Source: a virus. From it: a stretch of DNA of 36,146 nucleotides. Made by a program: the position numbers and the translations under genes. Numbering within the stretch: position 1 is the stretch's first letter; every line of letters starts with the position of its first letter. Of the stretch, positions 1 through 36,146 are shown piece after piece. The notes below the pieces were generated by a model. It did not search any database and was not told the origin of the DNA. It was given only the letters and a program-made list of their open reading frames with translations. The stretch is taken from IMG/VR virus record IMGVR_UViG_3300009180_000110, positions 1 through 36,146 of that record. One strand, 5' to 3'.

Positions 1-26
1 ACAGATTTACTCTCAAGGAAATAACT

Positions 27-173
27 ATGAAACCTGGACTTTATGCCAACATCAACGCCAAGCAAGCACGTATCGCCGCTGGCTCCAAGGAAAAGATGAA
101 CAAGGTCGGCAGCAAAGCAGCGCCTACCGCCAAAGACTTTAAGCAAGCCGCTAAGACCGCAAAGAAGAAATGA
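27..173 (+). CDS. Small basic conserved phage protein (48 aa)
   Basis: A 48-residue Lys/Ala-rich protein beginning MKPGLYANI and ending in a run of lysines (KTAKKK). The start has AAGGAA 10 nt upstream, and the stop overlaps the ATG of the next gene (ATGA), so it is translationally coupled to it. Short basic proteins of this kind recur beside DUF6321-like and lysis genes in environmental phages; no function is known to me. There are no membrane segments or cysteines. The charge suggests nucleic-acid or virion binding, but that is a guess. Confidence 0.75.
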   Translation: MKPGLYANINAKQARIAAGSKEKMNKVGSKAAPTAKDFKQAAKTAKKK

Positions 174-457
174 AAACTCCAGCTTGGCAGCGCAAGGAAG
201 GCCAAAACCCCAAAGGCGGGTTAAATGCTGCTGGACGGGCGAGTCTCAAGGCGGTTGGGCAAAACATCAAGCCACCCGTCAAGTCTGGTGACAACCCTCG
301 ACGCGCCAGTTTCCTGGCAAGGATGGGCGGCAACGATGGGCCAGAGTACAAGGACGGTAAACCCACCCGGCTGCTGCTGAGTCTCAACGCCTGGGGTGCC
401 AGCTCAAAGGCAGACGCCAAGGCCAAGGCCAAGGCTATCTCAGCGAGGAACAAATGA
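170..457 (+). CDS. DUF6321-like conserved phage protein (95 aa)
   Basis: A 95-residue basic protein with motifs TPAWQRKEGQNPKGGLN near the N terminus, KPPVKSGDNPRRASFLARM in the middle and RLLLSLNAWGASSKADA near the C terminus. This pattern matches what I recall of the DUF6321 family, found in phages and of unknown function. The start overlaps the preceding stop and the end overlaps the endolysin start by 4 nt, so the three genes form a coupled set. The conserved Arg/Lys-rich core suggests nucleic-acid contact, but this is not demonstrated. The family name is from memory; the coding call is firm. Confidence 0.8.
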   Translation: MKTPAWQRKEGQNPKGGLNAAGRASLKAVGQNIKPPVKSGDNPRRASFLARMGGNDGPEYKDGKPTRLLLSLNAWGASSKADAKAKAKAISARNK

Positions 458-864
458 CACCGCACTTTTCCCTTGATGAGTTGACGCACACTGATCACCG
501 AAAGCTGGACAACACGCCAGATGCACAGGAGTTGGCGAACCTTCAGCGGTTGGCTGAGTTTCTGGAGACAGTCAAGACAGCACTTGGCGGCAAGCCTGTG
601 ATGATTTCCAGTGCCTTTCGCTCCAAGGCCGTAAATGACGCAGTGGGCAGTCGAGACACCTCTCAGCATAGGCAAGGACTAGCTTGTGATTTCAGAGTGC
701 CTGGGATGGTTCCTGACGCTGTGGTGAGGGCAATCATTGCAGCCAACTTGCCGTTTGACCAGATCATCAGAGAATTTGACGCCTGGACGCACATCAGCAT
801 TGCTGACAGGCCAAGAGGCCAAAGGCTTATCATTGACAAACTAGGCACCCGCCTCTTTGTCTGA
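454..864 (+). CDS. Endolysin, M15-family peptidase
   Basis: A 136-residue zinc peptidase of the M15 (D-Ala-D-Ala carboxypeptidase / L-Ala-D-Glu endopeptidase) type. It would cut peptidoglycan cross-links at the end of infection. The family signature is visible: SSAFRS near residue 52, H72 and D79 in HRQGLACDF, and H113 in WTHIS, which together supply the zinc ligands. It starts directly with the domain and has no signal peptide, so it needs a holin or another membrane route. GAGGAAC precedes the ATG. Small membrane proteins that could serve as holin lie at 35797-36113, at the other end of the window, which would be nearby on a circular map. The protein could alternatively be a virion-associated lysin, since tail genes follow. 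Confidence 0.88.
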   Translation: MTPHFSLDELTHTDHRKLDNTPDAQELANLQRLAEFLETVKTALGGKPVMISSAFRSKAVNDAVGSRDTSQHRQGLACDFRVPGMVPDAVVRAIIAANLPFDQIIREFDAWTHISIADRPRGQRLIIDKLGTRLFV

Positions 865-873
865 AAGAACACT

Positions 874-2352
874 ATGTTGATGCCACTCAAGATACCAGCA
901 GGCGTGTACCGCAACGGCACCGAGTACCAGAGCATGGGACGGTGGTTCAACGCCAACTTGGTGCGCTGGTTTGAGGGTACGCTCAGACCAGTTGGAGGCT
1001 GGCGCAAGCGGTCATCTAGCCAGATGACAGGCACCTGCCGAGGCATCATCAATTGGCGAGATGATGACGCCAAACGATGGATTGTGGCTGGCACCAATAC
1101 CAAGCTGTACGTAATGGACCAGACGGGAACCCTCAAGGACATCACGCCAACAACCTTCACCACTGGCAATGCCAATGCCACTCTGCTGACGGGCTACGGC
1201 TACAACAACTATGGCAAGTTTGCCTATGGTGTTGCACGACCAGACACTGGCGCCATCACACCAGCAGCCACCTGGTCAATGGACACCTGGGGAGAATATT
1301 GGGTGGGCTGCTGCATCAGCGATGGGCAACTGTTGGAATGGCAGCTTGGATTCACGACACCCACCAAGGCTGTTGCACTGGTCAATGCACCCACGGGCTG
1401 CGCGGCGGTCATGACCACCTCTGAGCGTTTTGTCTTTGCTCTTGGCGCCAGTGGCAACCCTCGCCTGGTGGCATGGAGCGACCAGGAGAACAACACCACC
1501 TGGACGCCAGCCAGCAACAATCAGGCAGGCAGCTTTGAGTTGACGACTGTCGGCTCCATCGTGGCTGGCAAGCGAGTGCGTGGCGTCAACTTGATATTCA
1601 CTGACGTTGATGTCCACACGTCAAGCTACATCGGTCAGCCGTTTGTCTTCTCATTCGAGAAGGCTGGCTCTGGCTGCGGCTTGATTGGACCCCAGGCTGT
1701 TGCGGCAATCGACACTGCTGCCATCTGGATGTCACGCTCTGGATTCTGGATTTACGATGGTTACGTCAAGCCACTGCCAAGCGACATTGGCGACTTTGTG
1801 TTCAGCAACATGAACTTTGAGCAGGCCAGCAAAGTCTACGCTGTTCACAACAGCAAGTTCGGTGAAATCTGGTGGTTCTACACCAGTGCAGCATCCACCG
1901 AGAATGACTCCTACTGCATCTACAACTACCGAGAAAACCACTGGAGTCTGGGCACATTGTCCAGGCTGGCTGGTGTTGACAAGGGCGTCTTCAACTCGCC
2001 CCTGATGGTCAGCTCTGACGGGTTTATTTACGAGCATGAGGTTGGATTTGCCTACGACTCGCAGACTATCTTCGCTGAGTCAGGCCCAGTGGAGATTGGC
2101 AATGGTGAGCAGATTATGCAGGTTCGGCAGGTGATACCTGACGAGAGCAACCTGGGTGATGTAAGCATCAGCTTCAGCAGCCGCCTGTACCCGACAGGGA
2201 CAGAGACTAGCTTTGGACCCTTCACCAGTGCCAACCCGACTGACGCCAGGTTCAGTGGGCGCCAGGTCAAGATGAAGGTGACAGCAGACAGCCTGACCGA
2301 TTGGCGGGTGGGGGTGATGCGCCTGGATGCGGTGCCAGCCGGGAAACGGTAA
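874..2352 (+). CDS. Virion protein, probable tail hub/nozzle or DNA-stabilisation protein
   Basis: A 492-residue protein rich in aromatic, Gly, Thr and Trp residues. Repeating beta motifs such as RWIVAGTNTKLYVMD, GYGYNNYGKFAYG and SGFWIYDGYVKPLPSDIGDFVF look like the blades of a beta-propeller. N-terminal GRWFNANLVRWFEG and LRPVGGWRKR resemble the openings of podoviral stabilisation/nozzle proteins of the P22 gp10 kind. No signal peptide or membrane helix is seen. There are two possible starts (ATG at 874 or 880), with a weak GAAAGA upstream. Its position among tail and ejection genes supports a tail role, but I recognise it by style rather than by a diagnostic motif. The 3' end overlaps the next ATG in TAATG. 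Confidence 0.7.
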   Translation: MLMPLKIPAGVYRNGTEYQSMGRWFNANLVRWFEGTLRPVGGWRKRSSSQMTGTCRGIINWRDDDAKRWIVAGTNTKLYVMDQTGTLKDITPTTFTTGNANATLLTGYGYNNYGKFAYGVARPDTGAITPAATWSMDTWGEYWVGCCISDGQLLEWQLGFTTPTKAVALVNAPTGCAAVMTTSERFVFALGASGNPRLVAWSDQENNTTWTPASNNQAGSFELTTVGSIVAGKRVRGVNLIFTDVDVHTSSYIGQPFVFSFEKAGSGCGLIGPQAVAAIDTAAIWMSRSGFWIYDGYVKPLPSDIGDFVFSNMNFEQASKVYAVHNSKFGEIWWFYTSAASTENDSYCIYNYRENHWSLGTLSRLAGVDKGVFNSPLMVSSDGFIYEHEVGFAYDSQTIFAESGPVEIGNGEQIMQVRQVIPDESNLGDVSISFSSRLYPTGTETSFGPFTSANPTDARFSGRQVKMKVTADSLTDWRVGVMRLDAVPAGKR

Positions 2353-2558
2353 TGAAGGTTCCAACCCCACCGCAAACCTACACGCCAGTGGCAGAGGCCC
2401 AGCGTAACTTCCTGATTGAGAGCGCCGACAGGCAAAACCGCAAGATCAATGCTGACGTTGAGATTGCCTCAAGCAAGCTGATCTTGACATCACCGAATGG
2501 GAGTAGATACAGTGTGGTGGTCAGCAACGCAGGGGCATTGTCAACAACTGCGCTATGA
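2352..2558 (+). CDS. Small hypothetical virion-cluster protein (68 aa)
   Basis: A 68-residue protein. The start chosen is the ATG inside TAATG, which restarts translation from the preceding stop. An upstream in-frame start at 2301 would overlap the previous gene by 52 nt and is less likely. A polar N-terminal segment (AEAQRNFLIESADRQNRKINADVEIAS) looks helical, followed by a beta-hairpin-like tail containing NGSRYSVVVSNAG. I do not recognise a family. Tight coupling on both sides suggests it works with the flanking tail proteins. Confidence 0.7.
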   Translation: MKVPTPPQTYTPVAEAQRNFLIESADRQNRKINADVEIASSKLILTSPNGSRYSVVVSNAGALSTTAL

Positions 2559-2914
2559 CAGATATTGATAGACTAAGGCCAGAGATTGAAAAAGCCTTAA
2601 AATATTCGTTGAACACTCACACATTTGATGATGTTGCTGAGTTGGTCCAGCAAGCCAGGATGCAACTCTGGCCTGGAAAGAGTTCGGTGATTGTGACGGA
2701 GATCGTTCTCCACCCACAACAGAAATGCCTCAACTACTTTTTAGCGGCAGGCGAGATGGACGAACTAGAACTGATGACGCCGATGATTGAGTCCTGGGGC
2801 AAGGGACTTGGATGCACTCGCGTCACACTCGCTGGGCGCAAGGGCTGGCAGCGTACATTCCTAGCGAAGACGGGTTACACGCCACAATGGTGGATCATGA
2901 GTAAGGAGCTATAA
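2555..2914 (+). CDS. GNAT-like small phage protein (119 aa)
   Basis: A 119-residue protein. Its C-terminal half, WGKGLGCTRVTLAGRKGWQRTF followed by KTGYTP, resembles the end of a GNAT acetyltransferase fold, where a helix carries the acceptor residues and is followed by the G[YF] strand. The canonical Q/RxxGxG/A acetyl-CoA loop is not evident, so it may be a degenerate, non-catalytic version. Proteins of this type occur next to tail and ejection genes in many podoviruses with no assigned role. The start overlaps the preceding stop, and GGAG sits ahead of the next gene. Confidence 0.72.
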   Translation: MTDIDRLRPEIEKALKYSLNTHTFDDVAELVQQARMQLWPGKSSVIVTEIVLHPQQKCLNYFLAAGEMDELELMTPMIESWGKGLGCTRVTLAGRKGWQRTFLAKTGYTPQWWIMSKEL

Positions 2915-4603
2915 ATGGCAACACCAACAGCACAACAAGCATTAGACCTAATGTATCGGGCAAGCACTACGGGCGTATCAAACGCTGAATTAGCCCAATT
3001 TGGTGGCTATGCTGCAGTTAAAGCTGCTGCTCAAGCCGCTAGTTTTGACGCAACCCCAACATTTATTCAAAGCTATGAACAGAGCAATGCTCTGCCAGCA
3101 AGCGCATCCACCATAGCCAACCAACAATTTATTGGTGATGGAGGCGCTGAAAGGTTTGCACAGCAAGAAGCTGATTTGATGAGTTCAAACGCAGCTTTGG
3201 CGGCAGCGACAAGACAGAGGGTAGCTGACGAATTTGCAGCAGCACAACAGCAGGCAGCAACAACTGCTAGAACAGGAACTACTGCTACAACTAACACTAC
3301 TGCTGCAACTGGAATGACCATTGAACAGGCGTATCAGCAAGTATTAGGCAGGACGCCATCTGCATCTGAAATTGCCTATTGGAAAACCCAGTTTGGTGAC
3401 AGCGTCGATGCTGGTGAACTGTCTAACTTTAGCGTAGCGGCTCAACCAGAACGGGCGGCAGTGCCCACAACCAATAATGCTATTCGGCAGATGTACCTGT
3501 CAGTGCTGGGCCGTGAGCCTGACGCCTCTGGGCTGAAATACTTCTCTGACCGTTTTGGTGCTGACGTTGACGCATCTGAACTAGGCATCTTTCGCGGAAT
3601 GTCAACACAAGAAATCAACGCCAATGCTGCTAGGAACGCTGGCACTACAGCAGGCACTACCGCTGGCACTGTCCAGCCCATCATCAGGCCAACAGGGCCA
3701 AGGCAAGTCACAGGCACCCAGCTTGCACCAGCATCGTTTGCTCAAACTGCCATCACAGGTACGCCTTTCACGAACCTCTACACGCCATCCAACGTGCAGC
3801 AGAATGCTCCACGGCTGTCGGACATCCAGGCTGCAACGCAGTCGGCTAACCCGTATCAGTCCCTGATGGCGCTGACACCGCAGCGCACACTGTCACCATC
3901 CTATGCCGCCCAAGCAGGACAGACAACTGCCAACACCAACCTTGGTGGCTTTAACCCAGCAGTCTACAACCCGGCAGCAACAACAGCGCCACTGACGGGG
4001 CTACTGGCTGCTGGTAGTGATGGTAGCGGTGGTAGCAACGCTGGTGATGCGCGTGGGCCGGGTACTGATAACTTTAATGACGGTCAAACAGGTTACGGAG
4101 TGCTTGGCAACTTAGCTGGAGAAGCGCAACGTGCTGGTTTTAATACCCTTGGCGGTTTCCTTGCCTCGGGTATACCAGTTGGCGCTGCATATAAAGGTGG
4201 AAGTTACTCCATAGCGGATTTAGCTGCCCTTGGAAATAAAGACGCTATAGCTGCATTGGCGGCAGAGGCAGCATTAGCACCAGGACGGGCAGCAGCAAAT
4301 GCAGCAACGATTGCTGGGTTTGGTGGCTCTGGTGATGGGCAAGGCGGCGGTGGAGGTGGTGATTATGGTGGCCCAGGTGGTGCTGGTTTTGGCGGTGGCA
4401 GTCAAGCGTTTGCCAAAGGCGGCAAGGTCAACATGAAACCCCAGATGAACAACCCACCTGGTCCTGACGATGGCTACGCTGCCCTGGACAACGGCGAGTA
4501 CGTCATCCGAAAGAAGGCAGTGCAAAAATACGGCGCGAACATTTTTGAACAAATTAACGCAGGCAAGATTCCCGCCAAGCGTTTGAAATCACTGTTGGAG
4601 TAA
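2915..4603 (+). CDS. Large virion protein with two DUF4214-like repeats
   Basis: A 562-residue virion protein. Two segments read YQQVLGRTPSASEIAYW (around residue 140) and YLSVLGREPDASGLKYF (around 194), which is the DUF4214 pattern of bacterial S-layer and secreted proteins. The middle is Thr/Ala/Gln-rich and low complexity. A glycine-rich stretch (about residues 465-505) precedes a conserved C-terminal block with DDGYAALDNGEYVIRKKAVQKYG. That C-terminal block is a signature I associate with phage internal or tail proteins. The start has GGAGCTATAA upstream. It is followed, 4 nt after its stop, by another low-complexity virion protein, so this is probably part of an ejection-protein set. It could instead be a tail-fibre-like adhesin. 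Confidence 0.75.
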   Translation: MATPTAQQALDLMYRASTTGVSNAELAQFGGYAAVKAAAQAASFDATPTFIQSYEQSNALPASASTIANQQFIGDGGAERFAQQEADLMSSNAALAAATRQRVADEFAAAQQQAATTARTGTTATTNTTAATGMTIEQAYQQVLGRTPSASEIAYWKTQFGDSVDAGELSNFSVAAQPERAAVPTTNNAIRQMYLSVLGREPDASGLKYFSDRFGADVDASELGIFRGMSTQEINANAARNAGTTAGTTAGTVQPIIRPTGPRQVTGTQLAPASFAQTAITGTPFTNLYTPSNVQQNAPRLSDIQAATQSANPYQSLMALTPQRTLSPSYAAQAGQTTANTNLGGFNPAVYNPAATTAPLTGLLAAGSDGSGGSNAGDARGPGTDNFNDGQTGYGVLGNLAGEAQRAGFNTLGGFLASGIPVGAAYKGGSYSIADLAALGNKDAIAALAAEAALAPGRAAANAATIAGFGGSGDGQGGGGGGDYGGPGGAGFGGGSQAFAKGGKVNMKPQMNNPPGPDDGYAALDNGEYVIRKKAVQKYGANIFEQINAGKIPAKRLKSLLE

Positions 4604-4607
4604 CACC

Positions 4608-5777
4608 ATGAGCAAAAGCGGCAGCAGCCAAACCAGCACAACATCAATTGACCCGCAGATCAAGCAAGCCTACCTGCAGAACTTGCAGCAGGCGCAGGGT
4701 GTGGCCTCGGCATTACCCGTCAGGGAGTTTGCCGATTTCAATCCCATCTACCGCGCTGGTGAGCAGCAGCTGGTGAACACTGGCCTGGCTGGGCGTGGCA
4801 TTGACACCACCAACATTGCAGCCGAGTACGCCAACCAGGCAGCGCAGTTCCAGCCCTACTACACAGGCGGCGTCAATGCTGGGATGTCTAACCAGATTGG
4901 TGCTGTTGGTTACACGCCCACCGCTGCCACTGCTGCTCAAGCGCAGATGTCAAACATCAGCAACTACATGAACCCGTACATCAGCAATGTCATTGGCGGG
5001 TATGACGCTACAACCGGGAAATCCACTGGAGTGCTGGGCGACATTGAATCCGCAAGACAAGCGGCTGTGCAGCAAATGGGTGAGGCTGCAACTAGGGCCA
5101 AGGCATTTGGCGGTACGCGACAAGGAGTAGCAGAAGCAGCCACCAACCAAGCCTATGCCGACAAAGTAGCGCAGATGTCAGCCCAGCTCCGACAGCAGGG
5201 CTTTGATACCTCTGCCAACCTGATGCAGCAGGACTTGAACCGTACCCAGCAGGCTGCTTTGCAATCGTCACAGCAGGGTGCTGGTGCAGCGCAGTTCGGC
5301 GCTGGTGCCATCAACCAGGCAATGATGCAGAACGCTGCAGCGCAGAATGAAATGCAACGCTACAACGCAAGCCTGGCCCAACAGTCTGACCTTGCCAACC
5401 AGCAAGCCTACGCTGCCGCCAATGCTCAGCGACTGGCTGCAGCAGGGCAGCTAGGTGCCTTTGGGCAGCAGCAGCAGAACCTGGGCCTCACAGGCGCACA
5501 GGCCGTAATGGGCGCAGGGCAAGCACAGCAGCAATTCACTCAGCAGCAGCTGGATGCACTGCGCGGGATTGGTGTTGAGAAGCTGGGCATTGCTCAATCT
5601 GGATTGTCAGCATCACTGCCAAACCTTGGCGGCAGCACCTCACAACCAACCTACAAGAACCCATTGTCCAGCGCACTGGGTGGTGCTGGATACGGTTTCC
5701 AACTTGGCTCTGGCATAGGTGCAATTGGCGGTCCTGCTGGTGCTGGCATTGGTGCATTGCTTGGCCTTTTGAGCTAG
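4608..5777 (+). CDS. Gln/Ala-rich virion protein, probable DNA-ejection protein
   Basis: A 389-residue protein with very high Ala, Gln and Gly content and long predicted helices (around residues 140-330, e.g. AQMSAQLRQQGFDTSANLMQQ). The last 35 residues form a glycine-zipper-like hydrophobic tail (GSGIGAIGGPAGAGIGALLG). Podoviral ejection proteins often combine long helices with such membrane-active segments to build a channel across the cell envelope. No enzymatic motif is seen. GGAGTAACACC precedes the ATG. The role is inferred from composition and neighbours. Confidence 0.72.
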   Translation: MSKSGSSQTSTTSIDPQIKQAYLQNLQQAQGVASALPVREFADFNPIYRAGEQQLVNTGLAGRGIDTTNIAAEYANQAAQFQPYYTGGVNAGMSNQIGAVGYTPTAATAAQAQMSNISNYMNPYISNVIGGYDATTGKSTGVLGDIESARQAAVQQMGEAATRAKAFGGTRQGVAEAATNQAYADKVAQMSAQLRQQGFDTSANLMQQDLNRTQQAALQSSQQGAGAAQFGAGAINQAMMQNAAAQNEMQRYNASLAQQSDLANQQAYAAANAQRLAAAGQLGAFGQQQQNLGLTGAQAVMGAGQAQQQFTQQQLDALRGIGVEKLGIAQSGLSASLPNLGGSTSQPTYKNPLSSALGGAGYGFQLGSGIGAIGGPAGAGIGALLGLLS

Positions 5778-5786
5778 GAGATAAAC

Positions 5787-7268
5787 ATGGCTGAATTTAA
5801 TCTTGAAGGGCTGCTGGGCAACGTCTTTGGCGGCGGTGGAAACTACCTGGACGAGTACCTGACGCCAGAGCAGAGGGCTGCAATGCAGCGCAATGCCATG
5901 CTGGCAGCGTCAGCAGCCTTGCTCAAGGCTGGTGGTGAAAGCACCCGGCGTATTGGCATTGGTGAGGCACTAGGTGGAGCGTTTGAGGCAGGCCAAGCCG
6001 GGTACGAGAAGGCGCAGACGGGTGCATTGACCCAGATGTCGTTGAAGCAGAAGCTGGACGAGGCGAAAAGGGCCAAAGACTTAAATGCCCGACTTGCTGG
6101 AATCATGGGGGCATCAGCAACTGGTGAGATGGAATCACCACAGACAACAGCCAACCAACTGATGCAGGCTGGACGGGCAGCAATTCAAGCTGGAGACTTT
6201 ACCAGAGGCTTTGACTTTTACAGGCAAGCCAGAGAAGTAAACCCTAGGGATGAGGTGCAGGGTGCGCCATTTGAGGGAACTGATGCAGAAGGCAAACCAA
6301 TAATGCTTCAGCAAATGAAGAGTGGCGCTGTACGTCCACTGGCTGGATATGGCGCAAAGCCAGAAGCGGCTGCTGCGCCAATTGAGGTTACTGGTCCTGA
6401 CGGTAAACCTATGCTGGTGACACCTCAAAGAGGCGGTGTATATACACCAGTTGTTGGGTATGGACCTAAACAAGAGGCTTTAACACCTGAAGAAAAGCAG
6501 CTGCAGAGAATGGGACAGCCGTTTAATATGCAAACCCTTGCGGCTTTGAGAAGGGCTGGAGCAGCGCCAGCAGCGGATAAGGCGCCTACGCTCACAACAA
6601 TTGTTGACCCTACAAACCCAAATCAAATGCTTTCGATTGATGCTAGGCGGTATAGCGGTGGGGGTGTTGGGTCGCCCGGCGTCTTAGGCGTTTCTGGCAA
6701 AGAGCCTGGAGCGGCCACAAGGCAAGTTAAAACAGAGGCTGGTAAATCACAACTTGCGGATGACCTTTCAAATTTAAGAGCGTCATTTTTGGCTCTTGAC
6801 ACAATGAAGTCTATACCAAGTACGCAGCGCAGCGCTTTGTCAAACATAACATCTGGCATCTCTGCCAGTGGGATAGGCCAAAGAGCAGGGCAACTCCTCG
6901 GAACCGAAGCCCAAGTTGAGCGCGACGTTATCAATAGCGCCCGTAGCCGGTTAGTCAACTCTATTAAAAACGCCACCGGAATGTCTGCTCAGCAACTTAA
7001 CTCAAATGTCGAGTTGCAAACCATGTTGAGGTCTATTTCTGATCCTGGGCACTCAATTCAAGCTGCGCTGCGAATTATTGATGACATTGAAAAAGCCTAC
7101 GTTACGGGCAGCGGCATGGCACCCCCTGCAGCAGCAAGTCAAGCTCCTGCTGCACCAGCAGCAGACATTAGCCAACAACGCCGAGACGCAAATGCAGCAA
7201 TTGCCAAAGGGGCGCCTGCTGCTGCGGTTCGTCAACGCTTCAAACAAAACACGGGTCAGGAGTTGTAA
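5787..7268 (+). CDS. Probable DNA-ejection / internal virion protein (493 aa)
   Basis: A 493-residue protein opening with a Gly-rich segment (LLGNVFGGGGNYLDEYLTPEQ), then an Ala-rich helix and GIGEALGGAFEAGQAGYEKA. The C-terminal third is helical, with NATGMSAQQLNSNVELQ and an Ala/Pro-rich tail. The opening resembles other large internal virion proteins of environmental podoviruses. No catalytic motif is visible. TAGGAGATAAAC lies before the ATG, and the stop touches the start of the next gene. It is probably co-packaged with the flanking proteins. Confidence 0.7.
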   Translation: MAEFNLEGLLGNVFGGGGNYLDEYLTPEQRAAMQRNAMLAASAALLKAGGESTRRIGIGEALGGAFEAGQAGYEKAQTGALTQMSLKQKLDEAKRAKDLNARLAGIMGASATGEMESPQTTANQLMQAGRAAIQAGDFTRGFDFYRQAREVNPRDEVQGAPFEGTDAEGKPIMLQQMKSGAVRPLAGYGAKPEAAAAPIEVTGPDGKPMLVTPQRGGVYTPVVGYGPKQEALTPEEKQLQRMGQPFNMQTLAALRRAGAAPAADKAPTLTTIVDPTNPNQMLSIDARRYSGGGVGSPGVLGVSGKEPGAATRQVKTEAGKSQLADDLSNLRASFLALDTMKSIPSTQRSALSNITSGISASGIGQRAGQLLGTEAQVERDVINSARSRLVNSIKNATGMSAQQLNSNVELQTMLRSISDPGHSIQAALRIIDDIEKAYVTGSGMAPPAAASQAPAAPAADISQQRRDANAAIAKGAPAAAVRQRFKQNTGQEL

Positions 7269-8954
7269 ATGACTACCGGATATGAAGACCTAATTCCTGT
7301 TTCTGGGTATGAAGACCTCATACCAAAAACCAAAACTGCGAGGTCAGCGTCTACGCTAGACGTAGCAACCAGCGCGCCCTACAAAGCTCTTGCTGGGACA
7401 GCGGATATGTTTTTGAACGCGCCGCAAAACATCATCAACCTAGCAAAAATGGGATACGGCGTTGCAGGTACTGAACTTGGCGGGGCAAAATTTCTTGGTA
7501 GCCGGTTTGCCCCAGAAATTACACCCCCGCCAAATTTTGCAACCAATGCTTTGACGCGCATGGGCCTTATTCGCGAAACGCCAAATATGACGCCAGAGCA
7601 GCGAGTGCTTGATGTCGGTCTGCAGTCTGCTACCGGCGCGGTTCTTAACCCTGCTAGATCGTTATCAGAGCTAGGCTCAACTGCGTTTAAAAACCTTTTG
7701 GGTGGTACTGCCGGGCAAACAGTGTCCGAGGCTACAGACAGCCCTATGCTTGGTTTGGCGACTGCAATGGCCACGCCAGGTGCAATGACAGCCGCCGCGC
7801 AGCAACGTCAGCTTGCGCTGCAGGCCCAGCAGCAAGCCAATGCTGTGCGCGACGCTACGATTCGTTCTGCTCAACAAGCTGGTTTTGTAGCCACCCCCGG
7901 AAGCATTACGCCGTCAGGTCAAAATGTTTTGCTTGAACGGTTGGCCGGAAAAACTAGGCTAGAACAGTTAGCGTCTTCTCGCAATCAAAGCACTGCCGAT
8001 AGACTTGCGCGGCAAGCCGTTGGCGTACCAGAAAATACACCCCTTACTTCTGAAGCGATGCAAGCAGTTCGCGCTCAAGAGTTTGCAAAAGGATACGCCC
8101 CAGTAAATCAAATTGGGCCAATACAAACTGACGCTACGTTTCGGGCCGAGTTAGCCAACTTGTCAAACAAATTTACCGGCCAAGCTAAATCTTTTCCAAA
8201 CGCTGCCCCAGACAAAGTTAAAACAGAAATAACAAATTATCAAGTTCCTATTTTTGATTCTGCTGACGCGCTTGAGGCATCTAAGGCATTGCGCGAGCAA
8301 GCCTCGGTTAATTTTAGGGTAGGCGAAAATGCATTGGCAAAAACTCAAAAAGCAATTTCTAGAGCGTTAGAAGACCAAATAGAAAGAAGTCTCGCCACCG
8401 CTGGAAACCCTAACGCGCAAGCAATGCTTGACCAATTTCGCGCCTCGCGTCAGCGCATGGCGATTAGCCACAGCATAGAAGACGCTGTCCGCGAAGGCAG
8501 CGGATCAATAGACGCCAAAAAATTTGCAAGAGATATTCAGTCTGGAAAATATCTTAGCGGTGAATTGAAAACCATAGGAGAGTTTGCTAACGTCGCGCCA
8601 AAGGTAAACCAACCAGTTGGTTCGATGGGGACGCCAGGCGCCGGTTCTGTTCTTGGCCGCACAGGAACTGGCGTTGCTGCCGGAGGACTCGGCCTTCTTA
8701 CTGGAGGGCCGTTGATGGGCTTAGCAGCGGCAGCAGCCCCAGAAGCTACGTCTGCATTAGCAAGACAATATTTACTGTCTAAATTCGGCCAAAGCAGGGC
8801 GCTACCTAACTACGCTGCGTCTGATTTTATGGCCCAAGATGTTGTCAATCCAAAGTTAAGACAAGCTCTCATGGGCACAACTTTTGTAAACAACCAAAAT
8901 ATTCTTTCGCCAGAGCAAGAGGAGCTTTTGAGGCTGGGAAGACTTAACCGATAA
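7269..8954 (+). CDS. Probable DNA-ejection / internal virion protein (561 aa)
   Basis: A 561-residue protein. It begins with a repeated YEDLIPVSGYEDLIP unit, continues with long amphipathic helices and has a hydrophobic Gly/Ala segment near residues 460-500 (TGVAAGGLGLLTGGPLMGLA). That segment could insert in a membrane. The base composition is visibly more AT-rich than the genes before 6000 or after 8972, suggesting a different history. AGGAGTTGTAA serves as its ribosome site inside the previous gene. No enzyme motif is seen. As the last large gene of the block it is the best counterpart of the largest ejection protein. Confidence 0.7.
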   Translation: MTTGYEDLIPVSGYEDLIPKTKTARSASTLDVATSAPYKALAGTADMFLNAPQNIINLAKMGYGVAGTELGGAKFLGSRFAPEITPPPNFATNALTRMGLIRETPNMTPEQRVLDVGLQSATGAVLNPARSLSELGSTAFKNLLGGTAGQTVSEATDSPMLGLATAMATPGAMTAAAQQRQLALQAQQQANAVRDATIRSAQQAGFVATPGSITPSGQNVLLERLAGKTRLEQLASSRNQSTADRLARQAVGVPENTPLTSEAMQAVRAQEFAKGYAPVNQIGPIQTDATFRAELANLSNKFTGQAKSFPNAAPDKVKTEITNYQVPIFDSADALEASKALREQASVNFRVGENALAKTQKAISRALEDQIERSLATAGNPNAQAMLDQFRASRQRMAISHSIEDAVREGSGSIDAKKFARDIQSGKYLSGELKTIGEFANVAPKVNQPVGSMGTPGAGSVLGRTGTGVAAGGLGLLTGGPLMGLAAAAAPEATSALARQYLLSKFGQSRALPNYAASDFMAQDVVNPKLRQALMGTTFVNNQNILSPEQEELLRLGRLNR

Positions 8955-8971
8955 CTTTTGAAGGAACCACA

Positions 8972-9286
8972 ATGAGCAAGCTATTTCGGGACGACAACGG
9001 GCAACTGACCACCTTTGGCGCGCTTGGCACCACCCAGGTGATGACGGTGAGCGCCACCAGCGTACAGTCAACGGCAGTAGCAACAGGCGTCACCATACTG
9101 CGCCTGGCGAATGGCTCTGCAGCGCACTGCCACTTTGCCATAGGAGCCAGCCCTACCGCCAGCCTGACCACCTCACCGATGCTGCCAGCGAATGCCGTGG
9201 AGTATGTGGCCTGCGCCTCTGGTGACAAGGTGGCTGTCATTCGGGGCGGTACTGCCACCGATGTGTCAATCACGCAGATTTCGTAG
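8972..9286 (+). CDS. Small beta-rich virion-like protein (104 aa)
   Basis: A 104-residue protein of alternating Thr/Ser/Val and small residues, with no charged helices, e.g. FGALGTTQVMTVSATSVQS and DKVAVIRGGTATDVSITQIS. This is typical of a small beta-sandwich decoration or tail-tip protein. AAGGAACCACA precedes the ATG. It is the last gene of the rightward block, and its final 21 nt overlap the end of a convergent leftward gene. A short AGGCG-GTA-CGCCT hairpin follows the stop, too weak to call a terminator alone. Confidence 0.7.
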   Translation: MSKLFRDDNGQLTTFGALGTTQVMTVSATSVQSTAVATGVTILRLANGSAAHCHFAIGASPTASLTTSPMLPANAVEYVACASGDKVAVIRGGTATDVSITQIS

Positions 9287-9424
9287 GCGGTACGCCTCAA
9301 TGGCGTCCTTGAGGTCGCCGCGCAGTTGCTCAAGCTGGTCCTGCTGCTGCTGGAGCCGCAGGTAAGCCTCAAGTGCGAACTTGTCCAGAGTCGCCCGGTC
9401 CCAGGTGTTGAATGTTGGTGTCAT
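9266..9424 (-). CDS. Small coiled-coil accessory protein (52 aa)
   Basis: A 52-residue protein starting MTPTFNTWDRATLDKFA. It has a Gln/Leu heptad-like middle (LRLQQQQDQLEQLRGDLKDA) and a basic end. The ATG at 9424 overlaps the stop of the upstream leftward gene by 4 nt, which supports the call. Similar short proteins of the TWDRATLDKFA type are common in phage accessory regions, with unknown role. Its 3' end overlaps the end of the rightward gene 8972-9286 by 21 nt, so the two transcripts are antisense there. Confidence 0.75.
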   Translation of the reverse strand: MTPTFNTWDRATLDKFALEAYLRLQQQQDQLEQLRGDLKDAIEAYRLRNLRD

Positions 9425-9648
9425 GGGTGTGGACAATCATCAGGCACAAACGCCAAGCAATGCACACCAGCGTACTTGGTCCGGGTTTTGATCCAGCGGT
9501 CGATGTAAGTGTCAGGCATCAGCGCCAAGCTGCGGCTGATTTGCGAATTAGGAACGCTGAGAGCAATCGCCAGCTCACTGGCTGTCATGCCATCAGGCGC
9601 CAGGGCCAGGGTATCTCGGATGCGTTTACTTAAAACGGTGATTGTCAT
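9421..9648 (-). CDS. Small winged-helix DNA-binding protein (75 aa)
   Basis: A 75-residue protein with a helix-turn-helix: DGMTASELAIALSVPNSQISRSLALM, where SELAIALSV forms the first helix and NSQISRSLALM the recognition helix. The following YIDRWIKTRTKYAG looks like the wing. It probably binds DNA as a small regulator of this leftward gene block or of host genes. The ribosome site is weak (AAGAACAA). It is the only clear HTH protein in the leftward small-gene block and therefore a candidate ligand for the operators at 13809 or 22889. The target is unknown. Confidence 0.72.
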   Translation of the reverse strand: MTITVLSKRIRDTLALAPDGMTASELAIALSVPNSQISRSLALMPDTYIDRWIKTRTKYAGVHCLAFVPDDCPHP

Positions 9649-9654
9649 TTGTTC

Positions 9655-10050
9655 TTACTCCGTCAGCGGCTCTTGCACTGGCAGGGGTGGGGTGGTGTAG
9701 AGTGGCTCAAACACCTCATTTTTAAGCCGCCAATATTTTTTACTTAAATCCACAACATGGGTGGTGTAGAGCCAATGCCCGTCTTTTGGGTCTTTGAAAC
9801 GCCACGCCACCGGCTCCTGCGCTGGCTGTGCTGCGGGTGGTGCGGTGTAGAGTTTTGTGCCAACTGCCAAACGCTGATTAAATTCGCATTTGAATCCGTC
9901 ATTATTAATTTTTACCACTTCGCCAACAGGCTCCTGCACTGGCTGTTCCAGCGTGTTGCGGAGGGCATTGGCTGCCAGCTGCCGGATGTAGGGGTTATCA
10001 CTCTCCAACGCCTCCAGCGCCTGCTGAGCGGCTTTTCGTAAGTCAGTCAT
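9655..10050 (-). CDS. Modular accessory protein with QEP linkers (131 aa)
   Basis: A 131-residue protein built of short modules joined by Pro/Gln linkers. An N-terminal helix (RKAAQQALEALES) is followed by EQPVQEPVGEVV, a small domain ending LYTAPPAAQPAQEPVAWRF, and a second block ending PLYTTPPLPVQEP. This style is widespread in phages of Gram-negative bacteria and has no known function. GAGGGGAC precedes the ATG, and the start overlaps the stop of the upstream gene. The linker DNA is repeated here and in 10289-10789, which may let modules be exchanged. Confidence 0.75.
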   Translation of the reverse strand: MTDLRKAAQQALEALESDNPYIRQLAANALRNTLEQPVQEPVGEVVKINNDGFKCEFNQRLAVGTKLYTAPPAAQPAQEPVAWRFKDPKDGHWLYTTHVVDLSKKYWRLKNEVFEPLYTTPPLPVQEPLTE

Positions 10051-10292
10051 GTCCCCTCCTTGATGTGTTTCAACAAACGCGATGTAACACCAAAATTACC
10101 TTGTGCCATACACTTTGCCATCGGGTCTGCTTGATTTTTTACAGTCCAAGGTTTTTCTTTGTCAACAAAACAAAGTTCTTGGCTGTCGTTTATCAATCCA
10201 ATGAAAAACCGAATGCTGTCATTTTCAACTTCATCACCTACCCGGAAGGTGGTTTCGCCTGTGGGGTTTTGAAGATAAGTTACTGCGCTCAT
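10047..10292 (-). CDS. Hypothetical accessory protein (81 aa)
   Basis: An 81-residue protein with a beta-rich core (TFRVGDEVENDSIRFFIGLI, then ELCFVDKEKPWTV) and a helical end finishing in IKEGT. I recognise no family; the RVGDEV stretch could be a small SH3-like barrel. Its last codons contain the Shine-Dalgarno of the next gene. The same 19-nt junction is used at its own start, so both this gene and the one upstream end in IKEGT. Confidence 0.68.
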   Translation of the reverse strand: MSAVTYLQNPTGETTFRVGDEVENDSIRFFIGLINDSQELCFVDKEKPWTVKNQADPMAKCMAQGNFGVTSRLLKHIKEGT

Positions 10293-10789
10293 GTCCCCTC
10301 CTTGATGCCGTGGGCGGCTTCGGTGGCACGAATAAGCGATTGTGCGTATTCAAATGAAGGTTTGCCCTTGTGTGTTGTTTTCATATAAACTTTTTCTTCA
10401 ATAGCGGTCATTGCATTTAATGTCAGCGGCTTGCGCTGTGCTGCGGGTGCGGGTTTTTGCACATCGTCAATCTCGCCGCAGTGGTAACACTGCCACGCCC
10501 AACAACCTTTTTCAGAGTGACAAAAACGACACGCTACAGGCCCCTGCACTGGCGGTGCTGGCTGAAAGTTCGGCTCTGCGTCTTGAATTAACAAAATTAA
10601 ACCGTGTTTGCTGCCTTGGTTTTCTTGAGCCAGCGTGACCGTGCCAAAAAGACGGGAGTCGCTATCGTGTTCGCCCGTGCTAACGTCGATTGACACTTCC
10701 ATGCCCTCGACCAGCGCGGCAATGTCTGTCGGCTCCTGCACTGGCTGCTCCGTATTAGTGTTTTTAAATGCAGTATTTTTAAGTGTCAT
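10289..10789 (-). CDS. Modular accessory protein with a cysteine cluster (166 aa)
   Basis: I place the start at 10789 (MTLKNTAF), because GGAGAACTGAA directly precedes it and the longer frame would run into the upstream gene. The 166 residues include a QPVQEP linker, a beta domain, then CRFCHSEKGCWAWQCYHCGE, a likely zinc-binding cluster. After a second Ala/Pro linker comes a helical module (LNAMTAIEEKVYMKTTHKGK) ending in IKEGT. It looks like a chain of small modules also seen in 9655-10050. Function is unknown; the zinc cluster suggests nucleic-acid or protein binding. Confidence 0.72.
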   Translation of the reverse strand: MTLKNTAFKNTNTEQPVQEPTDIAALVEGMEVSIDVSTGEHDSDSRLFGTVTLAQENQGSKHGLILLIQDAEPNFQPAPPVQGPVACRFCHSEKGCWAWQCYHCGEIDDVQKPAPAAQRKPLTLNAMTAIEEKVYMKTTHKGKPSFEYAQSLIRATEAAHGIKEGT

Positions 10790-10790
10790 T

Positions 10791-10979
10791 TCAGTTCTCC
10801 TTTTCAATTGGCACATCGCGCCATTCGCCAAGCGGGTCACCTGCAATTGATGCTGTGTATTGATCTGCACTGCTTTTTTCTAACCATTGCGGGAGAGTGC
10901 GGCCAGTAGAAAAACCCGCTGGGTCGTCATAAACAGTTTCAACGCGCTCGCCAAACCGCAGTTTGAATGTTGGTTTCAT
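10791..10979 (-). CDS. Hypothetical small protein (62 aa)
   Basis: A 62-residue protein beginning [19 protein letters not shown], with start at 10979 chosen because GGAGAACTGAA precedes it. The sequence has a beta-rich start and a middle containing [17 protein letters not shown]. The family is unknown. One nucleotide separates its stop from the next ATG. Its final codons (EKEN, stop) are read from the same 17-nt sequence that forms the end of the upstream gene in a different frame. Confidence 0.65.
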
Positions 10980-11407
10980 TTCAGTTCTCCTTCTGCTTTG
11001 GCTGTGCCCGGCACAACGCACTTAAGATCAACTGACTCGCTGTAGTACCCGTTTGACGTACCAAGCCAGCGGATATCAACCCAGCCTTTAAGGGTTGCTA
11101 GCTTGTAAAACGTCCAAGTAAAACTTTCTCCATAATGGTCATCGGGGTCGTAGCTTTCATGAGTCTGGTTAGACACTTCCTCGGCTACCAGGATGGGCGT
11201 ACCCACGAGGTCGGCCAAGTCGCCTACGATGCTCTCAACACGAACGTGTTCACAACAATTCTGATCGTGGTGCATCACGTAGATAGCGCCGTCAGCGCAG
11301 ACAATCTCAATCACATCATCACCGGGTTTTATGGAAACGAAAGTTTTGCCCACTAAATCGGCAAAGGCGGCTTTTGGCGTATCCCATTCAAGACTGTAAT
11401 TTTTCAT
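10976..11407 (-). CDS. DUF7448-like conserved protein (143 aa)
   Basis: A 143-residue protein with the pattern [18 protein letters not shown], then [52 protein letters not shown] and GTSNGYYSE. This combination matches my recollection of DUF7448, a family found in phages and bacteria with no biochemical role assigned. The adjacent cysteines (CC) in the HDQNCCE motif are a family hallmark. Translation starts after AAGGAGCCAATC, and the ATG overlaps the upstream stop. Confidence 0.8.
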
Positions 11408-11601
11408 GATTGGCTCCTTGCTCTGATAGCAGCGGCGTATTGCTCATCGCCGTACTCACCTTGTGCTTCACACACCTTCGCACAAGCCTCGCGCTCGGCA
11501 GCGGCAGCGAGGTTGGCAAAGCGTTTACACCATTCATCAAAAGGCCCTTGCGTAAGTGGGCCAGCTTTCCGCGCCAGCTTCATGACGTCGTCTTCGGTCA
11601 T
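11404..11601 (-). CDS. Small helical accessory protein (65 aa)
   Basis: Start placed at 11601 ([10 protein letters not shown]), where the ATG overlaps the upstream TGA. An upstream ATG adds only four residues. The protein is helical: an acidic N-terminal helix, then [20 protein letters not shown]-type sequence (here [19 protein letters not shown]) and a basic end. The [10 protein letters not shown] motif is very common in short phage proteins of unknown role. Confidence 0.72.
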
Positions 11602-11720
11602 AACATCCCCCACAAGAATCCAGCCAAGCCAGCAATGCCTGTCACGGCAAAAAGCGCCAGAATGCAGGTGGCAATCAAGTGCATCCAGTTGGCGAGTTCA
11701 TAGTCGTCGTTGTCATTCAT
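11598..11720 (-). CDS. Single-pass membrane microprotein (40 aa)
   Basis: A 40-residue protein: an acidic N terminus (MNDNDDYELANWM) followed by one hydrophobic helix (LIATCILALFAVTGIAGLAG). The start at 11720 is preceded by AAAGGTAACGCT, and both ends overlap neighbours by 4 nt. It is a possible inner-membrane accessory protein. Small size and a lone helix also fit a holin or a superinfection-exclusion peptide, but nothing decides between these. Confidence 0.68.
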   Translation of the reverse strand: MNDNDDYELANWMHLIATCILALFAVTGIAGLAGFLWGML

Positions 11721-11926
11721 AGCGTTACCTTTCTTGTCTTGAGTCCACGGTGCGTGTAGCACTGCACTGAGCCATCCTCCAGCAGTTTCCAGCCTGCGTT
11801 CTCGCCGCACAGCCGCTGAATCTTCTCTTCCGCTGTGTCCACTCTCGCATCATGCTCAGATGGACCATCCAGCAGGTAAGCTGCTGACATGACCAGGGCC
11901 ACCAGCACTGCCGCCACCCAGTTCAT
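11717..11926 (-). CDS. Membrane-anchored small protein (69 aa)
   Basis: A 69-residue protein. Residues 2-19 form a hydrophobic segment (NWVAAVLVALVMSAAYLL), which could be a signal anchor. The rest is polar, with two cysteines (RLCGENAGWKLLEDGSVQCYTHRG) that might form a disulphide outside the cytoplasm. GGGAGGCAACC is a strong ribosome site. It resembles small Rz1/Rz-like or other envelope-facing phage proteins only in layout, and I do not assign a spanin role. Confidence 0.68.
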   Translation of the reverse strand: MNWVAAVLVALVMSAAYLLDGPSEHDARVDTAEEKIQRLCGENAGWKLLEDGSVQCYTHRGLKTRKVTL

Positions 11927-12111
11927 GGTTGCCTCCCAAACTTCAGCAGCTCCAACCGTTCCCGGCTGGTGCGTAGGGTGCAGTAGCGTTGGTGGATGCG
12001 CTCCAGCATCTTCACACGCTTGTGCACCAGCTTCTCCTCCTCCAACATAGCCAGCAGTTGCTCCTCGCTGTACTCATTAGCTTCCTGATGAAATTTTCTC
12101 CAGCTCTTCAA
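11923..12111 (-). CDS. Hypothetical helical protein, TTG start (62 aa)
   Basis: A 62-residue, highly charged helical protein. No ATG is available near the N terminus. A TTG at 12111 has GGAG seven nt upstream, so I accept it as the start. Sequence features include YSEEQLLAMLEEEKLVHKRV, a likely coiled coil, and a basic tail. It overlaps the preceding GTG-started gene by 35 nt in another frame. The family is unknown. Confidence 0.6.
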   Translation of the reverse strand: MKSWRKFHQEANEYSEEQLLAMLEEEKLVHKRVKMLERIHQRYCTLRTSRERLELLKFGRQP

Positions 12112-12247
12112 TTCTTTTCTCCAGTTCGGCGATGCGAGACACCACCTTGTTGTAGACCCGAGACGCGCTGTTGTGCGTCCGGGTGCGGATGATGAGTTCA
12201 GCCTGCGCTGCCCTCAGTCTTGCCTTCAGTTGTGTGAGTCGGGTCAC
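12077..12247 (-). CDS. Small coiled-coil protein, GTG start (56 aa)
   Basis: A 56-residue protein starting at GTG 12247, which overlaps the helicase stop as GTGA. Two heptad regions (LTQLKARLRAAQAELI and RIAELEKRIEELEKI) indicate a coiled coil, probably dimeric. Strongly basic residues separate them. Its tight coupling to the helicase gene suggests co-expression. Function is unknown. Confidence 0.65.
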   Translation of the reverse strand: MTRLTQLKARLRAAQAELIIRTRTHNSASRVYNKVVSRIAELEKRIEELEKISSGS

Positions 12248-13545
12248 TTTAACGCCTCCAGTGCGATGTCAGAAATGGCGCGTTTGTCATGGAGCGCCGC
12301 CCATATCTTTTCGTCAACCGTTTTGTTGGCCACCATGACGTAGCACCACACGTCGTGCCGCTGGCCGCTGCGGTGCAGGCGCCCGATGGTCTGCTCGTAA
12401 AGCTCCAGCGACCAGGGCAGGGACAGGAAGATGATCTTGCTGCCGCCGTGCTGCAGGTTGAGGCCGTGGCCAGCAGACTTAGGGTGGGCCAGCAGCAGCT
12501 CGACCTTGCCAGCGTTCCAGCGTTCGATGGCGTCTGGTTCATCCAGCGTCGCGGCGCGGGGGTAGCGGCGCTTGAGTTCGGCCAGCTCCTCCCGGTAGGT
12601 GTAGGCGATGATGGTGTTGGCGTGTTGGTTCTCGGCCAGCAGGTCGTCTAAGGCGTCGAACTTGGTTGAGTCGAACCAGACGGTCGAGTCGCCGTATACA
12701 AACCCAGACGCCATCTGCTGCAGCTTGGCCGTGACCACGCCAGCGTTGACGGCCACCGCCTGGGCGTCAGGGAACTGGGCCACAAAGTCCTTCTTCATCT
12801 GGTCGTAGGGCTGGCGGTTGACTAGGTCGAACCGCACCGGCACAGTGTGCAGCGGCGGCAGCTTGTCCTTGTACTCGCCCGGCTCCAGCACGAACGTGGC
12901 TGACTTGATCCGCGCCATGACCTGCTCCAGTGCGCCGGGGCGCGGCGCCCACTGGTTGTATTCTTTGCTGACTAGGTAGAAGTACTGCTGCTGAAACGCG
13001 CCCTTGCTGCGGCCCAGCAGCGCCTGATCGACGATCTTGCACTGGCCGAACACGTCCTCCAGGCCGTTGCTGGTGAAACTGCCGGTCAGCCCCCAACGGG
13101 TACGCACCTCGGTGATGACCTTGTTGAAAGCCTTGAATCTGGCCCCGCTAGGGTTCTTCAGCCGGGTCAGTTCGTCGAACACGACGGCGTCAAAGCCCCA
13201 CCATCTGCTCCAATGGTCGGCCAGCCATTGCAGGTTGTCGTAGTTGGTCACCACGATCTGGGCGTCTGCCCCTTCAATCGCAGCCAGCCGCTGCTTGGGC
13301 GTTCCAACCGCCACCGACACTTCGCGGTACTCGGCCCACAACTTGGCCTCGGTCGGCCAGACGCTGACAGCCACCCGCAGCGGCGCCACTACTAGGAACC
13401 GGCCCACAAGACATTTGCTAATAAGTTCGTCCATAGCCGACAGGGCGATGGCGGTCTTGCCTGCGCCGACCGGGGCAAGGATCATGGCCCGGTCGTTCTC
13501 AAACAGAAAGTCAACTGCCTGTTCTTGGTAGGGTCGTAAATTCAT
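12244..13545 (-). CDS. SNF2-family DNA helicase/translocase
   Basis: A 433-residue superfamily 2 ATPase of the compact phage SNF2 type. Walker A is G27-AGKT-31 (APVGAGKTAIAL). Motif II is DELT at 124-127, motif Ia is VVAPLRVAVSVWPTE, and motif VI is QTIGRLHRSGQR near residue 390, followed by DVWCYVMVANKTVDEKIW. The enzyme should translocate on DNA using ATP during replication, recombination or repair. Start 13545 (MNLRPYQEQ) is chosen because the protein family begins at this Q-motif-like sequence and GGAGCAG lies upstream; the longer frame adds only nine odd residues. It overlaps the VRR-NUC gene by 35 nt, and the pair is commonly found together in phages. Confidence 0.9.
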   Translation of the reverse strand: MNLRPYQEQAVDFLFENDRAMILAPVGAGKTAIALSAMDELISKCLVGRFLVVAPLRVAVSVWPTEAKLWAEYREVSVAVGTPKQRLAAIEGADAQIVVTNYDNLQWLADHWSRWWGFDAVVFDELTRLKNPSGARFKAFNKVITEVRTRWGLTGSFTSNGLEDVFGQCKIVDQALLGRSKGAFQQQYFYLVSKEYNQWAPRPGALEQVMARIKSATFVLEPGEYKDKLPPLHTVPVRFDLVNRQPYDQMKKDFVAQFPDAQAVAVNAGVVTAKLQQMASGFVYGDSTVWFDSTKFDALDDLLAENQHANTIIAYTYREELAELKRRYPRAATLDEPDAIERWNAGKVELLLAHPKSAGHGLNLQHGGSKIIFLSLPWSLELYEQTIGRLHRSGQRHDVWCYVMVANKTVDEKIWAALHDKRAISDIALEALK

Positions 13546-13786
13546 CCACCTGCTCCTTCGTCCACAGCACACAGTACCGTTGGTTCAGCCGCGCCATGTC
13601 GGCGGCAAAGACTTTCTGTAGCGCAGACAGCCGACCGCCGAGGGTCTTGACTTCCACGAACCACACCACGCCGCCGGGCAGCACCACGATGCGGTCGGCT
13701 GCGCCGCCGTGGCCGCGCCACTTGTAGGCTATGCCGCCCAGCGCCTTGACGCGCTTGACCAGATATGCTTCAATGTGTTTTTCCAT
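13511..13786 (-). CDS. VRR-NUC domain nuclease (91 aa)
   Basis: A stand-alone VRR-NUC nuclease of the PD-(D/E)XK superfamily. The catalytic set is visible: D31 in GGAADRIVV, E45 and K47 in FVEVKT, and Q57 in LSALQKVF. Phage VRR-NUC proteins of this size cut branched DNA such as Holliday-junction-like structures and travel with an SNF2 helicase, as here. It is the first gene of the leftward block, transcribed from the 13787-13883 control region. No separate C-terminal domain is present. Confidence 0.9.
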   Translation of the reverse strand: MEKHIEAYLVKRVKALGGIAYKWRGHGGAADRIVVLPGGVVWFVEVKTLGGRLSALQKVFAADMARLNQRYCVLWTKEQVDEFTTLPRTGS

Positions 13787-13808
13787 TGCCAGACTTTAAC
13801 ACAGAAAA

Positions 13809-13826
13809 AAAGTTTTGCACAACTTT
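13809..13826. promoter_or_regulatory. Imperfect palindrome, candidate operator
   Basis: The 18-bp sequence AAAGTTTTGCACAACTTT is a palindrome with a single mismatched pair (half-site AAAGTTNTG). It overlaps the -35 box of the rightward replication promoter and sits 23 nt upstream of the leftward nuclease start. Binding here could therefore control both directions. The regulator is not identified; the small HTH protein at 9421-9648 is one candidate. Confidence 0.5.
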
Positions 13827-13844
13827 ATTTTTATGTGCTATGAT
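13815..13844 (+). promoter_or_regulatory. Sigma70-type promoter for the replication operon
   Basis: TTGCAC at 13815-13820 and TATGAT at 13839-13844 are separated by 18 bp, which is close to the sigma70 consensus. The promoter lies in an AT-rich stretch in an otherwise GC-rich region. It points at 13884 and the whole replication operon. A recognisable host promoter implies early transcription by host RNA polymerase; no phage RNA polymerase gene is seen in the window. Confidence 0.65.
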
Positions 13845-13883
13845 GGCCTCACCCAATCTCGGGTAACAACGAAAGTAGAGTCC

Positions 13884-14045
13884 ATGAAGATCGAATTCAC
13901 CCGCGCCGAAATCGAGCGCATCATCCTGCTCCATGCCAACACGCTGGTTCCAGGCTACGGCTTCAACGAAATGGAAGCCAAGTACTCATCCATTCCTTCG
14001 AACATCACCGTCAGCAAGAAAGAAAAAGAAGATGAATCACAGTAA
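13884..14045 (+). CDS. Small protein opening the replication operon (53 aa)
   Basis: A 53-residue protein: an N-terminal helix (TRAEIERIILLHANTLVPG), then a polar segment and a highly charged end (SKKEKEDESQ). It begins after GAAAGTAGAG and overlaps the DUF2800 gene start by 14 nt. I do not recognise the family. As the first gene after the promoter it may be an early regulator, but nothing in the sequence proves that. Confidence 0.68.
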   Translation: MKIEFTRAEIERIILLHANTLVPGYGFNEMEAKYSSIPSNITVSKKEKEDESQ

Positions 14046-15156
14046 GATCGTCGGCGGCTCGACCGCCAAGCGGGTCATGCACTGCCCCGGCAGTGTGGCC
14101 CTGGTGGCGCAGATGCCGCCACAGGTCGAGAACAAGTACATGGCCGATGGGACGGCCCTGCACTCTGCTGTTGACCTACTGGTAAACGACGGTGACGCCA
14201 GCGCCTACAGCCTGCTGGGCAAGTCCTTTAACGGTGTGACGCTGGACGACGACCACTGTGAGAAGTTGAAGACGGCGCTGGCGCTGCTCGACGAGGTGGA
14301 CCCGCTGGAGCAGATGAACTTCAACACTGAACAGCGGGTCGGCTTTGGCGATCTGCTGCCGGGCGTGTTCGGCTCGACCGACCTGATTGGCCGCATAGGC
14401 AACCGGGCCATCGTGCTGGACTGGAAGTTCGGCGACGGTGTGGTGGTGACCGCCGAGGAGAACGAGCAGCTCATGTTCTACGCTGCTGCCGCTATGCGGA
14501 CGCCTGAGTCATCGTGGGCGTTTGAGGGCGCAACCGAGGTGGAGTGCGTCATCATCCAGCCCCCGGCGGTACGGCGCTGGGTGACCACACCCGAACGTAT
14601 TCGGACGTTCGAACGTGATCTGGTGAAGGCCGTCAAGAAGTCGGCCCTGCCTGACGCGCAACTGGCGGTGGGCGACCACTGCCGGTTCTGCCCGGCCAAG
14701 CCCGTCTGTCCAGAGATGACGGGCGCCGTTGACCGGGCCATTGCCGTCAAGATAGATAAGCTCGACAAGAACCTGATCAGCGACTACCTCAAGAACGCCG
14801 ACCTGCTGGAGACTTGGATCACCAGCCTGCGCGAGTTGGCGCTGTCGATGCTGGAGTCGGGTGCTAGACTGCCAGATTACAAGCTGGTTGCCAAAAGGGC
14901 AATCAGACAATGGACTGACGAGGACAAGGCCAAGGTCGCCCTGTTCGCGTTGGGCCTCAAAGAATCTGAAGTGATGGAGACTTCTATTCAGTCACCGGCC
15001 AAGGTCGAGAAGGCGCTCAAAAAGCGCAAGATCGCCCTGCCGACTGACATAGTTGTCGCCGTCAGTTCGGGTAGTACCCTGGCAAGCGCGGATGACCCGC
15101 GCCCCGAGGTGCTTTTGTTGGGCAAACAACTTGCCCGTCTTTCTAAACTTCAATAA
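14032..15156 (+). CDS. DUF2800 protein, Cas4/RecB-like PD-(D/E)XK nuclease with Fe-S cysteines
   Basis: A 374-residue protein of the phage DUF2800 type. H44 in GTALH, D117 in GSTDLIG, D130-x-K132 in VLDWKFG and Q146 in EENEQLMFY form the RecB/Cas4 nuclease motif series. Four cysteines, C18 in HCPGS plus C217, C220 and C226 in CRFCPAKPVC, match the 4Fe-4S arrangement of Cas4/AddB-like nucleases. It should process DNA ends for replication-linked recombination. The start at 14032 (MNHSKIVGG) is the homologous start; the upstream frame is low-complexity read-through. Its place just before the ssDNA-binding protein and polymerase supports the role. Confidence 0.88.
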   Translation: MNHSKIVGGSTAKRVMHCPGSVALVAQMPPQVENKYMADGTALHSAVDLLVNDGDASAYSLLGKSFNGVTLDDDHCEKLKTALALLDEVDPLEQMNFNTEQRVGFGDLLPGVFGSTDLIGRIGNRAIVLDWKFGDGVVVTAEENEQLMFYAAAAMRTPESSWAFEGATEVECVIIQPPAVRRWVTTPERIRTFERDLVKAVKKSALPDAQLAVGDHCRFCPAKPVCPEMTGAVDRAIAVKIDKLDKNLISDYLKNADLLETWITSLRELALSMLESGARLPDYKLVAKRAIRQWTDEDKAKVALFALGLKESEVMETSIQSPAKVEKALKKRKIALPTDIVVAVSSGSTLASADDPRPEVLLLGKQLARLSKLQ

Positions 15157-15164
15157 GGTAAAAA

Positions 15165-15785
15165 ATGTCAAATCTTTCAGTGTTCTCCAAGGCTGGTCTG
15201 CCAGCTATCAGTACTCTCTCCACTGCTCTCAAGAGCATCAGCGCAAGCGCAGGCCCGGTGGGTGTCGTTATCCTCAAAATGGATAAGGGTGGTCATTGGG
15301 TCTTCGGTGCAGACCAGACCGAGGTCGAGGACGAATCGACCTGGGCCGTCAACCCCTTCTCCTTTGTCCACGGCTTTATCGCCTGGGGTGATGGTGAAGT
15401 GCTTGGCGAGAAAATGGTTGCGGTGAGCCAGCCGCTGCCCGAGATCGACGAGCCGCCACCCGGCGCCAAGAAGGGCTGGGAGCAGCAGATCGGCATGAGC
15501 CTTAAGTGCTTGACCGGCGACGATGCTGGCATGGAAGCGCGGTTTACGACCACTTCGGTGGGCGGCAAGCGCGGCGTCCAGACCATCGCCGCTGCGCTGG
15601 CCGAGCAGGTTGACGTTGATCAGACGAGGCCAGTGGCGGTGGTTCGGCTGAAGAAGGACCATTACCAGCACAAGTCCTACGGCAAAATCTACACGCCAAT
15701 CTTTGAGATTGTCGAGTGGGTTAGCATGGATGGCGAAGAGCCTGAGAAGGCAGCGCCGGGGCGGCGTCGTCGCATCGCAGCGTAA
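15165..15785 (+). CDS. Probable ssDNA-binding protein
   Basis: A 206-residue protein between the DUF2800 nuclease and the DNA polymerase, the usual place for the single-strand DNA-binding protein in such operons. It has a beta-rich core with several aromatic positions (GHWVFGAD, PFSFVHGFIAW, KSYGKIYTPIFEIVEWV), as in OB-fold SSB proteins. The acidic/basic C terminus ends in GRRRRIAA rather than the acidic tail of bacterial SSB. AAGGTAAAAA precedes the ATG. The assignment rests on context and fold style, not on a unique motif. Confidence 0.72.
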   Translation: MSNLSVFSKAGLPAISTLSTALKSISASAGPVGVVILKMDKGGHWVFGADQTEVEDESTWAVNPFSFVHGFIAWGDGEVLGEKMVAVSQPLPEIDEPPPGAKKGWEQQIGMSLKCLTGDDAGMEARFTTTSVGGKRGVQTIAAALAEQVDVDQTRPVAVVRLKKDHYQHKSYGKIYTPIFEIVEWVSMDGEEPEKAAPGRRRRIAA

Positions 15786-15793
15786 CTTTTCTG

Positions 15794-15817
15794 ATGCCCA
15801 TTCGCAAGAGTGGGCAT
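15794..15817 (+). other. Intergenic hairpin with GNRA tetraloop upstream of polA
   Basis: A 10-bp stem (ATGCCCATTC paired with GAGTGGGCAT, one G-U) is capped by GCAA, a GNRA tetraloop. It begins 8 nt after the ssDNA-binding gene stop and ends 6 nt before the polymerase ATG at 15824. There is no U-run, so it is not an intrinsic terminator. It may set polymerase translation or mRNA processing. Confidence 0.6.
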
Positions 15818-15823
15818 TGGAAA

Positions 15824-17719
15824 ATGATCTGGCTTGATTTTGAAACCCGCTCCCACTGTGACCTAAAGTCAGCAGGCGTCTACAACTACGCGCAAGACCT
15901 CACGACTGAGGTGCTGTGCATGAGCTACGCCGTTGACGACGGCGAGGTGCAGACTTGGACGGCAGGCCCACTACCTGACTTCACCGGCCACCGCATCATG
16001 GCGCACAACGCTGCCTTTGAGCGGTTGATCTGCTGGTACGTCTTGCAGGTCAACATCCCGTTGGAGTCTTTCTACTGCACCGCCGCGCAGGCCCGTGCTA
16101 ACTGTGCGCCAGGGTCGCTGGAGGACGTGGGCCGGTTCATGGGCGCGTCCATGAAGAAAGACCACCGGGGCGCTGCCCTCATCCGCAAGATGTGCGTCCC
16201 GCCGTTCCAAGAGTCGGCTGAGTTGACCGCCGAGATGATCCAGTATTGCGAACAAGACGTTCGGGCCATGAGGGCCATCAGCCAGGCCATGCGCCCCTTG
16301 TCCGAGGAGGAGCTGGCCGACTACCACGTCAACGAGCGCATCAACGACCGGGGCGTCTTAGTCGATGTGCCGCTCTGCCGCGCAGCCGTGTCCTACGCCG
16401 CCACTGAGGCCGCTGAGATCGCCGAGATTGTCAAGGAGGTGTCCAAGGGTGAGCTGACCTCTGTGCGCTCGCCTAAGATGCGCCAGTGGGTCTGGGACCG
16501 TGTCGGCCCCGAGGCCCGTGCCCTGATGACCAAGGACGACAAGGTCAGCATCGACAAGACCGTGAGAGCCAACCTACTAAACTGTGAAGGAGTACCCCCC
16601 GATGTCCAAGAAATCATCCAGTGCGCCGACGACCTGTGGGCGTCGTCGGTCGCCAAGTTCGCCCGACTCGCCCAACTCGCCGACGAAGAGGACAGCCGAG
16701 TCCGAGGCGCCTTCGTCTTTGCCGGAGGGTCTGCTACAGGTCGAGCTAGTAGCTACGGGGCGCAAGTTCACAATTTCACACGCAAATGCGCGAAAAGTCC
16801 TGATGATGTTAGGGCTGCAATGTGCCGGGGTCACGCCATCGTCCCCAAGTTCGGCCAGCGAGTTACCGATGTCCTCCGGGGGATGCTACGGCCTGCACTG
16901 ATACCAGCCAAGGGTAAACACCTAGTCGTTGCGGATTGGTCTTCGATTGAGGCTAGGGTAAACCCTTGGTTGTCTGGGACGGGTCAGGCCAAGCTGGACA
17001 TTTTCGAGTCGGGCCTGGACCCCTACATTGTCAACGCCGCCGGTACTTTCCAGCGCACCTACGACGACATCAAGGCCGACTACGACCGGGACGGCGAGTC
17101 GGCCCAGCGCCAGATCGGCAAGGTGCAGGAGCTGGCCTGCGGCTTCGCAGGCGGCGTGGGCGCCTTCGCGTCGATGGCCAGAATCTACAGTGTGCGTCTG
17201 TCCGAGGCCGATTCCAAGCGCATGGTGGACGCCTGGCGCCGCAACAATCAGTGGGCCGTTGGCTTCTGGCAGCAGCTTGAGCAGCAGTACACCAGGGCCA
17301 TGCGAAATAAAAATAATGAGTTCGCTGCCGGGCGTGTGGTGTACCTGTTCGACGGCCTGCATCTCTGGTATTCTTTGCCCTCGGGCCGGGTGCTTTGCTA
17401 CCCGTTTGCCCGGCTGGAGGACGACGGCATCAGCTACGCCAAGGCAGCTTGGAAGCCTGCCCAGGACGCCAAGGAGTGGCCCCGCGCCCGGCTGTGGCGC
17501 GGTCTGGCCTGCGAGAACGTGACCCAGGCCGTGGCCAATGATCTGCTGCGCTACGCCCTACGGCAGCTTGACGGTGTGGTGCTGCATGTCCACGACGAGA
17601 TCGTCGTCGAGGGCGGCTCAGAAGAGGAAGTGCGTGGGGTGATGACCACGCCGCCAGCTTGGGCCACTGGCCTGCCGCTGGACTGTGGGATCAAGACGAT
17701 GCCGCGTTACGGCAAATAA
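15824..17719 (+). CDS. Family A DNA polymerase with 3'-5' exonuclease domain
   Basis: A 631-residue replicative polymerase. Proofreading motifs are D5-x-E7 in IWLDFETR (Exo I), NAAFER (Exo II) and YCEQDVRAM (Exo III). The polymerase part has the thumb-palm motif GGSATGRASSYGAQVHNF, motif A VVADWSSIEARV, motif B RQIGKVQELACGFAGG and motif C LHVHDEIVV. The exonuclease motif lies only a few residues from the N terminus, which supports the start at 15824. An ATG at 15794 would fall inside a hairpin and has no ribosome site. No 5'-3' exonuclease domain is present, as is normal for phage enzymes. Confidence 0.93.
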   Translation: MIWLDFETRSHCDLKSAGVYNYAQDLTTEVLCMSYAVDDGEVQTWTAGPLPDFTGHRIMAHNAAFERLICWYVLQVNIPLESFYCTAAQARANCAPGSLEDVGRFMGASMKKDHRGAALIRKMCVPPFQESAELTAEMIQYCEQDVRAMRAISQAMRPLSEEELADYHVNERINDRGVLVDVPLCRAAVSYAATEAAEIAEIVKEVSKGELTSVRSPKMRQWVWDRVGPEARALMTKDDKVSIDKTVRANLLNCEGVPPDVQEIIQCADDLWASSVAKFARLAQLADEEDSRVRGAFVFAGGSATGRASSYGAQVHNFTRKCAKSPDDVRAAMCRGHAIVPKFGQRVTDVLRGMLRPALIPAKGKHLVVADWSSIEARVNPWLSGTGQAKLDIFESGLDPYIVNAAGTFQRTYDDIKADYDRDGESAQRQIGKVQELACGFAGGVGAFASMARIYSVRLSEADSKRMVDAWRRNNQWAVGFWQQLEQQYTRAMRNKNNEFAAGRVVYLFDGLHLWYSLPSGRVLCYPFARLEDDGISYAKAAWKPAQDAKEWPRARLWRGLACENVTQAVANDLLRYALRQLDGVVLHVHDEIVVEGGSEEEVRGVMTTPPAWATGLPLDCGIKTMPRYGK

Positions 17720-17722
17720 AAA

Positions 17723-17744
17723 CGCCGCCCGGTCAGGGGCGGCG
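17723..17744 (+). other. GC-rich intergenic hairpin upstream of the primase-helicase
   Basis: A perfect 8-bp stem (CGCCGCCC / GGGCGGCG, loop GGTCAG) starts 3 nt after the polymerase stop and ends 13 nt before the primase-helicase ATG. No U-tract follows, so termination by itself is unlikely. It is one of several hairpins placed right after stop codons in this genome. Confidence 0.6.
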
Positions 17745-17757
17745 CGAAAGAGACAAC

Positions 17758-20034
17758 ATGCAATTCCTAGAGTTTATCACCGGGCTGGCGCCCGTGGGCG
17801 AGACAATGCTTTTTGTCCGACAAAAACCACAGCTACGTGGCGGCGAAGCGCAGTACCACGCCGATGGTGCGGTCAAGGCCACCTGGCCTGCCTACCTGCC
17901 CTCGCACGGCGTCCGAGATGGCCAGGCTTGGTACGGCAACACCGCCTCCTTCATCTGCGACCGTTTCGAGGAGGGCCGGGTGTCGGCCAGCGCGGCCAAC
18001 TGCGAGTACTGCGCCGTGATGGTGCTCGACGACATTGGCTCCAAGTCCAAAACCCCGCCGCTGCCGCCGACCTGGATCATGGAGACTAGTGCAGGCAACT
18101 ACCAGTACGGCTACGTCTTCAGTGAGCAGCCGCCCAAGGGCGAGTTCGCCGCCGCTATCAAGGCCATCGCCGCTGCTGGCTACACCGACCCCGGCGCCTG
18201 CAACCCGGTCCGCAACTTCCGACTGCCCGGCTCTGTCAACCTCAAGCCTGACAAGGCTGAGTGGGCGTCCCGGCTGGTTGAGTTCCACCCCGAGCGCGAG
18301 TTCGTACTGGCCGACATCTGCGCCGCCCTGGACGTGGAGCCTGGCCCGGCTGCGTCTGGTGGCCCTCGCCCGATTCGAATGACCGACGATGGCGCCGATG
18401 ATGTGCTGGCGTGGTTGTCGGCGCAGGGTCTGTTGCTCTCCCGCCCGAATGCCGAGGGCTGGGCCGGTGTGGTCTGCCCCAACAGCGCGGAGCATACCGA
18501 CGGCAACCCCGAGGGCCGCTACATGCCGCTGCACCGGGCCTACTGCTGTATGCACGGCCACTGCGTCGATCTGGACAGCAACACCTTCATGCAGTGGGTC
18601 GCCGACCAGGGCGGTCCCCGTCACGCCCCCGGCCTGCGCGACGACCTGATGGCCGCGCGTCTGGAGCTGGCCCTGGCCAAGCTCAGACCAAGCACCGAGT
18701 ACCCCGACGTGGCGGCTGCGGTCATCGCCGAAGTCGAGCGCCAAGAGCTTGGCCGGGTCGAGAAGTCGGGCTGGTATTCCCGCTTCGCATACCTTCAAGA
18801 TGACGAGGCGTTCTTCGACATGGTGGACCGCCGTGAGCTGTCCCGCAACACCTTCAACGCCTTGTTTCGCCACATCAAGTGCGTCTCCATCCACTCCACC
18901 GGCAAGGCGCCCCGCCGAGTCGAGGCGTCGGTCTGCTACGACGAGAACCGCCAGTCGGCTGGCGCCCGGTCCTTGGTCGGCGTCACCTACGCCGCTGGCG
19001 AGCCGGTGCTGGTCACTAGGGACGGGCTGGTGTACGGCAACCGCTGGCGCAACTCGCGCCCGGCGCCCGTAGCTTGTGACGTGAGCCGCTGGCTGCGTCA
19101 CGCCGAGCGTATGCTGCCGATTGAGTTTGAGCGTGAGCATCTCCTTAACGTGTTGGCCCACAAGGTCCAGTACCCCGGCCACAAGATCAACCACGCCGTC
19201 CTGCTGGGCGGCAAGCCAGGCTCCGGCAAGGACAGTCTCTTCGCCCCCTTTTTCTGGGCCATTGGTGGCGCCGCTAAGCTCAACTGCGCCGTTGTTAAGA
19301 ATGACGATTTGACCTCGCAGTGGGGCTACGGGCTGGAGTGCGAGGTGATGGAGATCGCCGAGCTGCGCCAGGCCGAGGCCCGTGACCGCCGGGCGCTTGA
19401 GAACCACCTCAAGCCCATCATCGCGGCCCCGCCCGAGTACCTCCCCATCAACCGTAAAGGCTTGCACCCCTACATGGCCCTCAACCGGGTGCTAGTGGTC
19501 GCCTTCTCTAACGAGCGCGTAGCCATCTCACTGCCCTCCGACGATCGCCGTTGGTTCGTGGCGTGGGCCGAGGCCGGGCGCCTCCCCGAGGCCGAGGCCG
19601 TCGCCCTTTGGAACTGGTACCTCCACAGGGGCGGCTTCGCTGGCGTGGCGGCGTGGCTGGCTGCGCGTGACGTGTCCGCTTTCAACCCGTCGGCCCCGCC
19701 GCCACTGACCGAGGCCAAGGCCATTATGATCGACGCTGGCATGAGCACCGCCGAGTCGGTGTTAACTGAGATGCTGCGCGAGCGCCGGGGGCCGTTCGCG
19801 GCTGGTGTGATCGGCTCGCCGTTTCACACGATATGCGACCGGGTCCAGGGGTCTGGCGCCGCGCCGCCCGGCGTCAAGATTGTGCAGGCCGCGCTATTCC
19901 ATGCCCTGCGCGAGGCCGGGTGGTCGGACATGGGCCGGTTGACCTCCCGCGAATTCCCCACCAAGAAACATATCTTCGTGGCGCCCGACGTGGCCGGGCT
20001 TTCGAAGTCCGACATGCGCCGGGCCGTGGCATAA
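17758..20034 (+). CDS. Primase-helicase with D5/SF3-like C-terminal ATPase
   Basis: A 758-residue protein with two parts. The N-terminal half looks like a primase region. It contains FICDRFEE, then NYQYGYVF, and a zinc-type cluster around residues 237-270 (VVCPNSAEH, then RAYCCMHGHC). The C-terminal half is a DUF5906/D5-like SF3 helicase. Walker A is GGKPGSGKDS near residue 483, and the sensor region includes VVAFSNERVAISLPSDDRRW near residue 581. It would unwind the template and make primers for the family A polymerase. The start at 17758 follows GAAAGAGAC. Long antisense frames across this gene reflect its GC-rich third positions. Confidence 0.85.
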   Translation: MQFLEFITGLAPVGETMLFVRQKPQLRGGEAQYHADGAVKATWPAYLPSHGVRDGQAWYGNTASFICDRFEEGRVSASAANCEYCAVMVLDDIGSKSKTPPLPPTWIMETSAGNYQYGYVFSEQPPKGEFAAAIKAIAAAGYTDPGACNPVRNFRLPGSVNLKPDKAEWASRLVEFHPEREFVLADICAALDVEPGPAASGGPRPIRMTDDGADDVLAWLSAQGLLLSRPNAEGWAGVVCPNSAEHTDGNPEGRYMPLHRAYCCMHGHCVDLDSNTFMQWVADQGGPRHAPGLRDDLMAARLELALAKLRPSTEYPDVAAAVIAEVERQELGRVEKSGWYSRFAYLQDDEAFFDMVDRRELSRNTFNALFRHIKCVSIHSTGKAPRRVEASVCYDENRQSAGARSLVGVTYAAGEPVLVTRDGLVYGNRWRNSRPAPVACDVSRWLRHAERMLPIEFEREHLLNVLAHKVQYPGHKINHAVLLGGKPGSGKDSLFAPFFWAIGGAAKLNCAVVKNDDLTSQWGYGLECEVMEIAELRQAEARDRRALENHLKPIIAAPPEYLPINRKGLHPYMALNRVLVVAFSNERVAISLPSDDRRWFVAWAEAGRLPEAEAVALWNWYLHRGGFAGVAAWLAARDVSAFNPSAPPPLTEAKAIMIDAGMSTAESVLTEMLRERRGPFAAGVIGSPFHTICDRVQGSGAAPPGVKIVQAALFHALREAGWSDMGRLTSREFPTKKHIFVAPDVAGLSKSDMRRAVA

Positions 20035-20036
20035 AA

Positions 20037-20054
20037 AAGCCCCTTTCGGGGCTT
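20037..20054. terminator. Bidirectional hairpin terminator between convergent operons
   Basis: The stem AAGCCCC / GGGGCTT has loop TTTC. On the minus strand the stem is followed by TTTT, giving a classic intrinsic terminator for the leftward operon, 4 nt after the stop of 20059-20115. On the plus strand it begins 2 nt after the helicase stop but lacks a long U-run, so termination there may be weaker. Confidence 0.78.
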
Positions 20055-20058
20055 GTGG

Positions 20059-20115
20059 TTATAGGTTGAAGAGTACCGCCACCAGGGCGGCGAGCAGCGC
20101 GGCCACTAAGAGCAT
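20059..20115 (-). CDS. 18-residue membrane microprotein
   Basis: A very short frame, MLLVAALLAALVAVLFNL, is entirely one hydrophobic helix. CGGAGAAACT gives a good ribosome site, the frame starts inside the end of the preceding gene and it stops just before the terminator. These three facts favour real translation. It would insert in the inner membrane. Peptides this short may modulate a holin or host membrane complexes, but no family is recognisable. Confidence 0.5.
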   Translation of the reverse strand: MLLVAALLAALVAVLFNL

Positions 20116-20282
20116 AGTTTCTCCGCATAAGCCAGGGCGTCGGCCTGATTGTCGTAGAACCGCGCCGGGCCGACTGTCTGGCCTGAGTCGTCGTCGCGCA
20201 GCTGCACCCGCCAGCGCCCGTCGTCGGTCGGCATGACCTCCGATGTGATCATAAATTCGTCGTTGTGATATTCAGTTCGCAC
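20106..20282 (-). CDS. Hypothetical small protein, GTG start (58 aa)
   Basis: A 58-residue protein starting at GTG 20282, with TGGAGG seven nt upstream. An internal ATG would remove ten residues. The body GRWRVQLRDDDSGQTVGPARFYDNQADALAYAEKL has the shape of a small beta-alpha domain: two strands, then a helix beginning NQADALAYAEKL. This style is frequent in short phage proteins. It overlaps the upstream gene by 11 nt and the downstream microprotein by 10 nt. Confidence 0.65.
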   Translation of the reverse strand: MRTEYHNDEFMITSEVMPTDDGRWRVQLRDDDSGQTVGPARFYDNQADALAYAEKLCS

Positions 20283-20457
20283 AGCATACCTCCAGGATGA
20301 TGGTCGCCCGGCGGGTGCCGAGCGGGTAGAACCGGCGCCCCTGATACGCCCAGCCGCCGCGATCCCAGAACCGAACGTCCCAGAACCGGCCCCGGCGGTG
20401 GTTGAACGTCACCGGGCCGCTAATGTCAAACTGCCACTTGCTATGCCAGAACGTCAT
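20272..20457 (-). CDS. Hypothetical small basic aromatic protein (61 aa)
   Basis: Start set at 20457 (MTFWHSKWQFDISG), because GGAGG lies 7 nt upstream inside the preceding gene. The 61 residues are rich in Trp, Phe, Arg and Gly (RGRFWDVRFWDRGGWAYQGRRFY), suggesting a small beta-barrel. I do not recognise the family. Translation is coupled to both neighbours by overlaps. Confidence 0.62.
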   Translation of the reverse strand: MTFWHSKWQFDISGPVTFNHRRGRFWDVRFWDRGGWAYQGRRFYPLGTRRATIILEVCCAN

Positions 20458-20770
20458 CGCAGACCTCCAGACTATCTTCACCCTCGGGCACTGTCAGGCG
20501 GTCGCTAAGATTCTCATAGAAACCCGCTAGGTTAGCGTCGCCGTAGGGCGCCGCATCGTTTTTAAATAGCTTTCTGTTGCTGTTTAGGGCGTAGTACTCT
20601 TGCACGTAGGCCGCCGTACTAACGTCGCCGTCGGTCGGGTACAGGCGCCGGTCGCCGCCCCGTGGCCGGATAGGCTTATGCTTGCCCGTGAGTTTCAGAA
20701 TGTCGCTCAGGAATGAATGTCTGTCGTCGCGTACCGTGTACCGGGCGCGGTTGAGGGTGATGGTTTTCAT
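20441..20770 (-). CDS. Hypothetical protein (109 aa)
   Basis: A 109-residue protein beginning MKTITLNRARYTVRDDRHSF. It is basic in the first half (IRPRGGDRRLYP) and acidic at the end (VPEGEDSLEVCDDVLA). Nothing in it identifies a family. GGAGAATCAACT is its ribosome site, and the start overlaps the upstream stop. It belongs to a leftward operon of nine short genes of unknown role, probably expressed early. Confidence 0.66.
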   Translation of the reverse strand: MKTITLNRARYTVRDDRHSFLSDILKLTGKHKPIRPRGGDRRLYPTDGDVSTAAYVQEYYALNSNRKLFKNDAAPYGDANLAGFYENLSDRLTVPEGEDSLEVCDDVLA

Positions 20771-20973
20771 AGTTGATTCTCCATAGGTCCGGTATCTGAT
20801 TCATTCGGGATAAGCCACAAGTTTCTATTAGCGGCGCGCGCTGGCGCACTGAATGCGCCTTGAAAAACGAAAGCGTCGCCCTGCTTAACGTAGGCGTCGA
20901 ATGCTTTTACTCTCTTGCCGTTCAACGTCAGAGCGCGAATCCGCTCGATTCGGTAGTCGCTAGATTTTTTCAT
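20767..20973 (-). CDS. Hypothetical small protein (68 aa)
   Basis: Start set at 20973 (MKKSSDYRIERIRAL), with GGAGGAAGC just upstream; the longer frame adds an Arg-rich read-through of the previous gene. The protein has a basic start, a small beta segment (FDAYVKQGDAFVFQGAF) and a polar end. The family is unknown. It overlaps both neighbours by 4 nt. Confidence 0.65.
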   Translation of the reverse strand: MKKSSDYRIERIRALTLNGKRVKAFDAYVKQGDAFVFQGAFSAPARAANRNLWLIPNESDTGPMENQL

Positions 20974-21278
20974 GCTTCCTCCACCGAAAAATACTGAGCG
21001 ATAACGTCGGCGTCGATGCCTGAGTCTTCGCACCACGCCAGGGCCTCGGTCGGGGTCATGGCCTGTATGCCAGAGCCGCCGGTCATACCATTACTCCCAC
21101 AGGGTTGCGACCACCGGCTGTAGGCGCCGCCCGTGCCCTGCACGAAAAATGCGCCTTTAGGGGTGCGGTATAGGTCGGTATCTTCAAACTGGAAGTCACC
21201 CCGGTGGCTGTGCTGGCGGTTACCGATAAACGTCGCGGTATCGGTGTTGTAGATTTTGCCGTTGATGATGCGTTTCAT
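20970..21278 (-). CDS. Hypothetical protein (102 aa)
   Basis: A 102-residue protein starting MKRIINGKIYNTDTATFIG. The KRIINGKIYNTDTA opening and the following DLYRTPKGAFFVQGTGG are frequent in short phage proteins that look like a three-strand beta sheet. The last third (MTPTEALAWCEDSGIDADVI) is helical. No function is known. CTGGAGTACATTTT precedes the ATG, and a stable hairpin lies 34 nt upstream. Confidence 0.7.
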   Translation of the reverse strand: MKRIINGKIYNTDTATFIGNRQHSHRGDFQFEDTDLYRTPKGAFFVQGTGGAYSRWSQPCGSNGMTGGSGIQAMTPTEALAWCEDSGIDADVIAQYFSVEEA

Positions 21279-21311
21279 AAAATGTACTCCAGGTTATTGG
21301 CATGAGTGCCC

Positions 21312-21336
21312 ATGAGCGGCCGGTCGGGCCGCTCAT
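21312..21336. repeat. Intergenic hairpin, copy 1 of a repeated stem
   Basis: A perfect 10-bp stem ATGAGCGGCC / GGCCGCTCAT with a 5-nt loop (GGTCG on the plus strand) lies 6 nt after the stop of the gene 21343-21432. The identical stem with another loop recurs at 22004-22028, and GCCC / AGTC flanks are shared. No U-run follows on the minus strand, so a processing, stability or protein-binding role is more likely than termination. Confidence 0.65.
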
Positions 21337-21342
21337 AGTCCA

Positions 21343-21432
21343 TCACGCGACTAGCACGTCAAAATAGGCCAGGGCGCCGGCCAGTAACCACGCCAGCATG
21401 AGCAGGGCCAGCAGAAGAGTCGCGGCTCTCAT
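21343..21432 (-). CDS. 29-residue membrane microprotein
   Basis: The 29-residue frame MRAATLLLALLMLAWLLAG followed by ALAYFDVLVA is a single membrane helix. GGAGCGACGGC is a good ribosome site, and the start overlaps the upstream stop (ATGA). I therefore call this short start rather than the longer frame that runs through the previous gene. It is probably an inner-membrane peptide of unknown role, similar in style to 20059-20115 and 11598-11720. Confidence 0.6.
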   Translation of the reverse strand: MRAATLLLALLMLAWLLAGALAYFDVLVA

Positions 21433-21773
21433 GCCGTCGCTCCGTGCCGTTCGGCGATATCGCCCCAGCAGGCAATTCGGTAAGACGAACCGTAGCGCAC
21501 CAGCGTCGGCGTGTAGGTGTCGCCAGCGTTGAGGTACAGGCACTCGCCGCGCCGAGTAGTGAACCCTTCCACGCCGTGAAACCCGCCGAGCGCGTTTAAA
21601 CACTCCATGCGAATGTCCTGAGTCGTCGGCGCGTGGTAGCACTCGGCGACGCGCGCAGCGCCTACGGGCGTTCGCAGTAGCTGGTCGCGTGACATTTTCA
21701 GCAGTGCTTTGGCCTGGGCAGCGTCGGCGCCGAATAGTTGGCGCAGGGCTTTGATTGTTGGTGAGCGGATCAT
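21429..21773 (-). CDS. Conserved hypothetical protein (114 aa)
   Basis: A 114-residue protein. The N-terminal helix IKALRQLFGADAAQAKALLKMSRDQLL resembles a small DNA- or protein-binding helical pair. The middle has VECYHAP-like sequence (VAECYHAPTTQDIRMECLNALGG), and the C-terminal half is beta-rich (GECLYLNAGDTYTPTLVRYG). I have seen this arrangement in phage proteins of unknown function. Its ribosome site is GAGGTAACAGC, and it overlaps neighbours on both sides. Confidence 0.7.
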   Translation of the reverse strand: MIRSPTIKALRQLFGADAAQAKALLKMSRDQLLRTPVGAARVAECYHAPTTQDIRMECLNALGGFHGVEGFTTRRGECLYLNAGDTYTPTLVRYGSSYRIACWGDIAERHGATA

Positions 21774-21964
21774 GCTGTTACCTCATTGGCGCCATTGTCC
21801 AGATACCGGGCCGCAGCGTCGGCCACTGGCACGCCCGTGAAATAAAAGTGTAGGGCCGTCGGCCAGTCAATTCGGCCAGATTTTGACGGATCGAGCGCGA
21901 TAACAGCGTCGTTAAATTCGGTCAGATAACGGGCTTGACGCTGTGCTTTTGTTTGGTGTTTCAT
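21770..21964 (-). CDS. Hypothetical small protein (64 aa)
   Basis: A 64-residue protein, MKHQTKAQRQARYLTEFND at the start, then a helix-strand pattern (GRIDWPTALHFYFTGVPVADAAARYLD). The basic start could bind nucleic acid. AAAGGGTACAG precedes the ATG. It overlaps the following gene by 4 nt and is separated from the preceding gene by a 73-nt gap holding a hairpin. The family is unknown. Confidence 0.66.
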   Translation of the reverse strand: MKHQTKAQRQARYLTEFNDAVIALDPSKSGRIDWPTALHFYFTGVPVADAAARYLDNGANEVTA

Positions 21965-22003
21965 TCTGTACCCTTTAGGTTATAGCGTGCGGAATGCGCG
22001 CCC

Positions 22004-22028
22004 ATGAGCGGCCACAAGGGCCGCTCAT
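22004..22028. repeat. Intergenic hairpin, copy 2 of a repeated stem
   Basis: The same perfect 10-bp stem as at 21312-21336 (ATGAGCGGCC / GGCCGCTCAT), here with loop ACAAG. It starts 9 nt after the stop of the 249-residue gene. Different loops on an identical stem suggest selection on the stem or spread of a small element. Confidence 0.65.
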
Positions 22029-22037
22029 AGTCGAACA

Positions 22038-22787
22038 TTAAGCTGTAGCTAGCATAATGACACGACGCGCATGGCCGGCCGCATGGTCCGCGATGACGAT
22101 ATCGCGCGCTTTGATTGATGTACCGGCGCACAATGTGCATTTGGCGCACGTCGATTTTCTACCGGCTTCGGCGCTAGCCGGGCATGGCGCCTCACCAGCT
22201 TGCACGTCGACACCGATGCTGACGCGAAACACGCGCATGCCGAGTAAATTGGCTTTCGCAGCTTGATCGATTGTGTCGGCGCTAGCCATTACAAGCGGCG
22301 CCCATGCGTCGACGTCAAAATTTGGCCGGTCCCATTGATGCGTATACCCGCGCCGGCCGGCCGCATAACGGGTTATTTGGGTCCACATTGTTGCTGGCGC
22401 GGCGCATGGGTCCCCATACGTACCGATGCGTACAATTTTGCCTTGTAGAGCGGCCGCTATTGTCGCTGCATCGGCGCGCACGTACCGGCCGCGCTTGTAT
22501 GCGTTATAGACTGATAGCACTGATTTTGCTACTTGTACATAGCATGGCGATGCGCCGGTCCTGCGCGCCAGTTTAGGCCTATGCTCGCATTGGCCGCATA
22601 CGCTCGCATCGGCGCCGGTTTGCAGCGCGCGCACTGGATTGACATGGGACCGGATGATAAAGCTCTGGACAATGGCGCCAGTCTTGGCATTTTTGGACCC
22701 GTCGAGCTTGTTGACGATAACGACAATCGGCGCGCCATCGATAACCGATGGACCCTCATATGCGATGTAACCTAAGATTTTGTTCAT
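22038..22787 (-). CDS. Conserved phage protein with two cysteine clusters (249 aa)
   Basis: A 249-residue protein. Cluster 1 is CGQCEHRP with a later C in CYVQVA; cluster 2 is CPASAEAGRKSTCAKCTLC, followed by ARDIVIADHAAGH. Both look zinc- or iron-sulphur-binding. Middle segments include VYNAYKRGRYVRAD, GTYGDPCAAP and LLGMRVFRVS. This layout recurs in phages as a hypothetical protein; I know no activity. It is the first gene of the leftward operon, transcribed away from the iteron region. AAGGTACACCAC precedes its ATG. Codons are unusually rich in GCGC, GGCC and CCGG compared with the head genes. Confidence 0.78.
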   Translation of the reverse strand: MNKILGYIAYEGPSVIDGAPIVVIVNKLDGSKNAKTGAIVQSFIIRSHVNPVRALQTGADASVCGQCEHRPKLARRTGASPCYVQVAKSVLSVYNAYKRGRYVRADAATIAAALQGKIVRIGTYGDPCAAPATMWTQITRYAAGRRGYTHQWDRPNFDVDAWAPLVMASADTIDQAAKANLLGMRVFRVSIGVDVQAGEAPCPASAEAGRKSTCAKCTLCAGTSIKARDIVIADHAAGHARRVIMLATA

Positions 22788-22832
22788 GTGGTGTACCTTA
22801 CTTTAGTGCATGGCGTCGTTGCCATAGTTAGC

Positions 22833-22859
22833 AGTGTAACCGATTTAGTGACGTGTCAA
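22833..22859 (-). promoter_or_regulatory. Candidate leftward promoter for the 20059-22787 operon
   Basis: On the minus strand, TTGACA (22859-22854) is a perfect -35 box, with TACACT (22838-22833) as a possible -10. The 15-bp spacer is shorter than ideal. It lies 46 nt upstream of the first leftward gene and next to the repeat array at 22889-23166, so the repeats could regulate it. Confidence 0.4.
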
Positions 22860-22888
22860 CAACTAAATTCTAGGTGTTTACCCTGGTT

Positions 22889-23166
22889 TGTAGTCAATGT
22901 GGTCAATTTGTAGTCAATGTTTTTTGACGTGATTGACTACATGCGTACAGAGGGGAAATGGCTGTTTGTAGTCAATGTAGTCATCTATTCTGTTTAACTC
23001 TTATATGAGATATATATGTATAGGTTAGACCGGGCGCCAGCGCGCAAACGTGAGCTTTCATGAAATAGATGACTACATTGACTACAATGACTACGGCGCC
23101 AATGAAAAGCTGTAGTCAATCAGGCAAAAGACTACAGCCTACAGATTGACTACAGCATTGACTACA
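22889..23166. repeat. Iteron-like array of 9-bp units TGTAGTCAA
   Basis: About a dozen copies of TGTAGTCAAT or close variants occur in both orientations in a 390-bp gene-free stretch. Forward copies begin at 22889, 22898 (TGTGGTCAAT), 22909, 22967, 22976 and 23111. Reverse copies (ATTGACTACA type) begin at 22932, 23068, 23077, 23086, 23127, 23145 and 23157. Tandem copies repeat every 9 bp. The array separates the leftward operon from the terminase genes. It is a candidate replication origin, packaging site or multi-site operator. Confidence 0.75.
22966..23087. repeat. 24-bp perfect inverted repeat flanking an AT-rich segment
   Basis: Arm 1 (22966-22989) and arm 2 (23064-23087) are exact reverse complements over 24 bp, each holding two iteron units. 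The 74 bp between them contain an AT-rich stretch (TTATATGAGATATATATG, 23001-23018) followed by GGCGCC. An easily melted core flanked by protein sites is typical of an origin, though a cruciform or terminase-binding structure would look similar. Confidence 0.72.
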
Positions 23167-23176
23167 AGGGACCATC

Positions 23177-23602
23177 ATGGCAGGAACGAAAAAAAAACGG
23201 TCGGACCTAGAGCTGCTCGATGCAATAGACCCTGAATTGATCACAGGCATGTTAGAGCACGGCAAGAGCATTGCAGACGTTTGCCTCGCCTTAGGTATCA
23301 GCAAACGGGCTTTGGACATATGGATAGACCAAACGGGCTTCAGTGACGCTATACTCCGGGCGCGCGTGCGCGCCGCTGACATGATGGCTTGCGAGACATT
23401 GACGATAGCTGACAGCATATCGGATGACAACCCATCTCGCCCATTGCATCGAATCAGAACCAGGCAGTGGCTGGCTGAGCGATGGGACCCAAAGCAATAT
23501 GGCACCAAGCAAACCGAAGTGAGCATTAACATCGGAAGCCTGCGCCTGGATGCACTACGGCAAATCGAAGTAAGCACTAACATCGAGGCTGACACTGTAT
23601 AG
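23177..23602 (+). CDS. terS: Terminase small subunit
   Basis: A 141-residue protein that recognises phage DNA and recruits the large terminase. It has an N-terminal HTH (KSIADVCLALGISKRALDIWI), a helical core (LRARVRAADMMACETLTIAD) and a C-terminal conserved block (RIRTRQWLAERWDPKQYG) found in many phage small terminases. AAGGGA precedes the ATG, only 11 nt after the last iteron at 23157-23166. Small terminases often bind repeats near their own gene, so the array upstream may be its binding site. Confidence 0.82.
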   Translation: MAGTKKKRSDLELLDAIDPELITGMLEHGKSIADVCLALGISKRALDIWIDQTGFSDAILRARVRAADMMACETLTIADSISDDNPSRPLHRIRTRQWLAERWDPKQYGTKQTEVSINIGSLRLDALRQIEVSTNIEADTV

Positions 23603-23612
23603 ACGTACAGCC

Positions 23613-23637
23613 CCCCCCTTGACAAAAAGCTGGGGGG
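23613..23637 (+). other. C-tract/G-tract hairpin between terS and terL
   Basis: A run of eight C (23611-23618) faces a run of six G (23632-23637) across a 13-nt loop containing TTGACA. The stem is about 6 bp and no U-run follows. It could attenuate or pause transcription between the terminase genes. Length variation of the C-tract would not affect protein, since it is non-coding. Confidence 0.4.
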
Positions 23638-23700
23638 TGTAAACTGCAGCACAAAACACCCACCAAACTGCCCACATTGACCACAAAAAATTTTTAAAAA

Positions 23701-25104
23701 ATGAGTGAAAACCCATTTGTTGCTTTTGCACAACTCTACCGACAAAACCCTGTGCTGTTTGTCAAGGAGGTGCTGGGCGTCAAGCCTGACCCCTGGCAGG
23801 AAGAGTTTCTCAACCACATTGCGGCAAACAACCGCCGCATCAGCGTCCGGTCAGGGCATGGCGTAGGGAAGAGTACGGCAGCGTCCTGGGCAATCATCTG
23901 GTATCTGCTGTTGCGGTTTCCCGTCAAGATTGTGGTCACAGCGCCCACCAGCAGCCAGCTATATGACGCCCTGTTTGCTGAGTTGAAACGCTGGGTGAAA
24001 CAACTTCCCACTACTTTGCAGGAGCAGCTTGAGGTGAAGCAGGACCGCATTGAGGTGAAGGAGGCTCCCACTGAAGCCTTCGTCAGCGCCAGAACCAGCC
24101 GAGCAGAGCAGCCAGAGGCACTACAGGGAGTGCACAGTGAGAATGTGATGCTGGTGGCTGACGAGGCCAGCGGTATCCCCGAGCAGGTATTTGAGGCTGC
24201 AGCAGGCAGTATGTCAGGCCACAAGGCAGTTACTCTGCTGTTGGGAAATCCGGTCAGGAGCAGCGGTTTCTTCTACGACACCCACAACCGATTGAGGGAT
24301 GACTGGGTGACGATGAAGGTGAGCTGCGCCGATAGTCCTCGCGTGTCAGACGCTTATATGGATGAGATGAAGAGCAGGTACGGCGAGGAGTCCAACGCCT
24401 ACCGCATCCGGGTGCTGGGAGACTTCCCGCGCAGCGATGACGACACCGTGATACCGATGGAGTTGCTGGAGGCGGCTATCAACCGGGACGTTGCCATGAG
24501 TCCCATTGCCCAAGTGGTGTGGGGGCTGGACGTTGCGAGGTTTGGCAGTGACCGCAGCGCCTTGTGCAAGCGCCAGGGGAATGTGATCACTGAGTTGAAG
24601 ACCTGGAAGAACCTGGACCTGATGCAGCTCACTGGCGCCGTGATGGCTGAGTACCAGGCACTGGCGCCAAGTCAGCGCCCCCATGAGATCATGGTGGATA
24701 GCATTGGGTTGGGGGCTGGGGTGGTGGACAGGCTGCGTGAACTAAAGTTACCAGCCATTGGCATCAATGTGGCAGAATCCCCGGCATTGGGGAGTACCTA
24801 CCGCAATCTGAAGGCTGAGCTGTGGCACAAAGCCAAAGCCTGGTTGGAGAAGCGAGACTGCAAGATTCCCAAAGATGAGGGTCTGATTGCCGAACTGGCA
24901 ACGGTGCGGTACTTCTTCACCAGCAGCGGGAAGATTCAGATTGAGGGCAAGGACGAGATTCGCAAGCGTGGTCTAGCCTCACCAGACAAGGCAGACGCAT
25001 TCTGCTTGACCTTTGCCAGCGATGCCGGGACTGCGATGTATGGCAGCTTTGGCGGTAGCAAGTGGGGCCAGGGGATTAAACGTAACCTAACGAGGGCAGC
25101 ATGA
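23701..25104 (+). CDS. terL: Terminase large subunit
   Basis: A 467-residue packaging ATPase-nuclease. Walker A is G52-HGVGKST (RSGHGVGKST) and Walker B is VMLVADEASG (D154, E155). The RNase H-like nuclease acidic residues lie in GLDVARFGSD (about 277), MVDSIGLGAG (about 332) and DKADAFCL (about 431). It pumps DNA into the prohead and cuts it. No Shine-Dalgarno is visible: the leader is AAAAAATTTTTAAAAA right up to the ATG, unlike almost every other gene here. The start still agrees with family length. An ATTGACCACA copy of the upstream repeat lies 16 nt before the start. Confidence 0.95.
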   Translation: MSENPFVAFAQLYRQNPVLFVKEVLGVKPDPWQEEFLNHIAANNRRISVRSGHGVGKSTAASWAIIWYLLLRFPVKIVVTAPTSSQLYDALFAELKRWVKQLPTTLQEQLEVKQDRIEVKEAPTEAFVSARTSRAEQPEALQGVHSENVMLVADEASGIPEQVFEAAAGSMSGHKAVTLLLGNPVRSSGFFYDTHNRLRDDWVTMKVSCADSPRVSDAYMDEMKSRYGEESNAYRIRVLGDFPRSDDDTVIPMELLEAAINRDVAMSPIAQVVWGLDVARFGSDRSALCKRQGNVITELKTWKNLDLMQLTGAVMAEYQALAPSQRPHEIMVDSIGLGAGVVDRLRELKLPAIGINVAESPALGSTYRNLKAELWHKAKAWLEKRDCKIPKDEGLIAELATVRYFFTSSGKIQIEGKDEIRKRGLASPDKADAFCLTFASDAGTAMYGSFGGSKWGQGIKRNLTRAA

Positions 25105-25259
25105 AATACACAGCAGCAACAAAGAAAATTGCAAAGGTGATGGGCGAGTACAAGGACAAGAAGCTGATGAGCAGCTCCGGTCAGAAGGTGAAGACCCGTG
25201 ACCAGGCCGTGGCGATTGCCATGTCCGAGGCGCAGAAGATGAAAAAGGGGATGAAATGA
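25101..25259 (+). CDS. DUF6496-like small basic protein (52 aa)
   Basis: A 52-residue protein, MKYTAATKKIAKVMGEYKD, then SSGQKVKTRDQAVAIAMSEAQK and a basic end. The VKTRDQAVAIAMSEA pattern fits my memory of DUF6496, small basic proteins common in phages and plasmids. The ATG overlaps the large terminase stop, and its own stop overlaps the next start. It may bind DNA or help packaging, but there is no direct evidence. Confidence 0.75.
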   Translation: MKYTAATKKIAKVMGEYKDKKLMSSSGQKVKTRDQAVAIAMSEAQKMKKGMK

Positions 25260-25696
25260 GAACCATACCCAAAGAGATGAAACACGCCGTGATGATTATC
25301 ATGGGCGGCAAAGAGCCTGGCGACTCTTGTCCAGAGGCAACTCAAGATGTGACGCTGAATCTCAAGAACCGAGACAAGGCCATCACCAAGGCCGCATACG
25401 GTCCCGAGAATCCCAAGCTGCCCAACACCGAGTTCTGGATGCGGAAGGCAGAGAAGTGGGATGTCAGCGCCAAGGATGCCAAGATGAGCCGTTGCGGTAA
25501 CTGCTCTGCGTTCAACCAAAGCGATGAGATTGAATCCTGCATTGCCGAGGGTATTGGTGATGAGGGTGACCCCTGGGCGGTGATTGAGGCTGGTGATCTG
25601 GGGTATTGCGAGATATTTGACTTCAAGTGCGCGTCAAGCAGAACCTGCGATGCGTGGATTGTTGAAGACGAGGAAGTGGACACTGAATTGAAATGA
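25256..25696 (+). CDS. Cysteine-rich head-cluster protein (146 aa)
   Basis: A 146-residue protein with a C-terminal cysteine cluster: RCGNCSAFN, C in ESCIAEG, then GYCEIFDFKCASSRTCDAW. Seven cysteines in this spacing suggest a zinc ribbon or an iron-sulphur site. Proteins with the CGNCSAF and GYCxxFDFKC signatures occur between terminase and portal in many environmental phages and remain uncharacterised. Both ends overlap neighbours by 4 nt. Confidence 0.75.
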   Translation: MRTIPKEMKHAVMIIMGGKEPGDSCPEATQDVTLNLKNRDKAITKAAYGPENPKLPNTEFWMRKAEKWDVSAKDAKMSRCGNCSAFNQSDEIESCIAEGIGDEGDPWAVIEAGDLGYCEIFDFKCASSRTCDAWIVEDEEVDTELK

Positions 25697-26376
25697 ACCC
25701 TCCCATCGTCATCAGCACCGTCCACGGTAAGGGTTTACCCGTATTGCTGGAGAGCATTCGGCAGTATGCGCCTGATGTCCAGATTTACCTAAAAGGGCCA
25801 GAAAGGGTAATTAACGGCTGGAACTGCACTTTAGTTTTTGGTGATGCCACCAACTTTGGTGATGACTACAACGCAGTGATCAGGCAAGCATTGCGTGACG
25901 GGCATGGTGCCGTAGTGATTGCCAATGACGACATTGTGTTGACGCCATCCAGCTACCGGATGCTGCTGGATGATGCGTCTATCTGCAAGGAGCTGAACCA
26001 GAACCCTGGCCTGGTGGGGGCTAGGTCCGATGCCGTGAGGCCATTGCAGAATATTCGCTGGAACAACGGGGAGGAGCTGAACAATATGCAGTTCAGCCAT
26101 GAATCATTTGTCAGGCCAATATCGGTGGTCAGTCCGATATTTGCCTGGATGTCTGCAGAGGCATTTGAGGATTGTCAGTTTCCTCCAATTAATTACTTCA
26201 GCGATGATGTCATCTGCGCTGACCTGGTAAAGAAGGGCTACAAGCACTTTCTAAGTGCCAGCTACGTTCACCATATTGGCAGCAGCACCATAGGACGGGA
26301 TGCATATCAGTTGACGCTGGCGGCTAAACCTTGGATTGAGCAACATCGTCCAACCTACGCGAAAGAATGGTTTTGA
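25693..26376 (+). CDS. Glycosyltransferase-like protein, GT-A type
   Basis: A 227-residue protein with a GT-A nucleotide-sugar fold. It begins PIVISTVHGKGLPVLLESI, has a FGDDYNAVI segment, and an NDD (residues 78-80) in AVVIANDDIVL that takes the place of the DxD metal motif. A late FSDDVICADLVKKGYKHF resembles the catalytic-base region, followed by HHIGSSTIG. It could glycosylate a capsid protein or a nucleotide of the phage DNA. Its place between terminase and portal favours a virion target. The substrate is unknown. Confidence 0.78.
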   Translation: MNPPIVISTVHGKGLPVLLESIRQYAPDVQIYLKGPERVINGWNCTLVFGDATNFGDDYNAVIRQALRDGHGAVVIANDDIVLTPSSYRMLLDDASICKELNQNPGLVGARSDAVRPLQNIRWNNGEELNNMQFSHESFVRPISVVSPIFAWMSAEAFEDCQFPPINYFSDDVICADLVKKGYKHFLSASYVHHIGSSTIGRDAYQLTLAAKPWIEQHRPTYAKEWF

Positions 26377-26377
26377 A

Positions 26378-28441
26378 ATGGAAAATCTAAACACCGACAC
26401 CCAGGCCATTGAGGTCATGGACCTTGATGAATTGCAAGGCATCATCAGCATTGAGCTGACCGATGCAGTCAGCTACATTGACACCGACCTGAGTCCTATT
26501 CGCGCCAAGGGCACTGAATACTACAGGGGCGACCTGTTTGGCTCTGAGGAAGATGGGCGCAGCCAAGTGGTGGCGATGGAGGTGCGAGACACCGTTAGCG
26601 CAATGATGCCCAGCCTGATGCGGATATTCTTCAGCAGCGAAAACACGGTTGAGTTTGTGCCTACGGGGCCAGAAGACGTTGCCAACGCCCAGCAGGCCAC
26701 TGACTACTGCAACTTCATTTTTAACAGCGACAACAACGGTTTCCTGACCACCTACGCTACTTTTAAAGACAGCCTGGTGCGGAAGTGCGGGATTATGAAG
26801 TGCTGGTGGGAGGAGGATGAGACTGTTCGCATTGAAGAATACTCTGGCCTAGATGACCAGACGCTGCAGATATTGATGCAGGAGCAGACCGATGTGATGG
26901 TGATGAACACCTATCCAGATGAGATGATGGAACCAATGCACGATGTGCAGATCAAACGCAAGATCAAGGGTGGGCGGGTGCGGATTATGTCTGTGCCGCC
27001 CGAGGAACTGCTGCTGGACCGTAGGGCCAGGTCATTTGAAGACTCAGCCATTATTGCCCACCGCCAGATGGCCACCGTGGCGCAACTGATTGAGATGGGT
27101 TACGAAGAGGATGAGGTGCGGGAGAACATCACCAGCAACGACCTGGACACCAACGAGGAATACCTGGCGCGACAGCCCATGAGCAGCTTTGGTGTGTCTG
27201 TGGAGAGCGCCAACCCAATGATGGAGCGGGTACTGTACGTTGAGGCTTACCTGCGAGTGGACTACGACAAGGACGGTATTCCTGAGTTGCGGAAGGTCTG
27301 CTGTATTGGTAGCGGCTACAAGATTGTGCGGAACCTGCCATCGTCCTACATACCGTTTATTGACTTCCCTTGTGACCCCGAGCCTCACACCTCACCCCTG
27401 GAAGCAATGTCAATCTTTGACATCACCCACGACCTGCAGGAGATCAAAAGCGAAATTCTCAGGAACACGCTGGACTCCCTGGCGCAAAGCATCCACCCCC
27501 GCACTGCAATCGTTGAGGGGCAGGTCAACATTGATGATGTGCTGAACAACGAGACAGGCGCCATCATCAGGATGAGGGCACCCGGCATGGTGCAGCCGTT
27601 CAGCACACCATTTGTGGGCCAGGCAGCATTCCCGATGCTGGATTACATTGACCAGATTCGTGAGGACCGTACTGGCATGAGCAAAGCGGCAATGGGCTTG
27701 AATGCTGATGCCCTGCAGTCCAGCACCAAGGCCGCGGTGGCAGCGACCATCTCAGCCAGCCAGGGCCGCATTGAGTTGATCAGCCGCTTAATGGCAGAGG
27801 GCATGAAGAAGCTGTTCAAGAGCATTTTGTTCTTGGTGACCACCCACCAGGACAAAGCTCGCATGGTGCGCCTGAGGAATGAATTTGTGCAGATTGACCC
27901 TCGGGCCTGGGACGCTGCGATGGACTGCTCCATCAACATCGGCATGGGCAACGGCGACACCAACGAGCGAGTGGCGGCATTGATGCAGATCAGCGCCAAG
28001 CAGCAAGAAGTTCTGACCCAACTGGGTGTGGTGAATCCCTTGGTGACGCCAGCACAGTACAGCAGCACCCTGCGGAAGATTGTGGAACTGAACGGGTTCA
28101 AAGACCCAAGCCAATTCTTCAACCAGATACCCGCCGACTACCAGCCGCCACAGCCACCTGCACCCAAGCCAACCCCCGAGGAAGTGCTGGCGCAAGTGCA
28201 GGCACAGAGCATCCAGGCCGACATCCAGAAGAAGGCAGCAGAGCTTGAGCTAAGCCGCCAGAAGATGATGATGGACGATGACTTCGCACGGGACAAGATG
28301 TACCAGGAGATGGCGCTGAAGAAGTACGAGCTGGAGTTGAAGTACAACACCCAGATCAACACGGCAGAAATCACGGCTCAACAGAACATTGACCGTGAGC
28401 TGCTCAAACAACAAATGCAACAACAAGGAACCTTTCAATGA
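26378..28441 (+). CDS. Portal protein, P22/SU10 type
   Basis: A 687-residue portal, the ring through which DNA enters and leaves the head. Landmarks are an acidic N-terminal domain, VSAMMPSLMRIFFSSENTVEF near residue 75, KCGIMKCWWEEDE, EILRNTLDSLAQSIHP near residue 365 and ASQGRIELISRLMAEGMKKLF near residue 465. The C terminus is a long Gln-rich coiled coil (LLKQQMQQQG), the usual barrel region. Length and motifs fit the podoviral type. The start at 26378 (MENLNTD) follows the glycosyltransferase stop by one nucleotide; the upstream frame is read-through. Confidence 0.9.
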   Translation: MENLNTDTQAIEVMDLDELQGIISIELTDAVSYIDTDLSPIRAKGTEYYRGDLFGSEEDGRSQVVAMEVRDTVSAMMPSLMRIFFSSENTVEFVPTGPEDVANAQQATDYCNFIFNSDNNGFLTTYATFKDSLVRKCGIMKCWWEEDETVRIEEYSGLDDQTLQILMQEQTDVMVMNTYPDEMMEPMHDVQIKRKIKGGRVRIMSVPPEELLLDRRARSFEDSAIIAHRQMATVAQLIEMGYEEDEVRENITSNDLDTNEEYLARQPMSSFGVSVESANPMMERVLYVEAYLRVDYDKDGIPELRKVCCIGSGYKIVRNLPSSYIPFIDFPCDPEPHTSPLEAMSIFDITHDLQEIKSEILRNTLDSLAQSIHPRTAIVEGQVNIDDVLNNETGAIIRMRAPGMVQPFSTPFVGQAAFPMLDYIDQIREDRTGMSKAAMGLNADALQSSTKAAVAATISASQGRIELISRLMAEGMKKLFKSILFLVTTHQDKARMVRLRNEFVQIDPRAWDAAMDCSINIGMGNGDTNERVAALMQISAKQQEVLTQLGVVNPLVTPAQYSSTLRKIVELNGFKDPSQFFNQIPADYQPPQPPAPKPTPEEVLAQVQAQSIQADIQKKAAELELSRQKMMMDDDFARDKMYQEMALKKYELELKYNTQINTAEITAQQNIDRELLKQQMQQQGTFQ

Positions 28442-28704
28442 CCGAGGAAGACGTTATCCGCAAGGGCACAAAGTCAGAGCTACTGCTCCAAGACGAGGTT
28501 TTTACCAATGCCCTGCAGCAACTACAAGATATGCAGATTTACAAGTGGAAGACAAGCCTTCCTGATGAGACTGCAAAGCGTGAGCAGGCGTGGCTGATGA
28601 TTCAAGTCATTGACAACCTGCGGACTGAGTTGAAGAAGATGGTGGATAACGGCTGGATTGAGCGCAAAAAACTTGAGCGGTCAGGAAAATTGAAAGGAAT
28701 CTGA
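28438..28704 (+). CDS. Small helical head-cluster protein (88 aa)
   Basis: An 88-residue, mostly helical protein (ELLLQDEVFTNALQQLQDMQIYKWKTSLPDETAKREQAWLM is its core, in two parts). It is highly charged with a basic end (ERKKLERSGKLKGI). It overlaps the portal stop by 4 nt. Proteins of this size between portal and scaffold are common in SU10-like phages and of unknown role; it may assist assembly. Confidence 0.72.
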   Translation: MTEEDVIRKGTKSELLLQDEVFTNALQQLQDMQIYKWKTSLPDETAKREQAWLMIQVIDNLRTELKKMVDNGWIERKKLERSGKLKGI

Positions 28705-28705
28705 A

Positions 28706-29647
28706 ATGGATAATTTAAATGTTGCCAATGCGGCAAGTGCTATCAGCGCGATGTTGCCATCGGAAGGTGGGGACCAGCAGGACGTTGAGATGCAGGATGA
28801 GTTGACGGAAGTTGACTCAGCGGCTCCAGAGGAGGAATTGCAAGACTCCGATGGGGAACAGTCTGATGAAGTTGAGGCCGAGGAGGAGGAGGACAAGCCA
28901 CCCGTATTCACCGTCAAAGTTGACGGCAAGAATGTTGAGGTCACGCTTGAAGAACTCCAAAAGGGCTACAGCCGAGAAGCAGACTACACCCGCAAGACTC
29001 AGCAAGTGTCCGAGGAGCGAAGAGCGTTCCAGGCAGAGGCTGAACTTGTGCGGACGGAGCGCCAACAGTATTCTCAGTTGCTGGGTTCACTTCAGGCGCA
29101 ACTTCAGCAAAACGCTGCACCGCAAATCGACATGGATCGTCTTTACAGTGAAGACCCAATCGAATGGGTGCGGCAAAAGGAACTTGCAAGAGATGCCGAG
29201 AAAGTACACGCTGCCATCGTTTCCGAGAAGCAGCGACTCTCTCACATCCAGGCGCAAGAGCAATATCAGTCTATGCAGGCACACCTCGCAGAACAGCAAG
29301 ATGCCATGCTCAAAGCCATTCCCGAGTGGGCTAACCCCGACAAGGCGAAGGCTGAAAAGACGTTGCTGATTGAGTGGGGGCAGAAGCTAGGCTTTTCCTC
29401 TGACGAGCTGAAGAATATTTTTGACCACAGGGCTGTCGTTGCGCTGCGTAAAGCTGCGCTGTACGACCAGATGATGACCAAGAGGGGCAACATCAGGCCA
29501 GCGGTTAACAATGGGCCTAAACCCGCCAAGCCAGGTGCAGCGGGGAGAATGGACAACACAACTGACTCAAGAAGGTCGCAACAAAGACTTGCTAAAACTG
29601 GTCGCGTCAACGATGCGGCTTCCGCAATTGAACATCTTTTAAGGTAA
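28706..29647 (+). CDS. Scaffolding protein
   Basis: A 313-residue protein directly upstream of the capsid gene. The first 75 residues are very acidic (DEVEAEEEEDKPPVF), followed by VKVDGKNVEVTLEELQKGY, the common phage scaffold signature. A long coiled-coil region follows (around residues 95-190, RAFQAEAELVRTERQQYSQL) and a basic C terminus that would bind the capsid protein. GAAAGGAATCTGAA precedes the ATG. Composition, length and place all agree. Confidence 0.85.
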   Translation: MDNLNVANAASAISAMLPSEGGDQQDVEMQDELTEVDSAAPEEELQDSDGEQSDEVEAEEEEDKPPVFTVKVDGKNVEVTLEELQKGYSREADYTRKTQQVSEERRAFQAEAELVRTERQQYSQLLGSLQAQLQQNAAPQIDMDRLYSEDPIEWVRQKELARDAEKVHAAIVSEKQRLSHIQAQEQYQSMQAHLAEQQDAMLKAIPEWANPDKAKAEKTLLIEWGQKLGFSSDELKNIFDHRAVVALRKAALYDQMMTKRGNIRPAVNNGPKPAKPGAAGRMDNTTDSRRSQQRLAKTGRVNDAASAIEHLLR

Positions 29648-29652
29648 TCAAA

Positions 29653-31182
29653 ATGACTATCGCAACTAATACTTTCACGACATTCGCCGCCAAAGGCATT
29701 CGTGAAAATCTCGCAAATATCATCTACAACATCTCACCAGAGGAGACACCGTTCCAATCCAACATTGGAAAAGACAGCGTGCAAAACACTTTGTACGAGT
29801 GGCAGACTGATGCACTCCAAGCTGCGGCAACCAACGCGCAACTTGAGGGTGATGACATTACCAGCTACGAGCCTGTTACCGCAACGGTGCGGATGCAGAA
29901 CTACTGCCAGATCAGCCGCAAAACGGTTGTGCTGTCAGCCACTGAGGAAGTTGTCAACAAGGCTGGACGTAAGTCTGAGCTTGCCTTAACTACATGGGCT
30001 ACTGTGCAGTAATGCACGGCGAAAACCAGGTGAATTGCTGGAAACCCCTTAGAGCCTCAACTACCAAAGTGTGACAATGTTGAGGATTGGGCAATCAGCA
30101 GCCAAGCCGAGAAATCGGAAGGTTCAACGACTAGGGAGAAATCCCGTAGGGCTAAGTAGCCCCAAGCGCCTGGCCCCTCTAAAAAGAGGGTGAAGATATA
30201 GTCTGATCTGTAGCGAAAGTTACAGTCTGCAATCATTCCCTTGGATTGCAGAGCAAGGAAACTAACGAGTCCTTGTCAACACAAATGACCAACTTGCAAA
30301 GAAGGGCGCTGAGTTAAAGCGTGATATGGAATTGATTATGGTCCAAAGCCAAGTTGCAAGTGCAGGCAGCACCAGTGCCGCCCGTACTACCGGCTCTGTT
30401 TTGGCTTTCATCAAGACCAACACTGATGCTGGAACATCTGGAGTTGACCCGTCTTACTCAACGCTGCCAAACAGCTTGCGTACCGATGGTACTGTTCGGA
30501 CCTTCACGGAAACCATTCTCAAAAATGTGATTCAAAAGACCTGGACCTCTGGCGGTACACCGAAAATCCTGATGACAGGCCCGGTGAACAAGCAGCGCGT
30601 TAGCGGATTTGCAGGTATTGCTGCAACCCGCTACAACATCGAAGGTGGCGCTAAACCCGCTACCATCGTTGGCGCAGCTGACATCTACGTTAATACATGG
30701 CGTCACTAAGCAGTAATGCTTAGTTGTAACTGGGTGAATTCGGTGAACCTCCTAACTGTGAAGCCAAGCAAAGGACAATACCGAGCCAAGCCGAGAAATC
30801 GGAAGGTGTAACGACTAGAGGCGGGAGCCTCGTAGGGCCAAGCGGTCCGAAGTACCCAGCCCCTCAAACGAGGGTGAAGAGATAGTCTGATCTACCAGGT
30901 AACTGGTAGCCCCAAAAGGGGGACGAGAAAATAGCGAATCTCGTTTAACATTGATGCAGTGATTTTGGCAATGTGACGGTGGTGGCGAACAGGTTCCAGC
31001 GTGAGCGTGATGCGCTGGTGTTGGACCCTGAGTACGCATCAGTTGCGTATCTGCGTCCTTTCCAGCAGATTGAGTTGGCGAAGACGGGTGACGCTGAGAA
31101 GCGTTTGTTGGTTGTTGAGTATGGCCTCAAGATCACCAGTGAGAATGCTCACGGTCTTGCTGCTGATTTGATAACGTCCTAA
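29653..31182 (+). CDS. Major capsid protein (DUF5309/SU10 type), split by two group I introns
   Basis: The gene is read as three exons: 29653-29986, 30288-30690 and 30960-31182, total 960 nt, 319 residues. Exon 1 ends in KAGRKSELA and exon 2 resumes with QLAKKGAELKRD. Joining at 29986/30288 creates the tyrosine codon of the family motif SELAYQLAKKG. Exon 2 ends ADIYV and exon 3 continues DFGNVTVVANRF, typical of DUF5309 capsid proteins. The second 5' junction could also be after 30691 (with exon 3 from 30958, giving VSDFG), but ending the intron at G30959 fits group I chemistry better. Unspliced, each piece would stop early. AAGGTAATC precedes the start. Confidence 0.88.
29987..30287 (+). other. 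Group I intron 1 in the capsid gene (301 nt)
   Basis: The intron follows exon T29986 and ends in G30287. The exon end GCCT pairs with GGGC (IGS) to form P1 with the usual U-G. Core segments are present: AATCAGCAGCCAAGC, a CCGA-GAAA-TCGG hairpin, P7 strands CGACTA and TAGTCTGA, extra stems GGGA-GAAA-TCCC and GGGCTA-AG-TAGCCC, P8 CCCTCT / AGAGGG, and P9 CTGTAGC-GAAA-GTTACAG followed by TCTGCAATC / GATTGCAGA. This suggests subgroup IA. No endonuclease frame is present. The exact boundaries follow from protein continuity. Confidence 0.88.
30691..30959 (+). other. Group I intron 2 in the capsid gene (269 nt)
   Basis: It shares GCAGTAATGC near its 5' end, GAGCCAAGCCGAGAAATCGG and AACGACTAG with intron 1. 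Helices differ by compensating changes: GAGGC-GGGA-GCCTC, GGGCC-AAGC-GGTCC, P8 CCCTC-AAAC-GAGGG and P9 CTACCAG-GTAA-CTGGTAG. The exon end ACGT pairs with GCGT for P1. The 3' end is G30959. A one-nucleotide shift at the 5' junction is possible. No open frame for a homing enzyme exists. Confidence 0.85.
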
Positions 31183-31223
31183 CCGGAGTGGTGGGCCAGG
31201 GCAACCTGGTCCACCTTCAAAAG

Positions 31224-31538
31224 ATGGAAACACGACTCTTTGACAAAGACAAAACAACTGGCATCACCAGGCTCTGGCACTATGACCCCGAGACTGACGA
31301 GGCGACTATTGAGACTCAGCAGGATGTCTCCAATGTGGTGGAGGAGAACAAGGACCAGTTCAACGCCACCGACAACAAGGCCAACTGGACAGGCGAGTGG
31401 CACAAGGTGGCGTCCATACCGCTAAACATTTACTACGAATTGCAAGCCAGCGGCAAGATCACAGATCAAAGCTACATGAAACGCTGGCTCAATGACCCCG
31501 ACAACAGATTCTTCAGAACAAGGCCAGGACAAGTATGA
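31224..31538 (+). CDS. Small conserved head-cluster protein (104 aa)
   Basis: A 104-residue protein starting METRLFDKDKTTGITRLWHYD. It is a conserved neighbour of the DUF5309 capsid gene in this phage group. It has QQDVSNVVEENKDQFNATD, EWHKVASIPLNIYYELQ and a C-terminal RWLNDPDNRFFRTRPG motif. It may be a head-completion or structural protein. The start is chosen from that conserved METRLF opening; a GTG at 31188 would add twelve unusual residues. Its end overlaps the glycosyltransferase start. Confidence 0.75.
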   Translation: METRLFDKDKTTGITRLWHYDPETDEATIETQQDVSNVVEENKDQFNATDNKANWTGEWHKVASIPLNIYYELQASGKITDQSYMKRWLNDPDNRFFRTRPGQV

Positions 31539-32167
31539 TTATTGCGGTTTGCACTCCAGCGCGTGACATGGTTCACACCCAGTACGCCTATTGCCTGGTG
31601 AACATGGTGGCCTATCACGCCTGCAATACGGATGACCGCATTGACCTCAAAATCATGCAGGGTACGCTGATTCAAAATCAACGGGCAGAGCTGGCCTTAG
31701 ACGCTATGCGAGAGGGCTGCAGCCACATCCTGTTCATTGACTCAGACATGACCTTCCCCCAGGACATGATTCAGCGGCTGCTGGCGCATGACTTGGACAT
31801 TGTGGCAACCAACTGCGCCAGGCGCCGTATGCCAACAGGCCCAACTGCCAAGATCGGCAACAAGCTGGTCTACAGCAATATGGATGACCACGGGCTGCAG
31901 GAGGTGGACACCATTGGCATGGGGGTGATGCTGATCAAGTCAGACGTATTCAAGAAGATGTCCGAACCTTGGTTTGAGACTCCCTGGCGCAATGACAAGC
32001 GGGGCTATGTGGGTGAGGATGTGTTCTTCTGCCTCAAGGCCAAGGAGATTGGGTATAAAATCTACATTGACCACGATGTCTCCCGCGAGATAGGCCACAT
32101 TGGCACCTTTGAATTTCGGCATGAGCACACATGGGTGGTCAAGGATTTGCAGGACAAGGAGGCGTAA
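31535..32167 (+). CDS. Glycosyltransferase family 2-like protein
   Basis: A 210-residue GT-A protein. It begins IIAVCTPARDMVHTQYA, with a substrate loop at QNQRAELALDAMREG, then the metal motif D69-S-D71 in HILFIDSDMTFP. IGMGVMLIKSDVFKK and YVGEDVFFCLKAKEIGYKIY follow (ED as likely base region), then DHDVSREIGHIGTFEF. It should transfer a sugar from a nucleotide-sugar in the host cytoplasm. Being inside the head operon, capsid or tail proteins are plausible acceptors. It is the second such gene in the operon, so the two may act in sequence. Confidence 0.84.
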   Translation: MIIAVCTPARDMVHTQYAYCLVNMVAYHACNTDDRIDLKIMQGTLIQNQRAELALDAMREGCSHILFIDSDMTFPQDMIQRLLAHDLDIVATNCARRRMPTGPTAKIGNKLVYSNMDDHGLQEVDTIGMGVMLIKSDVFKKMSEPWFETPWRNDKRGYVGEDVFFCLKAKEIGYKIYIDHDVSREIGHIGTFEFRHEHTWVVKDLQDKEA

Positions 32168-32791
32168 ATGGCACTCAGTACCTACACCGAGCTAAAAGCA
32201 TCAGTTGCTGACTGGCTCAATCGTTCTGACCTCACAGCGGCAATTGCCGACTTCATCAGTCTCGCCGAGGCTCAGATGGAGCGTACCTTGCGTACCCGGC
32301 AAATGATTGTTCGGTCCAATGCATCCTTCAACGTGGATTTTGGGGCAACGCCTGCCGACTTCCTTGAAGTCAGGACATTCAAACTGTCAGGCACCAACCC
32401 ACCCACTCCATTGACATTCCTGACCATTGACGCAATGAACCAGGAGTCCACCAGGCTCAGTGCAAGTGGCAAGCCAAGATTCTTCACGGTGGTGGGAGGA
32501 CAGTTTAGGCTGGCGCCAGTGCCTGACACCAACTACGCAACCGAGTTGGTGTACTACGCGAAGTTGAGCAAGCTGTCCAGCTCTGTCGCTACCAACTTCA
32601 TCCTGGACTCCAGCCCAGACGCCTACCTCTACGGCAGCTTGTTGCAGGCAGCACCGTACTTGCAGGACGACAACCGAATTCCTGTCTGGGCTGGACTGTA
32701 CGAACGAGCTTTGACTGATTTGCAGGTGGCTGATGACCGTGCATCCACCTCTGGCGGCGCACTGTTGACCCGTGCCAGAACCTTGGGGTAA
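32168..32791 (+). CDS. Head-tail adaptor, gp4/SU10-adaptor type
   Basis: A 207-residue protein. The N-terminal helix pair STYTELKASVADWLNRSD and ADFISLAEAQMERTL, then a beta insertion (DFLEVRTFKLSG, FTVVGGQFRLAPVPD) and the C-terminal helices ending YLYGSLLQAAPYLQDD and AGLYERALTDLQVADD. These are the features of P22 gp4-like adaptors that dock under the portal. AAGGAGGCGTAA precedes the ATG. Confidence 0.86.
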   Translation: MALSTYTELKASVADWLNRSDLTAAIADFISLAEAQMERTLRTRQMIVRSNASFNVDFGATPADFLEVRTFKLSGTNPPTPLTFLTIDAMNQESTRLSASGKPRFFTVVGGQFRLAPVPDTNYATELVYYAKLSKLSSSVATNFILDSSPDAYLYGSLLQAAPYLQDDNRIPVWAGLYERALTDLQVADDRASTSGGALLTRARTLG

Positions 32792-32794
32792 TCA

Positions 32795-32983
32795 ATGATT
32801 GTGACCACGACAAAGGGCGAGATGGATGACTCCTTGCTGGACAAGCGCGAGGGTTCAATTGACACCAGCAATGAATCAACCAACTGGGTTGAGTATTGGC
32901 ATGATGGCGAGTTGGTGCATCGTTCTGTCAACATGGTTTTGAAACGCTCCGTTTTTGCCCAAGGCGAAACGCAACAAATTTAA
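32795..32983 (+). CDS. Hypothetical tail-cluster protein (62 aa)
   Basis: A 62-residue protein, MIVTTTKGEMDDSLLDKREG, followed by NWVEYWHDGELVHRSVNMVLKR, a beta-strand-rich stretch. It is a recurrent small neighbour of the adaptor gene in such phages. GGGGTAATCA precedes the ATG, 3 nt after the adaptor stop. A virion role is likely but unproven. Confidence 0.68.
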   Translation: MIVTTTKGEMDDSLLDKREGSIDTSNESTNWVEYWHDGELVHRSVNMVLKRSVFAQGETQQI

Positions 32984-32992
32984 GGAACTGCT

Positions 32993-33448
32993 ATGGCTAA
33001 CACTCAAGCAATGTGTACCAGCTTCAAGGGCGAGCTGCTGGTGGGACACCACAACTTTGGCACTGGCGTAACCCGCGGGTCAACCGCTGCCGACACCTTC
33101 AAGGCTGCGCTGTACCTGGCCTCGGCAACTGTCAACGCAAGCACCACCGCATTCAGCGCAACCAATGAAGTGTCAGGCACTGGCTACACATCAGGCGGCG
33201 TCACTGTGACCTTTGGCACTGCGCCAAGCACCAGCGGTACAACTGCCTTTGTCACGCCTAGCGCCAGCATTGCATTCAGTTCTGTCACGTTGTCCACAGC
33301 GTTTGATGCGGTTCTGATCTACAACAGCACTCAATCAAACAAGGCAGTCAGTGTCCACACCTTTGGCAGTCAGACAGTGACTGCCGGGACATTCACGCTG
33401 ACCATGCCAACTAATGACGCAAGCACTGGCCTGATCAGGCTGGCGTAA
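32993..33448 (+). CDS. Beta-rich virion protein (151 aa)
   Basis: A 151-residue protein rich in Thr, Ser, Ala and Gly, with repeated strand patterns (FKAALYLASATVNAS, GVTVTFGTAP, AVSVHTFGSQTVTAGTFTL). It looks like a structural or decoration protein, possibly a small tail tube-like subunit. GAACTGCT follows TAAGG ahead of the ATG. I do not recognise the family beyond this style. Confidence 0.7.
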   Translation: MANTQAMCTSFKGELLVGHHNFGTGVTRGSTAADTFKAALYLASATVNASTTAFSATNEVSGTGYTSGGVTVTFGTAPSTSGTTAFVTPSASIAFSSVTLSTAFDAVLIYNSTQSNKAVSVHTFGSQTVTAGTFTLTMPTNDASTGLIRLA

Positions 33449-33461
33449 GCAAGGGGGCAGC

Positions 33462-34163
33462 ATGGCTGCTTATGGAACAGGCTATTACGGGCTTGGTGCT
33501 TATGGCATAGGCAATGTTGTCATCAGCGGCAACACGGCTACTGGTGATGTTGGTACGCTGCTGGCTGACAGGTCCGTCCAGGAGGATGGGACTGTTGCCA
33601 CTGGCAATGTTGGCACAGTAACGCTCACGTTGTCGGTTGGCATTACAGGCAACCAGGCTACAGGTGCGATTGACTCGGTAACGCCATCAGCAGCCAAGGC
33701 TGTGACAGGCAATGCAGCAACCCTGGCGGTTGGCAGTGTCAATCACAGCAAGGCGGTTGACGTTAACGGCAACCAAGCTGCTGGTGCGGCTGGTTCTGTT
33801 GGTGTTGGTGTGAGCAGGGCTTTGACAGGCAACACGGCAACAGGTGCTGTGCAGACGATGCCCTCTGAAGTCCTGGTGTTCCAGGCCATCACGGGTAATG
33901 GGGCAACGGGTAATGTTGGCAATGTGGGTCACAGCAAGGCGGCTGCGGTTAGCGGGAATGCAGCCACTGGTTCGGTGGGCATCGTCTTTGGATTTGGCTG
34001 GGGTGCTATCCCCAACACGGCAGAGAGCTACACGGCAATTAGCGACACTGCAGAGACTTGGATCTCGATTGGCAACACGGCAGAAACGTATACGGCAATA
34101 AGCGATACAGCAGAGACTTGGACTGCAATCGCAGATAATTCTGAAACTTGGACACCTGTTTGA
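33462..34163 (+). CDS. Repetitive tail protein with two kinds of tandem repeat
   Basis: A 233-residue protein with two repeat zones. Residues 20-175 hold about eight copies of GNxATGxVGxV, spaced 18-30 residues, typical of a beta-solenoid or fibrous rod. From residue 185 come five 10-residue repeats: NTAESYTAIS, DTAETWISIG, NTAETYTAIS, DTAETWTAIA and DNSETWTPV. It is probably a fibre or spike component near the S74 fibre. GGGGGCAGC precedes the ATG. Function is inferred from repeat structure and position. Confidence 0.75.
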   Translation: MAAYGTGYYGLGAYGIGNVVISGNTATGDVGTLLADRSVQEDGTVATGNVGTVTLTLSVGITGNQATGAIDSVTPSAAKAVTGNAATLAVGSVNHSKAVDVNGNQAAGAAGSVGVGVSRALTGNTATGAVQTMPSEVLVFQAITGNGATGNVGNVGHSKAAAVSGNAATGSVGIVFGFGWGAIPNTAESYTAISDTAETWISIGNTAETYTAISDTAETWTAIADNSETWTPV

Positions 34164-34175
34164 TAGGAGCTAAAA

Positions 34176-35504
34176 ATGGCAGATACCACCACAACCAACC
34201 TACTGCTGACTAAGCCAGAGGTTGGAGCCAGCACCGACAGTTGGGGAAATAAGGTAAATGCGGACCTAGACTTGGTCGATGCATTGTTTACGGCGGGTGG
34301 CACAGGCACCAGCGTGGGACTCAATGTCGGCTCTGGCAAGACGCTGGCGGTCACCGGGACGCTGACCAGCACAGGCACCACCAACCTGACATCACCAGCA
34401 GTCACCACAGGACTCACCACGCCATCAGCAACCTTTGCCCTGGTCAACACCACGGCAACCACCGTCAACCTGGCTGGAGCTGCTACAGCTCTAAATGTTG
34501 GCGCTGCCACTGGCACTCTCACTGTTGCCAACACCACCCTGGCGGCGAAGGCCATCACAGCCAGTACAACCTTGGGCGTGACGGGAGCAACCACACTGTC
34601 AGCGGCACTGACTTACGGCGGGGTTACGCTGACCAATGCAGTGACAGGCACAGGCAAGATGGTGCTAGACAACACCCCAACCCTAGTCACCCCGGCACTC
34701 GGTGCAGCCACAGGAACAAGCCTTGCCTTGACGGGCACACTAAGCGGCGGCACAAGCGGCACAGCGTACAGCTTCTCAGGCAGTGCGCCAGCGACCAGCT
34801 TGACACTGGACAGCAGCGGTCGGCTAACTATAGGTGTAAGCCCTTCTTTAACAACTGCAAAATTAAACATAAGTGTTGGAAATGTAAGCACATTGGGTGC
34901 GCCAGCAAGTTCTGGATTGTCTATTGATAGCAATGACAATAATATAGTTGTGGGCAACCTATCTCAAATCAGTTTGGGTTTAAGAAATGATTTTCAGCCA
35001 TCTTATATTTCTTATATTGTTACAAGTGCGGCAGGATATTCAAAGGGTGATTTAGTATTTGGCACAAGAAGCGTAACAACCGATACAGCACCAACTGAAC
35101 GGATGCGTATTGAGTCCAGCGGTATCGTTACTATGTCAGCATATGGTGCTGGCGCAGCAACATTCTCAGCCGCTGGTGTTATATCCTCTGTGTCGGACGA
35201 AACATGGAAAATTAAAGATGGTGTACCTGTTGACACAGATGCAATGCTTAAAAAGCTAGAGCCGGGATATTGGTACTACAACGATGAGAGAAAAGAAACC
35301 TTTGGCAGTGACAGGCAGCTAGGTTTCTACGCACAAAACGTCAATGCTGCTATTGGCCCAGAAGCAGCACCAGAACCAGAAGAAGGCAAACCTTGGGGCT
35401 ACTATGACCGTTCTGTTTTGGCGATAACCGTTATGTCTTTGCAAAAAGCACTTGCAACAATTGAAACCCTCACCGCCCGTATCACCGCACTGGAGACAGC
35501 ATGA
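34176..35504 (+). CDS. Tail fibre with C-terminal S74 chaperone domain
   Basis: A 442-residue receptor-binding fibre. The N-terminal virion-binding segment is [24 protein letters not shown], followed by a Thr/Ala-rich shaft. The C-terminal 100 residues are an S74 intramolecular chaperone: [12 protein letters not shown] (self-cleaving Ser near residue 340, before Asp), then [19 protein letters not shown] and a coiled coil [19 protein letters not shown]. The chaperone trimerises the fibre and is removed by autocleavage. The 3' half is clearly more AT-rich than the shaft, suggesting exchange of the tip. TAGGAGCTAAAA precedes the ATG. Confidence 0.88.
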
Positions 35505-35800
35505 CCACCACTTGGACAATCACCCAAACCGACTACCAAACCGCCAACGGTTTCATCTTTACGGCCCACTGGACTGCCACAGCAGTAGACGAGGGCTACA
35601 CCGCATCCATCTGGTCAACCTGCTCATGGCAGGCAGGCACACCCACTATCCCCTATGCCAGCGTCACGATGCAAGAAGTCTTGGATTGGTGCTACGCATC
35701 AGGCGTGGACAAGGACGCAACTGAGGCAGCACTGGCACAGCAGATTGCATTGCAAAAGAACCCCGTAACCGCCACTGGCACACCTTGGAGCCAGCCGTGA
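35501..35800 (+). CDS. DUF7936-like tail-cluster protein (99 aa)
   Basis: A 99-residue protein: [34 protein letters not shown], then [31 protein letters not shown]. The first half is a beta sheet, the second a helix pair. This matches my memory of DUF7936, usually found after tail-fibre genes; a fibre-assembly or structural function is plausible. It overlaps the fibre stop and the next start by 4 nt each. Confidence 0.75.
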
Positions 35801-35964
35801 GCCTTGAAGCACAATTTAGCAGCCACGAAGCGGTCTGCGCCGAGAGGTACGAGCAGATCAACGCACGGCTAAAGCGGCTTGAGGGCATCCTCATCAAGAC
35901 TGCCGGGGTGCTTATCTTTTCCATGTCGGCAATCGTCTATGCAAGCCTCACGCTGCATCGTTGA
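35797..35964 (+). CDS. Small membrane protein, GTG start (55 aa)
   Basis: A 55-residue protein starting at GTG 35797, overlapping the previous stop (GTGA). A polar helical part (HEAVCAERYEQINARLKRLEG) is followed by one membrane helix (ILIKTAGVLIFSMSAIVYAS). The layout, a cytoplasmic coiled coil and one C-terminal helix, is seen in phage lysis clusters, close to holins or holin partners. GGAG sits upstream. The exact role cannot be decided. Confidence 0.7.
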   Translation: MSLEAQFSSHEAVCAERYEQINARLKRLEGILIKTAGVLIFSMSAIVYASLTLHR

Positions 35965-35966
35965 TT

Positions 35967-36113
35967 ATGGATTTCTTCGACATCCTGTCGAAAGCATGGC
36001 CTATATTGCTGGCGATCATCACTTTGATAATCGTCCTGGCAAAACTCGACTTGCGGGTGGCAGTGTTAGAGGAGAAGATCAAAACGCTGTTTGAAATGTG
36101 GAACAAGAAATGA
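35967..36113 (+). CDS. Small holin-like membrane protein (48 aa)
   Basis: A 48-residue protein with one membrane helix (WPILLAIITLIIVLAK), a short acidic N terminus and a charged helical C terminus (VAVLEEKIKTLFEMWNKK). It directly follows another membrane protein, and its stop overlaps the next gene (ATGA). Size and topology fit a small single-pass holin or holin partner for the endolysin at 454-864. No family hallmark is available, so this remains a proposal. Confidence 0.65.
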   Translation: MDFFDILSKAWPILLAIITLIIVLAKLDLRVAVLEEKIKTLFEMWNKK

Positions 36114-36146
36114 TTGACCCGCTAACCGCCTTTGCAGTGGCGCAGG
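36110..36146 (+). CDS. Start of a truncated gene (MIDPLTAFAVAQ...)
   Basis: Only the first 12 residues are inside the window: MIDPLTAFAVAQ. The ATG overlaps the previous stop. Proteins beginning this way are common next to holin genes in podoviruses and are usually about 100-150 residues long. It shows that the late transcript continues beyond the window. Confidence 0.55.
   Translation, partial: MIDPLTAFAVAQ

Follow-up and report, generated by a model that had tools for sequence, protein, structure and literature searches.

The iteron array and its surroundings

The window analysed here is the whole 36,146-bp IMG/VR record IMGVR_UViG_3300009180_000110, derived from an uncultured virus. It encodes an Sf6-type TerS, a TerL, an exonuclease, a family-A polymerase, a helicase and a primase-helicase. 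In the non-coding gap between divergent genes, short repeats are clustered in the manner expected of an iteron origin. The features of this region are listed below.

22038..22787, minus strand: first gene of the leftward operon (phrog_2554), neighbour of the array, not tied to the iteron word
22889..23166, no strand: whole iteron array, proposed replication origin (from repeat counts, plan and simulation)
22889..22897, plus strand: iteron TGTAGTCAA, exact
22898..22906, plus strand: iteron TGTGGTCAA, one mismatch, 9 bp after the previous one (22889)
22909..22917, plus strand: iteron TGTAGTCAA, exact
22933..22941, minus strand: iteron TGTAGTCAA, exact, opposing the main direction of the left arm
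22966..22989, plus strand: left arm of a perfect 24-bp inverted repeat, holding two iterons
22967..22975, plus strand: iteron TGTAGTCAA, exact
22976..22984, plus strand: iteron TGTAGTCAT, one mismatch, 9 bp after the previous one (22967)
22993..23022, no strand: A+T core (83% A+T), candidate melting site
23064..23087, minus strand: right arm of the perfect 24-bp inverted repeat, holding two iterons
23069..23077, minus strand: iteron TGTAGTCAT, one mismatch
23078..23086, minus strand: iteron TGTAGTCAA, exact
23087..23095, minus strand: weak iteron CGTAGTCAT, two mismatches, 9 bp after the previous one (23078)
23111..23119, plus strand: iteron TGTAGTCAA, exact, opposing the main direction of the right arm
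23128..23136, minus strand: weak iteron TGTAGTCTT, two mismatches
23146..23154, minus strand: iteron TGTAGTCAA, exact
23158..23166, minus strand: iteron TGTAGTCAA, exact, just upstream of the terS start
23177..23602, plus strand: terS (Sf6-type), neighbour of the array, not its reader

The exact word TGTAGTCAA occurs eight times between 22889 and 23166, four times on each strand, and is absent from the rest of the 36,146 bp scanned. If one mismatch is allowed, the array contains 11 copies and the remaining sequence six; the latter are at chance level, since dinucleotide shuffles give 5.5 such copies per whole window. When 10-mers with up to two mismatches are counted, the array comprises 13 sites. 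In 60 Markov-simulated windows, the maximum was four copies of any 9-mer within 280 bp, and no second cluster of the iteron word exists in the window. These counts agree with the original prediction of about a dozen exact or one-mismatch copies in 280 bp, found in both orientations with 9-bp spacings (22889/22898, 22967/22976 and 23068/23077/23086), which we confirm; its remark that the motif was not evident elsewhere is borne out by the whole-window scan.

What had been missed is the plan of the array. Its two arms face each other, with the left copies mostly forward and the right ones mostly reverse, many of them exactly 9 bp apart. A perfect 24-bp inverted repeat (22966-22989/23064-23087), with two units per arm, flanks the 30-bp A+T core between the two iteron sets. 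GC skew, in which an inflection was to be looked for, gave no clear signal at the array: the raw skew tracks gene direction, and the third-position skew is without a clear switch. Promoter predictions for sigma-70 in the array region were at chance level, and a comparison of its DNA with known phages gave only 25-base chance matches.

Arrays in related phages

A search for related TerL proteins led to 80 loci, and three primase-helicases used as queries yielded 103 distinct loci with a usable array; loci in which the gene was truncated or no clear array could be seen were removed. In the loci retained, the array is usually at the same place; its plan is kept and its word varies (TGTAGTCAA, TGTGGACAA, TGTAGGCAA and TGTGTGYCA/TGTGGGCAG). 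In the 98 two-sided arrays, left sites are 315 times forward and 81 times reverse, right sites 435 times reverse and 106 times forward. The A+T core of these arrays averages 84% A+T, and 286 of 519 same-strand neighbours are exactly 9 bp apart. For example, contig G003 (L006, L143) carries its array at the same place as the window, with TGTGTGTCA units in its left part and, to the right, three ACTGCCCAC units at 9-bp spacing. Several stretches of this contig (53,267 bp) are present as two diverged copies, about 85-94% identical, which may reflect a chimeric assembly or the joining of two related phages.

Some loci found through TerL have the same array at the same place and can be aligned to the window across the whole region. 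The window-type array is missing from relatives that have a 93-98% identical TerL together with another replication module, and those examined carry a different repeat array just behind another helicase-primase gene. This gave an early indication that the array is part of the replication module rather than of the packaging functions. A pac site would imply that TerS binds the units and that packaging starts at the array. Pac sites often lie in or near terS, and the array ends 10 bp before a terS gene of the Sf6 type. However, TerS proteins 94-96% identical to that of the window accompany different words (L134, L143), TGTAGTCAA is kept next to other terminase genes (L106, L107, L114), and the HTH region of TerS is the same in the window and G003, whose words differ. 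The sequence of a pac site should track TerS specificity, and here the two are doubly dissociated. We consider a pac site very improbable, and the TerS product, originally proposed as binder of the units, is rejected as their reader.

Two further proteins were considered. The HTH protein encoded at 9421-9648, also named as a possible binder, is 99% identical in G003 despite the different word, which makes it an unlikely reader. The leftward gene at 22038-22787 was rejected as reader, since of four other contigs sharing the window's word only one has it.

A search of a genome collection for hosts gave two relatives, both on betaproteobacterial MAG contigs, one of them labelled Rhodoferax; as binned contigs, they are no proof of the host. 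The Rhodoferax contig, which is outside the analysis set, combines A746 in its primase-helicase (residue numbering as below) with the expected TGTAGG/TGTGGG units. The other one (L312) is only distantly related; it has H746 but not L744, and the sequence examined showed no clear array. In a published circular phage genome (MW202483.1), we found an unannotated TGTTTACAT/GTTTACGTA array (L313:10212-10575) between leftward genes and the terminase region; the primase-helicase of this phage is 51% identical and has a different wing.

The primase-helicase and its C-terminal domain

The gene for the primase-helicase lies about 2.9 kb from the array. Its open frame starts at 17659, and residue numbers are counted from 17707.

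17758..20034 (about), plus strand: primase-helicase, proposed initiator, with RepB-type primase, SF3/DUF5906 helicase and C-terminal winged-helix-like domain
19747..20031, plus strand: C-terminal winged-helix-like domain, residues 681-775, proposed iteron reader (from AlphaFold and covariation)
19936..19944, plus strand: codons R744-L745-T746, start of the predicted wing; 746 is the best tracker of the word

The SF3-type DUF5906 domain scores above the Pfam cutoff, whereas the RepB_primase match, with 23.4 bits, remains just below its cutoff of 24.3. No TOPRIM domain was matched in the protein. In a PDB search, the helicase part matched the NrS-1 phage primase structure (6k9c, 6k9e; E 8e-7), over profile positions 465-669 only, and no sequence match to P4 alpha was obtained.

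The C-terminal 150 residues were modelled by AlphaFold with a mean pLDDT of 84.9, and with values of about 85-95 over the winged-helix-like domain; the full-length model was unusable (mean pLDDT 46). The last 95 residues are predicted to form a helix, a strand, two helices, a strand, a loop, a strand and a final helix, which is a winged-helix layout, with residues 746 and 751 in the wing loop. Foldseek gave no significant match of the C-terminal model to the PDB (best E 0.24), so the assignment of the wing is a prediction; among the weak best-scoring hits are proteins of the winged-helix type, e.g. LmrR, PadR and the replication terminator protein.

Covariation of the iteron word with the primase-helicase

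In an unbiased scan of 752 primase-helicase columns over the 103 distinct loci, residue 746 was the most informative on the iteron word, followed by residue 751. All 12 loci with T746 have TGTAGT, all 30 with A746 have TGTNGG (N being A, G or T), and all 21 that combine L744 and H746 have TGTGTG/TGTGGG, the word classes having been set after inspection of the arrays. K746 is found with TGTGGA in 26 of 39 loci and with TGTGGG in the remaining 13, which indicates that 746 is not the sole determinant and that other residues matter.

To control for kinship, we used a tree built from residues 1-690, i.e. with the C-terminal domain left out, on which residue 746 and the word class change 18 times each. 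Among 10 independent K/A pairs at position 746, the base follows the residue in a mean of 7.6 and behaves in the opposite way in none (median p 0.008), although related loci are not fully independent and the pair test corrects for this only partly. The T contrast points in the same direction in 4 of 4 pairs and the H contrast in 3 of 4, with one tie; these pairs are too few for significance. When co-changes were counted over 522 variable columns, 746 again ranked first, with 8 of its 18 changes coinciding with a change of word (p 1.8e-5 in a test that is approximate in treating branches as exchangeable), and the 11 best columns all fall within residues 738-775, the last 38 of the protein. At the sequence level, the word thus follows the C-terminal domain of the primase-helicase, and 746 is its best tracker also after correction for kinship.

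L124 and L134 have near-identical initiators but different words. The two proteins share 729 of 733 residues before the last 38 and 31 of 38 thereafter; 7 of their 11 differences thus fall into the last 38 residues, including a change from RLT to LVH at 744-746. The flanks of the array are 91-95% identical, as far as its left edge on one side and resuming at the terS start on the other, whereas the roughly 285-bp array block in between cannot be aligned. The most economical interpretation is a joint change of array and reader. In the same way, the primase-helicases of the window and of G003 (L143), which differ in word, are 94% identical up to residue 737 and 61% thereafter, compared with 89% and 92% for the window and L117, which share the word.

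Could these findings be explained by a cooperative operator for a repressor or activator that the phage encodes elsewhere, so that the covariation of the primase-helicase would be a by-catch of recombination? The array is placed between divergent operons, and in some pairs array and C terminus could have recombined together. On the other hand, the early genes scanned include no recognisable repressor gene, the interval between initiator and array is largely alignable in the pairs window/G003 and L124/L134 while both of its ends change, and the signal sits on few wing residues instead of being spread over the gene. We hold such an operator to be very unlikely. Reading of the units by host DnaA, as degenerate DnaA boxes, appears extremely improbable. 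The units do have 9 bp, TTGACTACA matches TTATCCACA at 6 of 9 bases, and true DnaA boxes occur between terS and terL in relatives with the other replication module. But no TT(A/T)TNCACA is present in the array (matches in the window are limited to 10455, 13813 and 23724), and a host reader would not explain why the units switch word together from phage to phage, in parallel with a phage-encoded protein.

Proposed origin and mechanism

Of the three options originally offered for the array, namely an origin, a pac site and a cooperative operator, the first has gained support from the residue-level covariation with the primase-helicase, and the TerS-read pac site has fallen to the double dissociation described above. 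We consider it highly probable that the array is an iteron replication origin read by the phage's own primase-helicase through its C-terminal winged-helix-like domain. According to our proposal, the primase-helicase would bind the 9-bp units via this domain, and the two facing sets of units would place helicase rings on either side of the A+T core. The core would then melt, and the primase-helicase would prime synthesis for the phage family-A DNA polymerase. What the sequences show directly are the repeats, their conserved arrangement and the covariation, while physical binding, helicase loading, melting and the start of replication at the array are inferred. The variable bases of the unit (positions 4-6) would be read, at least partly, by the wing around residue 746, so that unit and wing change together. 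An operator role for the divergent promoters is possible as a side effect of initiator binding.

The primase-helicase might also read the array as a control or accessory site, for copy control or as an operator of the divergent promoters, with replication starting elsewhere. Phage P4 alpha binds a second, non-start site, crr, as well, and the array lies between divergent genes at some distance from the initiator gene. However, the window is without a second word cluster, and facing iteron sets around an A+T core are the layout described for PICI origins (PMC6092414). An accessory site thus seems unlikely, and we prefer the replication origin.

With less confidence, we are inclined to see in these phages a natural, diversified code between initiators and origins. 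The wing centred on residue 746 (T, A, K or H) would set the variable iteron bases, origins and readers would have co-changed many times, and the reader would belong to a class of primase-helicases that has been proposed to recognise stem-loops, not iterons.

Comparison with known systems

P4 alpha and the Rep proteins of SaPI/PICI are described as working like the mechanism proposed here (PMC4234260, PMC7581432, PMC6092414). SaPI/PICI encode a helicase-type initiator whose C-terminal domain recognises the origin (PMC6092414, PMC7581432), and here, too, two iteron sets flank an A+T region. The window differs in being a 36-kb phage with its own DNA polymerase, TerS and TerL instead of a satellite island, and its 9-bp units are of another sequence. 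Moreover, the SaPI/PICI origin is directly 3' of the initiator gene, whereas here it would lie between divergent operons (see above); in L107, which has another terminase, the array follows the primase-helicase gene at 170 bp.

In the case of P4 alpha, a single protein binds the origin repeats by a C-terminal winged helix, unwinds and primes, according to the summary in PMC4234260. The single protein proposed here, with a predicted winged-helix-like origin reader at its C terminus, would resemble it; P4 alpha, however, has a TOPRIM primase, while the N terminus here resembles a RepB-type primase (the weak, sub-cutoff match). Proteins of the pRN1 ORF904 type share the proposed order of archaeo-eukaryotic primase, SF3 helicase and winged helix. 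The pRN1 authors proposed that such proteins assemble at a stem-loop, and iterons were not found (PMC4234260), whereas the reader here follows an iteron array. The helicase domain of the NrS-1 primase-polymerase (6k9c, 6k9e) is the only relevant solved relative found by sequence; for its Tail domain, a new type of fold was reported (PMC7102993).

For the covariation, the nearest parallel on record is RepA of the PLEs, phage satellites of Vibrio cholerae. Its DNA-binding domain covaries with the iteron origin through module swaps, in which exchanges of the domain corresponded to exchanges of the origin, as experiments confirmed (PMC8263062). PLE RepA belongs to the RepA_N family and has semi-palindromic iterons of about 30 bp in two replicon types. 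Here, by comparison, we find a primase-helicase, 9-bp units, several word classes and a signal at single residues. An earlier description of this origin family could exist beyond the open-licence literature that we searched.

From sequence alone, we can assign a likely origin, and the protein likely to read it, to a large group of uncultured phages. This makes available about 100 natural pairs of initiator and origin with differences that point to single residues, and these existing variants allow a direct test of how a replication initiator changes its origin specificity. A further suggestion is that proteins of this domain order (primase, SF3 helicase and winged helix) can use iterons and not only stem-loops.

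Further repeat arrays

In many relatives, though not in the window, the iterons are directly followed, towards the terminase genes, by a second repeat array of a different kind (e.g. L153:7509-7697, L168:9271-9471, L136:12482-12611, L138:13209-13393 and L113:6269-6467). Its words are AAGTTAGTG/CACTAACTT in one clade and the GC-rich CGACCGCC, GCCAGCAGC or CACGGCCAG in others; it could serve in packaging or regulation.

Phages with 82-96% identical TerL and an AAA_25 helicase-primase carry arrays of their own, of the ACAAATGG and GGGACAAAT types, right behind that gene (e.g. L007:2280-2420, L030:2340-2450 and L052:420-550). These likely represent a second family of iteron origins with changing words. 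The DnaA boxes in relatives with the other replication module form clusters of two to four exact copies (TTATNCACA), situated about 190-500 bp upstream of terL in L002, L018, L051, L061 and others; such clusters are absent in the window type. Directly upstream of terL, the window contains a 9-bp spaced pair, CTGCCCACA-TTGACCACA (23668-23685), which is also present in L006 and resembles the iterons of both words.
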